The position numbers and the translations under genes were made by a program. The notes under the pieces were generated by a model, which saw only the letters and a program-made list of their open reading frames with translations, did not search any database and was not told the DNA's origin. DNA of 64,000 nucleotides from an uncultured Verrucomicrobiota bacterium (GTDB lineage Bacteria > Verrucomicrobiota > Kiritimatiellia > Kiritimatiellales > Tichowtungiaceae), in contig CAIKGD010000046.1 of the NCBI GenBank assembly GCA_903826865.1, positions 1-64,000 on the forward strand, read 5' to 3'. Of the stretch, positions 1 to 64,000 are shown one piece after another (within the stretch, counting starts at the first letter, position 1; every line of letters begins with the position of its first letter).

Positions 1-1796
1 GTCGGGTGAGCCAGACAGTACGGCGCATAGTGCGTGATGATCACCGCCAGATTGCTGTGTGCCTTCATCTCCGGATCCGCTGGCGGCCAGGTATAGACAT
101 TGTAGGCACCAACTAAAATCTTCTGGTCGGGGAACTCTTTTCCCAGTCTGGCAGCCACCCGGTTGTAAAGCACCATCTGGCGGCGAGAGTAACGCTGGTC
201 GCCCGGAACGCCGGGCTCATCCAGAGCCGTGCACAACCCGCACTCGCACCAAAGCCCGCCATCCGTGGGCGAAAGGCTGATCAGATCAACGCCCGGGTTG
301 TTGCGCAGGAATGCCGACATGTTCTGCGCGAGCACTTGCGCCACCTCCGGGCTGCCGTTACAGAGCTTGCGATGGTCGGAATCCCGGGAGCGCTCGCCGT
401 TAACCAGCGCAAAATATTCCGGGTGTGTCGAGAAATACTTATCCGGCATAAAGTTTCTTTGCGTATGATAAATATCCGGGTTGACTGAAAACGCAGGAGG
501 CATGTTGTCGGCAGACAATACACGGTTCTGCCGCTGGCGCATGTCCCACTGCAAGTCATTCCCGATCCAGCGCATCGCAAAGGAGGGCGCGCGGCGGACA
601 TCCAGACTCTGAAAGACAACCTCGTTCAGATGCGGCAGACAGGCACCCAGCTCACCCGGCATATACCAGCGCGCCCCTAACAGGTCGTACAGTTCCGCCA
701 CAGAATAGATTGTGCCGTACGGCCCGCCGCCAACCAGCGCCATATCCCGTCCGGCAAGACGGACAATGTACTCTTCTTTCCCCAGTCCGGAGCGCTCGGC
801 AGCGGAAATAACCCCGCCGGTAAAACGGGTGTTTCCGATCAGCACCCGGTTGCCGGAAATGTCGTGCGTATCGGTCACAATGGGTAGAGCCACGCCGGTG
901 ATGTCATAAAGTACTTTCTGAAGATCACCCGCCGCATATTTTTCCGCCGCACCTGCACCGGCGGGGATAACCAGAGAAGCATACGCCTTGCCATTGTGAA
1001 TCAGTAAACCGGACGGGTGTTCGCCCGGTACCACAGAGGACACATTAATCAAAACCGGCGGAATCAGTTCCGATGTTACTGTAAACCGGGAAATGCCCAT
1101 GACCGTGGCGGCATTAGTCGGTGCTAAACTCCCCAGCTGGGCATTAAAGGTCAAGGCGCTGCCAGTACCCCATTTTGCTGCGTCAAGACCATGGGCACCG
1201 GTAAAAGTGTTTGTCTGCGCATTGTAAATGACGTGCAGGGTGAAGCTTTGATCATCCAGATGCAGACTGAATCCATCCGGCAGTCCGGACATGCTAACGT
1301 CATTCACCATTGTGCCAACGTTGCCATTCACTTTTTTTGTTAATTGCACTTTCCCGGTTCCCAGCACCTGAACGCTCAAATAATTTGCAGTTTGAGTCAG
1401 ATTCGCTCCGGCCACGTCACCCAGATAAAAACGAAAAACCCTGTTTGCCGAATCCCCCGCTATTCCGGAAGTTCCGCCACAGTAAAAGTCCGCAGAAAAC
1501 GTCAGTCCCGTTGAATTGAAAAAGTTAAAACGACGATCTACTTTGCTTGTTAAAGCCGCTCGTGCTGCTTTCCCCATATTGCTGCGAGCCGCTGTTATAA
1601 TCACCTGCCCGCCCGATTCTGTAATCGTGCTGTTCAACTGTGTTTCAACAGACCAAAACCCTGCTTCAGAGTCGCTGTCGGCAACGACATTGTTCGTAAA
1701 GTGATCGGGAAAAACGATATTGGGTGCACCCGCAACATGCTTCGCACTACACATCAGAAGAAGCACCAGTCCTTTTCTCAGTATTCCCTTAATCAT
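1..1796 (-). CDS. DUF4838 secreted protein, C-terminus cut by window edge
   Basis: Predicted secreted carbohydrate-active protein. DUF4838 has no established reaction that I know of and is typical of polysaccharide-use loci. The frame is open from an ATG at 1796 to the window edge, so about 598 codons are visible and the C-terminus is missing. The N-terminus (MIKGILRKGLVLLLMCSA) is a signal peptide ending near VAGA. Residues about 24-210 look like a beta-sandwich binding module. From about 250 comes an alpha-glucuronidase N-domain-like half (VIPAGAGAAEKYAAGDLQ) and then the DUF4838 core with ARWYMPGELGAC, SLSPTDG and a CECGLC cysteine pair. The core aligns closely with the protein at 1902-4385, which is transcribed just upstream, so the two are tandem paralogs. 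The N-terminal modules of the two proteins differ. Confidence 0.85.
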   Translation of the reverse strand, partial: MIKGILRKGLVLLLMCSAKHVAGAPNIVFPDHFTNNVVADSDSEAGFWSVETQLNSTITESGGQVIITAARSNMGKAARAALTSKVDRRFNFFNSTGLTFSADFYCGGTSGIAGDSANRVFRFYLGDVAGANLTQTANYLSVQVLGTGKVQLTKKVNGNVGTMVNDVSMSGLPDGFSLHLDDQSFTLHVIYNAQTNTFTGAHGLDAAKWGTGSALTFNAQLGSLAPTNAATVMGISRFTVTSELIPPVLINVSSVVPGEHPSGLLIHNGKAYASLVIPAGAGAAEKYAAGDLQKVLYDITGVALPIVTDTHDISGNRVLIGNTRFTGGVISAAERSGLGKEEYIVRLAGRDMALVGGGPYGTIYSVAELYDLLGARWYMPGELGACLPHLNEVVFQSLDVRRAPSFAMRWIGNDLQWDMRQRQNRVLSADNMPPAFSVNPDIYHTQRNFMPDKYFSTHPEYFALVNGERSRDSDHRKLCNGSPEVAQVLAQNMSAFLRNNPGVDLISLSPTDGGLWCECGLCTALDEPGVPGDQRYSRRQMVLYNRVAARLGKEFPDQKILVGAYNVYTWPPADPEMKAHSNLAVIITHYAPYCLAHP

Positions 1797-1847
1797 ATAT
1801 TCCCCTGCTCCTTGTTTTTATATGCGTTGGCCGCCGCCCTCCCAACC

Positions 1848-1871
1848 GGAAGCTTTTGAAAAAAAGCTTCC
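1848..1871. repeat. 10-bp inverted repeat in intergenic gap
   Basis: GGAAGCTTTT and AAAAGCTTCC are separated by four bases, a perfect 10-bp stem between the two DUF4838 genes. No T-run follows on either strand, so it is not a standard terminator. It could be an mRNA-stabilising hairpin. Confidence 0.5.
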
Positions 1872-1900
1872 AAACAAAAACGCGGAAAAGTCCACCGCGC
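1872..1900 (-). terminator. rho-independent terminator after the 1902-4385 gene
   Basis: On the minus strand, CGCGG, a nine-base loop and CCGCG are followed by TTTTTGTTT. This begins a few bases after the stop codon at 1902. Confidence 0.6.
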
Positions 1901-1901
1901 T

Positions 1902-4385
1902 TTATTCGGCTTCCGGCACATCAGCCTTCCGTTTGCCTTCAGGCCGGTCGTCTTCTTCTGCGGTCTGAATGACTCCGGCCTTGATCAGCGTCTTGCGGAG
2001 ATTGCGAATGGTACGGCCTTCGGAAATGTCGTTGACCAGCCAGCCAGGATTGACAACGCCCTCGTATTTCTTCGGATTGTTGCGAACATCCACTCTCAGG
2101 GACTCGCCGGTTTCATAGGCCTTGAGCAGAATTTGAGTCTTTGCATCGCCCTCGTCCATCCCGCCAGCCTCAGCCGTGAGACGGTAATAACGCGCGAGCC
2201 GTTCGGTGTATTCGGTCATGACGGCAATGCGGTCAAGGCGGCGGCGAACGATATCCGTCGCAGCAAGCGCCTGAGCATCCTGAAGGTGTTTCTTCATCTC
2301 ACCTGCCAGTTGCTCGGTGAAGAGAAGATAGGCCGTTTTCCGCGCATAGCCGATGTGGTCATGCGGACTGTTCGCCATGGCGTTTTCCAGGCATTCATGA
2401 TAGGCCTTCATGGGTAAAGCGGCTTCGCCGTAAAATTTTGTATAGAATTCAGAGAGAATGGCTGCGGTATCGGCCGTATGATCCCATAAGAGCCGGGCGG
2501 CAATATACATCGGCATGAAATCAGTCCAGATGGTGTCGGTCGAATACTGCGTATAGAGTCCCTCGACGCCCATCTGTTTGTAGAAAGGAATATCGGCGGA
2601 GATACTGTGGACGATCGGCCAGGGAAAATTCAGCCAGGCGGTTTTCAGGTAATATTCGTAGAAATAGATGTGGGGCGTTTGTTCCTTCCATGCGCGAATC
2701 AGCGCCAGAAAACGCCGGTTGGGTTCGCACTGTTCATCTTTGACCGGATGAGCATAGCAGTAGTTTTCATACCGGCAGATAATGACAGCCAAATTATGAT
2801 GAGCCTTCAGAGCCGGATCCTTCGGCGGCCAGGTGTAATTGGCGTAGGCACCGACGAGGATGCGTTGATCAGGAAATTCTTTTTCCAGTTCCGAGGCGAC
2901 CTTATTATAAAGAACCATCTGCCGCCGGGAATAAAGGCAGTCACTGGGAATGGGTTCGCCAATCAGAGCGTAGTCCGGCTGATCAAGTGCACGACAGGCA
3001 TCACATTCGCACCAGCATTTGGCGCGCCCGTCAGTAGGCGAAAGGGAGAGCAGATTTATATACGGTTTTTCGCGAAAATCGCGGGCCATATTTTTCACTA
3101 TTTCTTTCGCAACGCCGGGATTGGAGTTGCAAAGCTTCCGGGTCTTTTCGTCACGTGAACGTTTACCGTCGATGAGGGCGAAGAAATCGGAATGCCCGGC
3201 AAAGTACTCCTGATCCGGAAGCCAGTATTGCTGGGAATGGTAAATGCTGGGATGGACGATGAAAGCCGGTGGCATTTGCTGATCTGAAACAAAATTGGAC
3301 CGGTTGCGCAGATTCCATTTCAAATCCTTACCGACCCATCGCATTGCAAATGAGGGTGTTCGCCGGATATTCAAATTCTCAAAGCGGATGGTTTCTAGTT
3401 TAGGAACACACGCCCCCAGTTCACCCGGCATATACCACCGGGCACCAAGCTGCTCATACAGTTCTGCACAACCATAGATAACGCCATAAGATCCTCCCCC
3501 GGTAATCACCAGATCGCGCCCGCGCTGGCGAATTATAAATTCTTCTTTGCCCAGAGCGGCTCTTTCCGCCGGAGTAATGAGCTCACCGGAACAACGCGCA
3601 TCGCCAAGCAGGATACGATTGCCATAAACCGTCTGCGCATCATCCGCGACCGGTAAAACAACGCCGGTCATTTCATGGAAAACTTCTTGCATATCCGCAG
3701 CGGCATATTGCAGCCCTGCATCCGCGTCGGCCGGAATAACGATGGTCGCAAGGGCTTTTCCTTTGTCGATCAATGTTCCAACAGGATACGTTCCTGGCAT
3801 AACACGTTGCCCTTTCAGAATAGAAAAGCCAGCAGCCCCTTTGCCTGACAAAGTCCGGATCGCAATTTTCGAAAACCATATCTGTGAATCGCCGCCGCCG
3901 ATCCCGATGGACTGAGTCGGAGAGGTGTCATCCAATTGTCCGGGAGTGACTTCAAAGACCAGCGTGTTCCATTCCTCTTTTTTTGATAATGTTCCTGTCG
4001 CTTTGGAAAGTGTTACCCACAGGGGATTTCCGTCTTTTTTCTGCATGCGCGTATCCCGCAAGCGCAGCCTGACCGGCGATGATTTCCCCCATACGGAAAT
4101 TTCCACTGCATACGTTTTATCTTTCCCCTGAACAGTGGCGGACGGAAATGTGAAAACAGCCCAGCCGCCTTTCCCATCACCGGAACCGGTGGAATCAGCA
4201 TTACGGCACAGCTTGCCGCCCAGCGTCTCCGGGCGGCCGAATCCGTTGAGTTGAATCTGGCTGGCTTGTTCCGAAACCGTATTGCCAACGTCAACAGATG
4301 CAACCAGGTTCGTAGTTTGAGCGCTCCCTGCACCTATCGTCAATGCGGCCATCAGGATGCCGATTGTCGTCCGCTTTGCTGCCAT
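1902..4385 (-). CDS. DUF4838 secreted protein
   Basis: Secreted protein of 827 residues, probably acting on a complex polysaccharide outside the cytoplasm; the exact reaction is unknown. The start at 4385 gives a clean signal peptide (MAAKRTTIGILMAALTIGAG, then SAQ). An upstream in-frame ATG at 4460 is possible but puts 25 polar residues before it. Residues about 27-185 form a beta-rich carbohydrate-binding-like module (QIQLNGFGRPETLGGKLCRN). Residues about 200-310 resemble the N-terminal domain of GH67 alpha-glucuronidases. The DUF4838 core follows with ARWYMPGELGAC, SLSPTDGRAKCWCECDAC and SRRQMVLYN. The C-terminus is helical and charged. It is followed by a terminator and then by a paralog. 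Confidence 0.85.
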   Translation of the reverse strand: MAAKRTTIGILMAALTIGAGSAQTTNLVASVDVGNTVSEQASQIQLNGFGRPETLGGKLCRNADSTGSGDGKGGWAVFTFPSATVQGKDKTYAVEISVWGKSSPVRLRLRDTRMQKKDGNPLWVTLSKATGTLSKKEEWNTLVFEVTPGQLDDTSPTQSIGIGGGDSQIWFSKIAIRTLSGKGAAGFSILKGQRVMPGTYPVGTLIDKGKALATIVIPADADAGLQYAAADMQEVFHEMTGVVLPVADDAQTVYGNRILLGDARCSGELITPAERAALGKEEFIIRQRGRDLVITGGGSYGVIYGCAELYEQLGARWYMPGELGACVPKLETIRFENLNIRRTPSFAMRWVGKDLKWNLRNRSNFVSDQQMPPAFIVHPSIYHSQQYWLPDQEYFAGHSDFFALIDGKRSRDEKTRKLCNSNPGVAKEIVKNMARDFREKPYINLLSLSPTDGRAKCWCECDACRALDQPDYALIGEPIPSDCLYSRRQMVLYNKVASELEKEFPDQRILVGAYANYTWPPKDPALKAHHNLAVIICRYENYCYAHPVKDEQCEPNRRFLALIRAWKEQTPHIYFYEYYLKTAWLNFPWPIVHSISADIPFYKQMGVEGLYTQYSTDTIWTDFMPMYIAARLLWDHTADTAAILSEFYTKFYGEAALPMKAYHECLENAMANSPHDHIGYARKTAYLLFTEQLAGEMKKHLQDAQALAATDIVRRRLDRIAVMTEYTERLARYYRLTAEAGGMDEGDAKTQILLKAYETGESLRVDVRNNPKKYEGVVNPGWLVNDISEGRTIRNLRKTLIKAGVIQTAEEDDRPEGKRKADVPEAE

Positions 4386-4557
4386 CTGCCGGGGTATCCA
4401 GTTGACTGCGGGTTCCCCTGCGTCTTGTGCTTGATCCTCTTGCGTCCGTGAACTTTTCATGAAATTTAGCCCCGTATTATCGTGTTTCCGAAAAATATTT
4501 TCCGACACCACGCACATTATCTTTCACCTGCCGAAGGCAACTGAAGACCCCGTAATC

Positions 4558-5220
4558 TTAAATAAATTCCAGAAAACCAAAAGAATCAGGCCTGTGGAAA
4601 TCCGGCGTCGGGAAGTCAACCGGAGACCAGGTCAGCCAGTGCGGATGAGACGATTCATCGGCACACTTATAAAAATTAGCCCTCCACACGGCACCGGGCT
4701 CGGCCGGTGCATACGAAGTGTGGTACTTGTGTAAGATGTCGAACGGAATACTGTACTCTACAGTCCATTCAACCGGCTCCTGTATCTCATTCACGATGGG
4801 CACCGCCATCGAATGGGCGATTTTGATCCGGTCGCAGTCGGGCTTGCCAATAAGCACCATATCCACATGGCGGCGTATCTGATAATGAAACAGATAAACC
4901 CCGCAACAGTTTAATTCAAAATTGAAGTATCCGGGCGATTCATCCCCCGGTGTAAAGAAAAACTCAACACAACTGTCCCGGCAGACTTTTCCTTGCGGTT
5001 CCTGCGCCACGGCTTTGACGTACCGGTCACGAACTTTGACAACCACGTACAACCTTTCCTGATCGTACAAGATTTTGACCATCGTTTCGGGCCGGTGCAA
5101 AGGATGTTCTCCCATATGGTAATCAAGGGACATAGCAGGGATATCCCGCCAGACCGGCTTATTCCAGTCGGCATTGATTACGACCGGCACCCCGACACGT
5201 TGTACATCATATTTTTTCAC
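4558..5220 (-). CDS. CBM9-like carbohydrate-binding protein
   Basis: A 220-residue protein that resembles the carbohydrate-binding family 9-like fold (DOMON-type beta sandwich). Family features seen are an N-terminal WNKPVWRDIPA stretch, a central YVVVKVRDRYVKA strand, DSCVEFFFTPG and a late ANFYKCADESSHPHWLTWSP. There is no signal peptide or membrane segment, so it is either cytoplasmic or exported without an obvious signal. It starts 3 bp from the stop of the amidohydrolase gene, which is transcribed just before it, so the two are co-transcribed. Family members often occur alone or fused in glycan loci. A ligand cannot be predicted from sequence. Confidence 0.8.
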   Translation of the reverse strand: MKKYDVQRVGVPVVINADWNKPVWRDIPAMSLDYHMGEHPLHRPETMVKILYDQERLYVVVKVRDRYVKAVAQEPQGKVCRDSCVEFFFTPGDESPGYFNFELNCCGVYLFHYQIRRHVDMVLIGKPDCDRIKIAHSMAVPIVNEIQEPVEWTVEYSIPFDILHKYHTSYAPAEPGAVWRANFYKCADESSHPHWLTWSPVDFPTPDFHRPDSFGFLEFI

Positions 5221-5223
5221 AGC

Positions 5224-6039
5224 TTAAAGACCCAACAGTTTGCGGGCGTTGTTATAATAGAGGTTCTGCTGTTCTGCATCTCCCCAGCCGGCGGCGGCGG
5301 CAATACCGTCGTAGCTACCAATACTGGTCTCTACTTCTGACTCATGAACGTCACTGCCGAACATGATTTTTTCATGCGCGGACGGAAACCACAGCAAACG
5401 CTTCCATTGTGACATGGAGATATTCGCCCTCCAGCCGGGAGTTGAGCTGGATAAATCGGCATAAATATTCGGAAAAATCCGGATCAAGGTAAGTGCGGTC
5501 AAATAATTCTGAATACCTAAGTGAGCGATGATAATTTTAAAATCGGGAATTTCCTGGGCAATTGCTTCAAGATGGATGCAATCCATATTAAACGACGACA
5601 CCCGCTCGCCCGGAGCCGGTTGCGGCAGACGCACCACGCCGGTATGAAACAGGGCGGGCATCCCCAGATCCCGAATCCTCGCATACACCGGAAAATTTAC
5701 TTCGTCATCATACCGGGTTTTCGGAACATGGAATTTAATCCCCTTGAAGCCGCGATTATGCAACTCCGTGACGGTCGCGACACCAATTCCTTCATCCCCC
5801 AGCCGGATAAACCCCCAGCCGATAAAACGATCCGGGTGTTTACGGCAGACAGCCTCAACCGCATCGTTGTCAGCGTACTGACTCGTATCATGCACCCCTT
5901 TGACAAACAGTTTGCGAAACAGCGGCCCGATACCCATCAACGCACAGGTTTCAATGGACAGGCGATCCATAGTACGCAACAAGGCGTCTGCGTAGTTTTT
6001 TTCCTCGATCAGATGATGATGCATGTCGATTTTTTTCAT
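5224..6039 (-). CDS. Amidohydrolase-family TIM-barrel protein
   Basis: A 271-residue metal-dependent hydrolase or decarboxylase of the amidohydrolase 2 (PF04909-like) group. The ATG at 6039 is preceded by a strong AGGAGGGAG ribosome site, which decides against upstream in-frame starts. Metal-site motifs are visible: IDMHHH at residues 3-8, FKGIKFHVP, ALFHTG (His), IIIAHLG and a late MFGSDVHES (Asp/His). The family covers hydrolysis or decarboxylation of small ring compounds and lactones, so the substrate is open. It sits between a DUF4838 gene and the CBM9-like gene, which suggests a role in processing a released sugar acid or lactone. That role is an inference from context. Confidence 0.85.
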   Translation of the reverse strand: MKKIDMHHHLIEEKNYADALLRTMDRLSIETCALMGIGPLFRKLFVKGVHDTSQYADNDAVEAVCRKHPDRFIGWGFIRLGDEGIGVATVTELHNRGFKGIKFHVPKTRYDDEVNFPVYARIRDLGMPALFHTGVVRLPQPAPGERVSSFNMDCIHLEAIAQEIPDFKIIIAHLGIQNYLTALTLIRIFPNIYADLSSSTPGWRANISMSQWKRLLWFPSAHEKIMFGSDVHESEVETSIGSYDGIAAAAGWGDAEQQNLYYNNARKLLGL

Positions 6040-6108
6040 GATGATCTCCCTCCTATGACTCGTTATTATTTTTCTAACCGGCACGACAGCGTTCTGCCGT
6101 CCAATTGA

Positions 6109-8058
6109 TCATTGACACTTATAAACTTGTAAAATCCTTCTAGTGGGCGGCACTTTCGCCGGATCGTTAAATCGCACATGATTGCGATACGCAAATATTC
6201 CCCGATCCGTATTGGCCTCAAGAAATTTCAACAAGTCACCGACCATTTTCTGCCGGTTCTCTTTCGAGACTCCGTTGATACGCGCCTGCTGCAATTGAAC
6301 ATCCCGGCGCATGTAGTCCAGTTGCAATTGCAGGCGCCGCAGGTTTTCCTCCAGATCAGCGCAGGTTTTAACTTGTTCTTCCGCATCATTCACCCGTGCG
6401 ATCAGCCTGTCGATACGGATCAACACTTCGGCATACTCTCCGGCGGGCCTGTCGTCAGTTTGGGGAATCGAGCAGTAGAATCTTGCTGTATTTTCAAAAA
6501 ATTCAAATACTTCTTTGGCCAGCGCCGGACACCCGGGATAACGGACGACACACAATTCCTGAATCGCCGCATCAATATCCACATCCGTATTCCAAGCTAT
6601 TTTCGAAAGCGCATAAAGAGTGAGTTCATAGGTGAACCAGTCTCCCGGTTCGGCATATGAATAAATTCCTTTAATTCCAATGGATTTATAAAACCGCACT
6701 TCTTCCTGCATATAATGCGGCAGCATGACCGGCAGACTTCTCCACATATACTTGCGGTAGTATGAATAGATGCCTATGTCGCCATCGAAGTTTTTCTTCC
6801 AGGCATAGACATTTGCCATGAATGAAGCATTTTCTTTCGAGGTTGGATCATAAATATATTTCGTAAAATCCTGCTTGAATGGGCAGAGATCAATCAGCAT
6901 TGCTCTATCCATCTTCACTTTTTCAGACGGAGTTTCAACGCTTGCATATCCGATGTATTCAATCCGGGTCTGAATATTATTCGTTTTAAGATATTCCACG
7001 ACGGCCGTGTTGATCAGGGCAATCCGGTCGGATGGAGAGCCCAATTTAGCGCACTCCGGGCAGGTGCACCACCGAACCCCGTCCGGCGGCCAGAAATCAA
7101 ATATATCAATCTCCGGATGCTGTTTTAAATAGCTGAGTACACTCTTTTTCAGATAATCCACGGCATCTTTGTTTGAACTGCAAATTACATGGGAATGATT
7201 ATCCGTCCGCTTACCGTCCTTATCCATTGCAAACCACTCGGGGTGTGCTTTGAACAAACGTCCGTTATCTTTTTCAGCACTGATGAAATTCATATGGCCA
7301 TGCCCGCCGACCTCAATTAGAATTCCGCGCTTTCTAAGCTCCGGTGTCAGTTCGTCTTTCCAACGATCCCAGCACACCCTGCCCTGCCCTTGATAGTCCA
7401 GAGGACAGACCAGAACGTTGAATTTGGCTTTGGGCATCCATTCGATCATCTGCTTCAGGTTGACAAGGTTATGAGAGAGCCCCTCTTCAATAAAAAGTTT
7501 CCGGTATTCCATAGAAGGCTTCTCAACCACGTCTTCCGGATGCAAATAACTTAATGTTTCATAATACGGGACATATTCATTCCGGCCGCGATAAACAGCA
7601 AAATCCGGAGCCAGCCACTTACAGCCAAGCCGTTCGAGAAAATCGTACACGGCGTACAGAACATTGCGGGAATTCGCTCCAACCAGATAAATATTCTCGC
7701 CGCGAACCATCACGGCGAACCCATCTGATGCGAATAAATTATTGGTAAAATCCGCCCCGACCGGCAACTGTTCTTTTGAAATGCGGGCAAAGGAATCTTT
7801 ATCCGATAGAATGATAGAGGGCGTGACAACCTCATGGCCCAGAACAAAATCCGCCCCCGTCATTTTCCCAAGATACCGGTGCAATTCTTCCGCAGCATAC
7901 TTCACAGTCTCTGAAGAACCGTCCGGGATAATAATTGAATAACGGGCCGCTCCCCCCGAGTACAATATTAAATCCGGTTTGGACGGCCCTTCTGAAAAGG
8001 CCAGACAGCTCAAGCCGCACAAGCCGACAACCATACATTTTATTTTAAATTTTTTCAT
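6109..8058 (-). CDS. DUF4838 secreted protein
   Basis: Third DUF4838 protein, 649 residues. The start at 8058 (MKKFKIKC) is chosen because TAAGGA lies just upstream and the product begins with a signal peptide (VVGLCGLSCLAFS). The frame stays open upstream but overlaps the transporter gene there. An alpha-glucuronidase N-domain-like region lies at about 30-160 (IIPDGSSETVKYAAEELHRY, LERLGCKWLAPD). The DUF4838 core has a FDFWPPDGVRWCTCPEC cysteine cluster and GIYSYAEPGDWFTYEL. It lacks the extra N-terminal binding module of the two paralogs at 1-4385. It is translated after the DMT transporter and before the amidohydrolase, in one run. Biochemical role unknown; probably extracellular glycan breakdown. 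Confidence 0.85.
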   Translation of the reverse strand: MKKFKIKCMVVGLCGLSCLAFSEGPSKPDLILYSGGAARYSIIIPDGSSETVKYAAEELHRYLGKMTGADFVLGHEVVTPSIILSDKDSFARISKEQLPVGADFTNNLFASDGFAVMVRGENIYLVGANSRNVLYAVYDFLERLGCKWLAPDFAVYRGRNEYVPYYETLSYLHPEDVVEKPSMEYRKLFIEEGLSHNLVNLKQMIEWMPKAKFNVLVCPLDYQGQGRVCWDRWKDELTPELRKRGILIEVGGHGHMNFISAEKDNGRLFKAHPEWFAMDKDGKRTDNHSHVICSSNKDAVDYLKKSVLSYLKQHPEIDIFDFWPPDGVRWCTCPECAKLGSPSDRIALINTAVVEYLKTNNIQTRIEYIGYASVETPSEKVKMDRAMLIDLCPFKQDFTKYIYDPTSKENASFMANVYAWKKNFDGDIGIYSYYRKYMWRSLPVMLPHYMQEEVRFYKSIGIKGIYSYAEPGDWFTYELTLYALSKIAWNTDVDIDAAIQELCVVRYPGCPALAKEVFEFFENTARFYCSIPQTDDRPAGEYAEVLIRIDRLIARVNDAEEQVKTCADLEENLRRLQLQLDYMRRDVQLQQARINGVSKENRQKMVGDLLKFLEANTDRGIFAYRNHVRFNDPAKVPPTRRILQVYKCQ

Positions 8059-8120
8059 TTTTATCATCCTTAGGTTAAACTCAGGCTGCTTGACAGTAAC
8101 ACTTCTCCCTTGATGTCCAT

Positions 8121-9032
8121 TCACCCGACAATATCCCCAATAGACAGGCGTTCTTTTTTTACGAATGTGCTGCGTCCGGAAAGCACGATTCCTGCCGCAC
8201 CGGACAGGAGGAGAGCCATCCCGGTCAACTGTCTGCCGGACGGCACTTCGCCGATAAAACAAGCCCCTAGAATCGCCGTCACCACCGGAACCCCCAGCAT
8301 CAGCAGGCGGACTTCCCATACCGGAAGACGCTTAAGCGCTTGATAATACCCGATGAAAAACAAATAGACGCAAACTCCGCCGGCGGCAAGAATCGCCGCG
8401 CTGCGGGAATCAACGTTCAAAAAATCAGCGGCCGGGTAGCAAATCAGCTGGGCGGCCACGAATACGATCATGTTGATCAGACAGTTTGCGAAACCCAGCA
8501 GTAAGGCCCCCGTATCTTTTACAGCTTCTTTTATAAAATACGCATTCAGAGCCAGCAGAAAGGCATGTCCCAGTATCAGCCAGTCGCCGACACGGCCCGG
8601 CTCCCCGATGTTCAATCCTTGCCCGGTGTTCAGCAAGCACATGCCGGCAATCATCGGAGGAACAAACCACAGGGAATTTTTCCGTATTTGTTCGTGAAAC
8701 ACTAGAGCCGAAAGGATCAGCGCAAACAAAACATCCGCTTTCCCCAGCACGGATGCATTGGCTGCGGAGGTCAGCCTGACACCGGTCAGCAGGAAGATAT
8801 TACATCCCGCGCCGATTGAGCCAACCAACAGCAGCGTCTTTAAATTGCGTTTTATTTTTCTCAAACAGAGGTGCCGCCCGGCCGACAGATGGCAGAAAAG
8901 CAGCAGTCCGCCGACAAAGAACATGATGGCGCCAGCCATCAGTGGCGACGAGCCGGGTGCGGAGACTTTGATCAGGATATATTCCAGACCCCAGACCAGC
9001 ATCGCCATTAAAATGTATAAATAGCTTTTCAT
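8121..9032 (-). CDS. DMT-superfamily (EamA) transporter
   Basis: A 303-residue inner-membrane protein with about ten hydrophobic helices in two repeats of five, the arrangement of EamA drug/metabolite transporters. Typical landmarks are WGLEYILIKVSAP in the first helix, GADVL-like SVLGKADVLFALILSALVFHEQ at the end of the first repeat and VVTAILGACFIGEVPSG in the second. The ATG at 9032 is preferred over a TTG two codons upstream. It is encoded in the catabolic gene run, so it may export or import a small metabolite of the pathway. The family does not define the substrate. Confidence 0.85.
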   Translation of the reverse strand: MKSYLYILMAMLVWGLEYILIKVSAPGSSPLMAGAIMFFVGGLLLFCHLSAGRHLCLRKIKRNLKTLLLVGSIGAGCNIFLLTGVRLTSAANASVLGKADVLFALILSALVFHEQIRKNSLWFVPPMIAGMCLLNTGQGLNIGEPGRVGDWLILGHAFLLALNAYFIKEAVKDTGALLLGFANCLINMIVFVAAQLICYPAADFLNVDSRSAAILAAGGVCVYLFFIGYYQALKRLPVWEVRLLMLGVPVVTAILGACFIGEVPSGRQLTGMALLLSGAAGIVLSGRSTFVKKERLSIGDIVG

Positions 9033-9040
9033 TAACAATT

Positions 9041-9175
9041 TTACCGGAACCCTGTATGTTGATACTCCATCGCTCCGGTCGGTTCGTCGAAATACCTGAT
9101 GCAGTTGAACCGGGAGGCTTCCCGAAAGCTCACTTTATTAATGCCGTGCCAGACCGGTTTTAAAATATTCTCCAT
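9041..9175 (-). CDS. Small unrecognised ORF (44 aa), possibly a gene remnant
   Basis: The gap between the NagB-like gene and the DMT transporter gene holds a 44-codon frame, ATG at 9175 and TAA at 9041. It contains VWHGINKVSFREASRF and IRYFDEPTGAMEY, which read like real protein but match nothing I can name. There is no clear ribosome site. The frame is stopped shortly upstream of the ATG. It could be a small protein, or the C-terminal remnant of a lost gene in the operon. Confidence 0.3.
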   Translation of the reverse strand: MENILKPVWHGINKVSFREASRFNCIRYFDEPTGAMEYQHTGFR

Positions 9176-9226
9176 TGATATTTCGCAGGCGCCTGATCAG
9201 CTAACCGTTTTCGTCCAACACAAACC

Positions 9227-10084
9227 TCATCCATTTTCTCCGGTTGCCTGCGCGGTGTTAACCATCGCCGGTTGCGCCGCAAGTTTCGTCATTACAACAG
9301 AAAGATTCGGATGCTCCTGCAGCAGAGAGCCCGGGAACCCGCTGGTCACCGGCCCCAGCAATGCCCGGCGCCACAAACCCGCATGCCAGTTGCGCATGAA
9401 GGTGAGAAAAAACTTTTTACTTTTGAGCATCTCATACATGCCGATGGTAACGGCGCGGCGCGGCAAAATATCCAGATTACCGTTGGTTCCGCCCATGGCC
9501 ATCTGGGCAAAGGACATCGGACTGATGGTCAGCTTGCGAGTCTTGCAAGCTCGGAAACTCTCAATATCCTCCGGCATACCTTCCATCGCCGGCGGATCAT
9601 TAAACGCAACATGTCCGGTGATGCCAAACCCGGCCCAGCAAATATCCGCACCGCCGATTTCATCGACCAGTTCGGTGATCTTTTCCGGAGCATCGGGATC
9701 AGGAAAGATTATGTTTTCAGGCAGCGGGCGTTTATCCTTCGGCAGATAGGTGAAGAAACTCTCCTCCATGAATTTACGGAAACTCAGGGGATGCTTCGGA
9801 CTAATCTGCTGATCGTTTTCATCCAGATAGTCATCCATGTTGATCGTCCGCAGATTTCTGCAACTGAGTCCTCTGCGAACAACCTCCTGTGCGAAAAAGC
9901 GGTAGTCCAGAGGGCCGACCGGGCAGATCACCGTAAGCAGTTCATTTTTCGCTGTTTTTTGCGCCAGCAGCTCCGCGAAGTGCATTGCCAGGTACTGGTT
10001 AAGCTGGGCGGTATTATCAACCACCTTGATTTTTTCCTGCAAAGACTGCACTAAATCAGACACTCGTGTTGCATAGATATCCAT
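9227..10084 (-). CDS. NagB-like glucosamine-6-phosphate deaminase/isomerase paralog
   Basis: A 285-residue protein of the NagB/RpiA/SugI fold. Canonical members open the ring of, isomerise and deaminate amino-sugar phosphates in the cytoplasm (GlcN6P to Fru6P plus ammonia). The family's NMDEY motif appears as INMDDYLDE. The active-site loop, usually GNDGHIAFNEP, reads GITGHVAFNDP here: the histidine is kept, the catalytic Asp is Thr and the Glu is Asp. It may therefore act on a different substrate or have altered chemistry. GGAGA lies about ten bases before the ATG. It sits directly after the symporter gene, and a second NagB-like gene lies upstream in the same run. Confidence 0.8.
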   Translation of the reverse strand: MDIYATRVSDLVQSLQEKIKVVDNTAQLNQYLAMHFAELLAQKTAKNELLTVICPVGPLDYRFFAQEVVRRGLSCRNLRTINMDDYLDENDQQISPKHPLSFRKFMEESFFTYLPKDKRPLPENIIFPDPDAPEKITELVDEIGGADICWAGFGITGHVAFNDPPAMEGMPEDIESFRACKTRKLTISPMSFAQMAMGGTNGNLDILPRRAVTIGMYEMLKSKKFFLTFMRNWHAGLWRRALLGPVTSGFPGSLLQEHPNLSVVMTKLAAQPAMVNTAQATGENG

Positions 10085-10114
10085 AATTGTTGCTCTCCGA
10101 TAGATCCACGTTAA

Positions 10115-11929
10115 TTAAGCCTGTTTTACTGCAGACGTTGTGGAAGTAAGTTTTTTTACTGACCAAACCGTGACAAAGGTGCATACGATCCCGACGCTCA
10201 GAGAAATGACGCCCTTCGCCGGCAGACCGGTAAAGAAATAGATCAGGCTGAACAGGTATCCGTAAACCATCGGGCCGGAAAATATCCATCCGATGAAGGC
10301 CGTTTTGAAACCCGTATCAGGCACTACGCCTTCTTTTTTCAATTCCTCAGAAATGGGCCGCCAGAAAGGTCCGGCGGGCCGCACCAAACGATAAAATGCT
10401 TTCAGTTTTTCTTTATCCGTCGGACGGGTGATGAAGGTTACTGTGACCCAAACCGCCGTTACAATCCCCAGCGATATGAACATATATTGCAGTCCGTTCT
10501 GCTGAAAGGCCTGCTCCGTTCCGTAAATAAACCACCGGAATACAATCATGCAAATGAGTGCGGCAGACATAGCCGCGATTTCACTCCAGGCGGAAACCCG
10601 CCACCAGAAAAACCGGAGCATGTAAACCAGCCCGGCACCGCTGCCGATTCCTACATAGATGAAAAAGAGTGTCCGGATGTCATTCGCCACAAAAAATATG
10701 GAATAGCTCAGAATCATCTGAACTACTGTGACTGCTTTGGCGACCCGGACATAATGCCGATCTTCTTTGTCTTTGACCACATACGGCCGGTAAAAGTCAT
10801 TCACGAAATAGGAGGCTCCCAGATTCAAACGGGTATCCGTATTTGTCAGAAATGCTGCGAACAATGACGTTACCGCCAGCCCCTTCAGCCCGCCCGGAAG
10901 AAAATCAATTAGCGCCAAATAGACTTTTTCATGATCTGGATACATTTCCCTCGAAAAAATCAGAATCGAGGCCAAGCCCGCAATGATCCAAGGTAACGGA
11001 CGAACCACATAGTGCATCACATTGAACAGCAAGGTTCCCAGCAAAGCATCTTTTTCACTTTTGGCAGACATCATGCGCTGCACAACATGACTTGCACCGC
11101 CCGGTTCTGCACCGCCGTAAATCTGCGCCCACCACCGGACAGAGGCGAAAATGATAATCGAACTCAGTGACATCATTCCGACGGTGCCGGCATCAGGAAT
11201 GATCTTCAGCATATTCGGCATCGTAGTCTGGAGAGTGTTGATAAGCCCGTCCATCCCGCCGACTAAAGGATGTTTAACGGAAAAGACGGCAATCAGAATA
11301 GCTCCAGTCATGGCAACAATAAATCCGACAACATCCGTTATGACAATCGCTGCATAGCCTGCGAGCGCAGTGTAGGTCAAAGCAACCAATCCGCATACAA
11401 TTGTTATGCCCCACTGCCAGGCTTGATAATCCGGATTGTCCGGCGAGATTCCCATCAGCACGGTTCCGATTTTGGCCACAGCGATCAGACCCGTTCCCAG
11501 CACCAGAATGTTCATTATAAAGCCCATGTACAAAGCCCGGAATCCGCGCAGAAAGGAAGCCTCTTTGCCGGAGTACCGGACGTTGATGAATTGTGCGTCA
11601 TTAAAAACCTGCGTCCGCCTCCACATCTTGGCAAAAAAGAAGGTCGTGCACATCTGACCGAAAACAAAGCACCACCATTCCCAGTTTTTTGCGATCCCTG
11701 CTTCGCGGGTCCAGCCGGCAACCATCAGAGGTGTGCCGATACTAAAAGTCGTTGCGACCATGGACAACCCCAGCACCCACCAGGGAATGTTTCGTCCCGA
11801 AAGAAAAAAGCTTGCCGAACTTTGGCTGCCTTTTTTTTGCATGGCAAAACCGACAGAAATAACGAATATGAAATAAATAGCCACGAATACGTAGTCAAGC
11901 GGCCCTAAGTGAAGCACTAAGCTTTCCAT
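10115..11929 (-). CDS. Sodium:solute symporter (SSS) family transporter
   Basis: A 604-residue inner-membrane protein with about 14 predicted helices. It begins with the SSS pattern: a first helix (YVFVAIYFIFVISVGFAMQ), then SSASFFLSGRNIPWWVLGLS and MVATTFS, the family's sodium-coupled sugar or substrate-binding start. It is longer than the roughly 500-residue core because of two extra C-terminal helices and a cytoplasmic loop near 520-545. It lies between two NagB-like deaminase genes. The likely cargo is therefore a sugar, amino sugar or sialic-acid-like compound, although SSS substrate cannot be fixed from sequence. Confidence 0.9.
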   Translation of the reverse strand: MESLVLHLGPLDYVFVAIYFIFVISVGFAMQKKGSQSSASFFLSGRNIPWWVLGLSMVATTFSIGTPLMVAGWTREAGIAKNWEWWCFVFGQMCTTFFFAKMWRRTQVFNDAQFINVRYSGKEASFLRGFRALYMGFIMNILVLGTGLIAVAKIGTVLMGISPDNPDYQAWQWGITIVCGLVALTYTALAGYAAIVITDVVGFIVAMTGAILIAVFSVKHPLVGGMDGLINTLQTTMPNMLKIIPDAGTVGMMSLSSIIIFASVRWWAQIYGGAEPGGASHVVQRMMSAKSEKDALLGTLLFNVMHYVVRPLPWIIAGLASILIFSREMYPDHEKVYLALIDFLPGGLKGLAVTSLFAAFLTNTDTRLNLGASYFVNDFYRPYVVKDKEDRHYVRVAKAVTVVQMILSYSIFFVANDIRTLFFIYVGIGSGAGLVYMLRFFWWRVSAWSEIAAMSAALICMIVFRWFIYGTEQAFQQNGLQYMFISLGIVTAVWVTVTFITRPTDKEKLKAFYRLVRPAGPFWRPISEELKKEGVVPDTGFKTAFIGWIFSGPMVYGYLFSLIYFFTGLPAKGVISLSVGIVCTFVTVWSVKKLTSTTSAVKQA

Positions 11930-11982
11930 TGTGTCTCCTGTTTATATGCTGCGGTTTACAATCTCTCTCCCGGCGTCCTCTG

Positions 11983-12858
11983 TCAGATGATCCATTTCGG
12001 CGATGAAAGCGTGTCCTGATCGGTCGTTATATAGTAATTACGATCTCTTATGTGGGTCACCGGGTAGTCATCACCCGATGCGGCAAACAACGCAATGCGC
12101 AACACTGTATTAGCCCAATCAAGATTGCAACCGTTCCGGCAATACAGCCGGATAGTTCTTGCTGAAAGAATCTGCTTCATGCCCAGTGTAAAAGCATAGC
12201 GGGGAAAGCACTCCAGATTACCCCCGACTTCCGCCCTGACCGCATTGAGCGTAACAGTGAAATCGTTCAGACGGACGGCTCTGGGCCCTGTGTCAGCGAC
12301 CTGTTCCACCGGCTCGTTAAACGCAACATGCCCATGGATACCGATTCCTCCGTAACAGGTGTCAATCCCGCCGGCCTCATGAATGATCTGTTCCAGCCGC
12401 ACTATATTTTTTTCATCAGGAAAAACAACACGGTCCGGCTTCAGTCCGCACGATCCGTCAAGCCGACTGAAAAATTCTCTGTGCGCACACCCTTTAAAAC
12501 TCAGGGGATGATTCGCGCCAACTGCCCCGCCCTGCTCGTCACAGTATTCATCCATAAAGAAAAACCAGCACTCTGACAGCGAAATATTCCGCGTATTAAT
12601 CAGGGACGCGAGATACGGATATTGTCCGACAGGGCCAACCGGCAAGATCAGCCTAGTCGGCTTCCGGCGGCTGTTGTTTGCTTCGATTTCACTTACCATA
12701 TCTTCAGCCATTTTCCTGTGAAGTTCATCGATATCCGCGCACACAAGCAACCGTTTGCCAGCCAGTTTTTGTACTTCTGCCGGGGAAAGCTGCAGAAGGC
12801 GGCGGATTTCTGCTTTTCGTGATTCCATTTCAATTACTTCCGTTTTTGATTTCATCAT
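11983..12858 (-). CDS. NagB-like glucosamine-6-phosphate deaminase/isomerase paralog
   Basis: A 291-residue NagB-fold enzyme, probably acting on an amino-sugar phosphate in the cytoplasm. It shows FFMDEYCDE (the DEY proton-transfer site) and YGGIGIHGHVAFNEP. His and Glu of the ring-opening loop are kept, but the Asp normally before GH is His. It is divergent from the paralog at 9227-10084, so the pair may split two steps or two substrates. AGGA lies five bases before the ATG at 12858; an adjacent ATG at 12855 is equally possible. It begins 11 bp after the broken aldolase tail, the spacing of an operon partner. Confidence 0.8.
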   Translation of the reverse strand: MMKSKTEVIEMESRKAEIRRLLQLSPAEVQKLAGKRLLVCADIDELHRKMAEDMVSEIEANNSRRKPTRLILPVGPVGQYPYLASLINTRNISLSECWFFFMDEYCDEQGGAVGANHPLSFKGCAHREFFSRLDGSCGLKPDRVVFPDEKNIVRLEQIIHEAGGIDTCYGGIGIHGHVAFNEPVEQVADTGPRAVRLNDFTVTLNAVRAEVGGNLECFPRYAFTLGMKQILSARTIRLYCRNGCNLDWANTVLRIALFAASGDDYPVTHIRDRNYYITTDQDTLSSPKWII

Positions 12859-12869
12859 ACATTTCCTGT

Positions 12870-13146
12870 TCAGTGAAAATCACCTCTGGCATAGCGAATC
12901 GACATCTTTTCCAAATTGATAACACGGATTTTTGAGGTGTTCCCGCACGCTCCGAATGCCACATGGCGTGCCTTGCAAATGCTCGGCATCCGCCAGAAAC
13001 TTGCGTGGATCAAAATCCGACAAACCCTCGTGCAACTGCTTACGAACCGCTCCGGTCGACGCCATGCGCAGATCGGCATCACTTTTCATCTTATACACCC
13101 CGTGCTGCATGTTTTGCTGAATTTCTTCAACCGGTTTTTTAAATAA
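12870..13146 (-). pseudogene. C-terminal remnant of a class II (fructose/tagatose-bisphosphate) aldolase, frameshifted
   Basis: Only the last roughly 90 residues of a normally 280-330-residue enzyme remain. One frame (13146 down to about 13000) reads KKPVEEIQQNMQHGVYKMKS, then DADLRMASTGAVRK and FDPRKFLADAE, the usual end of class II aldolases (VNIDTDLRLA...FDPRKYL). The match then continues in another frame: ICKARHVAFGACGNTSKIR, then EKMSIRYARGDF and TGA at 12870. An in-frame TAG at 13147 and AT-rich DNA close it off upstream. It is thus both 5'-truncated and frameshifted and cannot be active. Its close spacing to the NagB-like gene suggests the operon once fed an amino-sugar product into triose phosphates. 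Confidence 0.8.
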
Positions 13147-13183
13147 CTAATGATCTAAATATGCACCGTTTCGTTATTTTGAT

Positions 13184-13212
13184 ATAAAAATATATACTTT
13201 TTAAAATGTCAA
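13184..13212 (-). promoter_or_regulatory. Possible sigma70 promoter before the aldolase remnant/NagB operon
   Basis: On the minus strand a perfect TTGACA (13212-13207) is followed after 17-19 bases by AT-rich TTTTAT/TTTATA/TTATAT. It lies in a very AT-rich stretch about 40 bp upstream of the remnant and would drive the downstream NagB-symporter run. The -10 box is ambiguous. Confidence 0.35.
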
Positions 13213-13356
13213 CTTAAATTTACTCGGAATAAATTTCTATTCAGGGTTAAGATTCTTTGATGGCTCAGTAGACAGAAAAGATACCTTCATGTTTTGGGGG
13301 GTAACGAAACCACTCGCAGAGTTAGTATTCTGCGGGTAAAAAAATAAGGAGAACAC

Positions 13357-13591
13357 ATGCCGGATCAGGAAAAAGTGCAACGCAGCGCAGATCATCAGTA
13401 TCCTCAGGGACGCTGCGATATTGCTGGCTGAAGGCCAGACCGTTCCAACAGCCGGCCGCAAAGCGGGGAATCAGCGAGCAGAATTATTACCGTTGCGCAA
13501 AGAGTACGGCGACATGCGGAAGGTTCACGCCCATCGGCTGAAGAATCTCGAAAAGGAGAACGGACATGAGACAAAAAAGTGCTCACCATAG
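13357..13591 (+). pseudogene. Degenerate IS3-family transposase orfA
   Basis: A remnant of the small first ORF of an IS3-type insertion sequence, which encodes the helix-turn-helix DNA-binding part of the transposase. The ATG at 13357 has AAGGAG upstream, but its frame stops after 24 codons. After a one-base shift the reading is AAQIISILRDAAILLAEGQT, typical of OrfA. A second shift is needed for GISEQNYYR, which is usually followed by WRKEYG. The end reads HRLKNLEKENG, the family's leucine-zipper start, and then stops at 13591. No orfB (DDE catalytic part) follows, so the element is dead. Confidence 0.8.
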
Positions 13592-13671
13592 AGAGCACTC
13601 TCACCCGGAACCGGTTCGTTTAACGACGAACAAGCCGACGGCGAATGCACATCACCCGGCACACCGGCGTG

Positions 13672-13947
13672 TTATTTCACATTGAATTTAGCACGCACGG
13701 CCGCTTCGGCTTCAACCCAGTACTCTGCGGCACCCTTGCGGTTGCCATCGTTCTGAGCTGAAAAATAGGCTGCTTCGCTGACCATCGAGTAAAACTTCTC
13801 CTGAGAAACAGAGGTTTTTGCCGCAACAGCTTTTTCGCCCGAAGTTTTTTTCGCAGCCGCTTTCGTCGCAACCGGTTTGGCTGCAATGGTTTTTTTTACC
13901 GCCGGTTTCTTCGCCGTCGTCTTCGTGGTTTTCTTTTCTATAGCCAT
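13672..13947 (-). CDS. Basic DUF2934-domain protein
   Basis: A 91-residue protein in two parts. Residues 1-48 are Lys/Ala-rich (KKTTKTTAKKPAVKK), like histone H1 tails, and probably bind nucleic acid. Residues about 50-91 match the short DUF2934 pattern (FYSMVSEAAYFSAQN, then GAAEYWVEAEAAVRAKF). The start at 13947 follows an AAAGGGA ribosome site; a TTG five codons earlier overlaps that site and is rejected. It is divergent from argS and likely transcribed alone. Function unknown; small DUF2934 proteins are common and uncharacterised. Confidence 0.8.
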   Translation of the reverse strand: MAIEKKTTKTTAKKPAVKKTIAAKPVATKAAAKKTSGEKAVAAKTSVSQEKFYSMVSEAAYFSAQNDGNRKGAAEYWVEAEAAVRAKFNVK

Positions 13948-14103
13948 TTTGTTCCCTTTCAATAATCTGTTATCTGCGTTTCCTTTATAGCAGACGTGAG
14001 AACTTTAGTTTTCCACTCTCCAAATACAAGCCTAATTAGGCGCTTTAACTGGATGCTGGAATATGGTCTTATCCGCCCTGCTTTCAGCACGGAATTACCA
14101 AAC

Positions 14104-15831
14104 ATGAAAAAAGAAATCATTTCATTTGAGACATTACTCTCTTCGTGGTCTGCCGAAGTTACTGCCACCAACTTCCCTGAAGCCCATAGTGCTATTCCCA
14201 GCGGTGTTATTCCGTCCAGAAACGAAGAATTCGGCGACTACCAGTGCGAAACCGCCATGAAACTCGCCAAAGAGTTGAAAACTAATCCGCGCGCCGTTGC
14301 ACTGACATACAAAAAAGCTGTTCATCCGGACTTCGTCGAAAAAATAGAGATTGCCGGACCGGGCTTCATCAATATAACACTCAAAACCACTGCTTTGGCT
14401 GCGCAGCTCGAAGCCATGCTGGCCGATGAAAAGATCGGCGTTCCGAACCTTGGGAAAAATCAGACTGTAATCATCGACTACTCCAGCCCCAATGTTGCCA
14501 AACCGATGCACATCGGCCACATCCGATCCACGGTCATCGGCAACTCCCTTGATCGGCTCTATCGCGCTCTTGGCTACAATGTCATCGCCGATAACCATCT
14601 CGGCGACTGGGGCACACAGTTTGGCCTCATCATTCTCGGTTATCGCGAATTTGCCGACGCCGAAGCGCTCAAAACCACGCCCGTCGAAGAACTCGAACGC
14701 ATCTACGTCAAAAGCTACAATCTTTCCAAAGAGGATGAAATCTGGCGTGAGCGAGCCAAAGCGGAACTTGTCAAACTCCAGCAGGGTGATAAAGAAAACC
14801 GTGCGCTCTGGGAAACGTTTGTTGAGCTCACCCTCAATGAATTCGACCGCATCTATAAACGGCTCGGCGTCTCCTTTGACCTCTGCCGCGGCGAGAGTTT
14901 TTACAACGACCGCCTGTCGAGCGTTATTGATCTACTCAAAGAAAAAGGGCTCGTAACCGAGAGTAACGGCGCACTCGTTTGCGATCTCGAAGCTGACGGA
15001 CTTAACATCGCTATCGTCCGCAAAAGCGATGGCGGCTATAATTACACCACCACCGACATAGCCACGGTCATGGCTCGCACGGAAGAATTCAAACCTGCAG
15101 AAATCATCTATGTCACCGATGAGCGCCAGCAGCTGCACTTCAAACAGTTCTTTCACATCTGTAAAAAAATCGGCGTGCCAACCCGACTGACTCACGTCTG
15201 GTTCGGCCTCATGCGTCTGCCTGAGGCAACCTTTTCCACCCGCGAAGGCAATGTCATCAAGCTCGAAGCGTTGCTCAACGAAGCGGAAGCCCGCGCTCTT
15301 GAAATTGTCAAAGCCTCCAGCCCCGGCATGGATGCGGCGCAGCAACACGAGATCGCCCGCGCCGTCGGCATCGGAGCCATCAAATATACCGACCTCAGCC
15401 AGAACCCGCAGAGCCTCGTTACATTCACCTGGGAAAAAGCACTCGCCATGGACGGCAACTCCGGGCCGTACCTGCAATACGCCTACGCCCGTATTGCCAG
15501 CGTCCGCGACAAATACGCCGAAAAATTTCCGGGCAAAAATCCCGATGAATTCCCTGTCGTCCTGACCGAAGAACAGGAACGCCGTCTGGCCTTGAAACTC
15601 ACCCGCTTCCCGGCCGCCGTTGAAGCCGCCGCCAAGCTCGCCCGGCCCAGCGTTCTCGCCGACTATCTTTTCGACCTCTCACAGGCCTACAGCTCTTTCT
15701 ACCAAAACGTCCCGTTTCTTAAGGCTGACGAAGGCGTCCGCGAAAGCCGTATCCGCATCTGCACCCTCACCGCCACCACCCTGAAGCAAGGACTCGACCT
15801 CCTTGGAATCGAAACACCGGAACGGATCTGA
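14104..15831 (+). CDS. argS: Arginyl-tRNA synthetase
   Basis: Charges tRNA-Arg with arginine using ATP in the cytoplasm. The 575-residue length matches the family. The order is an N-terminal Add-1 tRNA-binding domain (about 1-110), the class I catalytic core with SSPNVAKPMHIGHIRST at about 127-143 (the HIGH box), a KMSKS-equivalent region FSTREGNVIKL at about 376, and a C-terminal DALR anticodon-binding domain with YLQYAYARIASV and the usual LGIETPERI-type ending. The ATG at 14104 is chosen because the frame upstream (to 13996) has no family similarity. It is a single gene, divergent from the DUF2934 gene. Confidence 0.97.
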   Translation: MKKEIISFETLLSSWSAEVTATNFPEAHSAIPSGVIPSRNEEFGDYQCETAMKLAKELKTNPRAVALTYKKAVHPDFVEKIEIAGPGFINITLKTTALAAQLEAMLADEKIGVPNLGKNQTVIIDYSSPNVAKPMHIGHIRSTVIGNSLDRLYRALGYNVIADNHLGDWGTQFGLIILGYREFADAEALKTTPVEELERIYVKSYNLSKEDEIWRERAKAELVKLQQGDKENRALWETFVELTLNEFDRIYKRLGVSFDLCRGESFYNDRLSSVIDLLKEKGLVTESNGALVCDLEADGLNIAIVRKSDGGYNYTTTDIATVMARTEEFKPAEIIYVTDERQQLHFKQFFHICKKIGVPTRLTHVWFGLMRLPEATFSTREGNVIKLEALLNEAEARALEIVKASSPGMDAAQQHEIARAVGIGAIKYTDLSQNPQSLVTFTWEKALAMDGNSGPYLQYAYARIASVRDKYAEKFPGKNPDEFPVVLTEEQERRLALKLTRFPAAVEAAAKLARPSVLADYLFDLSQAYSSFYQNVPFLKADEGVRESRIRICTLTATTLKQGLDLLGIETPERI

Positions 15832-16142
15832 GGAGACTTTCGTCCACAGACCTTAGCCGTTAAGCCAGCCAAAGTACTTCGTCTGGTGAAAACGTTTCGC
15901 ATTCCGTTTTACCGGTTGAAAAATGCTTGTTAAGGAAGTTTTCATATTAAAAAGCCGCAGGTTAATCCTATAATGTAATACCTACCTGTCATGCCATCAA
16001 GCAGGAAGGATTATAAACCAACCTAATGACTGAGAGACGTGTTTCTTAAAATCCGTTGAGCGGCAGTTAGTTGCAAGTTTTTCTTTTAAAATACGGTCAA
16101 CATGATTTATTGTCCTGTCCAATTAAGCAGGGGGAACATTGT
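15832..16142. other. Intergenic gap between argS and the exopolysaccharide genes
   Basis: No gene is seen in this 311-bp stretch. It contains a perfect TATAAT at 15969-15974 without a good -35 box. An imperfect inverted pair (AATCCT near 15964 and AGGATT near 16010) flanks CCTG/CAGG and might form an RNA hairpin in the leader of the operon. The operon promoter is probably here, but I cannot fix it. Confidence 0.4.
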
Positions 16143-16967
16143 ATGGAATATCTTTCCTTTTGGAAAATGGGACAGCCGCCGTTCGAATCAAATTGTGATG
16201 CACAGTTTTTCTTTGAAAGCGAAGCGCACGGTGAAGCCTTGGCGCGCCTGCTCTATCTGGTTTCAGATCGCGGGATGGGCATGGGAGCCATGACCGGTGA
16301 AATCGGCAGCGGGAAAACAATGGTGCTGAATGTGCTGATTTCCCGCCTGCGCAAAGACCTTTATACAACGATCAAATTACACACTGCCCACCTGCCCTTC
16401 GAACATATTTTGGCAGAAATCAACCAGCAACTGCGCGGTAAGGGCGAAGTCGCGCTGAATGACGACAAATACTATCTGCTGAAAGAGTTCGAGCAGCTTT
16501 TGCATAATAAAGTCAGCTCGATCGGCAAGCATTTGATTCTGATTCTGGATGAAGCGCAGTTCCTGAGCGAAGAGTGTCTCGATGAACTGAAATGTTTAAC
16601 CAACTACAATCAACAGGAGTCGGTGCTGACAGTTATCCTTTCCGGACAGCCGGAATTAAAAGCCAAGTTGAGTGCTCTGCCGCAAATTTATCAGCGACTC
16701 GGCATGTTCTGCTACCTGAAGAATCTGCGCTACGAAGAAATGGTGCCTTATCTCCAACACCGTCTGAAAACAGCCGGTGCTGAAAAAACAGATATTTTCA
16801 ATCCGAACAGCGTCGATCCGCTTTTTTCATTCTCCGGCGGATGCCCCCGTCAGATTAACCGCGTCTGCAAGCTGGCGGTAGACCGTGCCTGTCTGCTGAA
16901 AAAAGATCAGGTCGATGCTGATATGATCCGCATGATCGTCCGTGATATCGAAAAACACTTCGGTTGA
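16143..16967 (+). CDS. ExeA/GspA-type AAA ATPase of an exopolysaccharide locus
   Basis: A 274-residue P-loop ATPase. The N-terminus (YLSFWKMGQPPFESN) is the family's FWGLxxxPF pattern. Walker A is TGEIGSGKT at about 57-65 and Walker B is LILILDEAQFLS at about 130-141. Sensor/arginine features appear near SGQPELKAKL and RLGMFCYL. The closest described group is the putative secretion ATPase found beside EPS/PEP-CTERM genes (TIGR03015-like). AGGGGGA precedes the ATG at 16143. It is the first gene of a plus-strand run that ends with the export proteins. No exosortase is visible in this window. Confidence 0.85.
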   Translation: MEYLSFWKMGQPPFESNCDAQFFFESEAHGEALARLLYLVSDRGMGMGAMTGEIGSGKTMVLNVLISRLRKDLYTTIKLHTAHLPFEHILAEINQQLRGKGEVALNDDKYYLLKEFEQLLHNKVSSIGKHLILILDEAQFLSEECLDELKCLTNYNQQESVLTVILSGQPELKAKLSALPQIYQRLGMFCYLKNLRYEEMVPYLQHRLKTAGAEKTDIFNPNSVDPLFSFSGGCPRQINRVCKLAVDRACLLKKDQVDADMIRMIVRDIEKHFG

Positions 16968-16979
16968 TCGAATTTCAAG

Positions 16980-17930
16980 ATGAAAAAAGCGATCACCACC
17001 GGTCTGGGTGTCTTTTTTCTGCTCATAGCAGCTTTTACGGCTGATTATCTTCTGCTCGATTCAAAATATACCGACCGCATCCGGGCGAGCCATCTATTGC
17101 GCCGCGAACTTTGGTCAATAGGCATTGTCCGCGGCGAAAAACCGTTTGAACTGAACGTGCCGACATACCCAATTCTGCGCGCCCGTGACATTACGGACAC
17201 CGCTGCCCGCTTTGTTGCCGATCCGTTCGCCGTGCAGGAAGACGGACATTGGTATCTTTTTTTTGAAATCGGCAGTGTTTCAACCCATCAAGGAGAGATC
17301 GGGCTGGCGACCAGCACAGACACCACAAACTGGGTGTACCGGCAGATTGTGCTGGATGAGCCATTCCATCTCTCTTACCCCTATGTGTTCAAGTCGAACG
17401 GAGTATATTACATGATTCCGGAAAGCCGTGCGGCCAAAACTATCCGTCTCTATCGCGCCGATCCATTCCCGTTACACTGGACGCATATCGCAGATTTAGT
17501 TCAAGGCGATTACACGGATCCGTCCATTGTCCGGTACAACAATCGTTGGTGGCTTTTTGCCTGCTCAGGCCAAAATGAAAACATGAGTGTTTTTTATGCC
17601 GATGAGCTGACCGGCCCGTGGTATGCACACGCCAAAAATCCGGTGATTGCTAACGACCGCGCCCGCGCCCGCTGCGGGGGTCGCGTCCGTGAAATCAACG
17701 GCAGATTGATCCGTTTTGCACAGGACTGTCTTGACCGTTACGGCCACCGGTTACTCGGGTTTGAAGTGACAGCTCTCACGCCAGAAAATTACGCAGAACA
17801 GCCTGTGGCGGAGCACCCGCTGCTTGAGCCGGACGGTTCGGGCTGGAACGCCTTCCGGATGCATCAACTGGATCTCTATCAGACGGGCACAAACAGCTGG
17901 ATCGGTTTCGCAGACGGCAATGCGCATTAA
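16980..17930 (+). CDS. GH43-like beta-propeller protein, membrane-anchored
   Basis: A 316-residue protein with one N-terminal hydrophobic helix (GLGVFFLLIAAFTADYLLL) and a five-bladed propeller-like domain. Repeated blade motifs are FVADPFAVQEDGHWYLFFE, HLSYPYVFKSNGVYYMIPE and YTDPSIVRYNNRWWLFAC; conserved Asp and Glu sit where GH43-like and GINT1-N-terminal-like proteins have theirs. Such proteins occur in polysaccharide assembly loci and may bind or trim the nascent glycan at the membrane. The gene starts 12 bp after the ATPase gene, so the two are co-transcribed. The reaction is uncertain. Confidence 0.75.
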   Translation: MKKAITTGLGVFFLLIAAFTADYLLLDSKYTDRIRASHLLRRELWSIGIVRGEKPFELNVPTYPILRARDITDTAARFVADPFAVQEDGHWYLFFEIGSVSTHQGEIGLATSTDTTNWVYRQIVLDEPFHLSYPYVFKSNGVYYMIPESRAAKTIRLYRADPFPLHWTHIADLVQGDYTDPSIVRYNNRWWLFACSGQNENMSVFYADELTGPWYAHAKNPVIANDRARARCGGRVREINGRLIRFAQDCLDRYGHRLLGFEVTALTPENYAEQPVAEHPLLEPDGSGWNAFRMHQLDLYQTGTNSWIGFADGNAH

Positions 17931-18011
17931 TGACGGTTTCGCAACCTATTTACTGGACGAAGGGCATCGTAAAACGCAATATGAATCCCGAACAGTCGTT
18001 ATTGTAAAGTT

Positions 18012-19022
18012 ATGCAGAGCAACCCGAAAGCCATTGTTACCGTCATTGCCGACAGCAACTTTGTTATTCCTGTCTACGTGCTGATTCTCTCGCTGAAATA
18101 TTTCGAGCCGGCGCAGCGCATTCATATTCTGGGCATTTCACTTTCTGATGAGGAAAAAACTCTCTTCACTCAGTTTGATAATGTGTTTGTCATTGATTCT
18201 TCTATTCCGCGCAGCAACAGGCCGGGAGCCATGCGTATCATTGCCGACATCCTCAAAGGGGAAGCTCTGCTGACTGCAAAAGATTGTGATGAGCCCTGGA
18301 TTGCCCTGCTCGACGGGGACTGTATCGCGACGGGCAATATCGGGCAGTATCTGTCTCCCGAAATTCCCGCACTCTATGCCCGTTCGCGCTCGGCTCAAGA
18401 AGACGACCGTATTTTCCGGTATTATCATAATTCCGGCGAAGCGAAGCGCGGCATCCCGGAGAGATTTATCAAACGCTGGCAGGAAGATGTCGGCCAAAAT
18501 AAAAAACCAGCACGCGCCACTACGGTTCTTTCCGGAAATCTTATTCTGCACCGGAGCTATCTGGATTTCGCCCGCGTCTGGCAGAACTTTATGGAAAAAG
18601 TGCTGAACTACACTGATCCATCCAAAACGAATGCCGCCTATTATATGCCGGCAGAATTCGCTCTGAGCGCCTGGCTGATGTTTGCAGACAATCCGCCCCC
18701 GGTGCGCGAAGTACAGCTCAACAGCAATCCGGAAGCCTATCTGGCACACCTCGGACCGGCTCCAAAATACTGGCGGCTTTGGACTCGGAAAAACCTTCCG
18801 TACTTTGATAAAGTCATGCATCTGCTCGACTGGGCAAAAAAGCAGGGATACGCGATACCCTTATTGCCTTATGCCCTAAAAAAGCGTAATAAAGCTGCCA
18901 TTGTGACGGTAGCTTTTGCCTATGGAGTCTTCAATGTGCTACGATGGAGAATCAAACGGCTGCACAAAAAATTCGCCGGTAATTCGCCGGAGCGACAGGC
19001 GCGGCGTTATGGACAACAATGA
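18012..19022 (+). CDS. Glycosyltransferase-like protein
   Basis: A 336-residue protein with a nucleotide-sugar transferase look. A beta strand IVTVIADSNFVIPVYVLILS opens a Rossmann-like half, and WIALLDGDCIATGNI carries a DxD-type metal site at about residues 97-103. Later parts (VLSGNLILHR, YMPAEFALSAWL) resemble GT8-like acceptor regions. There is no signal peptide; a basic C-terminus (RWRIKRLHKKFAG) could lie on the membrane. It sits between the GH43-like and co-polymerase genes, so it probably adds a sugar to the exopolysaccharide repeat. The family assignment is tentative. Confidence 0.65.
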   Translation: MQSNPKAIVTVIADSNFVIPVYVLILSLKYFEPAQRIHILGISLSDEEKTLFTQFDNVFVIDSSIPRSNRPGAMRIIADILKGEALLTAKDCDEPWIALLDGDCIATGNIGQYLSPEIPALYARSRSAQEDDRIFRYYHNSGEAKRGIPERFIKRWQEDVGQNKKPARATTVLSGNLILHRSYLDFARVWQNFMEKVLNYTDPSKTNAAYYMPAEFALSAWLMFADNPPPVREVQLNSNPEAYLAHLGPAPKYWRLWTRKNLPYFDKVMHLLDWAKKQGYAIPLLPYALKKRNKAAIVTVAFAYGVFNVLRWRIKRLHKKFAGNSPERQARRYGQQ

Positions 19023-19064
19023 ATCTGAGAATGGTTACATAATAAGAACGGCTGGGACAAAACT

Positions 19065-21704
19065 ATGAAAGACAAACCGGACGATAACGTTAACTTCAAA
19101 AAATCCGCAGACGAACAGCCTGGAATGGAGCCAATCAAGAAGGAAACTGTTACAGAAGAAATTCAGCAAAAACAGCCGGACGGAACAACAACCGAGCCAA
19201 TTCGACCCCGCTTTGGCGATGAAGCCCCTTTTCGGATTAAAGATCAGTTCAGTGATTTAAATACTATTCCGCCGACGCTTACCCGCGACACGGTTCGTTC
19301 CTCTAAAGCGCCGGGTCCAGGATCCGGACTGTCGGAAACCGCACGTCCCGGACGCACGATCCGCAAAGAAACCGCATTTCAAGATTTTTTCCGCAACCTC
19401 GACCTGATCAAGATCGTGCGCGGTATTTATCGTAAGTTCTGGATCGTACTGCTCGCCGCCTTCAGCATGCTGCTGTTGTTTCTGCCTTTGGCATACCGCC
19501 TTCAAGGCCGTGCCACGTGGTCTGCCGAATCCGTCATGATCTACACCAAACCGACTCAAAAGCAGATCGACTCTCAGGGTTCGTCCTTCCTGCTCCGTCC
19601 TCTCACGCAAGACACGCTGGTTGACATGTTCCTCTCGCCTTCGCACATTAAAGCGCTCGAAGACGCCACAGGATTAAAGCCTCTCCAGAAAAACGTCTCT
19701 TTCGATTCACAGAGCAAATCGGATATCGTCACCCTGCGCGTCGGCAACATGCCGGATGAAAAAAAGGCGATTGATACCGTCAACAAACTGGTCGAAATTA
19801 TCATTACGGACAACGATCAGTATTATCGGCAAATAGCCTCCGCAGCTTATGAACAGTACAAAACACAACGTGAAGCTGCTCAAGGAGCATTCAACGAGGC
19901 CGTAAAAGCTGTCGAGTCATTTCAGCTGAAAAACCAGCTGATTGAACTTAATACACAGTATCAGAATTACTTTTCCGCCGTGAACGCTGCCAGCGAACGT
20001 CTCAGCATCGCGCAGGTCGCCCATGAGGGTCTGCTGGTTCGAATCAAGAACTACGAAAAAATGATCGCTGAACTTCCGGAAGAGGTGTTGAACGAAGCAC
20101 TGGAAGACAACCCGCTCAAACGCCGCATTTCCAATGCCGAAGCCGCCCTGCTTGATGCCCGTATTCAGTATGCTGCCGATAATCCGAAAATCCTGCGTCA
20201 GGAACGCGAAATCGAAGAACTGCGCAAAATGCTCCAGAGCGGAAGCTATGATGAAACCCGAGAACGAACCTATTTAAAAAATCCGCTCAAGAGCCAGCTT
20301 CAAGGTGACCTCCTGAAGCTTCGCTCCGAAGAGGACGTTGCCGCACAACAGGTGGTCGCTCTGAAAAAAGATTTCACCGATCTTCAGATTAAATTTCAGG
20401 ATCTGCCGCGCCTCGAAAAAGAGTACGGCGTACTGCTTGAAAAACGTATCCAGACGGATATTGCTTTAAAAGCCCTGAAAGCCAACGAGGAATCAGCCCG
20501 CCTCACCGCCGCACAAACCAGCCTGTCGGATTTCAAACTCATCAGTGCGGCATCAACAGCTAAACCCACCACCGCCTCGCTGATCGGCAAAGTCATCCCG
20601 CTCGCCGGCTTCATCTTTGGTTTTTTTGGCGGGCTGGTTCTGATGCTTATTATTGAGTTGCTTGATGCTAAAATCCGCACACAACAGCAACTCGAAAGCG
20701 CTTACGACGCACCGTGCCTTGCCTCCATCGTTGAAATCCCGCATTTAGAGGACTACGATACTTATCAGATGCTCCTGCCCTCTCTGCGCGAAATTTCAGA
20801 ACGCTTGAATGTCGTTCTGCAAGGCCACCGCGCCAAGGTACTTGGTTTATTCAGCTCGCTCGACGGCGAAGGCAAAAGCACTCTATCGTTCAATCTGGCG
20901 CGTTATTACAGTTCATTGAACATCAAAGTTCTTTTCATCGGCTTCGATGCACTCCCGAACCCCTGTCTGCCTGCCGCTGCCGGAATCGGCTGGCCGCAGA
21001 TGGGTATCGAAAACTACCTGCGAGGGGAGACAGAACTGGCGGATATGATATCGAATGTAAACGGCGTGGATGTTATCCGCGTACAGGAATTGCGCGCTGA
21101 TCTGCTGGATCTGGCCAAGGGATCGGCTATGCCACGCCTGTGGGATCTGCTCCGGCAGAACTATGACCTCATTATCACCGAAGCCCCTGCCGTACTTGAC
21201 CATCCTCTCTCTGGCACCATTGCCGGGTTTCAGGATGAGATTATCTACGTGCTGGCCTCATCGGTCAGTGATCGCCGCCTCGTGGACGCTGGTCTTGAAT
21301 TCCTCGAAGACCGCGGACTTGCCCCGCGTGCCCTCATTTTTAACCGCGTTGATCCCTACTACCTTGAAGACGTCCGCCAGCAGCGCATTATCCGCAACTT
21401 GGCTGAACGACGCAATCCGCTGGCCGACTTTTTTGCCCGCTTCCAGCGGCCTGCTGCAGCAGCCGAAAAAACGAAAGAGGTCTCCGGCAGTTTTACCGAA
21501 ACCGAAGAAGATATACAGGGTACTGCCGACACTGAAGATAATGCAGAGCTTCCTGAAAACGAGGCTCTGCCTGAGTTCATCGGTGAGGAAAGCATCAAAA
21601 AGACAGAAAAAGAACCTGAGGAAATATCTTTCAAGGGCTGGCCCGGCAGGAACAACCCGCAGCAAGGAACCCCTGACAAGGAATCTGAAGACCATGAGAA
21701 ATAA
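19065..21704 (+). CDS. Wzz/BY-kinase-like polysaccharide co-polymerase
   Basis: An 879-residue inner-membrane protein that should control chain length and export of the polysaccharide with the Wza-like proteins. A polar cytoplasmic tail (1-115) precedes TM1 at about 126-146 (IVLLAAFSMLLLFLPLAYRL). A large periplasmic part has long coiled-coil stretches (about 260-490). TM2 lies at about 508-531. The cytoplasmic BY-kinase-like domain shows SSLDGEGKSTL (Walker A) at about 597. However, Walker A' reads FIGFDALPNP (usually ΦDxDxR) and Walker B reads IITEAP (usually IIDTPP). No C-terminal tyrosine cluster is present; the tail is acidic and proline-rich. Kinase activity is doubtful. The gene overlaps the next gene by 11 bp. 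Confidence 0.85.
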   Translation: MKDKPDDNVNFKKSADEQPGMEPIKKETVTEEIQQKQPDGTTTEPIRPRFGDEAPFRIKDQFSDLNTIPPTLTRDTVRSSKAPGPGSGLSETARPGRTIRKETAFQDFFRNLDLIKIVRGIYRKFWIVLLAAFSMLLLFLPLAYRLQGRATWSAESVMIYTKPTQKQIDSQGSSFLLRPLTQDTLVDMFLSPSHIKALEDATGLKPLQKNVSFDSQSKSDIVTLRVGNMPDEKKAIDTVNKLVEIIITDNDQYYRQIASAAYEQYKTQREAAQGAFNEAVKAVESFQLKNQLIELNTQYQNYFSAVNAASERLSIAQVAHEGLLVRIKNYEKMIAELPEEVLNEALEDNPLKRRISNAEAALLDARIQYAADNPKILRQEREIEELRKMLQSGSYDETRERTYLKNPLKSQLQGDLLKLRSEEDVAAQQVVALKKDFTDLQIKFQDLPRLEKEYGVLLEKRIQTDIALKALKANEESARLTAAQTSLSDFKLISAASTAKPTTASLIGKVIPLAGFIFGFFGGLVLMLIIELLDAKIRTQQQLESAYDAPCLASIVEIPHLEDYDTYQMLLPSLREISERLNVVLQGHRAKVLGLFSSLDGEGKSTLSFNLARYYSSLNIKVLFIGFDALPNPCLPAAAGIGWPQMGIENYLRGETELADMISNVNGVDVIRVQELRADLLDLAKGSAMPRLWDLLRQNYDLIITEAPAVLDHPLSGTIAGFQDEIIYVLASSVSDRRLVDAGLEFLEDRGLAPRALIFNRVDPYYLEDVRQQRIIRNLAERRNPLADFFARFQRPAAAAEKTKEVSGSFTETEEDIQGTADTEDNAELPENEALPEFIGEESIKKTEKEPEEISFKGWPGRNNPQQGTPDKESEDHEK

Positions 21705-22764
21705 GCTCTCCATAATTGTTGCTCTGGTACTGGCGGGACTGGTTCAGGCTGAGAACAACACCTCCATTCAATCCAACCTGCTCAATCAGCTCACCGCCAC
21801 CCAGAAACGCTCCAAGTTCCCGCCGGAGTACTTCATCCCTCACACTCCGGAAGGTCGCAAACTGCAGGTCGGCGACGAGGTAGAAATCGGCGTCTTCGGC
21901 CAACGCGACACCATTTCCGACAAGGTGCCGGTAGCACCCGACGGCAAACTTTATTACCGGTTCCTGCCCGGAATCATGGCAGAAGGCCGCACCGCCGAAG
22001 AAGTCGCTCAGGAAATGGAATCCAAACTCGGCCATCTTTTTAACAACCCGGAAGTATCCATAATTCCCACGCGGTTTATCTCCAACCGCCTTTCCATATT
22101 CGGGAAAGTTGAAACTGGCGGCGTCTATCCTCTCGATACCCCCACCACCGTCCGTCAGGCTATTGCTAAAGCAGAAGGAATTGCTCTCGGGAAATATCAC
22201 GACAGCTGGATTCCAATTCATAATTACAAAGAAAGCTGGCTGCTTCGAGGACAGGAAAAAATTCCTGTCAATTTCGACGCCCTCATGAACAAAGATGATT
22301 TTTCGGAAGATATCTATGTCCGCCCTGGCGATGTCATCTACATTGCTTCCGCGCTGGGCCGTGAAATCTACCTCATGGGCGAAGTAAACCAGCCGCAGTC
22401 GCAGCCCTTTACCGCCGGCCTAACTCTCACCCAGCTTATCTCCGGTCTCGATGCCGGAGCCGGAGGCTACAAGGAAGCTACCGCAGACATCAAGCGGGTG
22501 GTTATTCTGCGCGATGCCATGAACGATCCCAAGGTTTTTAAAGTTAATCTGGATGCCATCATGCGCGGCAAGGAACACAATGTTTTTCTCGAAGCGGGCG
22601 ATATCGTCTTTGTACCCGAAAAATCATTCCTCTTCACCCGCACCCTCGTCAAGGCCATGGTCAGCACCTTCGTCAACACCTTTGCCAGCGAATTTGCCAG
22701 TGACCTCAATCGTAAATATTTATTCCCCGGCGGATTTACTACCCCAAGAATACCCATACCATGA
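21694..22764 (+). CDS. Wza-like polysaccharide export protein (SLBB)
   Basis: A 356-residue periplasmic/outer-membrane export protein. The ATG at 21694 gives a signal peptide (MRNKLSIIVALVLAGLVQA); frames further upstream run inside the co-polymerase gene. The Poly_export domain starts at QVGDEVEIGVFGQ (about 53). Two SLBB-type beta-grasp segments follow, marked by GKVETGGVYPLDTPTT and MGEVNQPQSQPFTAGLTL. The last 45 residues are hydrophobic/amphipathic (VKAMVSTFVNTFASEFASDL), as in Wza-type outer-membrane anchors. It overlaps the co-polymerase gene (11 bp) and the next export gene (4 bp, ATGA), so translation is coupled. Confidence 0.88.
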   Translation: MRNKLSIIVALVLAGLVQAENNTSIQSNLLNQLTATQKRSKFPPEYFIPHTPEGRKLQVGDEVEIGVFGQRDTISDKVPVAPDGKLYYRFLPGIMAEGRTAEEVAQEMESKLGHLFNNPEVSIIPTRFISNRLSIFGKVETGGVYPLDTPTTVRQAIAKAEGIALGKYHDSWIPIHNYKESWLLRGQEKIPVNFDALMNKDDFSEDIYVRPGDVIYIASALGREIYLMGEVNQPQSQPFTAGLTLTQLISGLDAGAGGYKEATADIKRVVILRDAMNDPKVFKVNLDAIMRGKEHNVFLEAGDIVFVPEKSFLFTRTLVKAMVSTFVNTFASEFASDLNRKYLFPGGFTTPRIPIP

Positions 22765-23927
22765 AAATTAAATTATTCATTCTGCTCCCGCTACTGTTGA
22801 TTGCGATTATCTCCGCAGGATGTTCCGCCCTGCGCAATAAACCAAGACTCACCAGTAACAGCGAACTTCTTCCCGCTGATGTGCTTGAACTGCCGAATGT
22901 CTCTGAAATGACTATTAAGGACATGGAGCCCGGTGTATGGGTTCAACTTAATCCTGACGCCATAGCTGACAAAAAAACGCTTACCGAAGCCAAAGGTGAA
23001 ACTTATCTGCTCGGTGTCGGCGATGAGCTGGAAATCACCCTGTACGGCGAAGGTGATGCGGAAACACGCCGCATTCTGCCGATTGATCCTTCCGGCAATA
23101 TAACTTACATGCTCCTCGGAACTATTCCCGCTGCCGGCCGTACTATTGACGACTTGACGGCCGACATGCGTCAGCGCCTGAGCGCGAAACTCAACTACTC
23201 TATTCTCAGCGTCATCCCCGCCCGCTTCAGCAGCCAGACCTTCACCGTGCTCGGCCAGATGTATAAGCCGCAGGTTTACCCGTTGCAGGGACGAACATAC
23301 ATCCTTGATGCCATTGCCAGAGGCGGCGGCCCCAAAGTCGGCGTTATCCGCGATGTCAGTGCCGACATCCATGACTACGCCCACGCCACTCTCGTGCGCG
23401 GCGGGGAAGTCATTCCTGTCGACTTTGAACGTCTGGTTTATAAAGCAGACGCCTCACAGAATATCGAAATCCGCAGTGGAGACATCATCACCATACCTTC
23501 GGCGCTGGATCGTAAAATCTATGCCCTCGGTGCTTTCAATAATCCTCAAGGCATCCAGTTTGCCTCTTCGCAGACAACCCTCATGAACGCCATCGTTCAA
23601 GCCGGCGGTATCAACCGTGAAATTGGAGACGGACACGTCCTCATCATCCGCGGCAAAATGGCCAGTCCCAAAGTCATGCTTATGGACATGTCCCAGTTTG
23701 ACTCGAAAAAAGCACGCGTCTTTAAAATTCTAGGCGGTCGCGCTTTGGATGTCACGCTTCAGGCCGGCGACATTGTCTATGCCGTGCCGAAAAAGTTCAG
23801 CTTCTTCCGTGATGTCATTAAACAGGCTGTCAACATGTTCGGAACTACGATCACTCGCGATGCGGCAACTGATATCTGGCAGCAGAAAGTTGATCCGTTC
23901 AACTTCGGAAACAACCGTCCGCAGTAA
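22761..23927 (+). CDS. Wza-like polysaccharide export lipoprotein (SLBB)
   Basis: A 388-residue paralog of the preceding gene product. The signal peptide ends in a lipobox (IAIISAGC), so it is an outer-membrane lipoprotein. The Poly_export domain begins at LGVGDELEITLYGEGD. SLBB segments are marked by VLGQMYKPQVYPLQGRTY and LGAFNNPQGIQFASSQTTL. The C-terminus (FFRDVIKQAVNMFGTTI) is amphipathic. It lies last in the run and is followed by a strong terminator. Two adjacent Wza-like proteins suggest a hetero-oligomeric or two-stage export channel, which is an inference. Confidence 0.88.
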   Translation: MKIKLFILLPLLLIAIISAGCSALRNKPRLTSNSELLPADVLELPNVSEMTIKDMEPGVWVQLNPDAIADKKTLTEAKGETYLLGVGDELEITLYGEGDAETRRILPIDPSGNITYMLLGTIPAAGRTIDDLTADMRQRLSAKLNYSILSVIPARFSSQTFTVLGQMYKPQVYPLQGRTYILDAIARGGGPKVGVIRDVSADIHDYAHATLVRGGEVIPVDFERLVYKADASQNIEIRSGDIITIPSALDRKIYALGAFNNPQGIQFASSQTTLMNAIVQAGGINREIGDGHVLIIRGKMASPKVMLMDMSQFDSKKARVFKILGGRALDVTLQAGDIVYAVPKKFSFFRDVIKQAVNMFGTTITRDAATDIWQQKVDPFNFGNNRPQ

Positions 23928-23943
23928 ATCACGGTGCGCTTTG

Positions 23944-23980
23944 AAAGCCGGTATTCACACATGAATACCGGCTTTTCTTG
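23944..23980 (+). terminator. Strong hairpin terminator at the end of the exopolysaccharide operon
   Basis: AAAGCCGGTATTC and GAATACCGGCTTT form a perfect 13-bp stem with a six-base loop, followed by TCTTGTTT. It lies between the convergent export gene and rimO and may serve both strands. Confidence 0.85.
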
Positions 23981-24013
23981 TTTCAGAAAAACAGTCATTG
24001 CCTCCGGCAAGGG

Positions 24014-25363
24014 TTATTCAGCGATCAGGTCATAGTCGAGTGCACCGGTGATTTTGACATCAAACCGGTCGCCAGGAACCGCATCAAACTCCGGCAGAAA
24101 AACGACTCCATCCACTTCCGGCGCTTCTCGCTGCGAGCGGCCGATTAGTCCATCTTCTCCGGCACCGTCAATCATCACTTCGATGGTTTTACCAACCTGC
24201 GCGGCACAATGCGCAGCGGAAACTGCCCGCTGAGCCTCCATCAGAAGCGCACGGCGCTCCTGCTTAATTTCTTCAGGAACGCTGTCTTCAATTTTAGCCG
24301 AAAGAGTTCCCGGCTCGGCCGAATAAGTAAAAACGCCCGCATGAGTAAAAAGCCCTTCTTTCACAAACGTCAGCAATTCATTGAAATCGTCTGCTGTTTC
24401 GCCGGGATGACCGGTAATGAAAGCGGTACGAATGGCGCAGTCCGGAATAATCCCGCGGATCAAATCGAGTTTTTCCAAGGTTTGTAACTTTGTGAGCTGG
24501 CGGCCCATCGCGTCGAGCATCCGGTCAGAAATATGCTGAAGCGGCATATCTATGTACCGGCAGAAACGCGGATCAGAAGCCAGCGCCTCCAGCACTTCGC
24601 GGGTGAAGTGCTGCGGACAGGCATACATTAACCTGAACCATATATCCTCTTTGATTTCATCACGCAGTTTGCACAACAGTGTCTTGAGGTGCAATTCGCC
24701 GTCCCAGTCTTTACCGTACGCGGTCGTATCCTGTGCAATCAGATTGATTTCTACCGCACCCGCCTCGATCAGTGCGCGCGCTTCAGTCACGATGTCTTCC
24801 ATTGGACGGCTGATCTGCCGACCGCGAATCTTCGGGATAGAACAGAAAGTGCAGGGATTGGAACAGCCTTCGGAAATTTTTAAATAGGCCGTGTGCGGCG
24901 AGCCCATCCGCAATCGCGGGCGGATCAGGAAGTCACTGTAGCCTTCCGGCTCGCTCTCTCCGGTTTTTTCACCCAGCAATCCGGCGCAGATTTCCGGCAG
25001 GCGGCTGTAGTCGTGAAATGAGACACGCGCATCGGCGTCATCAAGAAAACTTTCCAGCTCCGGACTGTCGTCCGCACGCTTGACGAGACAGCCGAGCGCA
25101 ACAACGGCACGCGGGCCGCCGCCTGCTTTGAGACTGCGCAGTTCGTGCAGCACTCCCGCCGCCTCTTCGCGCGCATCCTGAATAAAACCGCAGGTATTGA
25201 CGAGACAGATGTCGGCATCCGCAGGTTCCTCGGCAATCATCCAGCCGCTTTCAACAAAACGTCCGAGAATGAGCTCCGAATCAACTGTGTTTTTGGCGCA
25301 GCCGAGACTGATCAGCGCAACCACTGGAGAACGGACAATTTGTTTTTGTGCTTTATTCTTCAT
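24014..25363 (-). CDS. rimO: Ribosomal protein uS12 methylthiotransferase RimO
   Basis: A radical-SAM enzyme that adds a methylthio group to an Asp of ribosomal protein S12. It has 449 residues, the normal length. The N-terminal MTTase domain carries VALISLGCAKNTVDSE, CLVNTCGFI and VALGCLVKR (three cluster cysteines). The radical-SAM motif is SEGCSNPCTFCSIPKIRGRQ (CxxxCxxC). A C-terminal TRAM domain ends at DYDLIAE. The ATG at 25363 is chosen by homology; it overlaps the upstream NYN gene by 11 bp, indicating coupled translation. RimO is distinguished from MiaB by SLGCAKNTVD. Confidence 0.95.
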   Translation of the reverse strand: MKNKAQKQIVRSPVVALISLGCAKNTVDSELILGRFVESGWMIAEEPADADICLVNTCGFIQDAREEAAGVLHELRSLKAGGGPRAVVALGCLVKRADDSPELESFLDDADARVSFHDYSRLPEICAGLLGEKTGESEPEGYSDFLIRPRLRMGSPHTAYLKISEGCSNPCTFCSIPKIRGRQISRPMEDIVTEARALIEAGAVEINLIAQDTTAYGKDWDGELHLKTLLCKLRDEIKEDIWFRLMYACPQHFTREVLEALASDPRFCRYIDMPLQHISDRMLDAMGRQLTKLQTLEKLDLIRGIIPDCAIRTAFITGHPGETADDFNELLTFVKEGLFTHAGVFTYSAEPGTLSAKIEDSVPEEIKQERRALLMEAQRAVSAAHCAAQVGKTIEVMIDGAGEDGLIGRSQREAPEVDGVVFLPEFDAVPGDRFDVKITGALDYDLIAE

Positions 25364-25823
25364 GCTTTTGTTCCGGAAAGAAATCACCCAATGTCGAACC
25401 TCGCGCAGACTTTGATTTTTTCGGTGCCGTGAAGGGCTCCTCGCAGCGCAGCAGAAACTCACGGCAGGAAATCACCGACGCGCCGAAAACCGAAACCAGC
25501 CGTTGTTCAACGCCGTCGGAAGTAACTACCAGAATCCGCTCCGGATTTTTTGCATCATGAACCATCTGCTCAATTAAACCATCCGCCGTACGGTTGGCTG
25601 GTGAAAAAAGCACTTCGAGGTACGGCGAGTCGAAAACGGCATCACGCCCGCCTTCGCGCCCGTCGAATACCACCGTGATGCGCGATGCCAGCGCCGTCGC
25701 CGTGCGTTCAATGCGGCGCACCAGCCGCTGACGGGCAATCTGCAAAACATCCGGCCGCCTGTCCAGTGCATTATCCTGATGCATCAGGTTGTAGCCGTCT
25801 ATGATGAGCCGGTCAAAATCCAT
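25353..25823 (-). CDS. YacP-like NYN-domain ribonuclease
   Basis: A 156-residue PIN-like/NYN nuclease of the YacP (Rae1) type, which in Bacillus cleaves mRNA on the ribosome. The opening FDRLIIDGYNLMHQ holds the first acidic residue of the catalytic set. ITVVFDGREGG and ILVVTSDGVEQR supply the others. The C-terminus is basic (TAPKKSKSARGS). The gene starts 22 bp after the ftsZ stop. The gap between them is almost wholly a perfect palindrome that also supplies GGAAAA ahead of the ATG. Confidence 0.85.
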   Translation of the reverse strand: MDFDRLIIDGYNLMHQDNALDRRPDVLQIARQRLVRRIERTATALASRITVVFDGREGGRDAVFDSPYLEVLFSPANRTADGLIEQMVHDAKNPERILVVTSDGVEQRLVSVFGASVISCREFLLRCEEPFTAPKKSKSARGSTLGDFFPEQKHEE

Positions 25824-25826
25824 ATA

Positions 25827-25845
25827 TTTTCCAAGAGTTGGAAAA
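25827..25845. repeat. TTCCAANNNTTGGAA palindrome, intergenic copy
   Basis: TTTTCCAA, GAG, TTGGAAAA is a perfect 8-bp inverted repeat filling the gap between ftsZ and the NYN gene. It is one member of a dispersed family (see 26833, 30802, 30833, 33301 and 33605). Confidence 0.75.
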
Positions 25846-26967
25846 TCAGCGCGGCAGTTTTATTTTACGGCGGATATACGTAGGCACGTCCAGATCTTCA
25901 CCGTTCCAGATGGTACGTTCAGCGCCGCCAAAGGTTCGCGAGCGCGGTTTCAGCACACCGGACAGCTCGCCCTGTTTTCCGTCGCCGGAAAGCGGCTTGA
26001 GTCCGCCGCGACCGTCGTCAACCAGCGGTTCTTTCCACGCCTCTGCTGCCAGAACAATTGCGGAAATCCGCCCCGTAAAAGCAGGATCAATCGCAATACC
26101 TGTTTTGATCCAGCACTCCTGTCCTTTCGGAGTAAGCCCTTCGGCAATCTGCTCGATTTCGGAAAGCTTCAAGTCGTCACCGCCGGTAATGCCGATAATC
26201 ATACCAGGGGCCTTCTCGAACATCGCGCCGTCCTCGACCAGCGGATGAGTGCGAAGTGAATCTATCAGCGCATCCGCACGCCCTTCACCGGTCGCCGTGG
26301 CACAGGCGAACCGGCAGAAAGCATCGCAATAATTCAGCATGGTGTGAAGCGCAGCGAAATCCAAGTTGCAAATACCGGTATGGGTCAGCAGCCGCCAGAG
26401 GCCGATGACTCCCGTGGCCAGCGTCCGGCTGCTGGTTTCCAGACTTTTTTCGAGCAACGCGTCGCCGTCAGGCTGAATGAGCGCATTTGGCATCTGCACA
26501 ATGGCGTCGGCACAAGTGCGCAGACGGCGGATCGCGCTGTGCGCCTTACCTTGCGCCACCAAGCCCTCAAAAGGAAAAGGTAAAACGGTGAAAAACAGTG
26601 TAGTGGAGCCGAAACCGCGGGCCATCCGGGCTATAACCGGTGCCGCGCCGGTACCGAAACCGCCGCCGAGTCCGGCAATAACGATGAGCAGATCAACACC
26701 GCTCAGAATCGTTTCAATCTGACCGGCGGAGTTTTCCGCGCAACGGCGACCAACCTCAAGATCACCGCCGGTGCTCATACCATCGGTAAGCGCCTTGCCG
26801 ACGGCGAGGCGGGTTTCAATATGCGCGCAGGTTTCCAGAGTTTGGAAATCGCAGTCCATAACAGCAAATTCCATCCCTTCAGGCGCACGCGGCGCAATGC
26901 GGGCTATGGTGTTGCACCCGGCTCCGCCCAGCCCGAGCACTAATATCTTCTTCTGTAAATCACTCAT
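25846..26967 (-). CDS. ftsZ: Divergent cell-division GTPase FtsZ
   Basis: A tubulin-like protein that forms the division ring. It has 373 residues from the ATG at 26967, which overlaps ftsA by 8 bp. Recognisable parts are LVLGLGGAGCNTI (N-terminal nucleotide loop), GLGGGFGTGAAPVIA at about 99-113, and a C-terminal conserved peptide DVPTYIRRKIKLPR that would bind FtsA. Two signature changes stand out. The tubulin motif GGGTGTG is GGGFGTG. The T7 loop NxDFAD, which completes the GTPase site of the neighbouring subunit, is NLDFAA, so the second Asp is lost. Divergent FtsZ is known in Verrucomicrobia. Polymerisation may persist with weak GTP turnover; that is an inference. Confidence 0.9.
   Translation of the reverse strand: MSDLQKKILVLGLGGAGCNTIARIAPRAPEGMEFAVMDCDFQTLETCAHIETRLAVGKALTDGMSTGGDLEVGRRCAENSAGQIETILSGVDLLIVIAGLGGGFGTGAAPVIARMARGFGSTTLFFTVLPFPFEGLVAQGKAHSAIRRLRTCADAIVQMPNALIQPDGDALLEKSLETSSRTLATGVIGLWRLLTHTGICNLDFAALHTMLNYCDAFCRFACATATGEGRADALIDSLRTHPLVEDGAMFEKAPGMIIGITGGDDLKLSEIEQIAEGLTPKGQECWIKTGIAIDPAFTGRISAIVLAAEAWKEPLVDDGRGGLKPLSGDGKQGELSGVLKPRSRTFGGAERTIWNGEDLDVPTYIRRKIKLPR
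26833..26847. repeat. TTCCAGNNNTTGGAA palindrome inside ftsZ
   Basis: TTCCAG, AGT, TTGGAA lies in the coding strand region for FQTLE (residues about 41-45 of FtsZ). Confidence 0.65.
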
Positions 26968-28189
26968 GACGTCCACCCCAGAGTTTGGAGAGCCAGTTCC
27001 GCCATGCGGCGCGGATTGGCAACTCCGGTTTAATCTGACTGGCGGCATAACGCACGCAACCGATGGCCGCGGCAAAGCGCGCGCCCTCCTGTTTAGTGGA
27101 AAGCCCGACACAGTCGTGGATGCGCCCGATCTGACAGGGTGCATTGAAAACCTGCTGAGCCAGATCGGTGACGCCTTCCATTGCTGAGCCGCCGCCCGTC
27201 AGAATGACGCCGGCGCTGAGCATTCCGGAAAGGCCCTCGTCTTCGATCTTTTCGGCAATCAGCTTGAAAGTCTCCTCCATACGGGTGTTGATGATGGCAT
27301 GCAATGTCGCAGCGCGTACAACCCGTCCGTTGAAACCGCCTTCGGCAGGAATGGAAATATTCTGGTCGCTCTGCAGTCGGTTAATGAGCGCACTGCCGGA
27401 CTCTTTTTTCAGTGTTTCAGCCTGCCGGCGGTTGAGGTTGAGGCCGCTGCTGATATCGGCGGTAACATGGTCGCCGCCTACTGCAATAGAGCCGGCCAGT
27501 TTGACGAGCCCGGAATTATAAACAATGTAGTCGGTGGTGCCGCCGCCGAGATCGATCACTACGACACCGGCGCGTTTATGTTCCGGCGCGAGTACAGCCT
27601 GAGCGGAACAGAGGCCGCCGAAAGCGGCATCGGCGCAGACCACCGGGACATTTTCTGCTATTTTTTTAAGGTTTTCGACCACGGCGCGCTGGCCATGAAT
27701 AAGTAACATACCGACGCGAAGCTCTTCGGCCAGCATCCGCTCCGGATTGACAATGCCGCCGCGGCCATCCACTTCAAAGTTCTGCTGCAGGGTGTGCAGG
27801 CGGATACGGTCATCGGGCAGCGGAATTTTCCGGGCCACCTCAAGCGCCTGATCAATATCTTCACGCGTGATTTCCCCGCCGGGCTCTTCGTATTCGTTGA
27901 GAACCGGAATTCCGCCGACGTGCAGCAGACTTTCGGCCCGTCCGCCGGAAGCAACCAGATAGACACTTTCACCGATGGATTTGTGTGCGGCGGCTTCAGC
28001 GGCCTCCATGGCTCTGCGCACCGCGTCGAGTGCCAGTTCAAAATCAACGATTTCACCTTTGCGCACACCGCGCGATTCGCATTCACCGAGGCCGGCCACC
28101 ATCAGGCCGCCGTCATCGCGGACTTCGGCCATAAGCACCTTGATGGTTGTTGTTCCGATTTCAAGTGCAGTGATAAAAGGAGCTGCCAT
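26960..28189 (-). CDS. ftsA: Cell-division protein FtsA
   Basis: An actin-like ATPase that ties FtsZ to the membrane. It has 409 residues. Landmarks are ALEIGTTTIKVLMAEV (phosphate 1), the SHS2 insert region around EYEEPGGEITREDID, VVVIDLGGGTTDYIVY (phosphate 2) and VILTGGGSAMEGV (adenosine motif). The C-terminus (AAWRNWLSKLWGG) is the amphipathic membrane-targeting helix. It lies 2 bp downstream of ftsQ and overlaps ftsZ, the standard ftsQ-ftsA-ftsZ order. Confidence 0.95.
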   Translation of the reverse strand: MAAPFITALEIGTTTIKVLMAEVRDDGGLMVAGLGECESRGVRKGEIVDFELALDAVRRAMEAAEAAAHKSIGESVYLVASGGRAESLLHVGGIPVLNEYEEPGGEITREDIDQALEVARKIPLPDDRIRLHTLQQNFEVDGRGGIVNPERMLAEELRVGMLLIHGQRAVVENLKKIAENVPVVCADAAFGGLCSAQAVLAPEHKRAGVVVIDLGGGTTDYIVYNSGLVKLAGSIAVGGDHVTADISSGLNLNRRQAETLKKESGSALINRLQSDQNISIPAEGGFNGRVVRAATLHAIINTRMEETFKLIAEKIEDEGLSGMLSAGVILTGGGSAMEGVTDLAQQVFNAPCQIGRIHDCVGLSTKQEGARFAAAIGCVRYAASQIKPELPIRAAWRNWLSKLWGGRHE

Positions 28190-28191
28190 AC

Positions 28192-29046
28192 TTATTTCCC
28201 TTGTTCTGGTAACACAGCCGGTTCATGAAAAGTTACCGGTACATTGCGCCCGTCGGGTGTCAAATCAATGGTTTTTACACGACAGCCCTGCTCATTTGAA
28301 AGCTGAAGAACACTGACCAGCCGCACCAGCTTTTCGCGCCCCGAATGCAGCGGAAAACGCACGGTCGTTTCGCCGTTGACGACGGCAGTAACAAAATCGG
28401 GATAGCGGATATCAAAGCTGGCAAAAGCAACCTGCGATCCGAGGCCAAGCTGATCGGCCGCAGCGAGAATATCCAGACACTGGCGGATGCCGGGGTTATC
28501 AACGCGGTCGCCGGGATGCAGACTCTGCAATTTGAGCCCCCCGATCAGCGGAAGCGCCTGTCCGCTGCGCGTCATCGGCAGAATGACACCGTGGCGATCC
28601 ACCAGAAACGGCAGGCCGCGCGCATTCCAGCGTATCTGTGCCATAGCAACCCGTTCAATCACATTTATGTTCAGCGTATCCGGAAGTTTGCGCTCAATCG
28701 CAACCGATTCGACCAGCGGTACTTCTGCCAGTTTTTGGCGCAGCTTATCGAAATCCACAGAAAAAAGGTTGATCCCGGTCTGAAGTCCGGCCCGTTCGCA
28801 AAAAAATTCCGGCGTAAGCCGCCCGTCAGATGTGATGTTTATCACTTTGAGCTCAAACTTCGGATTGCGGGAAAAAAAGAGCGTGCCGGTATACCGGAGT
28901 CCTGCATAACCACCGAACAGCAGGAGCGCCGCGACCGCCGTCAGAAAAAGAATCACCAGCCCGCGCCGGGCGAAGATTTTTGTCGACGGCTTGCTCCTGG
29001 TTTTACTGTAGTACCTCTTGGGAATTTTTCGTCTTCTGGCAGCCAT
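28192..29046 (-). CDS. ftsQ: Cell-division protein FtsQ
   Basis: A bitopic membrane protein that bridges early and late divisome parts. It has 284 residues from the ATG at 29046, which has GGAG eight bases upstream; a TTG further out is rejected. A basic cytoplasmic tail (MAARRRKIPKRYYSKTRSK) precedes one TM helix (GLVILFLTAVAALLLFGGY). The POTRA domain follows (FELKVINITSDGRLTPEFF, then LVESVAIERKLPDTLNINV) and the FtsQ beta domain (RWNARGLPFLVDRHGVILP). Its position between ddl and ftsA is canonical. Confidence 0.92.
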   Translation of the reverse strand: MAARRRKIPKRYYSKTRSKPSTKIFARRGLVILFLTAVAALLLFGGYAGLRYTGTLFFSRNPKFELKVINITSDGRLTPEFFCERAGLQTGINLFSVDFDKLRQKLAEVPLVESVAIERKLPDTLNINVIERVAMAQIRWNARGLPFLVDRHGVILPMTRSGQALPLIGGLKLQSLHPGDRVDNPGIRQCLDILAAADQLGLGSQVAFASFDIRYPDFVTAVVNGETTVRFPLHSGREKLVRLVSVLQLSNEQGCRVKTIDLTPDGRNVPVTFHEPAVLPEQGK

Positions 29047-29076
29047 AGCTGTTCTCCGGCGCTGTGCTTGCAACCT

Positions 29077-29967
29077 TTATAGCGAAGCGGTTTTCATGAT
29101 TCGATCACAAAGCGCTGAAAACTCAATTCCGGCCGCCGCCGCCGCTTTAGGCAGCAGACTGTGCGAAGTAAACCCGGGAATGGTGTTGAGTTCGAGAACA
29201 AACAGTTCTCCCTCCGGCGTCATACGGAAATCCACGCGTCCGAATCCTCGCGCACCAAGCGCTTCAAAGGTTTTCCGTGTCGCGGCCTGCATCCGTGCGG
29301 CGGTTCCGGCGTCGAGTTCCGCCGGAATGACGTAGCGCGTGGTATCCACTTTGTATTTGGCGGTATAGTCATACCAGCCCGCCGCCGTCACAATTTCAAC
29401 AATCGGCAGCACCTCGCCGTCTACAATGCCGACGGTGAATTCGCGACCCGGAATAAACCGCTGTACAAGGATTTCGTCGTCATATTTAAACGCATCAGCC
29501 AGCGCCGGAGCCCATTCCGCTTCGTTAAAAACCAGCGAACAGCCGACACTCGATCCCTGCCTCGGCGGTTTGACGGCCACCGGAAGCGAAAGCTTGCGTT
29601 TATCGCCGCGCCGCAGCGTTTCGCTCTCCGGAACCGGCACGCCGGCTTCGCGCAGGCGGATTTCCGTGAGCAGTTTATCGAACGAGCGGCGGCTGGCTTC
29701 TACGTCGGCTCCGACATACGGAAGTCCGAATTCTGTGAGCCGCGTCTGAGCGCCGCCGTCCTCGCCAAACGTGCCGTGCAGTGCAATAAAGACCGCTTCA
29801 ATTCCCGCCGGAACTGCGAACTCCGATGAAGTTACGTCAATTTCAGCTACGTTGTATCCGGCTTTACGTAAGCCGCTGGCAATCGCCGCACCGGATTCGA
29901 GCGATACTTCGCGCTCTGCAGAAAAGCCGCCCTTCAGGACGGCCACGTTTTTAAAAGGTTTTTTCAT
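29077..29967 (-). CDS. ddl: D-alanine--D-alanine ligase
   Basis: Joins two D-Ala with ATP for the peptidoglycan stem peptide, in the cytoplasm. It has 296 residues. The N-terminal signature is VLKGGFSAEREVSLESG. The ATP-grasp region includes AVKPPRQGSSVG and EILVQRFIPGREFTVGI. The C-terminal signature is VLELNTIPGFTSHSLLPKAA. The start at 29967 has AGGA nine bases upstream; the open frame beyond it runs into the EEP gene. It is encoded before ftsQ, as in many dcw clusters. Confidence 0.95.
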   Translation of the reverse strand: MKKPFKNVAVLKGGFSAEREVSLESGAAIASGLRKAGYNVAEIDVTSSEFAVPAGIEAVFIALHGTFGEDGGAQTRLTEFGLPYVGADVEASRRSFDKLLTEIRLREAGVPVPESETLRRGDKRKLSLPVAVKPPRQGSSVGCSLVFNEAEWAPALADAFKYDDEILVQRFIPGREFTVGIVDGEVLPIVEIVTAAGWYDYTAKYKVDTTRYVIPAELDAGTAARMQAATRKTFEALGARGFGRVDFRMTPEGELFVLELNTIPGFTSHSLLPKAAAAAGIEFSALCDRIMKTASL

Positions 29968-29977
29968 GGTGTGCATC

Positions 29978-30703
29978 CTAGTGAACCGAGAAATCGCAGA
30001 CAATCGGCAAGTGATCTGAAAAATGGACATCCGGCATCCAGCAGTTTTCCACGCTGATGCCGGGGCTGTGCAGAATAAAATCGAGGTGGCGCTTGGGCTT
30101 CCAGCTCGGAAATGTCGGTGAATCGGCGGCATGGGCGCTCTTAAGCCCGGTCGCGGCCAGAAACAGCCGCACTTCCTGCTCACCCCACAGTGCATTGAAA
30201 TCACCGGCAACGATGTGCGGCTTTTTGACGGTCTGGAGCAGATCATAAAGGTCGCCGAGCTGGCGGTGGCGCAGGCGCGAACTGAGCGCCAGATGAATCA
30301 GAAAAAAGCTGATATTCTCCATCTCCAGCTCGATCACCAGCCGTTTCACGCCGCGATCAAAATAATGAAAGGTTTCTTTGTGACCGCTGTCGCGCACCAC
30401 AAAGGCATTGCCCTGTTGATTCAATATCGGGAAATGTCGCGTCAGTGAATTCTCGCCGTATTTCGAACGGTAAACGTGATAGTGGCCAAGCCGGTCGGCA
30501 ATTGTTTCGGCCTGATTGCTTTTTCGCGAACGGTATGAACCGGCATCCACCTCGACCAGTCCGGCCACATCGGGATTCAGATCGTGCAGGAACTGCGTAA
30601 TACATTCGAAATTTTTACAGGTATGGCGCAGATAGCCGTTCAGCGGAGAGTGAAGTTTCCTGCCGCCTGTCCCGTACCGGATGTTATATAAAACAAATCT
30701 CAT
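29978..30703 (-). CDS. Endonuclease/exonuclease/phosphatase (EEP) family protein
   Basis: A 241-residue metal-dependent phosphodiesterase-fold protein. Family motifs are FVLYNIRYGTGG at the start (metal Asn), GLVEVDAG (metal Glu), HIVAGDFNALWG (Asp and Asn) and a C-terminal SDHLPIVCDF (catalytic Asp/His). There is no signal peptide. The substrate may be nucleic acid, phospholipid or a small phosphate ester. Its start overlaps the murC stop by 4 bp (ATGA-type), so it is translated with the cell-wall genes, in the place where murB often lies. No murB is seen here. Confidence 0.85.
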   Translation of the reverse strand: MRFVLYNIRYGTGGRKLHSPLNGYLRHTCKNFECITQFLHDLNPDVAGLVEVDAGSYRSRKSNQAETIADRLGHYHVYRSKYGENSLTRHFPILNQQGNAFVVRDSGHKETFHYFDRGVKRLVIELEMENISFFLIHLALSSRLRHRQLGDLYDLLQTVKKPHIVAGDFNALWGEQEVRLFLAATGLKSAHAADSPTFPSWKPKRHLDFILHSPGISVENCWMPDVHFSDHLPIVCDFSVH

Positions 30704-31962
30704 TGTCTTGCCCGTTCTGCCAGCTGTTCAATATCGCCCGCACCGATAATCAGCAGCACATCGCCCGTTTGCAGTTCACACTGAATATCCTGCCATGTCG
30801 CTTCCAATGTTTGGAAAAATTTAAGCCGACTGTTCCAATCCTTGGAAAAACAGTTCATCAAATCTTCGCTGGTGCCGCCCGTGAGCGGTTCCTCTGATGC
30901 CGCATAAACCGGCAGCAGCCACAGTTTTTCCAGCCCCTGAAAAGCGGGCGGGAAATCAGCCATCAGCGCCTTGGTGCGCGTGTAGCGGTGCGGCTGAAAC
31001 ACGCCAAGAAGCCGTTTCGGCTTCAACGTTTCACGTGCCGTCTGAATCAGTGTACGGATTTCTGTCGGATGATGGGCGTAATCGGAAATGATCGTATATT
31101 CGCCTTCGTAAACTTTTTCGAAACGCCGCCGTACCGGCTTAAGACCTGCCAGGGCTAAAGTTATCTCATTTCCGGGTTTCCACTGTTTGCAGACTTCAAT
31201 GGCTGCAAGTGCATTCAAACGGTTATGACGCCCTGGCAATGAAACTTGAAACTTGAAATCTGAAACTTGAAATCCATAAGGCACCGCCTTGGAATTGTTT
31301 TTGCAGAGTCGTGATGCGGCAGGGTCTTCAGCGCAATAGACGATCTTCTGTTTCGTATTGGCGATGAAGGTTTTGAAGCACGCTTCAAACGCCTCAACAC
31401 TGGCGTGGTGTTCCATGTGGTCATATTCAATATTGGTAATGACCGCGATGTCGGGATGATAGTTGACGATGGTGCCGTCGCTTTCATCGGCTTCGACCAC
31501 CATGACCGGACCGTCTTTGGCGACGCCGTCAAAGCCAGGCACTTCACCGCCGATGCAGTAGCCGCAGCCGAGAATCTGCGCGATCATTGAAGTGGTGGTG
31601 GTCTTGCCGTGTGTGCCGCTGACGGCAATCGTAATGCGGTCGCGCAAAAGCGCGGGCAGAACTTCGCCGCGGCGACTGACCGGCACCGCCGCGTTCGCCA
31701 CCTCAGGATGAGTGTCCGGAACGGCCGTGGTGCGGATGATCCAATCAACATCGGATAGATGCGCCGGATCACGGCCGATTAAAACCGGAATTTCTTTTTC
31801 CCGAAGCCATACGGTCTGCCGGTTTTCCTGTTCATCACAACCGGTAACGCAGTGTCCGCGCTCTTTAAGCAGTAACGCGAGACCCGCCATGCCGATACCG
31901 CCAATGCCGATCATGTGAATGCGGCGGGGTTTTGAAAGCATGCTGTCTATTTGCAGCCGCAT
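30700..31962 (-). CDS. murC: UDP-N-acetylmuramate--L-alanine ligase MurC
   Basis: Adds L-Ala to UDP-MurNAc with ATP. It has 420 residues, shorter than the usual 430-490. The Rossmann start is IHMIGIGGIGMAGLA, the P-loop is AVSGTHGKTTTTSMIA, and the domains continue with VVEADESDGT, LPGRHNRLNALAAIEV and SDYAHHPTEIR. The loss lies in the central domain: after VPYGF only QVSDFKFQVS is present before LPGRHN, where homologs have about 30 more residues. That segment is encoded by a 7-nt tandem repeat. The start could be 31962 or an ATG at 31941; neither has a clear ribosome site. The 31962 start overlaps murG by 16 bp. Confidence 0.92.
   Translation of the reverse strand: MRLQIDSMLSKPRRIHMIGIGGIGMAGLALLLKERGHCVTGCDEQENRQTVWLREKEIPVLIGRDPAHLSDVDWIIRTTAVPDTHPEVANAAVPVSRRGEVLPALLRDRITIAVSGTHGKTTTTSMIAQILGCGYCIGGEVPGFDGVAKDGPVMVVEADESDGTIVNYHPDIAVITNIEYDHMEHHASVEAFEACFKTFIANTKQKIVYCAEDPAASRLCKNNSKAVPYGFQVSDFKFQVSLPGRHNRLNALAAIEVCKQWKPGNEITLALAGLKPVRRRFEKVYEGEYTIISDYAHHPTEIRTLIQTARETLKPKRLLGVFQPHRYTRTKALMADFPPAFQGLEKLWLLPVYAASEEPLTGGTSEDLMNCFSKDWNSRLKFFQTLEATWQDIQCELQTGDVLLIIGAGDIEQLAERARQ
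30802..30816. repeat. TTCCAANNNTTGGAA palindrome inside murC
   Basis: TTCCAA, TGT, TTGGAA. On the coding strand it encodes FQTLE near the C-terminus of MurC. Confidence 0.7.
30833..30847. repeat. TTCCAANNNTTGGAA palindrome inside murC, second copy
   Basis: TTCCAA, TCC, TTGGAA, 16 bp from the copy at 30802. It is read in a different frame here (SKDWN), so the DNA palindrome and not the peptide is conserved. Confidence 0.7.
31241..31275. repeat. Five-unit 7-nt tandem repeat inside murC
   Basis: The units are GAAACTT, GAAACTT, GAAATCT, GAAACTT and GAAATCC, perfectly in register. On the murC strand they encode most of FQVSDFKFQVS, a peptide with a seven-residue period. It occupies the place of a longer central-domain segment in other MurC proteins. 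Confidence 0.85.
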
Positions 31963-33020
31963 TCTTCCACCACCCCGGCAAGAATTTCGGCTGCGTTCAG
32001 GGGAACTTTACGCGCTGCAGAGCGGACACGCATTTTTTCAAGCCGGGAAGGATCATCAATCTGCGCGGCGAGATAACCTTTAAGCCATTCAACGGTCATA
32101 TCGCTCTGCTGAATTACGTCAGCGGCGCCGAATTTTTCGAGTGCGCGGGCATTGGCGGTCTGATGGTCGCTGGCGGCATGCGGATAAGGAATGAGCAGCG
32201 CGGGCAGACTGAAAACACCGAGCTCGGCGCAGGTCGAGGCTCCGGAACGGCAGACGGCCAGCGAGGCTTTTTCGTAAAGCGGCGCCATACCCTGTACAAA
32301 TTCAAAAACTTCGGCGCTCACGCCGGCTTTCTGATAACGGTCGCGAACCGTTTGCGCATCCTGAAAGCCGGTCAAATGCGTAACGCTCATCCGTTTGTCA
32401 GAGAGCGCACAGACCGCCTCGGAAACTGTTTCGTTGATCGCATGAGCACCACCGCTTCCACCCATCACCAAAAGGTTAAAGCCGGCTTTTTGTTCTCCGC
32501 TCTCTGTCTTCTGAAGCTCCGGACGCAACGGCATACCGGCAGAAACAGCGTGCAGGCCTTTGAGATGGTAGCGGGTTTCCTCGAAACAGATCGCAATAGC
32601 CCGCGCTTTCGGGGCCAGCAGCCTGACCGCCCGGCCCGGCACGGCGTTCGCTTCGTGCAGAATATAAGGAATGCCATGCAGGCGCGCGGCCAGACATGGA
32701 CCGATGGATGCATAACTGCCCATGGCAAGCACAACATCGGGCCGGTGGCGCAGCATGATACCCCAGCAGCGGAAGACTGCACCCGCAATGCGCAGCGCGG
32801 TGAGCACGGAACGGAAAGCACCGAACTGAAAGCCTTCCGACGGAATAGTGATGATCCGCCCTTCCCAGCCTTTGACCGCGGCGTCTTCGACGCCCTTGCC
32901 GGCCAGCCAGAGGGTGACATGGTGACCGCGTTCTCTCAGAATACGGGCGGTGGCAAGACCGGGAAAGATGTGTCCGCCGGTGCCGCCGCAGGCGATAGCA
33001 ATATGCAGTTTTTCACTCAT
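31947..33020 (-). CDS. murG: UDP-GlcNAc transferase MurG
   Basis: Transfers GlcNAc to lipid I to make lipid II on the inner face of the membrane. It has 357 residues. The N-terminal loop AIACGGTGGHIFPGLATA and the second loop LLVMGGSGGAHAINETV are GT28 landmarks. Acceptor/donor features include EANAVPGRAVRLLAPKA and LPALLIPYPHAASDHQTANA. It overlaps folC by 4 bp and murC by 16 bp. The gene before it in transcription is folC, not the usual ftsW, which is absent from this window. Confidence 0.95.
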   Translation of the reverse strand: MSEKLHIAIACGGTGGHIFPGLATARILRERGHHVTLWLAGKGVEDAAVKGWEGRIITIPSEGFQFGAFRSVLTALRIAGAVFRCWGIMLRHRPDVVLAMGSYASIGPCLAARLHGIPYILHEANAVPGRAVRLLAPKARAIAICFEETRYHLKGLHAVSAGMPLRPELQKTESGEQKAGFNLLVMGGSGGAHAINETVSEAVCALSDKRMSVTHLTGFQDAQTVRDRYQKAGVSAEVFEFVQGMAPLYEKASLAVCRSGASTCAELGVFSLPALLIPYPHAASDHQTANARALEKFGAADVIQQSDMTVEWLKGYLAAQIDDPSRLEKMRVRSAARKVPLNAAEILAGVVEECGCK

Positions 33021-34297
33021 TTGAAAAATCCATGTTTTTTAAGCTCTCCGGGAAGATACAGCGAACCGGTGAAACAGACCAGCCGCTTTTTACCGGCATC
33101 GAGCCAGTCGAGAACAGGCTGAGGAGTTTCAACCGGCGTAATTCCCAGTCCGATCCGTTTTCCGGCCTCCGCAATTTCATCCGCTTTCATGGCGCGGTCG
33201 CCAGGCAGCGTGAACGCCCAGGCTTTTTCAACGGCGGGTTTGAGCGTTTTAAGGATTCCCTCAACGTCTTTGTCCTTCATGAAGCTGAAGAAAAAGCCGT
33301 TTCCAAACGTTGGAAAAGTTTCTTCCAGAGTTTGAAAAAGTGCGCGGGCACCGCATACATTGTGCGCACCGTCATAGAGTACCGGCGGCTTCGCCTGCAA
33401 GAGCTGGAACCGTCCCGGCCATTTGACGGCTTCAAGCCCCCTTTTCATCTGGAGACGGATGTTCTCAACATCGGCAAGGTCTTCGAGCGCGGCGACCGCA
33501 ATGCCGCAGTTTTCGAGCTGAAAACTGCCGGCCAGCGGCAGGCGGATATTGTGGTAGTCGTGACCGCTGGCTTCAATATTGACGAGCTGGTCGTCACGCC
33601 GCCTTTCCAGACATTGGAAAAATGCCGCCTCGGCGCTTCCGAGAATTGGAACTTTCTTTTCTACCGCCTCGTTGTAGATGACGGCCTCCGCCTCGACAGG
33701 CATCGGGCCGCAGATGACGGGCGCGCCGGATTTGATGATACCGGCCTTTTCCCAGGCGATTTTTTCAATGTCCGCACCGAGATATTCCGCGTGATCAAAG
33801 TCGATCCGGGTGATTACGGAAAGAACCGGCTGGATGACATTGGTGGCGTCCCATCGTCCGCCCATACCGGTTTCAATGACGGCATAATCCGTTTTTTCGC
33901 GTCTGAAATATTCAAAGGCCATAGCCGTGGCGATTTCAAAAAACGTGGCCGGGCGGGTGTCAAGCGTTTGCGCGGCGGTTTCAACATCCGCAATGAGCTG
34001 CTCAAGAACAGGATCGGCAATGTCGCGTCCGTTGATGCGAAAGCGTTCATTGAAACGAAAGAGATGCGGCGAAGTGTAAAGGCCGGTTTTAAAACCGGAG
34101 GCGCGCAGCACCGATTCAATCATGGCGCAGACAGATCCCTTGCCGTTGGTTCCGGCGACATGAATACATTTGAGGTTTTTATGCGGATTGCCCAGCTTTT
34201 CGAGCAGTGCGGCGGTGACTTCAAGACCGGGCGTGATGCCGTGTGCTGTGCGGGCAAAGAGAGCGGCAATAGAATGTTCAATTTTCTGGTGCATCAT
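33017..34297 (-). CDS. folC: Folylpolyglutamate synthase/dihydrofolate synthase
   Basis: A Mur-ligase-fold enzyme that adds Glu to dihydropteroate or folates with ATP. It has 426 residues from the ATG at 34297. Motifs are HVAGTNGKGSVCAMIESVL (P-loop), TSPHLFRFNERFRING, VIETGMGGRWDATN and YDGAHNVCGARALF. The upstream frame to 34345 is translated repeat DNA (34298-34325) and is excluded. It carries three copies of the TTCCAA-type palindrome. It lies between accD and murG; accD-folC adjacency is common. Confidence 0.93.
   Translation of the reverse strand: MMHQKIEHSIAALFARTAHGITPGLEVTAALLEKLGNPHKNLKCIHVAGTNGKGSVCAMIESVLRASGFKTGLYTSPHLFRFNERFRINGRDIADPVLEQLIADVETAAQTLDTRPATFFEIATAMAFEYFRREKTDYAVIETGMGGRWDATNVIQPVLSVITRIDFDHAEYLGADIEKIAWEKAGIIKSGAPVICGPMPVEAEAVIYNEAVEKKVPILGSAEAAFFQCLERRRDDQLVNIEASGHDYHNIRLPLAGSFQLENCGIAVAALEDLADVENIRLQMKRGLEAVKWPGRFQLLQAKPPVLYDGAHNVCGARALFQTLEETFPTFGNGFFFSFMKDKDVEGILKTLKPAVEKAWAFTLPGDRAMKADEIAEAGKRIGLGITPVETPQPVLDWLDAGKKRLVCFTGSLYLPGELKKHGFFK
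33301..33315. repeat. TTCCAANNNTTGGAA palindrome inside folC
   Basis: TTCCAA, ACG, TTGGAA. A degenerate neighbour (TTCCAG, AGT, TTGAAA) follows at 33323-33337 and encodes FQTLE. Confidence 0.7.
33605..33619. repeat. TTCCAGNNNTTGGAA palindrome inside folC
   Basis: TTCCAG, ACA, TTGGAA. It encodes FQCLE on the folC strand. Confidence 0.65.
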
Positions 34298-34363
34298 GCG
34301 TATTCCGTACTGCGTATTTCGTATTCGGTTCTTTTCATTACGCAATACGTATTACTCGTTACG
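34298..34363. repeat. Inverted pair of 7-nt repeat arrays without a gene
   Basis: The left array (34298-34325) has four units: GCGTATT, CCGTACT, GCGTATT, TCGTATT. The right array (34336-34363) has CATTACG, CAATACG, TATTACT and CGTTACG, close to the reverse complement of the left. About ten bases separate them. The right array includes the accD stop codon and the left one abuts the folC start. Confidence 0.75.
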
Positions 34364-35204
34364 CTCCCGCCATATAGTCGAGAATCAGAGCAACGCGTTC
34401 TTTGAGCTGGCTGCGGGGAATTACCATATCAATGAGTCCGTGCTTCTCGAGAAATTCGGCGCGCTGGAAGCCTTCGGGCAGATCCTGCTGGGTGGTTTCT
34501 TTGATGACGCGCGGGCCGGCAAAGCCGATGAGTGCGCCGGGCTCGGCAATGATAACGTCGCCGAGTGTGGCAAAACTGGCCATAACACCGGCCATCGTCG
34601 GGTTGGTGAGTACCGGGATGTACGGCAATCCGGCTTTAGCGTGGCGGGCGAGTGCGGCGCTCGTTTTAGCCATCTGCATAAGGCTGTAGAGTCCTTCGTA
34701 CATGCGGGCTCCGCCGGAGGCGCAGACCAGAATGCAGGGTCGTTTTTCGGCAGTGCAGCGCTCAATCAGACGGGTAATTTTTTCACCTACAACACTACCC
34801 ATACTGGCGCCGAGGAAAGAAAAGTCCATGACGCCGAGACCAATGTCCCGCCCGCTGAGTTTAGCCGCACCGCAGGTGACAGCGTCTTTAAAGCCGGTTT
34901 TCTTCTGGTTGGCTTCAAGTTTGGCGATATAAGAATCCTTCCCGGTGAAACCAAGCGGATCGGCGGAGGTCAACTCTGCATCCCACTCAACAAAGGAGCC
35001 TTCATCGGCAAACATTTCGATACGTTTCTGCCGCCCGAGGGTGAAGTGATGGGTGCACTTAGAGCAGACCTGAAGACTTTCCTCGAGCTGTTTGGCGTAA
35101 AGAATTTCCCCGCAGCCGGGGCATTTTTCCCAAAGGCCGTCCGGGACATCCCGCTTGCGCACCTGAACCGATGAATATTTCTTCTTGCCGAATCGTAAAG
35201 CCAT
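34359..35204 (-). CDS. accD: Acetyl-CoA carboxylase carboxyltransferase subunit beta
   Basis: The beta half of the carboxyltransferase that moves CO2 from biotin to acetyl-CoA, the first step of fatty-acid synthesis. It has 281 residues. The N-terminal zinc ribbon has [20 protein letters not shown] with a closing C pair, about 28-50. The crotonase-like core has [15 protein letters not shown]-type and [15 protein letters not shown] motifs. AGAGG lies seven bases before the ATG at 35204. It is flanked on both sides by inverted short-repeat arrays. AccA is not in the window. Confidence 0.95.
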
Positions 35205-35213
35205 AAGTACCTC

Positions 35214-35288
35214 TGGAATGGTGGATTAATGGAATGATGGAATGATGAAAGGACTGAATAAAAACATTCCAATTTACCAATATTCCAC
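35214..35288. repeat. Inverted pair of 8-nt repeat arrays without a gene
   Basis: The left array (35214-35253) has TGGAATGG, TGGATTAA, TGGAATGA, TGGAATGA and TGAAAGGA. The right array (35265-35288) has CATTCCAA, TTTACCAA and TATTCCAC, an inverted match to the left. It fills the gap between comF and accD. Confidence 0.75.
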
Positions 35289-35296
35289 AGTTGTTT

Positions 35297-35992
35297 CTAT
35301 CCTCTCGCTACCGTCACCACATGCACCGAGGTCGCGCCGCCCGCTTTGAGTACCTGAGCACAGGCATTGACGGTCGCACCGGTGGTCATTACATCATCAA
35401 CCAGTAAAATTCTCCGGCCTGCCGGGCGGGCAAAGAACCCAATCCGGAAAGCGCCGCATACGTTAGCCGCCCGCCGGGAGGCTGTCAAACCTGTTTGGCT
35501 GACTGTCGGACGGATGCGCCGGATGAGTCCTTCCCGAAACGGGATGCGCAGGCGGCGGGCAATCGCGCCGCCCAGCAGAACCGACTGATTAAAGCCCCTC
35601 TCACGGCGGCGGGCCGGATGGAGCGGAACCGCCGTGGCAAGGTCAAACGTCCTGACTGGATACTCAGCCTGCACACAGGCAAAAAGCAGTTCGGCCAGAT
35701 CCTGCACAACCCACAAGGCGTTCTCATATTTAAGAGCCTTCAGCGCAGTGCCGACGGCACCCTCGTAACGAACAGCGGAACGCGCGCGGTCGAAGGCGGG
35801 TTTTTCGCGGGCACAGGCAAAGCAGGTGTAGTCGTGCTGAATATCACCCGCGACCGGATCGCCGCACAGGACGCAGAACGGCGGTTCAACTTTAGGTGTG
35901 TCGGAAATACAATCCCAGCAGAGGTATTTCATAGGGTCGGGTGAAGGCGTTCCGCAGTGGACACAGTTACGGGGATAAAGAAAATCCAGCAT
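35297..35992 (-). CDS. ComF-family phosphoribosyltransferase-like protein
   Basis: A 231-residue cytoplasmic protein. Two N-terminal zinc-finger-like cysteine pairs (CVHCGTPSPD and CWDC; CVLCGDPV and CFAC) lie in residues 9-60. A type I phosphoribosyltransferase domain follows, with RRERGFNQSVLLG and the PRPP loop RILLVDDVMTTGATVNAC. ComF proteins support DNA uptake in competent bacteria and are kept in non-competent ones with unclear purpose. It is the first gene of the run leading to accD-folC-murG. Confidence 0.9.
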   Translation of the reverse strand: MLDFLYPRNCVHCGTPSPDPMKYLCWDCISDTPKVEPPFCVLCGDPVAGDIQHDYTCFACAREKPAFDRARSAVRYEGAVGTALKALKYENALWVVQDLAELLFACVQAEYPVRTFDLATAVPLHPARRRERGFNQSVLLGGAIARRLRIPFREGLIRRIRPTVSQTGLTASRRAANVCGAFRIGFFARPAGRRILLVDDVMTTGATVNACAQVLKAGGATSVHVVTVARG

Positions 35993-36021
35993 GGGAAAAG
36001 GATGCGCGTGAACTGTCGGAT

Positions 36022-36042
36022 GTGGAAAGTGAAAAGTGATAA
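36022..36042. repeat. Short 7-nt repeat remnant
   Basis: Three units, GTGGAAA, GTGAAAA and GTGATAA, lie 30 bp upstream of comF. No inverted partner is seen. Possibly a decayed member of the array class. Confidence 0.4.
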
Positions 36043-36078
36043 AAAAACAGACTGAGAGTTCCGCAAAAGCACGGCGTG

Positions 36079-36107
36079 TTGACGCCGGGGCAATCCGCCG
36101 CTACATT
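36079..36107 (+). promoter_or_regulatory. Sigma70-like promoter for the Amuc_1102-like gene
   Basis: TTGACG, 17 bases, TACATT. The gene begins 50 bp downstream, with GAGGAGA ahead of its ATG. Confidence 0.55.
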
Positions 36108-36156
36108 TATGCAGTCTTTTAATAAATTATGAAGTTAAACAAGAGGAGACAACATT

Positions 36157-36729
36157 ATGAAAACACACCTAAAAATTCTGACAATACCCGTCCTTTTCTG
36201 CTGCACTGCGGTACTGGCGCAAGATGTGAGTTTTATCCGTGTCGAAACCTCCGAACCGCACACCCCGCTCTACCAGAACGAAGAGGGTTTCGAAACTCTT
36301 CAGGTCAAAGGCATGATACCGACCTCCACCAGCGATAGAAAATGGTTCCGTATTTCCGCCGAATACTCCACCGGCGCTGAATGGATCAACCGGTTAACTC
36401 TTGAATATTATGTCTTCTTCCCCGGCGAAACGAATGTGTTCAAAGGTGTCGCTACCTATGTGGACATTCCGCGCGGACGCGGACATTTAAGTGACATGTA
36501 CCTGCATTTCAACAGCTATGCGCGCCACTATAAGCGGGGTGTCATTCAGTATGCGGTGGTCGCTTTGATCGACGGCAAACAGGTGGCGGCGGCGACCAAC
36601 CAACGCCTGCCGGAAAGCTGGTGGAAGTCCCTGCCTATCCATCCCAACAGACTGCTGGATCGGAGTGTGACCCCGTTTGCGGTTTTCAATATAGAAAAAT
36701 CTGAATCGCAAGACCGCAGTCCGCAATAA
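36157..36729 (+). CDS. Amuc_1102-like exported pilus-associated protein
   Basis: A 190-residue exported protein with a signal peptide (HLKILTIPVLFCCTAVLAQ). It has a compact beta-rich body: VKGMIPTSTSDRKWFRISAE, YYVFFPGET, VDIPRGRGHLSDMYLHF and LPESWWKSL. It resembles the Amuc_1102 family from the Akkermansia pilus-like operon, where it accompanies a secretin (Amuc_1098). Here two secretins lie 5-9 kb away on the other strand, which supports a shared envelope machine. It has its own promoter and strong ribosome site (GAGGAGA), and ends before a bidirectional terminator. Confidence 0.75.
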   Translation: MKTHLKILTIPVLFCCTAVLAQDVSFIRVETSEPHTPLYQNEEGFETLQVKGMIPTSTSDRKWFRISAEYSTGAEWINRLTLEYYVFFPGETNVFKGVATYVDIPRGRGHLSDMYLHFNSYARHYKRGVIQYAVVALIDGKQVAAATNQRLPESWWKSLPIHPNRLLDRSVTPFAVFNIEKSESQDRSPQ

Positions 36730-36830
36730 ACACGTCATATGACTCAGGCTTGAGCGATCTTGGAGTGCCGCTTAAAAATATGATCGCAGGTCGCCTGCGG
36801 GACGCGTACACATCGACCACCCGGCTGAAT

Positions 36831-36863
36831 AAAAAAGCCCTTCCGTCCAGAGAAGGGCTTTTC
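36831..36863. terminator. Bidirectional terminator between convergent genes
   Basis: AAAAGCCCTTC, an eight-base loop, GAAGGGCTTTT. Runs of A before and T after serve both the Amuc_1102-like gene and the 1375-residue gene. Confidence 0.8.
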
Positions 36864-36883
36864 GTAAAATGGCGAAGTTCCCG

Positions 36884-39800
36884 TTATTCCACCGTAACTT
36901 TGTAGTAGATCACCGGCACATTGGTGTGAATGGTATCCACATAACTGGTTCCGTTCGTAATTTCAGCCAGCCATGGTGAGCGGAAGCCCTGCAAGAGATC
37001 CAGCGTATACCACACTTTATAGATGCGATCAAGGGGGTCGCCGGCAGCCTGCCACGAAATGATCCGTGCGCCGCTGGTGTTCTGGGCAACACTGACAACG
37101 CCGTCAGACCCGAACATCATTTCGACAGCCGGATAGCCCGGTTCGACACTGTTGGTTGCATTAAAACTGACCGGGAGATCTGCTGCTCCGCCAATGTAGC
37201 CGATACGAAACACCGTAGTTGCAAAAACATTGGTGGCTCCTCCGGAGGTCAAACTGCGTGCATCGCCGGTCAGGGTAACGACATTGGTTCCGCTGACCGG
37301 AATGGTACCGTTAAGCGGACTGGCGGTGATGACCGTCGGTCCGGCAGGCACGAAACTGATCGCCTGATCTGTGACAACGTCAGCGAAGGACACCACGATA
37401 TTCGTGCCGTTTGTTACCGTAATGGTCTGATCCGGTTCCCAAGGATGCGGAATTTGCGTCGTGCTGTAATTAGTGGTAATCACCGTGGTCTGCCGGTTAC
37501 TGAGTGTTGCAGATTCTGTCCAGACTGAATCCTGCAGGCCGATTGGTGTAGACGGCCAGACTGCACTTCCGGTCAGACTTCTATACTGGAAGCGGATGGA
37601 TCCGCTCCGGTTCAAGGTCGCCTGAAAAGTCAGGTCGGCTCCGCCGCCGGACTGACCCACATTTTCCCAAGTGACTGTAAATTGGCTGCTGTCGCCGGAA
37701 TATCGTATGTTTGCGTTATCATCGAGAACCAGATCGCCCTGATACGGCGCAATGACTTGATCCGCACCAAGCGCAACCCAGCCGTTAACGCCGATTGAAA
37801 GCTGGGTATAGCTGTTTCCGTAGAACCGGAAGGGGAACCCGAGCGGAATGGTCTGGCTGCGTCCTCCGGTCCAGACGATTGCATTGGCGTCAGAATCCGG
37901 AACGAATTTCCACTGAAAGTTGGTGGCCGCCCAGTTGTAGCCGCTGCTTTGAGCCCCGAAGTCGCTGATCGTGTAGGCCAGTGACACATTACCGGTGTTG
38001 ATGAGCGACACGTTGGTCCGGGTAATGAAACCGGCCGGTCCGATAAAGGCAACCGGTGTCGGAGAAGCTCTCAGGCCAACCACCATTTTGGTTACTATGA
38101 CCCTGACCACCACCGGACTATTGCTTCCGGTACCCCAGGCTATGTTATTGGTGAAAATATTAGTGGTCCCCGCAGTCCGGCCGGCAGCGTCGGCATAGAA
38201 GGTGACCGTTTGATCTGTTTGTCCAGCCAGCGTGCCGGCGACGGGGGCGTTAGTCACCCAGGGGCGGCTCACGGGCGTCAGCAGGACATCGGATCGTTCT
38301 CCGGTTTCCGGATTGTAGTTTGCTATAGTCAGCGAACCGGCACCACTCTGAACTAAGACGTCTGCTGCGTTTGTCCGGCTGACAGGTTGATAGACATAAC
38401 GGATATTTCCATTGGCAGAGAGCCACGCCTGAAACTCGTTTCCAGTGTTATTTCCCCAGGCAACAACCAGCTGGCTGGCTGTCTTTTTGTAACGGATGCT
38501 GTTGGTATCTGCTACCGTTCCGGTCTGGAACGGAGCAACCAATGAGTTCCCGCCAAAACCGATTGTTCCGTAACGGCTAACGGAAAAGTTGGTATAAACC
38601 GTTCCGAACAGCGGAAAGTCGAAACCGACACTCATCGACGCACTGCTGTTGCCGTTCCAGTTTACAAACGTGGTATTGGTATCAACTCCGCTTTCAAAAT
38701 TCGGCGAAAAATTTGTCAGGCTTACTTGCTGGGTGGTGACCAGATAGGCGACCGGCCATAAACCGTTATCTGTCAGCGAAAACGTCGTGCTGTCATTGCC
38801 CGCATTGGTCAGCAGAACAGCACCGGTGGCCGTGCCGCCCGCCGGCACAAGGATAGTCAGCAGGTTGGTCGAAACCGAAGGCCGCGCCGCTTTATAGACG
38901 GACAACTGGAAATTTGCGTTCCAGACCATATTGCTTGTCCTGTTGGCAACGCTGAACGTATGAAGACCCGCCGGTGCCGCATCAAGGATTTCAACTGTGT
39001 AATCTGTTGTGGCTGTCGTGCCGAGTTCAAACCAGCCATAGGTTGCCCCGGCCGGGGTGATCCTGAAATACGCCGGATTGGCCGAAAGTGTATTGGTGAC
39101 GTTGAACACATCAAGCGCCCCGTCATTGGTGTTCACTATAGAAACAGTAAGCACTTCGCCCGGTTCATACAGATTCGCGAAAATACCCGTCCCGGGAACC
39201 TCTGTGATACTGTTGGTGAGATAACTGATCTGTGAACCGACAACAATGGTGAAGTTCGTCGCAACGCTGCTGGTTCCGATGCACACGGCCTGTGCAGTGA
39301 AAATATATTGCCCGGATGTGCTGGAATTGGCAATCAGCCAATAGGTATTTGTAAGAGCGGCACCGGCTTCCAGCAAAGCCGGCGCATTGCTGGGAATGAC
39401 AGAGAAATCGGAAAGTGCACCGCTATGACTCAGTGTGGACGTCACGTTCGTTGCAGGACGCCCGCCGTTATTTCTAATAACTATTTCCACTTTGTTCGTC
39501 TGATCTTTTTCCATACCTCTCTGGTAGTTCACAGCAATGATCTGCAACGCCGCCGGTGAGGTCAAATCCATTGGCGGCGCGATTGCTTCACTCAAACTGG
39601 CCGTATGGCGGATATTATCCACGTCGGCATAGTCGGTCGAACCGGACGGCCGGAAATCACCGGTGGCATGAAAACGCAGGTTGGTAATAGACGTCAGACT
39701 GATCGCGGTCGAAGCCGCAGGAGCATTTGTATCGAAAGTGTTTGACCCGCTCAGGTCATACCAGACTCTCAGTGTATGCGTGTCCATATTGACTTCAGCA

Positions 39801-41011
39801 ACTGCAGACAGGGTGCCGGACAAAGGAAGTCCGTTGGTGACGGCTGTCAGCGTTCGGTTGGCGGGCATTGCGCCACCCAGCAGATCACCGGTATCATAGC
39901 CCAGCACCAGACCGGCTGCTTGATCGCCTGCGTCTCCGGTAAAGTAGACACCCAGCAGGGTTCCGCTGTTGTTCAAACTGTTGGTCAGCGAATATCGCAC
40001 ATCATAACGCAGATAGTGCACGCCGGTGCCGGCCGGAGACAGCGCGGCATTCAGAATGGCACCGTTGGTCCAGACTCCGCCGGTTCCTGTATCTTCGCCG
40101 GTACAGCGTAACATTTTGTTGGATGTAAATACCGTGCTCCCGGAACCGGCACGGAACTGCGCCAGCGGGCTGTTTGTTCCGGTGTTGATCGTGTCGCTGA
40201 GCTGACGCCCGTTTACATCGCGATCAAAGTTCCACTCATTCGAATATTTTGCGGCCGGTGCGTCAGGCCCTGCTGCTGCCGTCGCATCAGCAAAACTGTC
40301 GCTCATCCGGAGCAGGCCGACTTTGACAAAGTCGTTGTCACCGGCGGGACGGAAGTCGCCGGTTGCCTGGAAGTGCAGTTTATTAATCGCTGGCAGGTTG
40401 ATAGAAATATTATTGGTTTGCGGGCTGGATTCCGCAGTAAAACTGCCGGTGCCGTTCAGATCGTACCAGACCGCCATTTTCTGAGCGGTCATATCCACTT
40501 TGGCGATAACGTTTACTTTGCCGGTAAAATTGGTCAGATCGCACAGACTGTTCAGGTTCAGGTTGATTGGTGCAGCTGAAACTCCGAGGTCGCACTGCAA
40601 GGCAACACCGGCCACTTTGGTACCGGCGGCATCGGTGAAAGAAAAACCGAGCAGTGTTCCGCTGTTATTGTTGGTGGAGTTAAGATCATACTCGATATCA
40701 TACCGCAGAAAAAAAACGCCGGTGGTCAGGCTGGCCGTTGTTGCGTCCAGTAACGCCCCGTTAGTCCACATGCCGGCGGTTCCGGGATCATTAAAAGTGC
40801 TGAGCAGCGCACCCAGACCGTCGGTACGCAGATAGCTGTCATTGTAACCCGGAACCGCAATAAAGAATGCGCTGCCCGCTGAATTAACGGTGTTTGGAAG
40901 AGTTTTCCCGGCCTGATCGGAATAAAAATTCCACTCATTGATGGTGGCCGCCGGAGCCAGGAAACCTGCCAGCGCCGCTGCTGTGCTGATAAAACAAATC
41001 AGTTTTTTCAT
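36884..41011 (-). CDS. Large secreted multi-domain surface protein (1375 aa)
   Basis: An exported protein with signal peptide (KKLICFISTAAALAGFLAPA). Two tandem copies of a roughly 215-residue LamG-like module cover about 24-240 and 262-475; both show EWNF, FLRYD/YLRYD, VWYDL and FHATGDFRP-type motifs. Beta-sandwich repeats of CARDB/NEW3 type follow (about 490-745). Two copies of a module with FDFPLFGTVYTNFSVSRYG and FPFRFYGNSYTQLSIGVNG come next. A short C-terminal module (YKVWYTLDLLQGF, then YYKVTVE) recurs in the 807-residue protein at 56651. Asn/Thr-rich throughout. Probably an adhesin or glycan-binding surface protein next to the secretin genes. No catalytic motif seen. Confidence 0.8.
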   Translation of the reverse strand: MKKLICFISTAAALAGFLAPAATINEWNFYSDQAGKTLPNTVNSAGSAFFIAVPGYNDSYLRTDGLGALLSTFNDPGTAGMWTNGALLDATTASLTTGVFFLRYDIEYDLNSTNNNSGTLLGFSFTDAAGTKVAGVALQCDLGVSAAPINLNLNSLCDLTNFTGKVNVIAKVDMTAQKMAVWYDLNGTGSFTAESSPQTNNISINLPAINKLHFQATGDFRPAGDNDFVKVGLLRMSDSFADATAAAGPDAPAAKYSNEWNFDRDVNGRQLSDTINTGTNSPLAQFRAGSGSTVFTSNKMLRCTGEDTGTGGVWTNGAILNAALSPAGTGVHYLRYDVRYSLTNSLNNSGTLLGVYFTGDAGDQAAGLVLGYDTGDLLGGAMPANRTLTAVTNGLPLSGTLSAVAEVNMDTHTLRVWYDLSGSNTFDTNAPAASTAISLTSITNLRFHATGDFRPSGSTDYADVDNIRHTASLSEAIAPPMDLTSPAALQIIAVNYQRGMEKDQTNKVEIVIRNNGGRPATNVTSTLSHSGALSDFSVIPSNAPALLEAGAALTNTYWLIANSSTSGQYIFTAQAVCIGTSSVATNFTIVVGSQISYLTNSITEVPGTGIFANLYEPGEVLTVSIVNTNDGALDVFNVTNTLSANPAYFRITPAGATYGWFELGTTATTDYTVEILDAAPAGLHTFSVANRTSNMVWNANFQLSVYKAARPSVSTNLLTILVPAGGTATGAVLLTNAGNDSTTFSLTDNGLWPVAYLVTTQQVSLTNFSPNFESGVDTNTTFVNWNGNSSASMSVGFDFPLFGTVYTNFSVSRYGTIGFGGNSLVAPFQTGTVADTNSIRYKKTASQLVVAWGNNTGNEFQAWLSANGNIRYVYQPVSRTNAADVLVQSGAGSLTIANYNPETGERSDVLLTPVSRPWVTNAPVAGTLAGQTDQTVTFYADAAGRTAGTTNIFTNNIAWGTGSNSPVVVRVIVTKMVVGLRASPTPVAFIGPAGFITRTNVSLINTGNVSLAYTISDFGAQSSGYNWAATNFQWKFVPDSDANAIVWTGGRSQTIPLGFPFRFYGNSYTQLSIGVNGWVALGADQVIAPYQGDLVLDDNANIRYSGDSSQFTVTWENVGQSGGGADLTFQATLNRSGSIRFQYRSLTGSAVWPSTPIGLQDSVWTESATLSNRQTTVITTNYSTTQIPHPWEPDQTITVTNGTNIVVSFADVVTDQAISFVPAGPTVITASPLNGTIPVSGTNVVTLTGDARSLTSGGATNVFATTVFRIGYIGGAADLPVSFNATNSVEPGYPAVEMMFGSDGVVSVAQNTSGARIISWQAAGDPLDRIYKVWYTLDLLQGFRSPWLAEITNGTSYVDTIHTNVPVIYYKVTVE

Positions 41012-41220
41012 AATGAGATACCTGCCTTTTCACCAATTCTCCCGCCGCATCCAGATTAGAACACAACTCCTGCAAAAAAGAAACCACGGAATGCAAAGGA
41101 ACCGGCCTTTAAACGCTGACTCATGCGACCCGTCCTGACCGTTCCTCTGCTTATTTCCCCGTTTTTCAGTCATCGGCGGTGCTTGCCTGTCCGCTTTTGC
41201 GGTTCAATCAAGTTCCTGCC

Positions 41221-41259
41221 GAAAAAAGGGAGGGTGCCGGTTCCGGCGCCCTCCCTTGC
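41221..41259 (-). terminator. Strong terminator after the secretin pair
   Basis: On the minus strand AAGGGAGGG-GCCGG / CCGGC-CCCTCCCTT forms a 15-bp stem with one mismatch, then TTTTTTC. It separates the secretin operon from the large surface-protein gene. Confidence 0.85.
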
Positions 41260-41292
41260 TCAAACAAACTCAGCGCGCGTCAAGCCGCCAGC

Positions 41293-43245
41293 TTATTCGA
41301 AGGAGCGGGCGGTGTTGATCCGTCCGGTCGGCTCTACCTTCTTTGCCGTTACAAAGATCATCAGGTTGCGTTTAATTGCACGCTCCCCTTCGTTGCGGAA
41401 AAGACGCCCGACTATCGGAAGGCTGCCCAGCACCGGAACCCGGTCTACGTATTTTTCAACTTTTTCGTTGATCAGTCCGCCCATGCCCATGGTCGCGCCG
41501 TCGGCAATGGTCACTTCGGTCTTGATCTCGCGCCGCTTGAAAATCGGCAGACGGGCAACAATCGCGGAGTGGTTGAACTGCTGATTGATACCGAACTGAT
41601 AGTAGCTGTAAGCCGAATTAGCCGGAGCAATCTGATAGTTCTGCCAGCCGAGCAGTTCGCTCACTTTCGGATTGAGCGACAGCGCAATCTGGTCGCCGTC
41701 CACTTTCGGGTTCACATCCAGCTCAACGCCGAGCAGTTTTTCAGAAAAGTCCACATATTTGACATGAACGATATTGCCTTCATTTCCGCCGACTTCATAC
41801 GTTTCAGGGAAATAGTGCATTTCACCGACACGGATGGTCGCTTTTTTACCGCTCTGGGTGACAATGCGCGGCGCAGACAGCACATCCGTGCCGGAGCTCT
41901 GATCCAGTGCGGTGATCAGAATATCCAGCGGTGTCGGGCCGTTGCCGTCTGTCGTGTCGTTGTGCAGGCGGATCGAGTCGGGCGTTGCATTGAAGGTATC
42001 TTCAAAGCGGAAGGCTCTCCATTCACCGGCACCGGCGCCCGTTTCGCCGCGGCCTAAGGTACCGGGCTGAACAAAAGGCATTGGACCCAGCGTATTGCCC
42101 GGACCGCCGCGCAAACTATCATCAAAGAGCGACTGCCCGGCAGGAATGGTTACATCACCGGCGTCGATTCCGGTTTTGATAGCGGTTGACCCCACGCTGC
42201 GCCATTCAAAGCCTAATTCTTCCAGCGTGCCTTCGGAGACTTCAACAAACTTGGCTTCGATTTCAACCTGCTCCACACCGGAAGAGAGCTTGGCGACATC
42301 CATGGCAGCCAGAATCTCTTCGAGCACGGCCAGATTTTCGCGGGTGTTGCGGACAAACAGTTTTTCAGACTTCGGCTGATAAACAGCGGAGGAGCCTTTC
42401 GGGAAGTCCACTTCGGGGAATTTCTCCGTCACATCGGCTGAATCTGCAGTTTTTTCAAGCCCCATTTTGGCGGCGGCGTCAGAGGAAATGGCGTACGAGC
42501 GGAGCACGAGCCCTGTTTTCCAGGCCGCAGTGACCGCCTTCATGCCTTTTATTTCGGCGGTGCGGGGATCGCGTTCGAGGATTTTGCGCAGATACATACG
42601 GGCAATCACATTTTCAGGATCTTTTTTGATCACTGCTTCAAAACCCTTCTGCGCCTGCATGAATTCACCGCTCGCATAGAGTTCGCGGCTGGCTTCCACC
42701 GTGGCGGGAACATCCAGAACGGCGGCACCGGCCACCGGAATCTCTCCGGATGATTTAACTTCGGCTTTGACTGCATCCGCTTTCACAACGGATTTGTCGA
42801 CCGGCTTTTCAGCGGCGACGGGTTTTTTAACCGCCGGCTTTTCAGCCGCAGCAACCGTTTCTTTATCGGCTTTGCGCCAGAACTTCCAGCCTTTGGACGG
42901 CTTTTTAACCGGCTGTTCAGCGACGGCCAAGGCGGCCGGTGCCGGTTCAACAACCGGGGCGGCAACAACGGCCGGAGCGGACACAGGTGCGCTTACAACC
43001 GGTTTTGCAACAGCAACCGGGGCGGCAACAACGGCCGGAGCGGGAGCTTTAATAACCGGAGCGGCCGGAGCCGGCTTGACCGCAGGCGCTTCCGCCGGGA
43101 GCGGCTTGGCGGCAGGTGCCGCCGGCTTGCCTTGATAACTGCCGAGTTCTTTCAGAATGCCGTCAACGCTTTCGGATTTCTCCTGAGCCGCGACCGTGCC
43201 GGCGATCAGGGCGCCGGCCATCATAAATTTGAGTACATTTCTCAT
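41293..43245 (-). CDS. Secretin-like outer-membrane channel protein (Amuc_1098-like), copy 2
   Basis: A 650-residue exported protein (signal peptide LKFMMAGALIAGTVAAQ). Residues 38-165 are a Pro/Ala/Val/Lys-rich linker partly built from a 30-bp direct repeat. A TPR-like pair follows (ASRELYASGEFMQAQKGF, about 195-235). An N-domain (AVYQPKSEKLFVRNTRENL) leads to the secretin beta-barrel, with VEIEAKFVEVSEGTLEELGF, DVLSAPRIVTQSGKKATIRVG and the closing DRVPVLGSLPIVGRLFR. It should form an outer-membrane ring for a type IV pilus or type II-like system. It lies 22 bp after its paralog and has an extra linker/TPR region. Confidence 0.85.
   Translation of the reverse strand: MRNVLKFMMAGALIAGTVAAQEKSESVDGILKELGSYQGKPAAPAAKPLPAEAPAVKPAPAAPVIKAPAPAVVAAPVAVAKPVVSAPVSAPAVVAAPVVEPAPAALAVAEQPVKKPSKGWKFWRKADKETVAAAEKPAVKKPVAAEKPVDKSVVKADAVKAEVKSSGEIPVAGAAVLDVPATVEASRELYASGEFMQAQKGFEAVIKKDPENVIARMYLRKILERDPRTAEIKGMKAVTAAWKTGLVLRSYAISSDAAAKMGLEKTADSADVTEKFPEVDFPKGSSAVYQPKSEKLFVRNTRENLAVLEEILAAMDVAKLSSGVEQVEIEAKFVEVSEGTLEELGFEWRSVGSTAIKTGIDAGDVTIPAGQSLFDDSLRGGPGNTLGPMPFVQPGTLGRGETGAGAGEWRAFRFEDTFNATPDSIRLHNDTTDGNGPTPLDILITALDQSSGTDVLSAPRIVTQSGKKATIRVGEMHYFPETYEVGGNEGNIVHVKYVDFSEKLLGVELDVNPKVDGDQIALSLNPKVSELLGWQNYQIAPANSAYSYYQFGINQQFNHSAIVARLPIFKRREIKTEVTIADGATMGMGGLINEKVEKYVDRVPVLGSLPIVGRLFRNEGERAIKRNLMIFVTAKKVEPTGRINTARSFE
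42951..43043. repeat. 30-bp direct repeat in the secretin linker
   Basis: The same 30 bases occur at 42951-42980 and 43014-43043 in the Pro/Ala-rich linker. They encode PAPVVAAPV-type residues. It looks like internal duplication within coding DNA. Confidence 0.7.
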
Positions 43246-43267
43246 AGGTTTTCTCCTTAAATGTCGG

Positions 43268-45025
43268 TTATTTCTTCATGGCCAGATCGGCGGCACGCCG
43301 CCCGTTCACGTCCACTTCGGTGGCCGTCACGAAGATCATCAAATTGCGCTTGATGCTCTTTTCGCCTTCCGAACGGAAGAGGCGGCCGATCAGCGGGATG
43401 CTGCCCAGCACCGGAACCTTGTCCTTATAGGTTTCCACTTTGTCGTAGATCAGTCCGCCCATGCCGACCGTGCTGCCGTCGGCGACTGTCACTTGCGTGG
43501 TCATTTCGCGCAGACGGAAATAAGGGAGCTGGCCGCTCAGCGACGGAACCGGAATGCCGAACTCATCGTGCTCCATCTTGCGGCGGCTGTCAGAGTTGAT
43601 CTGATTGGCCTGCCACTCAGCGTTAGTCGGAGTGTTTCCGGGTTGTGCAAGAAAGGTTTGGTAGAGTTTGTTCCAATAGGTGTCGATCACGCCGGGAATA
43701 TGCGTCACAGGCGCAATTACACTTTGGACAGGGTAGCTGAACCAATTCCTTAAATTGTTTACGACACCGTTGGATGGTGTTGTTCGGGCAGTATCCAGCC
43801 ACGGTGTAAGATTCAGTGCCGGGGCGGTCGGAAGAGCCATGGCTGCGGCACTGGCACGCGACCAGACAATCATGCTGGCGTCGTCGGGAGTGACTTGGTA
43901 TGTATCATAGCCGATCAGGTCAATCACTTTGGGTTTCAGTTCCAGATCAATCAGTCCGCCTTTGCGCAGAGCCGGAGTCACTTCAAGCTGAACGCCCATC
44001 AGTTCAGATTTCCAGTCGCTGTTTTCAACATAAACGCTGGTGTTGGCCGATTTGGCGGCGAATGATTTCGGAACCATGCGCTGTTCACCGACCCATATGC
44101 CGGCGGATTTTCCGTCGCGGGTGGTGATACTCGGCGCGGAGAGCACGTCGGCGTCATCCGACTGTTCAAGCGCATTGATCACCAGAGTCCAGAGGAGCGA
44201 GCCGTCGGCTTTATTGATCTGGACGGTATCCGAGTGATTGAGTGCGGTAGAAAACGCGGCCGTTTTCAAGTTGCCGAAAACCGCTCCGGGTACTCCCCCG
44301 GCAGCAGTGCGCAGGCCGCTTACCAGAAGATCCTGCCCCGCCGGCAGGGTGAGTTTTTTAAAGACATTGGCATCTGTACCGTTTTTGCTGTCGAATTTCC
44401 AGTTGAAGCCCAGCTCATCCAGAGTGCTCTGGTTGACTTCAATGAATTTGGTCTGGATTTCGACCTGCTTGCCCATCAGCGAGCGCTTGGCATTGTGCTG
44501 CTCAGCGAGTACATCTTCGATAGCCAGCACGTTTTCGAGCGTCTGACGGACAAACAACCGCCGGAATTCAGGGCGGTACATGACCGAGGTGCCTTTAGGA
44601 AATTCGATGCCGGTAAAAAATCCGGAAACATCAACGGTTGTTCCAGATACAACATCTTTGCCGGTGGTCAGTTCATTACCAACAGACTCGGATACTTTAT
44701 AGGAGCGGAAGACCACATCGTTGGCGGTGTTCCAGGCGTTAGCGGTTTCGAGTGCACCGGCTTTTTCTGCGTTCGCAACCGGATCGGCTTTGAAAACCGC
44801 CTTGACTCCGTTTACCGCAGTGATGGTTTCGTCGCTGACCATTTTAACAGCGTCGCCGACTACATTGACTGTATCCCGCGGAGCCGACTTGATCTCTCTT
44901 ACGGCACTTTCCAGCACTACATCGCTGTCCACCGCATAGTCCCGCGCGGTTGTCACTGTCTCAGCTTGCCCGCTCTGCAGGGAAGCCAAGAGCAGAACCG
45001 CCATTCCTATCACTGCCTTTCGCAT
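43268..45025 (-). CDS. Secretin-like outer-membrane channel protein (Amuc_1098-like), copy 1
   Basis: A 585-residue exported paralog of the following gene product (signal peptide KAVIGMAVLLLASLQSGQA). The N-domain has SVMYRPEFRRLFVRQTLENV. The secretin core has VEIQTKFIEVNQSTLDELGF, DVLSAPSITTRDGKSAGIWVG, QVTVADGSTVGMGGL and DKVPVLGSIPLIGRLFR. An insertion of about 80 residues, absent from the paralog, lies before the last barrel strands (around WLDTARTTPSNG to IPGVIDTYW). First gene of the two-secretin operon, with a good promoter about 160 bp upstream. Hetero-oligomer or alternate use cannot be told from sequence. Confidence 0.85.
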   Translation of the reverse strand: MRKAVIGMAVLLLASLQSGQAETVTTARDYAVDSDVVLESAVREIKSAPRDTVNVVGDAVKMVSDETITAVNGVKAVFKADPVANAEKAGALETANAWNTANDVVFRSYKVSESVGNELTTGKDVVSGTTVDVSGFFTGIEFPKGTSVMYRPEFRRLFVRQTLENVLAIEDVLAEQHNAKRSLMGKQVEIQTKFIEVNQSTLDELGFNWKFDSKNGTDANVFKKLTLPAGQDLLVSGLRTAAGGVPGAVFGNLKTAAFSTALNHSDTVQINKADGSLLWTLVINALEQSDDADVLSAPSITTRDGKSAGIWVGEQRMVPKSFAAKSANTSVYVENSDWKSELMGVQLEVTPALRKGGLIDLELKPKVIDLIGYDTYQVTPDDASMIVWSRASAAAMALPTAPALNLTPWLDTARTTPSNGVVNNLRNWFSYPVQSVIAPVTHIPGVIDTYWNKLYQTFLAQPGNTPTNAEWQANQINSDSRRKMEHDEFGIPVPSLSGQLPYFRLREMTTQVTVADGSTVGMGGLIYDKVETYKDKVPVLGSIPLIGRLFRSEGEKSIKRNLMIFVTATEVDVNGRRAADLAMKK

Positions 45026-45182
45026 GCTTCTTCTCCTTGTTTCTGTGTCCGACTGCCTTTACGCGAGAGTTTCCGCCCGATTCTGAAGCTTCTATCTGTG
45101 TTCCGAACAGCACGTCACTGTCTGTCAAAAGCCCGCTGAATCCCACCCTGACCTCTCCGCGACCCACTCTAAAAACCGGAAC

Positions 45183-45210
45183 AGTATCCTAACATTTCAA
45201 ACAATGTCAA
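45183..45210 (-). promoter_or_regulatory. Sigma70-like promoter for the secretin pair
   Basis: On the minus strand, TTGACA (45210-45205), 16 bases, GATACT (45188-45183). This leaves a leader of about 150 bases before the ATG at 45025. Nothing else is seen in the 45026-45313 gap. Confidence 0.5.
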
Positions 45211-45313
45211 AAATAAACCGGTACGTATTTGCGTTCACACGGCTTTCCAACGGAAAACGTGTCTCCTTCTGCCGGGCCGGTGACCCCGGAATACCGGATT
45301 TGCCTTTCCACGT

Positions 45314-46408
45314 TTACAGAATCTCTTTCAGCGCGGCAAGGACGGCGCGGTTTTGCGCGGGCGTGCCGACGGTGATGCGGATCCACTCCGGCAGGCCGTA
45401 GCCGTCCATCGGCCGGACAATGACTTTGCGTTTCTGCAATTCGCCGAATACTTTCCGGCCATTGCCGGTCTTCACCAGAAAGAAGTTGGCAACCGAAGGA
45501 ACCATTCCCAGTCCGTTTCCAATCTTCGGAAGTTCGCGGGCAAAAAGTTCCAATCCCTGAAAAACCGTTTTGCGGGTTTTTTCCAGATGTTTATCGTCAT
45601 CGAGCGCGGCGAAGGCTGCGGCCAGCGCCATGGAGTTGACATTGAAAGGTTGTCGAACGCGGTTGAGCAGGCCGATCAGTTTTTCATGTCCGACGGCGTA
45701 ACCGATGCGCAGTCCGGCCAGTCCGTAGGCTTTGGAGAAGGTGCGCAGGACTATGACGTTTTCCCTGCCCTTCTGAATTTCTTTGATCATATCCGGTTTG
45801 GCCGCATCGGGCATGAATTCAAAGTAGGCTTCGTCAAAAACCGCCAGAACGTGCACGGGCAGTTTTTTGAGAAACGCTTTAATCTTGGCGGGCGTGACGG
45901 CGGTACCGGTCGGATTATTCGGATTGCAGATGATGACCATACGCGTTTCAGGCGTAACGGCCGCCAGCATAGCGTCGAGATCGTGCGTGAACTTCTGCAT
46001 CGGCGCAGCAACAATCTTGGCATTGAAGAGCATGGCGATGAGGCGGTAAACGACAAAGGCGCATTCGCTCATCACAAGGTTGGTGCCGGGGCCAAGATAA
46101 ACGTGGCCGAGGAATTCGATCAGTTCGTTACTGCCGTTGCCGAAGAGCAGATTCTGCGGCTGCACACCGAGCTGCCCGGCCAGTTTGTCCTTCAGGTAGA
46201 AACAGCCGCCGTCGGGATAGCGGTGCATCTCTTTAGCAGAAACCGCCATCGCCTTCATTGCTTTCGGCGACGGGCCCAGCTCGTTTTCATTGGAGGCGAC
46301 TTTGATAATTTCGGCGATGTCATCGAACCCCAGTTCGCGCGCCACTTCTTCAATCGGCTTACCCGGCTCGTAAACCGGCACTGTTTCAATCCATTTATTG
46401 GGCTTCAT
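45314..46408 (-). CDS. hisC: Histidinol-phosphate (or aromatic) aminotransferase
   Basis: A fold-type I PLP enzyme. HisC converts imidazole-acetol phosphate with Glu to histidinol phosphate; many HisC-like enzymes also transaminate aromatic keto acids. It has 364 residues. The ATG at 46408 has AGGAGA upstream. Motifs are FGNGSNELIEF, CNPNNPTGTAV, AVFDEAYFEF and LRTFSKAYGLAGLRIGY (the PLP lysine). The end carries the substrate-phosphate Arg region (VRPMDGYGLPEWIRITVG). It lies with paaK, iorAB and pheA, so an aromatic role is as likely as histidine synthesis. Its start overlaps nothing; it begins 13 bp after the ACT gene stop. Confidence 0.88.
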   Translation of the reverse strand: MKPNKWIETVPVYEPGKPIEEVARELGFDDIAEIIKVASNENELGPSPKAMKAMAVSAKEMHRYPDGGCFYLKDKLAGQLGVQPQNLLFGNGSNELIEFLGHVYLGPGTNLVMSECAFVVYRLIAMLFNAKIVAAPMQKFTHDLDAMLAAVTPETRMVIICNPNNPTGTAVTPAKIKAFLKKLPVHVLAVFDEAYFEFMPDAAKPDMIKEIQKGRENVIVLRTFSKAYGLAGLRIGYAVGHEKLIGLLNRVRQPFNVNSMALAAAFAALDDDKHLEKTRKTVFQGLELFARELPKIGNGLGMVPSVANFFLVKTGNGRKVFGELQKRKVIVRPMDGYGLPEWIRITVGTPAQNRAVLAALKEIL

Positions 46409-46421
46409 AGTTCTCCTGAAA

Positions 46422-46850
46422 TTAAGCGTAAAACTCTGCGGCGGATAAAATTCCGATCCCGGCCGCTTCCAGCACGGCGGAAGCGCGCTCGATGTTGTCG
46501 AAGCGAATGACAATCAGGGCATTTTTCTTCTGCTTACAGGCGAAGGCGTACATGTACTCGACGCTCAATCCGCCAGCCTCAGCCGCCTTAAGAATTTTTT
46601 CAAGCCCGCCGGGTTCATCGGCCACTTCAATCGCCATGACATCAGTGGTATTTACGGCGAAGCTGGCGGCCTCGAGCACTTCTTTGGCGCGCTGCCATTC
46701 GCGGACGATCAGGCGCAGGATGCCGAATTCACGCGTATCGGCCAGCGTCATGGTGACGATGTTGATTCCGGCTCCCGCCAGTACTTCACAAACGCGGCTT
46801 AGATGCCCCGGACGGTTTTCAAGAAAAACAGAGAGCTGTTTCAGTTTCAT
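46422..46850 (-). CDS. Tandem ACT-domain protein
   Basis: A 142-residue protein of two ACT domains: QLSVFLENRPGHLSRVCEVL at about 4-23 with INIVTMTLADT, and EVADEPGGLEKILKAAEAGG with VEYMYAF in the second half. ACT domains bind amino acids. Stand-alone double-ACT proteins are commonly encoded next to phenylacetate-CoA ligase and indolepyruvate oxidoreductase genes, as here. It may sense an aromatic amino acid. It is separated from paaK by the four-helix-bundle element. Confidence 0.88.
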   Translation of the reverse strand: MKLKQLSVFLENRPGHLSRVCEVLAGAGINIVTMTLADTREFGILRLIVREWQRAKEVLEAASFAVNTTDVMAIEVADEPGGLEKILKAAEAGGLSVEYMYAFACKQKKNALIVIRFDNIERASAVLEAAGIGILSAAEFYA

Positions 46851-46876
46851 CTTTCACTCCTTTCAGTCGTGAATAT

Positions 46877-46910
46877 CTAAACTCTAATTTCTAAATTCTA
46901 AATTCTAAAC
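46877..46910. repeat. Left array (7-nt units) of four-helix-bundle element 1
   Basis: Units CTAAACT, CTAATTT, CTAAATT, CTAAATT, CTAAAC. Its reverse complement matches the array at 47316 in 29 of the first 32 positions by eye. Confidence 0.85.
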
Positions 46911-46943
46911 AAACTCAAATGACAAATGATCCAAATTAAATAC

Positions 46944-47294
46944 TTAAATTCCGTCTCCCGATTTCGTGACAATCGCACCAAAAATATGGGTAAGTTCTTT
47001 CGCTTCCTGTTCCAGCCGAATCCGCTCATCCTCAAGGCCTTCTGCGAGAATCAAACGTAACCAAAGACGCGATTCCTTGGCTTCCTTACGGCAAATCTTC
47101 GCGCGCATCAGAAAATCCTTTTTGCTCAACGCCTCGTTGGCTTCAATATAATTGGCCGCCACAGATCCGGATGAACGGACAACCTGCTTACAGTCTTCGA
47201 TGTTCGGAATATCTTTCACCACCCTGCGCACAAACGCCCGGACGGCCTTAGCAAACTCAAAAGTTCTCTCCTCCAGATCGTAGGACTGACTCAT
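46944..47294 (-). CDS. Four-helix-bundle protein (S23/IVP family), copy 1
   Basis: A 116-residue, all-helical protein of the family first seen in 23S rRNA intervening sequences (TIGR02436/PF05635), related in fold to the accessory protein Avd of diversity-generating retroelements. Family features are DLEERTFEFAKAVRAFV, SSGSVAANYIEANEALSKKD and KICRKEAKESRLWLRLI. The function is unknown; Avd-like proteins bind nucleic acid. It lies between paaK and the ACT gene and is enclosed by inverted 7-nt repeat arrays about 400 bp apart. Same strand as the operon. Confidence 0.9.
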   Translation of the reverse strand: MSQSYDLEERTFEFAKAVRAFVRRVVKDIPNIEDCKQVVRSSGSVAANYIEANEALSKKDFLMRAKICRKEAKESRLWLRLILAEGLEDERIRLEQEAKELTHIFGAIVTKSGDGI

Positions 47295-47315
47295 CGGGTT
47301 CCTGACGTTAGACTT

Positions 47316-47348
47316 GTTTAGAATTTAGTTTTTAGAAATTAGAATTTT
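47316..47348. repeat. Right array of four-helix-bundle element 1
   Basis: Repeats of TTTAGAA/TTTAGTT/TTTAGAA type, an inverted copy of 46877-46910. It lies just upstream of the four-helix gene and just downstream of paaK. Confidence 0.85.
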
Positions 47349-47359
47349 CGATAATCGGA

Positions 47360-48670
47360 CTATTGGTTCCGATTATCGATGACCCGTTTTGCTTTGCCCT
47401 CACTGCGCGCAATGGTGTGCGGCTCAACCAGACGAACCGGCACACGCAAGCCGGTTATATGGTCAATCGCCTGCGCCAGCCGCAACTGAATAGATTCCAG
47501 TTCGCTAATGCGGTCGCCAAACATTTCCTTCGTGACTTCAACCTGCACTTCGATCTGATCAAGCCCGCCCTTGCGGGTCAGTAGAATCTGATAATGCGGC
47601 ACCGCTTCCTCCACTGACAGCAGCGCGGCTTCAATCTGCGACGGGAAGACATTTACGCCGCGAATGATCATCATGTCGTCACTGCGCGAGCGTATGCGGC
47701 TGATACGGCGGATGGTGCGGCCGCAAGCACAGCGTTCCGGAATAATCGAGGTGATGTCGTGCGTGCGGTAGCGGATCATCGGAAAGGCCTGTTTGGTGAG
47801 CGTGGTGATAATCAGCTCACCCTCCTGTCCGTCCGGAAGGACTTCGCCGGTTTCCGGATCAACAATTTCGATCAGAAAATGGTCTTCAAAAATATGAAGC
47901 CCCGCCTGTTCGCAGCATTCGATGCCGACACCGGGACCGATGATTTCCGTCAGCCCGTAAATATCAAACGCCTTGATGCCGGATTCGCGCTGGATATAGG
48001 CGCGCATCGCTTCCGTCCACGGTTCCGCGCCGAATACGCCGACTTTCACACCAAGCTCTTTGAAGGAAATTCCGCCGGCGTTCACCTTCTCAATCAGGTG
48101 AATAAAATAGCTGGGCGTGCAGCAGATCGCCGTAACGCCGAAATCCTTCATCACCAGAATCTGGCGCTCCGTGTTGCCGCCGGAGATCGGAATGACCGTC
48201 GCGCCGAGCCGTTCCGCGCCGTAATGCGCGCCGAGCCCGCCGGTAAACAGGCCGTAGCCGTAGGCGTTTTGCAGCACATCACCGGCGTGCATACCGGTGG
48301 CGACAAACGAACGCAACATGACACTGCTCCAGACCTCCAGATCGTCCCGGGTGTAGCCGACCACAATCGGCTTGCCGGTCGTTCCGCTGGAAGCGTGCAG
48401 ACGGACGACTTCTTTCATCGGCACCGCGAAAAGTCCGTAGGGATAGGTGTCGCGCAAATCCGTCTTTTGGGTGAACGGCAGTTTCGCCACATCCGCGAGA
48501 CTGCGGACATCCGCCGGTTTCAAACCGCGCTCATCCATACGCTGCCGGAAAAGCGCCACGTTGTCATAACAGCGCTGAACCGTTGCTTTCAGCCGCTGCA
48601 ACTGCAAAGTCCGCAACTCACCGGATTCCATATAATCCGGAATACTCTCAGGATGAATGTTCGTTTCCAT
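47360..48670 (-). CDS. paaK: Phenylacetate-CoA ligase
   Basis: Activates phenylacetate or a related aryl acid with ATP and CoA. It has 436 residues. Adenylation motifs are RLHASSGTTGKPIVVGYT (P-loop), DIYGLTEIIGPG and the C-terminal CACGRTIRRISRIRSRSDDM with RGVNVFPSQIEAAL, the standard ANL-family pattern of this enzyme. Encoded after iorA and iorB, which make aryl-acetyl-CoA from arylpyruvates. The set suggests reversible amino-acid fermentation or salvage of aryl acids to make aromatic amino acids. Confidence 0.93.
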   Translation of the reverse strand: METNIHPESIPDYMESGELRTLQLQRLKATVQRCYDNVALFRQRMDERGLKPADVRSLADVAKLPFTQKTDLRDTYPYGLFAVPMKEVVRLHASSGTTGKPIVVGYTRDDLEVWSSVMLRSFVATGMHAGDVLQNAYGYGLFTGGLGAHYGAERLGATVIPISGGNTERQILVMKDFGVTAICCTPSYFIHLIEKVNAGGISFKELGVKVGVFGAEPWTEAMRAYIQRESGIKAFDIYGLTEIIGPGVGIECCEQAGLHIFEDHFLIEIVDPETGEVLPDGQEGELIITTLTKQAFPMIRYRTHDITSIIPERCACGRTIRRISRIRSRSDDMMIIRGVNVFPSQIEAALLSVEEAVPHYQILLTRKGGLDQIEVQVEVTKEMFGDRISELESIQLRLAQAIDHITGLRVPVRLVEPHTIARSEGKAKRVIDNRNQ

Positions 48671-48692
48671 ATATTTCCTCGCTCTACTGAGT

Positions 48693-49193
48693 CTATTTTC
48701 GGATCAAATCATCTTCACCGTTGTTGCCGGCGGGTGTGTTTGTGAGTGTGTGCGTCTTTGGGTGTGTGAGTCGTTCGGAAAGCAGATAGTCACAACTTTC
48801 TTCTTCCACCTTTGACTGAAAAGTACACCATTGATCCGATTGATCAATCATACGAACCAGCCCGCCGCTGATTTCATCATACACTGCGTCCAGCGCCTCA
48901 AAATATTCCTGCGTGATGTAACCGCACCGGAGTGCAAATTCAAGCCATGATTGAGTCTCCGCCGCTTCGCTGTCAGCATCTGTCAGTTTACTGCGGAAAT
49001 GAGCCGGATAACGGCGTTTGCGCCACGCTTCGGCAATCTGTTCGCAAACCGACCGGGAGGAACGGCGAACCTGATCGGTAAGTGAATACCGTTCTTCCGG
49101 CGGCCAGCGTTTTGACAGTTCAAAAATCTGCATAGCGGCATCAAAAGCCGTCCGATACACCCGCAAATCTCTGAAATGTTTCACCAGACTCAT
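48693..49193 (-). CDS. Four-helix-bundle protein (S23/IVP family), copy 2
   Basis: A 166-residue paralog of the protein at 46944. Residues 1-120 carry family features (FRDLRVYRTAFDAAMQIF, RRSSRSVCEQIAEAW, ADSEAAETQSWLEFALRCG). The end (LTHPKTHTLTNTPAGN) is translated from a short-repeat array, so the array has been read into the reading frame. The ATG at 49193 fits the family start; a GTG eight codons earlier is less likely. It lies between iorB and paaK in the same orientation. Only weak similarity to copy 1, so this is not a recent duplication. Confidence 0.88.
   Translation of the reverse strand: MSLVKHFRDLRVYRTAFDAAMQIFELSKRWPPEERYSLTDQVRRSSRSVCEQIAEAWRKRRYPAHFRSKLTDADSEAAETQSWLEFALRCGYITQEYFEALDAVYDEISGGLVRMIDQSDQWCTFQSKVEEESCDYLLSERLTHPKTHTLTNTPAGNNGEDDLIRK
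48731..48773. repeat. Left array of four-helix-bundle element 2
   Basis: GT-rich degenerate 7-nt repeats (reverse complement: ACTCACA, CACCCAA, AGACGCA, CACACTC, ACAAACA). They are inside the C-terminal coding end of the four-helix gene and are inverted relative to 49206-49250. Confidence 0.7.
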
Positions 49194-49205
49194 TTTCTTA
49201 CATTC

Positions 49206-49250
49206 CCGCCCACTCACTCACAAACCCGCATACTCACACACTCTCCCTCA
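49206..49250. repeat. Right array of four-helix-bundle element 2
   Basis: CA-rich degenerate 7-nt repeats (ACTCACT, CACAAAC, CCGCATA, CTCACAC, ACTCTCC). The iorB stop codon lies at its outer edge. Confidence 0.7.
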
Positions 49251-49721
49251 ACTCTTTCTCCCCAGCTCAAAGGCGGATTCATTCACTGCATACCCTTTTT
49301 CCGGCAGCGCTTCATGAAGCACGTTCAGCCAGACTTCGACCGGAATATCCAGATGCCGGCTCAGCAACCCGAGCATAGCGATGTTAAGGGCCCTTTTATT
49401 TTCCAGTTTTGCCGGATCAATCGCCGCCGGTTTTAAAATCACGGTGCCCGGCGAGCAGTCCGCCTCATAAAGCGGAAACTGGTCGTCCTGAAAAAGCACC
49501 AGGAAATTAAGCGCACCCGCCGGAACCATCGGACTGAACACTTTTTTACCGAACCGCACGTCGCTGCAAATGGAGCCGCCACGCTGGCTCATGCCATGCA
49601 CTTCAGCTTTTTTCACATCGAACCCCTGCCGGAAAAATACTTCGGCGAGTATCTGTGTTGATTTCAGAACACCCATGCCGCCCAGCCCGGCGATTTTAAT
49701 ACTGGTTACTTTGTCACTCAT
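49248..49721 (-). CDS. iorB: Indolepyruvate ferredoxin oxidoreductase, beta subunit
   Basis: The gamma-domain subunit that binds CoA in the oxidative decarboxylation of arylpyruvates to aryl-acetyl-CoA. It has 157 residues, shorter than the usual 180-200. Motifs are IKIAGLGGMGVLKSTQILAE and KKAEVHGMSQRGGSICSDVR. The stop codon lies at the edge of a repeat array, so a small C-terminal loss by insertion is possible, although ESAFELG is a normal family ending. Starts 5 bp after iorA. Confidence 0.92.
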   Translation of the reverse strand: MSDKVTSIKIAGLGGMGVLKSTQILAEVFFRQGFDVKKAEVHGMSQRGGSICSDVRFGKKVFSPMVPAGALNFLVLFQDDQFPLYEADCSPGTVILKPAAIDPAKLENKRALNIAMLGLLSRHLDIPVEVWLNVLHEALPEKGYAVNESAFELGRKS

Positions 49722-49726
49722 ACAAA

Positions 49727-51310
49727 TTATCCTTCGGTTGTGCCCGGTTTCACACCGTTGCGGGCTACCGCCAGAATACAGGGCCGGCGCACAATCAGAA
49801 CAGTCAGTTCGTCTTTTTCAAGCGCCTCGGCCAGCGCTTTTTCAAATTCTCCCGGCTGGCGGACCGGATCGAAAACTCCGATGTTCGGAACATTCATGGC
49901 GCGAACCACGGTCTCGTAATCGAGCTGATTGGCCGGCGAATGATCGAGCAGACGCCCCGTACCCGGGTGCTCCTGCTGGCCGGTCATAGCCGTCGTCGAG
50001 TTGTCGAGAATCAGCAGTACGTGGCCGGTCGGCGGCACGTTATAGGCCATCTCGGCCAGTCCGGTCAGCCCGCTGTGAACAAACGTGCTGTCGCCGATCA
50101 CGCTGACAACCCGCTTCGCTTCCTCGCGAGGCAGCACGTGGCGCAGTCCGAGACCGACGCCGAGGCTCGCGCCCATGCAAATCTGCGTATCCATCGCCGC
50201 CAGCGGCTGGAGCGCGGCCAGCGTGTAGCAGCCGATGTCGCCCGCCACGATACAGTTGTGCCGCTTAAGGATTTCAAACGTCACCGTATGCGGACAGCCC
50301 GCGCAAAGCTGCGGCGGTTTACCGCGCGGCGGAACCGCCTCGGGCGTGCTGTCATGCGCCAGAATGCGTTTCACCCGTTTCACATCCAGCTCGCCGAAGC
50401 GGTACATCTCCGGCGCGCTTTCAATGATTCCGCCCGCTGCGCGAACCGCATCGGCCATGTACGGATCATTTTCTTCAATGACAACCGCTCGTTTAACGGT
50501 CGCGGCGAAATCAAGCATCTGCCGCACCGGCAGCGGATAGCTCATACCGATTTTAAAAACGGAAGCATCCGGCGAGGCTTCCCGCACGTGCTGATAAGCA
50601 ACGCCCGAAACCAGAATGCCGAGGTTTTTCGATCCCGAAATTTTCTGATTCGGCCCTTCTGTTTCGTTCCATTCGGCAATTTCCGCCAGCTTTTTCCGCA
50701 ACCGGTGATGAGCCGGACGGGCATGACCGGGAACCATAACATGGTACGGGATGTTGCGCTCGAAATGCGCTTTCGGCAGATCACGGTCCGGCTTGCGCGG
50801 TACGACAATCGTTCCGGAATGGCAGATGCGGGTGGTCAGCTTAATGATCACCGGGATTTTCCAGCGTTCGGAAATCTCGAAGGCCAGCCGGGTAAAGTCG
50901 TAGGCTTCCTGCGAGTCGGACGGCTCCACAAGCGGCACGCCGGCAGCGACGGCATAGCGGCGGGTGTCCTGTTCATCCTGACTGGAGGCCAGCCCCGGGT
51001 CGTCGGCGACAATAAACACCAGCGCGCCGTCCACCCCGCTGTAGGCGGCGGTGAAAAGCACATCTGCGGCGACATTAAGCCCGACGTGCTTCATGGTCGT
51101 GAAAGCACGCACCCCGGCGAACGAAACGCCCAGCGCCACTTCGGCGGCGACTTTTTCGTTCGGGGCCCATTCGGCTTTGCCGCCCAGCCTGTTAAAGACA
51201 TCAAGAATTTCGCTCGACGGTGTGCCGGGATAGCCCGCTCCGCGCGCGGCTCCCGCATGCAGCGCACCCAGCGCCACCGCTTCATTTCCCATTAAAAACT
51301 GCCGTTTCAT
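49727..51310 (-). CDS. iorA: Indolepyruvate ferredoxin oxidoreductase, alpha subunit, lacking ferredoxin domain
   Basis: TPP enzyme subunit that decarboxylates arylpyruvates and passes electrons to ferredoxin. It has 527 residues. The start at 51310 is six bases after AAGGA; the ATG two codons earlier overlaps that site. The N-terminal pyrimidine domain has MGNEAVALGALHAGA and GYPGTPSSEI. The TPP region has LCAGCPHTVTFEIL, GDIGCYTLAALQPL and VIGDSTFVHSGLTGL. Family members usually run to about 600 residues with a C-terminal two-[4Fe-4S] ferredoxin domain. No CxxCxxC cluster follows IVRRPCILAVARNGV here, so electrons must leave by another route. Confidence 0.92.
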   Translation of the reverse strand: MKRQFLMGNEAVALGALHAGAARGAGYPGTPSSEILDVFNRLGGKAEWAPNEKVAAEVALGVSFAGVRAFTTMKHVGLNVAADVLFTAAYSGVDGALVFIVADDPGLASSQDEQDTRRYAVAAGVPLVEPSDSQEAYDFTRLAFEISERWKIPVIIKLTTRICHSGTIVVPRKPDRDLPKAHFERNIPYHVMVPGHARPAHHRLRKKLAEIAEWNETEGPNQKISGSKNLGILVSGVAYQHVREASPDASVFKIGMSYPLPVRQMLDFAATVKRAVVIEENDPYMADAVRAAGGIIESAPEMYRFGELDVKRVKRILAHDSTPEAVPPRGKPPQLCAGCPHTVTFEILKRHNCIVAGDIGCYTLAALQPLAAMDTQICMGASLGVGLGLRHVLPREEAKRVVSVIGDSTFVHSGLTGLAEMAYNVPPTGHVLLILDNSTTAMTGQQEHPGTGRLLDHSPANQLDYETVVRAMNVPNIGVFDPVRQPGEFEKALAEALEKDELTVLIVRRPCILAVARNGVKPGTTEG

Positions 51311-51312
51311 TT

Positions 51313-51723
51313 TCATTCCTTATTCAAAAGTTCAACCACCCAGTCCGGAGCACGGACCGGACGTCCGGTTTCTGTCGAAACCATGGCGTGCACGGTATAG
51401 CCCTCGGCGACTGCGCCTGATCCATCGGCCTGAACAATACGGTTTTCAAAAAGCAGGCGAGCCCGGCCTTCGGCCTTCAGAGTAACCGTCATTTCCAGCA
51501 GATCATCATAACGGGCTCTTCCGAGGAAGAAAACCCGCGCCTCGACCAGCGGCAGAAAAATGCCGCGCTTCTCCCACTCCGCATAAGAAATTCCGGCAGC
51601 TCGCGAAAGCTCTGTGCGGCCCACTTCAAACCATTCCAGCGCGCGCGAGTTGTAGAAGGTCTGCATCTGGTCGGTTTCGCTGTAGCGGACACGGAATTGA
51701 AGCGTATGGGACGGCACGGACAT
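51313..51723 (-). CDS. 4HBT-family acyl-CoA thioesterase (YbgC-like)
   Basis: A 136-residue hot-dog-fold protein. The catalytic-helix region RYSETDQMQTFYNSRALEWF follows the family pattern (xDTDxxGxVYHxxYLxWFE), with the usual His replaced by Asn. LGRARYDDLLEMTV and YTVHAMVSTETGRPV complete the fold. Its stop lies 3 bp before the iorA start, so it is in the same operon and could release CoA from aryl- or acyl-CoA made there. That role is an inference. Confidence 0.88.
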   Translation of the reverse strand: MSVPSHTLQFRVRYSETDQMQTFYNSRALEWFEVGRTELSRAAGISYAEWEKRGIFLPLVEARVFFLGRARYDDLLEMTVTLKAEGRARLLFENRIVQADGSGAVAEGYTVHAMVSTETGRPVRAPDWVVELLNKE

Positions 51724-51732
51724 CTCCTCGTA

Positions 51733-52851
51733 TTACTGTTCAATCCGCAGTTCCCGGTTGTGTGTATCCTTCCAGACACCGGCCACGCGGCCGGTTTTGA
51801 GGCGCCATGCGGCGGAAAGAAAAACGGGAACATCAAAGAGAAAAGCCATTAGGGCGACCGGCAGCATACCGGTTTTTTTCAAAATACTGATCGCCGGATT
51901 CCGCCAGAAGCGGAAACGAAACCACGGCGACGGCATGGTCGCGTAGAGTCCGTTAACGTGAATGCTGAGCTGCACGAGACGGTACAGCCAGAACGGTTCC
52001 GTTTCGTCGCGTGCCCGCAGGTAGGCGGTCAGGTTGAGTTTCGGCTGTTCTGCACGCATTTTTTTCAGATGGTGCATGAGCGCTTCGATGAAGGTTTGAC
52101 CGACAAAGAGACGGACGCGGCGGAAATAGATGTCGCGGAAACTGCGGTACGCTTCGAAAGTGTAACCGGCGTTGTGAGCAATGCCGATGCGCGCCGGATT
52201 ATCCGGTGCGTCGGCCATGTCACTGACAATCATCCGCTTAAAACAGCCGTCCACCGCGCCGGGAAAAAGTTTCGGCAGCCAGACGGTGCGCATCGTCGCA
52301 GCACCGGCGCAGAAACAGTGTCCGCGCACCTGAGCTGTTTGATTGCGCTCCGTAAAGCGGGTAACCGCCAGATTCAGCCGGTCGAACAGGCTTTTGCATT
52401 TCGCGGCTTCAATGTGCTTATGCCCAAGCGGTGAAATAACCTTCATGGCGTAGTTTTTCTGCAGCTGGCGGAGCATCTGCTCGAAGGCGTCAGTCTGGTC
52501 TATGATAATGTCGGCGTTGACGAAATAGATGAAGTCGGCGTCGGGCCGGCTGCAGGTATGGGACAGCAGGTTCCACGCATTGGCAAACCCCGCTTCCGGC
52601 ACCACTTCAAGCCGCAGACGGACGGGGCCGCCTTCAGGAAATTCAAGGCGCGCTTTTTTAAAAAAATCCGCGGTCACTTCGACCGTGCGGTCGATGCAGC
52701 CATTCGCGATAACAATCAGTTCAGTTTCACACTCGAGACTTTTCGCGTTGCGGAAAACCGTCTGCTTAAGAATGGATTCCAGCGCGGGCACCATGCTGGC
52801 TTCTTCGTTCCAGGCCACCACGCCGACTGAGATTTTAAGTAGGTCACTCAT
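51733..52851 (-). CDS. Family 2 glycosyltransferase
   Basis: A 372-residue protein with an N-terminal GT-A fold. VGVVAWNEEASMVPALESIL and ELIVIANGCIDRTVEV open the nucleotide site, and FIYFVNADIIIDQ supplies a DxD-like site (NAD) at about 118. The C-terminal third is basic and has one hydrophobic stretch (LPVALMAFLFDVPVFLSAAW), so it is probably membrane-associated. It is encoded between pheA and the thioesterase gene without obvious metabolic link. Possibly a cell-surface glycan enzyme. Donor and acceptor unknown. Confidence 0.85.
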   Translation of the reverse strand: MSDLLKISVGVVAWNEEASMVPALESILKQTVFRNAKSLECETELIVIANGCIDRTVEVTADFFKKARLEFPEGGPVRLRLEVVPEAGFANAWNLLSHTCSRPDADFIYFVNADIIIDQTDAFEQMLRQLQKNYAMKVISPLGHKHIEAAKCKSLFDRLNLAVTRFTERNQTAQVRGHCFCAGAATMRTVWLPKLFPGAVDGCFKRMIVSDMADAPDNPARIGIAHNAGYTFEAYRSFRDIYFRRVRLFVGQTFIEALMHHLKKMRAEQPKLNLTAYLRARDETEPFWLYRLVQLSIHVNGLYATMPSPWFRFRFWRNPAISILKKTGMLPVALMAFLFDVPVFLSAAWRLKTGRVAGVWKDTHNRELRIEQ

Positions 52852-52872
52852 ACCGCGCCTGATCCCGGAAAA

Positions 52873-53934
52873 TCAATCCTCAGCCTTCGGGTATGAGCCG
52901 AGCACGTTAAGCACGGCACAGTGTTTTGCGAGTGCTTTGAGCGCGGTTGTGACGTGCGGACTATCGGCATGACCCTCAAAGTCGACGAAAAAGTAGTATT
53001 CCCACGCTTTATTTTTGCTGGGGCGCGATTCAATCTTGGTCATGTTAATGCCGCTGATCTTGAGCGCATCCAGCGCATCGTGCAGTGCACCGACTTCATC
53101 CTTGATCCCGAAGTAGATGGAGGTTTTGTCTTCGCCGGTCGGTTCGCCGTATTTGCGACCAATAACGAGAAAGCGGGTGGTGTTGCCGCTGGCATCCTGA
53201 ATGTTTTCAGCAATAACATTAAGATTATAGAGCTCGGCGGCCAGCGCACTGGCAATCGCGGCGCAGTCGCTTCCGGCGGCCATTTCAGCGGCCAGCGCCG
53301 TGCTGTTGACCGCGTCTATTTCGACACCGGAAAGATTTTCGCTGAGCCAGCGGCGGCACTGTCCGATCGCCTCCTGCTTACTGCAGACCCGGGTGATTTT
53401 TTCCCTCGGCACTGAAGCGAGCAGATAAAGCGAAACAGGCAGATAGATTTCCGCGCAGATTTTGAGCGTGGTTCCGGTGAACTGATCAAAGGTATGGGTC
53501 ACCGCGCCTTCGATGGAGTTTTCAATCGGCACGACGCCGTAGTCGGCGGAGCCGTGTTCGACCGCGCTGAAGACATCGGTAATGGTGCCGACCGGATGGT
53601 AGTCCACACTGGCACCGAATTTGGCATGAGCGGCCTGATGGGTGAACGTGGCCGGCGGGCCCAGATAGGCGATTTTCAAATTGCTTTCGAGTGCGAGCGC
53701 GGCCGACATGATTTCGCGGTAGATCGCACGCGCCGACTCTTCGGGGAGCGGGCCGCTGTTAAGCCGGGCGATACGCTCAAAGACAGCTTTTTCGCGGGAA
53801 GGAACATAGATTTCGCCGCCCTGCTCTCTTTTGGTTTTCCCAATCTCAAGCGCTATTTTGATCCGCTTGTTGAGCAGCTTAATCAGCTCCTCGTCAAGAC
53901 CGTCAATCTGCTTCCTCAGCTTCTCCAGACTCAT
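52873..53934 (-). CDS. pheA: Chorismate mutase/prephenate dehydratase (P-protein)
   Basis: A bifunctional enzyme of phenylalanine synthesis, 353 residues. The chorismate mutase domain lies at about 1-85 (LRKQIDGLDEELIKLLNKR). The prephenate dehydratase domain starts at IAYLGPPATFTHQAA and ends with the TRF motif (NTTRFLVIG). The C-terminal ACT regulatory domain has IESRPSKNKAWEYYFFVDFE, including the ESRP phenylalanine-binding motif. It is thus expected to be feedback-inhibited by Phe. Its start overlaps scpB by about 30 bp. Confidence 0.95.
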   Translation of the reverse strand: MSLEKLRKQIDGLDEELIKLLNKRIKIALEIGKTKREQGGEIYVPSREKAVFERIARLNSGPLPEESARAIYREIMSAALALESNLKIAYLGPPATFTHQAAHAKFGASVDYHPVGTITDVFSAVEHGSADYGVVPIENSIEGAVTHTFDQFTGTTLKICAEIYLPVSLYLLASVPREKITRVCSKQEAIGQCRRWLSENLSGVEIDAVNSTALAAEMAAGSDCAAIASALAAELYNLNVIAENIQDASGNTTRFLVIGRKYGEPTGEDKTSIYFGIKDEVGALHDALDALKISGINMTKIESRPSKNKAWEYYFFVDFEGHADSPHVTTALKALAKHCAVLNVLGSYPKAED

Positions 53935-54604
53935 CCTCTTCCTCCGTTACCGCCTGTTGCGTCTGCTGTTCTAACTCTTTTTCCATGGCAGGGAAAGGTT
54001 TTGTCCGTTCCGGTTTTTCGACCGGAACCATCCGCTTAAGTTCTTCCATGCCGGGCATCTCTTCAAGACTCCGCAGGCCGAAATGCTCCAGAAACCGCTG
54101 CGTGGTGCCGAAGAGCCACGGACGGCCCGGCAGTTCGCTGCGGCCTGTCACCCGCACAAGCTGCATCTCGACCAGATTGCGCAGCACCTGATCAACTGCT
54201 ACGCCGCGCACGGATTCAATCTCGGAACGCAGAATCGGCTGGCGGTAGGCGATGATGGCGAGCGTTTCGAGCGCAGGCTTGGATAAACGGGCGGTCTGGT
54301 CTTTATCAAGCAGTGTGCGCACCCACGGGCCGCAGTTGATTTCGTTCTGCAGGCGGAATCCGTGTGCCACTTCGGCGATGCAGAGTCCCGTACTGCTCTG
54401 AACCAGTTCGTTTTTCAGCTCTTCGATAGCGGCCAGAATATCATCCTCTTTGAATTCGGCGAACTGCTGGTAAGGGCCGCCGTAACTGGCGCCGGCATCC
54501 ACCAGCGCCTTGCGGATTTCCCTGGACGTGAGCGGCTTTTTGGCCGCGAACAGCAGCGCCCCGATAATCTGCTTCAGTTCAGGAAGCACTTCTATATTGC
54601 TCAT
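53903..54604 (-). CDS. scpB: Segregation and condensation protein B
   Basis: The winged-helix partner of the SMC-ScpA complex, for chromosome condensation. It has 233 residues: two winged-helix domains (LKQIIGALLFAAKKPLTSRE, then LETLAIIAYRQPILRSEIES and VRGVAVDQVLRNLVEMQLV). GRSELPGRPWLFGTTQRFLE is a hallmark. The tail is acidic (TEEEDESGEAEEAD). It overlaps scpA by 4 bp and pheA by 32 bp. Confidence 0.95.
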   Translation of the reverse strand: MSNIEVLPELKQIIGALLFAAKKPLTSREIRKALVDAGASYGGPYQQFAEFKEDDILAAIEELKNELVQSSTGLCIAEVAHGFRLQNEINCGPWVRTLLDKDQTARLSKPALETLAIIAYRQPILRSEIESVRGVAVDQVLRNLVEMQLVRVTGRSELPGRPWLFGTTQRFLEHFGLRSLEEMPGMEELKRMVPVEKPERTKPFPAMEKELEQQTQQAVTEEEDESGEAEEAD

Positions 54605-55386
54605 ACAGTCTCTTTCTCCTGCAAAACCGGTTCGGGCTCGCCGCCCTCCACCTGTTCAATAACGATTTCATCAAAATGGTTATCCTGCCGCGCGGCGAGG
54701 CGGTTGAGCTTGATCAGCTCCAGTACGGCAAGAAAGGTGCAGACAATCTCATGGCGCGAACGCATCCCGCGGAACAGGCGGCCCAGCGTGAGCGGCTTAC
54801 CGTTCTTCGTGGCTTCCAGCAGCCAGTCGACTTTCTCGCTGACAGTGAACTGCTCGGCAAAGATCTCATTCAGCTCTTCCCGCGGCACGCGGTCAAGAGC
54901 CTGATTAAGCGCGCTGATCAGATCGAAGATACTGACGTCCTGCATGCCGATATCGGGCCGCACGCCGAGCTCGACGTGTTCGCCCTCGCGCGAAAAAACA
55001 TTCTCCTGAACCGTTTCAAGGTGACCAAGAAATCCGGCGGCGTCTTTAAATTTTTTGTATTCGACCAGCTGCCGCACCAGATCCCAGCGCGGATCGTCTT
55101 CGTCATCCTCATCGACCGGCCCGCGCTCCTCGTCAGGCAGCAGCAGCCGGCTCTTGATCACCATCAGCGTCGCGGCCATGACGATAAAATCGCCGGCGAT
55201 CTCCAGATTGAGGATTTTCATCAGCTCGAGATATTCCATGTACTGGGTGGTAATCCGCCCGATCGGAATGTCGTAGATGTCCACTTCATCTTTTTTAATG
55301 AGGTAAAGCAGCAGATCAAGCGGACCTTCAAAAACCTCGAGGCTCACTTTGTATTCTTCATTCGGAAGTAAATCGGCCATATACAT
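54601..55386 (-). CDS. scpA: Segregation and condensation protein A
   Basis: The kleisin subunit that closes the SMC ring. It has 261 residues. The N-terminal SMC-neck-binding region is YKVSLEVFEGPLDLLLYLIK; DIYDIPIGRITTQYMEYL and FIVMAATLMVIKSRLLLPDE follow. The C-terminal winged helix (VCTFLAVLELIKLNRLAARQ) binds the SMC head. It sits directly after trpS (1-bp overlap) and is coupled to scpB. Confidence 0.95.
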   Translation of the reverse strand: MYMADLLPNEEYKVSLEVFEGPLDLLLYLIKKDEVDIYDIPIGRITTQYMEYLELMKILNLEIAGDFIVMAATLMVIKSRLLLPDEERGPVDEDDEDDPRWDLVRQLVEYKKFKDAAGFLGHLETVQENVFSREGEHVELGVRPDIGMQDVSIFDLISALNQALDRVPREELNEIFAEQFTVSEKVDWLLEATKNGKPLTLGRLFRGMRSRHEIVCTFLAVLELIKLNRLAARQDNHFDEIVIEQVEGGEPEPVLQEKETV

Positions 55387-56348
55387 TATTCCAATCCAAC
55401 CGCCTTGCGGGCGGCCTGAAGGGTTTTACGGGTTTCGGCGCGCGCTCTTTCCGCACCCTTCCTCAGAACCTCATTTACAAAATCGGGATTCTTTTCGAGC
55501 TCGGCGCGCCTGGCGCGCATCGGCGCAAAATGCTCGTTGATTTTGGCGAGCAGTTCTTTCTTGGCGGTGCCGTAGCCGAATCCGGCTGTGCGGTAACGCG
55601 CGGCCAGATCGGCGGCCTCGGCGTCCGTGGCGAACAGCTTGTAGAGCGCAAACGCATTACAGGTATCGGGATTCTTCGGCTCTTCCAGCGGCGTGCTGTC
55701 GGTAACAATTTGCATCACCCGTTTTTTGAGTACGCCGGGATCACCGAAAATTTCCAGCGTGTTGTCGTAGGACTTGGACATCTTCTGCCCGTCAATGCCC
55801 GGCACCACAGCCACCGAGTCGCGGATGGACGGCTCGGGAATGGTGAATACCTCGCCGAACTGATTGTTGAATTTCACGGCGATGTCGCGCGTCACTTCGA
55901 CGTGCTGTTTCTGATCACGTCCGACCGGCACCACGGTGGACTGCACCGAAAGAATGTCGGCGGCCATCAGCACCGGGTAGGCAAACAGACTGTGCGTGGC
56001 GGCAATCCCCTTGGCGATTTTGTCCTTGTAGGAATGGCAGCGCTCCAGCAGGCCCATCGGCGTAACCACCGAAAGAAGCCATGCCAGTTCCTGCACTTCC
56101 GGCACATCGCTCTGGCGGTAAAAGGCGGTCTTTTCCGGGTCAAGCCCGGCGGCCAGAAAATCGAGCGCAACATCGCGGGTCATCTGCCGCAGCGCGGCGG
56201 CGTCATTCACCGTCGTCAGCGCGTGATAGTCGGCAATGAACAGAAAGGCTTCGCCCTGCTCCTGCAACTCAATCGCGGGTTTCATCATCCCGAAATAGTT
56301 GCCGATATGCAGTTTGCCCGAAGGCTGTATGCCTGAAAGTATTCTCAT
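55386..56348 (-). CDS. trpS: Tryptophanyl-tRNA synthetase
   Basis: A class Ic synthetase that charges tRNA-Trp. It has 320 residues, the usual length. The HIGH box is SGIQPSGKLHIGNYFGM at the N-terminus and the KMSKS box is GIDGQKMSKSYDN at about 190-200. The ATG at 56348 is used because the family starts with MRILSGIQP; seven extra upstream codons are excluded. It heads the run trpS-scpA-scpB-pheA. Confidence 0.97.
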   Translation of the reverse strand: MRILSGIQPSGKLHIGNYFGMMKPAIELQEQGEAFLFIADYHALTTVNDAAALRQMTRDVALDFLAAGLDPEKTAFYRQSDVPEVQELAWLLSVVTPMGLLERCHSYKDKIAKGIAATHSLFAYPVLMAADILSVQSTVVPVGRDQKQHVEVTRDIAVKFNNQFGEVFTIPEPSIRDSVAVVPGIDGQKMSKSYDNTLEIFGDPGVLKKRVMQIVTDSTPLEEPKNPDTCNAFALYKLFATDAEAADLAARYRTAGFGYGTAKKELLAKINEHFAPMRARRAELEKNPDFVNEVLRKGAERARAETRKTLQAARKAVGLE

Positions 56349-56369
56349 TCTGAATCCCGCCTTCTTCAT

Positions 56370-56623
56370 TAGCGATCCCCGCCAAAACTCCTAAAAACAG
56401 GAGACTTTAGCCGTAACTTCCGTTGCTCTGCAAGCTATGGAAGCCGGGAAAGCGTAAAAAAGCGTTTAAAACGTCCGGCTTTATTCTCCGTGAACCACTT
56501 TCGATTCGGCCGGGGCTTACTTCAATCCGACGGAATCAGTCACATTGCTGTGTTGACTTACTTCTTGCAGAAAACCGGCTTTTTTTGCATAATTTTTAAA
56601 TTAAAGGGCAGGAATGAATCCAA
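56370..56623. other. Intergenic gap between divergent trpS and the glycosidase gene
   Basis: No gene seen. It holds a small hairpin (TCCTAAAAACAGGA near 56390) and AT-rich DNA before the glycosidase gene. No confident promoter can be drawn. Confidence 0.3.
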
Positions 56624-56650
56624 ATGGTAAAAGGAAAAAGAGTCAGGCTG

Positions 56651-59074
56651 ATGAAAAAACGTAACATGGCCGCATTGTTGTGCTGTCTAACCGTCACCGG
56701 GCCGGTGTTTGCCGCTCTGGATGAATGGACTTTTGAAAACGATGCCGCCGGACTTACGCTTTCCGAAGCGGCAAACTCCGGCAGCAACCTTGCTGTATTC
56801 GCTGCCGGCGGGACGGGATTTGTGGAGACGGACGGTGCCGGACATCTGCTTTGCACACATGCCGGCAGCGGGCCGGACGGGATGTGGTCCGGCGATACGG
56901 TGCTGGATGCAGCTGTGACAAACGGCCTTTCTGGCGTTTATTATCTGCGATACGACTTCCATTACGATTTATCCGGTGCGAGACATACGAACGGTTGTGT
57001 TCTGGGGTTGAGCGTTACAGACAGTTCGGGAACCAAAGTCGCCGGTCTGGCGTTTACCCGGCAGGTGATCGACAGCCCCGAAGAGCCCCCTGTTCAGTAC
57101 CATGCGACGCCTCTGGCCGAGGATATGTCCGATCAGGGACAGATATCCGTGATCGCAAAAGTGGATATGAATGCCCACACCATGGCCGTCTGGTATGACT
57201 TAACCGGCGGAAACCGGTTTAACGAGAACCTGCCTGCAACCAGCAATATTCCGGTTACACTGACTTCGATTGACAAACTGCGGTTTCAGGCGACCGGTGA
57301 TTTCCGTCCGGCCGGCTCAACGGATTATGCCGCTGTTGATACCCTGCGCACGGCTTCAACCTGGGCGGAAATTGCGGGTAACGTCCCGCTGTCAGACCCC
57401 GAAGTTGATGATTACAATCTCCGGATTGGAACCCAGGCCTTTCAGGCCCTTTATCACTTTACCACCAACACCCTTTTGGTCGAAACCGCAGAGGCCATTC
57501 AGGGAATGGGCAGTGATGTGATTAAGTTCTATCTGGGAGTAAAATTTACGAACAAATACAACGTCACGATGTCAAGCGCTATTACCAATCTGGCCTTGCT
57601 GGCGCGCGACGAACCTTCCTGCCGGCGGGTTTTCGACATGCCGTTCAAATACTACATCGCCATGACTTATACTTTTGTTTCACAAAACGAAGTTCACTGG
57701 CGCGACAACGGGATGACCACTGAAGAACGCGATGCGGAATACGCGGAGATATACGGCATGACCCGGCATTTTCTCACAACCTACAACGACACAGGCAAAC
57801 GGCTCTACATCGGCCACTGGGAGGGAGACTGGCATCTGCTGCCGGGACCGTCTTATAACACGGCAACAAACCCTCCGGGCACCTGGATCACTAATATGGT
57901 GAAATGGCTCAATGTACGCCAGCAGGCGGTGGACGATGCCCGAAGGGATACGCCGCACACCAATGTGTATGTTTTTCACTACTCCGAAGTCAACCGCGTG
58001 CGTGATGCCATGCTGAACGCCGAAACCAACAACCAGCGGCTCGTCAATGCCGTTCTGCCCTTCGTCACTAATCTGGACTATGTCTCCTGGTCGTCCTATG
58101 ACGGACAGGATCTGGCCCCTGCTGCTCTGTACGAGACGCTGGATTATATCGAATCGAAACTTTCGACAAACAAGGCCTCCGTGATTCCGGGCCGGCGGGT
58201 ATTTATCGGTGAGTATGGCTGGGGCTACGCCCCGACCCTGGAGCAGGAACCGGTATCGCGGGCTTATGTGCGGTCGTTAATGGCCTGGGGCACGCCCTTT
58301 ATGCTTTTCTGGCAAATGTATAACAACGAAGCCGGCAGGATATTCTGGCTGATTGACGACGCCGGGCAGAAAACCCCGTGCTACTACATGCACCAGCGGT
58401 TCTATAACGCCGCCAGACTGCAGCTGGGCGAATTCCGGCAAAACTATGCGCGTTTGCCGGACGACACGGAGTTTTCTAATCTGGCGATCCCGTTGCTGGC
58501 CGCCCCTTTGCCGGAACCGGTGAGTCTGACTCTGACCAACCTGCCGGCGACAAATGTCCTCGCCGATGCCGCAACGATTAAAGCTGTTCTGAGGCAAGGT
58601 GTTTACGGTGAACCCGCTGCGCACGTATTCGCCTGTTACGGCACCGTGGACGGCGGAACAAACCGCGCCGACTGGCAGCAGGTCGTTGATCTGGGGCTGA
58701 ACTCCCGCTTCGGTGCGGCGGATTTCTCGGCTCAACTCGCCGGACTGCAGGACTCGCAGACGTACTATTACAGGTTTTACGCCACCAACACCGCGGCGGA
58801 AGTCTGGGCTCCGGCCAGCTTCACCTTTACCACGCTGCAACCGCCCAGCATTTCGAAACTTCAGTTCGGAAGTAACGGCTGCACCCTCTGGGTGGATCCG
58901 GGCGGATCATCAGCGCCGGAAAGCCTCCTGACCATACAAGCTACAACCAATCTGCTGTTTGCCGACTCCTGGACGACGGTATATCAGACGAATGTCGCCG
59001 GATTTTCCTACTGGCTGGATCCGGAATCACTCCTGTGGACGCAACGGTTTTACCGGGCGGTGCTGACCCCTTGA
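56651..59074 (+). CDS. Secreted glycosidase-like protein with LamG-like, TIM-barrel and Fn3-like modules
   Basis: An exported protein of 807 residues (signal peptide KRNMAALLCCLTVTGPVFA). An earlier ATG at 56624 would add nine basic residues. Residues about 20-235 are the same roughly 215-residue module found twice in the 1375-residue protein (DEWTFEN, YYLRYDFHYDL, VWYDL, FQATGDFRPAGSTDY). Residues about 260-610 look like a clan GH-A-type barrel: LYIGHWEGDWHLL, LDYVSWSSYDGQD and RVFIGEYGWGYAP, where the Glu would be the nucleophile. An Fn3-like region and a short C-terminal module (TTNLLFADSWTTVYQ, FYRAVLTP) follow. Substrate unknown. Confidence 0.75.
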   Translation: MKKRNMAALLCCLTVTGPVFAALDEWTFENDAAGLTLSEAANSGSNLAVFAAGGTGFVETDGAGHLLCTHAGSGPDGMWSGDTVLDAAVTNGLSGVYYLRYDFHYDLSGARHTNGCVLGLSVTDSSGTKVAGLAFTRQVIDSPEEPPVQYHATPLAEDMSDQGQISVIAKVDMNAHTMAVWYDLTGGNRFNENLPATSNIPVTLTSIDKLRFQATGDFRPAGSTDYAAVDTLRTASTWAEIAGNVPLSDPEVDDYNLRIGTQAFQALYHFTTNTLLVETAEAIQGMGSDVIKFYLGVKFTNKYNVTMSSAITNLALLARDEPSCRRVFDMPFKYYIAMTYTFVSQNEVHWRDNGMTTEERDAEYAEIYGMTRHFLTTYNDTGKRLYIGHWEGDWHLLPGPSYNTATNPPGTWITNMVKWLNVRQQAVDDARRDTPHTNVYVFHYSEVNRVRDAMLNAETNNQRLVNAVLPFVTNLDYVSWSSYDGQDLAPAALYETLDYIESKLSTNKASVIPGRRVFIGEYGWGYAPTLEQEPVSRAYVRSLMAWGTPFMLFWQMYNNEAGRIFWLIDDAGQKTPCYYMHQRFYNAARLQLGEFRQNYARLPDDTEFSNLAIPLLAAPLPEPVSLTLTNLPATNVLADAATIKAVLRQGVYGEPAAHVFACYGTVDGGTNRADWQQVVDLGLNSRFGAADFSAQLAGLQDSQTYYYRFYATNTAAEVWAPASFTFTTLQPPSISKLQFGSNGCTLWVDPGGSSAPESLLTIQATTNLLFADSWTTVYQTNVAGFSYWLDPESLLWTQRFYRAVLTP

Positions 59075-59105
59075 GAATACGGTATATAACACGATCCATC
59101 CCCTG

Positions 59106-60332
59106 CTATTTAAAACATTTTATAAGCTCTTCGGCATACAGAATATGTCCGCCGGCATTAGGATGATTAATGGTTCCCAGTAAAGACGGCCATGGGATTC
59201 CTTCCTGCCAGAGATTTTCCCAGCGTGCCGATGCGTCAGCAACGGCAATATTATGTTCCGCGGCAAAATCACGAAGATATCCGATATACGGGCGCTCATC
59301 TTTCCCGCGAATATCCGGCCAGTCAAACATCGAATAATTCGGTGTGATAAAGATAATCTCGGCTTCTGTCGGAGTCAGCCGGTCCAGAATTTCTGTATAG
59401 ATGCGGAGGAAGGCCTCTTTTGTTGTAATGGTCCGGGCATCATTCAAAAACTCAATCACAACCAGATCCGGCTTCGGTGTAATTACGCGATTGAAGTCAC
59501 AGCCGGCGCGTGTTCCGTCCAGCCATGCCGTAGACGTGGAACCGCCGACGGCGACACGATTTACGGTAATATCTGCCGACGGGAATTTTTCATTCAACCG
59601 CTGCTGAAGTAATGAGACGAAAGAATTCCGCGCACTGTCCCCAACGTCTGCACCTACCGTCACGCTGTCACCCCAGCAGGTGACACGTACCGGCATCCCG
59701 GCCTGAATTTTCTTCATCGTTTTTGGAATCATTCCAGCCTGCGTTGCGGTTTGAATCTGATCCGGTGTTTTTAACACGGGCAGAAAAACGGCGTCTGTTC
59801 CGTCACTGAACGCCGGGACATAAATATTCGCTAATCGTTTTTCATCCGGAAGTAATTCAGGAATTGGAGGTTCACTTATGCGGCTTTTGCCCTTGCGAAT
59901 GATTGTACGTCCATCCGGCAACTGAATCTGTGAATCTATACGCTGTTTCGCATAGCGGTAATCAGCCAAAACCTGATCGTCAGGCCTTATGGAGGATGCA
60001 TTGCCTAGTCCAAGTGTGCCAAATTCATGGTCAAGAATATAATCTTTGCCTTCTTTCAAAATCCGGCCGTTAAAGCGGATAACAAGACTGTCCGGGTCAA
60101 GTGCATAACGCACCGGCCCGTATGACGGCTCTCCGGTTAAAGGCTTCAGCGATTTCACACCCGCCAAACGCGTTCCGAGATGCCGGTTCGGCGGAGCCTC
60201 CTGAATTTTCAGTTCTTCACCGACGACTTGTACTATCTCGGCAGGATCTATGGTTTCACCCAAAGCCTTGATCGGCGACATCCCGAATGCGGAGAGTGTA
60301 CTGAAAGCAATACCAAGAACCAAACTGCGCAT
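59106..60332 (-). CDS. Secreted SGNH/GDSL hydrolase
   Basis: An exported esterase/lipase-fold protein of 408 residues, probably removing acyl groups from a glycan. The start at 60332 has GGAGA nine bases upstream and gives a signal peptide (RSLVLGIAFSTLSAFG); an ATG at 60347 is also possible. The N-terminal half (to about 190) is beta-rich. The SGNH blocks are VTCWGDSVTVGADVGDS (Ser), VAVGGSTS (Gly), VVIEFLNDAR (Asn) and INHPNAGGHILYAEEL (Asp/His region). It starts 117 bp after the upstream glycosidase gene and is likely co-transcribed with it. Confidence 0.85.
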   Translation of the reverse strand: MRSLVLGIAFSTLSAFGMSPIKALGETIDPAEIVQVVGEELKIQEAPPNRHLGTRLAGVKSLKPLTGEPSYGPVRYALDPDSLVIRFNGRILKEGKDYILDHEFGTLGLGNASSIRPDDQVLADYRYAKQRIDSQIQLPDGRTIIRKGKSRISEPPIPELLPDEKRLANIYVPAFSDGTDAVFLPVLKTPDQIQTATQAGMIPKTMKKIQAGMPVRVTCWGDSVTVGADVGDSARNSFVSLLQQRLNEKFPSADITVNRVAVGGSTSTAWLDGTRAGCDFNRVITPKPDLVVIEFLNDARTITTKEAFLRIYTEILDRLTPTEAEIIFITPNYSMFDWPDIRGKDERPYIGYLRDFAAEHNIAVADASARWENLWQEGIPWPSLLGTINHPNAGGHILYAEELIKCFK

Positions 60333-60448
60333 ATTTAATTTCTCCATTATCTTTCCAATTATTGATCTTACAAGCCCGCGGAATCCCAAAACATTCTTTT
60401 GCGACGACACTTTGAAATCCGGCAACCTCACCTGCAAAGGGAAAATGA

Positions 60449-63349
60449 TCACGGTTCAAAAGTAATCGAACGAATCTGGAACACACCGGTCGAGTCGCCA
60501 TGAGAATTCCCCAGCAGACCGATTTCCAGAATCTGATCCAGATCGAGCTTGCCGTTATCATCCACAGTGCCGCTTGAGCCGATCGAAGTAAACTCACTGA
60601 GATTCACTTTGACCGTCTGCCACCGGTCGCGAACCGCCACATCCACATCTGCAACAGCACGGTACAACGCACCGCTTGGGTCAACCAGCATCATGGACAA
60701 AGTGAAACCACTTGGGTTGGAGAACTTCATCTCCAGCGTAACCTGCCGGAAACCTCCTAAATCCTGAGGCCGGTCAAACGGCATTTTGACAACTCCCCAC
60801 CCCTGTTTACGGCTGCCATTAAACACATAGTTTACTTGCACAACATTGCCGCCCGTCGTCTTTACAGTCCAATTCCTGCCGGGTGAACTGTCGGTCCATT
60901 TCGAGGCGGAAATGTCAATCGTGCGCGGCTTGAGATCGAGATACTTACGCAACTTTAAAGAGATTTTCCGCGTAAGCACATACGGCTCGTCCATGATACC
61001 TTTTAATTGCACTTCGAAGTGCATTGCAGGTGATGCCAAGCCCATACCCTTTTCATTCGGCGGGATGACAACAGTCAACGGCACCGTCCTTCTTTCGCCG
61101 GCAGCAAGCGTTACCATTAATTGACTCGGTTCACTTTGCCATCCCTGAGGAAGCCGCGGCTGCACATGCACTGTCACCGGCCGGTCAAACACATTGTCCA
61201 ACTTGATGTCGGCCCTGATTTGCGAATCGTCCATCACCAGATCAGGCACCTGGTCAACAGTGACCGGAACCACAACCTCACCGGCCTCACCCGCCGCATC
61301 AAACACATAGGCTGGATCAACCTTTGCTTCGATGATCCGGATATCACCGGCACGCTGAAGCATCAGATTTTCCGTTCCAACAATATTTTCATACCGCACC
61401 GGCTGAGCAGAACGAACGAAAAAGACGTGCCGGTCATCCGCCCGTTCATCCTTGAACACCGCCCAGCGTCCCGAGGACCCATCCTCCGGAGTTTTGGCAA
61501 AGCGATAAAGGTAGAGCTCGTCATCCCCGCCCTTTACACGGCCTTTCATCGTAATGCCGGCCAAAGCGCGTGTCATCTGACAAAACGCGGCCACCTGCTT
61601 CTTGGGAATCGCATGTTCCGGGTTCTCATAGGTGAATCCGTAATAAAACGGATTAGGCAGGCCGCCGACTCCCGGGAGATGAAACCAGTACATCCGGTCT
61701 ACGCCGCCGTCCAGAAGCATCAGATTCATTTTGACCATAAAGCGTGCAACCTCAGCTTCATTGTACATTTTAATACCCGGGAATCGCTGCGGTTTATTCA
61801 TTGGCCGGTCACTGCCCTGATAACCAATCTCAGTTGTCCACAGCGCCGGCGGATTGCCGGAATTTTTATCAGAGGCCAACTGCTTCAATCTGCGCAGTTC
61901 CTGATCAATACCTCTGACGTCAGGCGAGGTTAAACCATAGGGGTGAAATGACAGTACATCCATTTTGCCGGCGCCTCCGGCATTCAAAACCTGCTCAATA
62001 TAGGTCAGCAGAATATTGCTTGGACAGATGCCGACCACCATCTTACCGGGATGTGTGCTTTTCAGCCTGTCATATGCTGCAGCCAAATAGCGTGCGTAAT
62101 CCTCTGCCGATCCGGGGAATCCACAGTTGGGCTCATTAAATATTTCGTACGCCTCCACATACGGCGCGGTCTGGCTCACCACCGCATCAAGCGCTTTCAG
62201 AGCGGTCGGCACATCAAGTCTCCCCTGATCATCAAGCATCCAGCCAGGCGCACCGGTCAGCATCGCTAACAGACCCGCTCCGGTTTCCTTTACTAAATAA
62301 TCCAACAAACTTGAATCCATCCGAAAAATATCGTTGCTTCCCAAATTCTGGAAGAATCCATGCAGGCGGATTCCCCCCGCGCCCATCCGTTTGATTTGCT
62401 GTGCGCTCTGTCGATAATTCGAATCGCCCATCGTAATTGAAAAGCGCGGATCCGGCAAAGGAGGCGGCAGCGTTGTGACAACGAACGCATCCTGGCCCTT
62501 AACCAAGCCACCCCCTACCGACCAATGAATTCTGTAAAAACCCGGTTTTGCAACAGGAATCTCGAACTCCTGCCGCTCTGATGCGCCTTCATGGACAGCA
62601 AAACTCCCCTGTCCTGCACTCTGATCGTTATAATCAGTTAACTGGTATTCAAACAGCAGGGGTGCCAGACTCTGATCGGGATGAGGACAACTTACATGGA
62701 CAACAAAACGAGGTGTTTCTGTGTTATAGAAAATCCGTGTCGATTCAGTGCAGCTAAGACCGGCCTCCAGCGGCGCAAAGGCTTGAAAGCCATCAACTTT
62801 TGCTGCGGAACCGACTTCCACCTCATCCAAATCCATTTGTAAAAATGTCGAAAACACCACTTGAAAAGATCGCATCTGAGCTGCCGTCAGCGGCAAACTG
62901 AACTCGAATCGCTGCCAGTGCGGCAATAGTTTAAAGGTCTGAGTACCGCTGCAGGTGTGTACTGAACTGTCCGGTGAAACAAATCCGAGACTGAGGCATC
63001 CCTCTCCCCGGCCGCGGGCATTAAAAGATACTGTCACCATCTGCTCCGATTTATCTGCGGTAAACCACGAGCTGAACACATCCACTGAACGACCTCGCTT
63101 CATCGCGCTAAATACCGCCAGAAAGCAATTATTGCTTTCCATGCCGACATTGACATGGCTATCCATATCCGGGAGCGACCACCACCAGCCTACATCAGAA
63201 ACATCAAATGATCCGTTATTCAGGCGGTTTTCATTCCTCATTGACAAAACTTCGGCCTTGTTTTGAATTTGTTCCGCCCCTCCTGCCGACGCCAATGCAA
63301 AAAGTCCAATTAGTACGAAAACTCTGCTTCGATTCATTTTTTTACTCAT
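60449..63349 (-). CDS. Secreted clan GH-A glycosidase with flanking binding modules
   Basis: An exported 966-residue protein (signal peptide SRVFVLIGLFALASAGGA). AAGG upstream of 63349 decides the start. Residues about 45-195 resemble a CBM4/9-type module (LNNGSFDVSDVGWWW). The TIM barrel (about 320-620) has YEIFNEPNCGFPG, the acid/base Glu after Asn, and LWTTEIGYQGSD, the nucleophile Glu, like GH39- or GH5-type enzymes. C-terminal beta domains follow, with a CBM-like end (QGWGVVKMPFDRPQDLGGFR). It likely degrades a polysaccharide outside the cell with the SGNH esterase encoded next to it. The exact GH family is uncertain. Confidence 0.85.
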   Translation of the reverse strand: MSKKMNRSRVFVLIGLFALASAGGAEQIQNKAEVLSMRNENRLNNGSFDVSDVGWWWSLPDMDSHVNVGMESNNCFLAVFSAMKRGRSVDVFSSWFTADKSEQMVTVSFNARGRGEGCLSLGFVSPDSSVHTCSGTQTFKLLPHWQRFEFSLPLTAAQMRSFQVVFSTFLQMDLDEVEVGSAAKVDGFQAFAPLEAGLSCTESTRIFYNTETPRFVVHVSCPHPDQSLAPLLFEYQLTDYNDQSAGQGSFAVHEGASERQEFEIPVAKPGFYRIHWSVGGGLVKGQDAFVVTTLPPPLPDPRFSITMGDSNYRQSAQQIKRMGAGGIRLHGFFQNLGSNDIFRMDSSLLDYLVKETGAGLLAMLTGAPGWMLDDQGRLDVPTALKALDAVVSQTAPYVEAYEIFNEPNCGFPGSAEDYARYLAAAYDRLKSTHPGKMVVGICPSNILLTYIEQVLNAGGAGKMDVLSFHPYGLTSPDVRGIDQELRRLKQLASDKNSGNPPALWTTEIGYQGSDRPMNKPQRFPGIKMYNEAEVARFMVKMNLMLLDGGVDRMYWFHLPGVGGLPNPFYYGFTYENPEHAIPKKQVAAFCQMTRALAGITMKGRVKGGDDELYLYRFAKTPEDGSSGRWAVFKDERADDRHVFFVRSAQPVRYENIVGTENLMLQRAGDIRIIEAKVDPAYVFDAAGEAGEVVVPVTVDQVPDLVMDDSQIRADIKLDNVFDRPVTVHVQPRLPQGWQSEPSQLMVTLAAGERRTVPLTVVIPPNEKGMGLASPAMHFEVQLKGIMDEPYVLTRKISLKLRKYLDLKPRTIDISASKWTDSSPGRNWTVKTTGGNVVQVNYVFNGSRKQGWGVVKMPFDRPQDLGGFRQVTLEMKFSNPSGFTLSMMLVDPSGALYRAVADVDVAVRDRWQTVKVNLSEFTSIGSSGTVDDNGKLDLDQILEIGLLGNSHGDSTGVFQIRSITFEP

Positions 63350-63651
63350 ATCTTCAACCTTCACTTATTGGCTTATTTAGTCAACATCCCGCGGGGGACA
63401 TTCATTAAATATCCCATAACAAATCCAAGTTTCTGTCAAAAATTTCTCTCTGTTTTTATTCTAACATCCTTCTTTAAAGCGGGTTGGAGCGTTTTTTACA
63501 CTCTCCCTCGTTTTCACCTGAGTTTTGATTGAATAAAGCGGGTCTCTCCAAGCTCTTCGCTTCGCACACTTGGAACAAGGAGTACCCAGTTTTTAAAAAT
63601 GATTTGATAAAGCTCGTTCGCTGATTCTGTCTGAAGCTCACTTATAATGAC
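63350..63651. other. Intergenic gap upstream of the GH-A glycosidase gene
   Basis: No gene recognised. A perfect TTGACA on the minus strand at 63439-63434 could be a -35 box for the glycosidase gene, but no good -10 follows. The rest is AT-rich with no clear structure. Confidence 0.35.
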
Positions 63652-63948
63652 TTGGCATCGGTCGTTCCGGTTCTTCAGGAGGTGCTCAGCGGCTCAAGGC
63701 ATGACTTGGAGCTCAAGCCGGAAAAAGATCGTCCGCCGCACTACCGGCATTTCCGCGTCGATCCGGCTCTGCCGCTGACCGTTCTGCCGTTTCCTGAAGA
63801 ACCAACGGCCGACTGGCATCAGCTCCAAAAAGGACATGAAAAGAAAACCGTCAGACGCATCGGCATAGTCCGAAGACGCGAGGGTTCGCCGGTGCCACCT
63901 GAAAAGTGTGTTTGTGCATACTGCAAGGCCCCCGCGGGCCGGCTTTAA
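63652..63948 (+). pseudogene. Possible transposase N-terminal fragment
   Basis: A 98-codon frame near the window edge. VPVLQEVLSGSRHDLELKPE, PHYRHFRVDPALPLTVLPFP and VPPEKCVCAYCKAPA look like the N-terminal DNA-binding part with a zinc ribbon of some transposases. It stops right after the first CxxC pair, where a second pair would be expected, so it is probably truncated or frameshifted. No ribosome site is evident. The identity is a resemblance only, and the window ends 50 bp later. Confidence 0.35.
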
Positions 63949-64000
63949 GGACTTCGACGGGGCGGTTCGCACTGACCACGCTCTTCGTAGCCTACTACAA

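Follow-up and report, generated by a model that had tools for sequence, protein, structure and literature searches.

The question raised by this locus is whether a small gene and the inverted heptanucleotide arrays on either side of it form one inserted unit and, if so, what moves that unit. The window, that is the whole stretch of 64,000 nucleotides analysed here, comes from an uncultured Verrucomicrobiota bacterium. A first-pass annotation of its sequence had described an S23/IVP-family gene bracketed by heptamer arrays, and had read gene plus arrays as a small element dropped between paaK and an ACT gene. The arrangement was confirmed. The sole gene enclosed by the arms of this unit (element 1, 481 nt; Table 1) matches PF05635, the S23 family of 23S rRNA intervening-sequence proteins, with 40.7 bits against a cut-off of 33.8. 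TRF calls a period-7 array of 4.9 copies at 46872-46910 and, together with a peak at lag 7, shows element 1 to carry tandem 7-mers of the STRR type. Local alignment of one flank with the reverse complement of the other recovers a 34-nt inverted match (AAATTCTAATTTCTAAAAACTAAATTCTAAACAA versus AAACTCTAATTTCTAAATTCTAAATTCTAAACAA) in which 31 of 34 positions agree and 3 are mismatched. The alignment score is 53, compared with 21 for the best mismatched locus and 27 for the best among 300 shuffles; the arm limits in Table 1 are approximate and were taken by reading the sequence. As single-stranded RNA, element 1 folds with its arms paired (z = -3.8). It thus shares with rRNA intervening sequences (IVS) an S23-family ORF and complementary ends capable of forming a stem. 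Its location is not in 23S rRNA: its neighbours are a paaK-type gene (AMP-binding enzyme, 47360-48670) on one side and a paired-ACT-domain gene (46422-46850) on the other, and Rfam gave no match at six loci, that of element 1 among them.

Table 1. Features of the two S23 units of the window.
Feature	Positions	Strand	Description
S23 gene, element 1	46944..47294	-	116 aa; ORF and PF05635 match; four-helix-bundle family
5' arm, element 1	47314..47348	-	Heptamers upstream of S23, AATTCTA type in coding sense
3' arm, element 1	46872..46912	-	Heptamers downstream of S23; inverted copy of the 5' arm
S23 gene, element 2	48693..49193	-	Between POR gene and paaK; PF05635 match, 103 bits
5' arm, element 2	49206..49251	-	GTGTGAG-type heptamers in coding sense; coordinates read from sequence
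3' arm, element 2	48730..48772	-	Inside the end of the S23 reading frame; coordinates read from sequence

A perfect 12-bp inverted repeat with an 8-nt loop (47348-47379) immediately adjoins the outer side of the 5' arm of element 1, where paaK ends. Short perfect hairpins occupy the same position in several other units of the genus, and similar ones are found at other gene ends in the genus, with or without S23 units. We dropped this outer hairpin as a component of the unit: its enrichment in the genus over shuffles (p 0.002) disappears against control windows, there is none GTDB-wide, and the hairpins are also present at empty sites of relatives.

A second unit, element 2, is located about 1.4 kb from element 1. 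Its inverted arms score 31 (best mismatched pair, 23) and are built on a heptamer unrelated to that of element 1; the C-terminal tail of its S23 protein is encoded by the 3' arm, and the orthologous unit in another genome (G007) has longer arrays. Elsewhere in the window, back-to-back inverted heptamer arrays at 34290-34360 (GTATTCCGTACTGCGTATTTCGTATT / ATTACGCAATACGTATTACTCGTTACG) have no gene between them and make up a gene-less hairpin, and a TGAAACT array of 4.7 copies at 31240-31272 has no inverted partner and apparently lies within a coding sequence, MurC-like by inspection.

The genome to which the window belongs (2.64 Mb, 98% complete) contains 18 PF05635 matches, 16 of them above the cut-off. 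Nearly all of these 16 genes have an upstream heptamer array and an inverted downstream partner, with a heptamer specific to the locus, and the flanks of the two sub-threshold matches contain no arrays. We extended the comparison to 79 different S23 genes found across the 14 genomes of the genus. The arm score was that of the best local alignment of the upstream flank with the reverse-complemented downstream flank, and the threshold was set at 22. The enrichment of inverted flanks that the first-pass annotation had proposed to look for was found: 71% of the 79 genus units reach the threshold, compared with 3.5% of mismatched pairs (p 7e-37, Mann-Whitney) and 3.5% of 170 control ORFs located at these loci (p 2e-26, Mann-Whitney), p values that are too small given the non-independence of orthologous units, while the effect is still large. 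Same-strand matches between flanks are much rarer than inverted ones (16%), and the autocorrelation of the genus flanks peaks solely at lags 7, 14 and 21 (0.36, 0.35 and 0.32, against about 0.26).

For the GTDB-wide scan a six-sequence S23 alignment was used, an earlier 21-protein alignment being too diverse for scanning, and it yielded 80 named loci, 79 of them usable. The threshold is reached by 82% of these 79 loci and by 8% of mismatched pairs, with a lag-7 peak of 0.40; both this set and that of the genus are biased to S23 proteins near the query or PF05635. The loci come from Bacteroidota, Pseudomonadota, Acidobacteriota, Verrucomicrobiota, Planctomycetota, Cloacimonadota, Chloroflexota, Bacillota, Nitrospirota, Omnitrophota and Actinomycetota, a patescibacterium and archaea (ANME-1, Heimdall), among others. 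Two of the three loci from ANME-1/Methanophagales and one of the three from Cloacimonadota stay below the threshold, as do the Nitrospirales locus and some ten more. In a plasmid collection the S23 matches are mostly cyanobacterial, and all eight cyanobacterial plasmid loci examined have inverted arrays (GGGAACA, GGGAGTA, AGTCAGG, GGTGACA and similar), which resemble the cyanobacterial short tandemly repeated repetitive sequences (STRR). Thus, the arrangement of arm, S23 gene and inverted arm surrounds about 70-80% of the sampled bacterial S23 genes and some archaeal ones, with a heptamer that differs at almost every copy. Carriage by phages was discarded, as just 13 relatives were found in 2.9 million viral contigs, compared with at least 583 in genome contigs.

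Some of these loci deserve mention for their surroundings. On the Anabaena sp. 90 plasmid pANA02 an S23 unit (L366) separates cas6 from cas4 in a type I-D CRISPR operon; S23 proteins have been listed as CRISPR-associated (PMC10910872), perhaps through insertions of this kind. Units lie directly downstream of rmlB both in the genus (L003) and in the gammaproteobacterium Vreelandella (L301), which reflects either a common site preference or the sampling of polysaccharide operons. In another genome (G025:C1:917-928 kb) two 88%-identical copies of an S23 gene that is split into two frames are located 7 kb apart (L319, L320).

Insertion is indicated by three lines of evidence that are independent of one another. 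The first comes from empty sites, where we measured the gap between the upstream stop codon and a fixed motif within the downstream gene. The paaK-ACT gap is 533 nt here and 20 nt in three related genomes, in agreement with the insertion proposed in the first-pass annotation; the last codons of paaK are replaced in the window, and therefore element 1 entered at the very end of that gene. Between the V-ATPase B and D genes the gap is 458, 458, 513 and 467 nt with an S23 unit and 36, 42, 41 and 35 nt without one, and between purA and uppS it is 446, 446 and 452 nt compared with 55, 55, 62 and 63 nt. The site of element 2 (POR-paaK) is filled in two genomes (G000 and G007) and empty in two others (G033 and G011). 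A ruvB site was set aside because its upstream gene differs too. Most empty sites are without arrays, and two purA-uppS sites have a bare array of another heptamer. No target-site duplication was seen by eye at three sites, whose junctions are too diverged, and the genome comparisons caught no transposition event itself; a pair of 91%-identical S23 genes in Vreelandella, considered as a candidate, proved to be a duplicated rmlB-rmlD segment.

The arms also travel with the gene. Between units at different sites, the mean 4-mer cosine of the arms is 0.07-0.11 when the relative bit score of their S23 proteins is below 0.5, 0.47 at relative scores of 0.6-0.8 and 0.57 above 0.8. Different-site pairs with a relative score of at least 0.5 have a mean cosine of 0.211, which none of 2000 unit permutations attained (permutation mean 0.096, maximum 0.142). 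The closest different-site relative of the element 1 protein (L114), 70% identical, has AATTCGA-class arms, and the AGTGACG class is common to Acidobacteriota and Verrucomicrobiota loci; exceptions to the rule that arm class follows S23 exist (L120 versus L126 is one). In different-site relatives the DNA similarity spans the gene, in several pairs the arms as well, and then stops; in one such pair (L006/L043) it also takes in the next gene. Conversely, five of 18 sites filled in more than one genome hold S23 units whose proteins are less than about 40% identical and whose arms differ accordingly, each unit having its own, and the CAGAGGT and GTGTGGG classes are both found at both of two sites, in different genomes. 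Because there are empty sites, because close S23 genes share arms across sites and because unrelated S23 genes occupy common sites, we consider it supported that gene and arms constitute one inserted unit.

It could be argued that the arrays are ordinary host microsatellites in which S23 genes happened to land. Period-7 arrays are indeed known in many bacteria, from passages of two reports (PMC4692102, PMC4679880), and are common away from S23 in this genome: in 461 kb they exceed those of periods 5, 6, 8, 9, 10 and 11 several-fold (25 arrays compared with 0-3 for the other periods at the middle threshold). Eight of 30 listed period-7 arrays lie within 500 nt of an S23 gene and about three-quarters lie away from it, which counts against reading them as parts of a unit. 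Landing within an array would, however, give direct halves, and inverted pairing is far commoner than direct; moreover, arm class tracks S23 similarity across sites and even phyla, and most empty sites lack an uninterrupted array of the same heptamer. We therefore regard this explanation as hardly credible. The flank enrichment of S23 genes is very strong; most sampled arrays of the genome, on the other hand, have no adjoining S23 gene, and possession of arrays is thus not exclusive to it.

The S23-free arrays are bare, pair with an inverted second array as a short hairpin (34290-34360 in the window; C27:24030) or lie within coding sequence, and many belong to heptamer classes that S23 units also have. 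They may descend from units whose gene was lost, or arrays may also have spread alone; arrays could have a life of their own. Array density is 6.8 per 100 kb in this genome with its 16 S23 genes and 2.0-3.5 in other genomes with 2-13, data that are only suggestive of a simple correlation with S23 copy number, which we did not retain. In three other genomes the V-ATPase site holds a small PF13366 (GxxExxY) gene instead of an S23 unit. PF13366 (GxxExxY / PDDEXK_3) genes are also flanked by inverted repeats, of about three 9-10-nt units of the CCACGAAATA CACAAAATA CACGAAAG type (G007:C135, G012:C233, G001:C1:1701179 and L238-L261), and 20 of their own flank pairs have an average score of 38, compared with 17 for mismatched pairs (p 1e-12). 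These loci may form a sister class of small units that carry a nuclease-like gene.

The arms themselves are polar and variable. Read in the S23 sense, the 5' arm is G-rich and C-poor GTDB-wide (0.33 versus 0.11), G exceeding C in 56 of 62 loci (p 3e-11), and therefore the polarity of the arms with respect to the gene is fixed; stops also occur in 2.1 of 3 frames of the 5' arm, which is partly due to this composition. The arms lengthen by slippage: in Vreelandella the 3' arm consists of 94 perfect GTGAGTT copies and the 5' arm of about 30 imperfect ones. At orthologous sites they drift, and in several ortholog sets both arms switched class together. The gltB-gltD orthologs have GGCCTGA, GGCNNCA or GGCTTTA, each in both arms, with S23 proteins 60-85% identical throughout. 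This co-variation is clear in the gltB-gltD, purA-uppS and L015 groups and modest over all pairs (p 0.015, pairs non-independent); a first automatic arm finder gave equal similarity within elements and between orthologs, and a finder based on inverted alignment a weak difference. Translation of the 3' arm can also give the following protein an N-terminal extension, as in UppS (L012:1838-1880, MAAPIDNQKSPIAN...) and RmlD (L301:3582-3640, MNSEHTHLTPHTSRL...).

These properties bear on a second explanation, in which the unit acts in RNA processing: the transcript would fold the S23 cistron into a stem loop excised by RNase III, the need to fold would keep the arms complementary, and the unit would be tolerated inside operons and move rarely if at all. 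The Coxiella IVS provides both the architecture and the excision, and the paired fold of element 1, the strong strand polarity of the arms and the tendency of units to lie co-oriented in operons (from crude gene calls) are in its favour. On the other hand, arm mismatches do not favour G-U pairs: no excess of G-U-compatible changes was found in the genus (85 versus 70) or GTDB-wide (93 versus 124), so that the search for RNA-level selection through G-U-tolerant mismatches was negative. In addition, the 3' arm is translated into UppS or RmlD in some units and is therefore not always excised. We consider RNA processing unlikely as the main explanation.

As to the protein, comparison of coding sequences indicates that S23 is under strong purifying selection and that it does something: dN/dS is about 0.04-0.16 in ortholog or close pairs with unsaturated dS, and third codon positions account for 1304 of 1950 differences. 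The S23 family is very common, and we found no known function for it in the literature. Among solved structures, 2GSC (XCC0516 of Xanthomonas campestris) and 2RLD come nearest. The S23 family is related to that of Avd (PMC10053308), and the unit could on this ground be a DGR-type reverse-transcription element with S23 in an Avd-like role. The Avd profile PF22296 gives a weak match to the element 2 protein (25.2 bits, under the cut-off of 40) and none to that of element 1. The link to reverse transcription suggested by the first-pass annotation did not hold: no RVT_1 match was obtained in 12 of the 14 genomes of the genus, this 98%-complete one with its 16 S23 genes among them, or in 8 of 20 other S23 hosts. 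Dependence on a resident reverse transcriptase is thereby largely refuted, and a DGR-type element is very improbable.

A further candidate is a Y1 (HUH) transposase that recognises hairpins and mobilises the units in trans, as RAYT does REP elements. Y1_Tnp was detected in all 14 genus genomes, and the arms are capable of forming hairpins in single-stranded DNA. Nevertheless, no Y1_Tnp match was obtained in 4 of the 20 other hosts, among them Geobacter sp. AOG1 and Vreelandella sedimenti, which have four and three S23 matches above the cut-off, and the units share no end motif, each having its own heptamer. A general dependence on Y1 is accordingly not supported, and we judge this mechanism quite unlikely. 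Neither enzyme can be generally required for the units to persist, although ancestral or imported activity may have operated in hosts where they now go undetected.

We consider it probable, then, that arm, S23 gene and inverted arm together make up a single small mobile (selfish) element that is mobilised in trans or by the host, with S23 serving the arms. Mobilisation in trans or by host replication and repair is well supported, and the action of S23 on the folded arms is what we infer from the arrangement. The unit would insert mostly at gene junctions within operons, usually along the direction of transcription, as the observed tendency suggests, and would then pass on vertically. Its movement is presumably slow, because many units are old residents at orthologous sites. 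The heptamer runs of the arms would lengthen and shorten by replication slippage and the heptamer drift between lineages; since both arms changed class together, something probably homogenises or co-selects them. Some copies would lose the S23 gene and leave bare arrays or hairpins. The S23 four-helix bundle most likely binds to the folded arms that flank its gene and protects or delivers them. Cutting and copying would be supplied by trans enzymes or by host replication and repair, because S23 is alone between the arms, with no nuclease, transposase or polymerase, and because reverse transcriptase and Y1 are not in every host. Those rRNA intervening sequences that contain an S23 ORF may be an equivalent unit caught inside 23S rRNA.

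A broader proposal, to which we give slightly less than an even chance, is that S23 units are a very widespread class of prokaryotic mobile element with no known mobility enzyme, of which the scattered heptamer repeats in cyanobacteria, Xanthomonas, Geobacter and others are largely gene-less derivatives and the rRNA IVS a special case. Similarly tentative, and just short of an even call, is the definition of this class by terminal inverted arrays with a copy-specific heptamer that co-evolves with S23. On this proposal the S23 family gains a context, as cargo and probably servant of its own inverted heptamer arms, a single origin is offered for several families of heptamer repeats that were described independently in different bacteria, and the nature and spread of rRNA intervening sequences become directly testable.

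Among known systems, tandem 7-mers that are mostly intergenic, like the arms described here, are found in the cyanobacterial STRR and, according to passages of the respective reports, in the GGGAATC repeats of Xanthomonas, often in inverted pairs (PMC4692102), the TAACTGA repeats of Beggiatoaceae (PMC4679880) and the paired, often inverted heptanucleotide motifs of Geobacter metallireducens (PMC2700814). Unlike the arrays studied here, the last three are described in those passages without mention of S23; Xanthomonas nonetheless bears S23 (2GSC), and cyanobacterial plasmid S23 genes carry heptamer arrays. With DGR the units share a related four-helix-bundle family, that of Avd, in a genome without a detectable reverse transcriptase. 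With MITEs and insertion sequences they have in common a short unit, inverted ends, empty sites and probable gene-less derivatives, and they differ in having no transposase, no fixed terminal sequence and no target duplication that we could find. The closest precedent is the 23S intervening sequence of Coxiella burnetii, located in helix 45 of the rRNA, which has an S23 ORF, judged to be decaying, GACAGAT tandem heptamers just before the gene in a copy number that varies between strains, and a 28-bp terminal inverted repeat that forms a stem cut by RNase III (PMC4990558). The first-pass annotation knew of no description of this architecture. In view of Coxiella that is too strong for the architecture as such, and it stands for the free-standing, many-copy form: searches of open-access papers found no report of S23 genes outside rRNA enclosed by inverted heptamer arrays, and there is a strong case that such a unit, present in many phyla, is undescribed. 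The S23 units thus resemble the Coxiella sequence in their S23 ORF, tandem heptamers and terminal inverted repeats, and differ from it in lying between protein genes, in reaching up to 16 copies in a genome, with heptamers specific to each copy, and in encoding a conserved protein.
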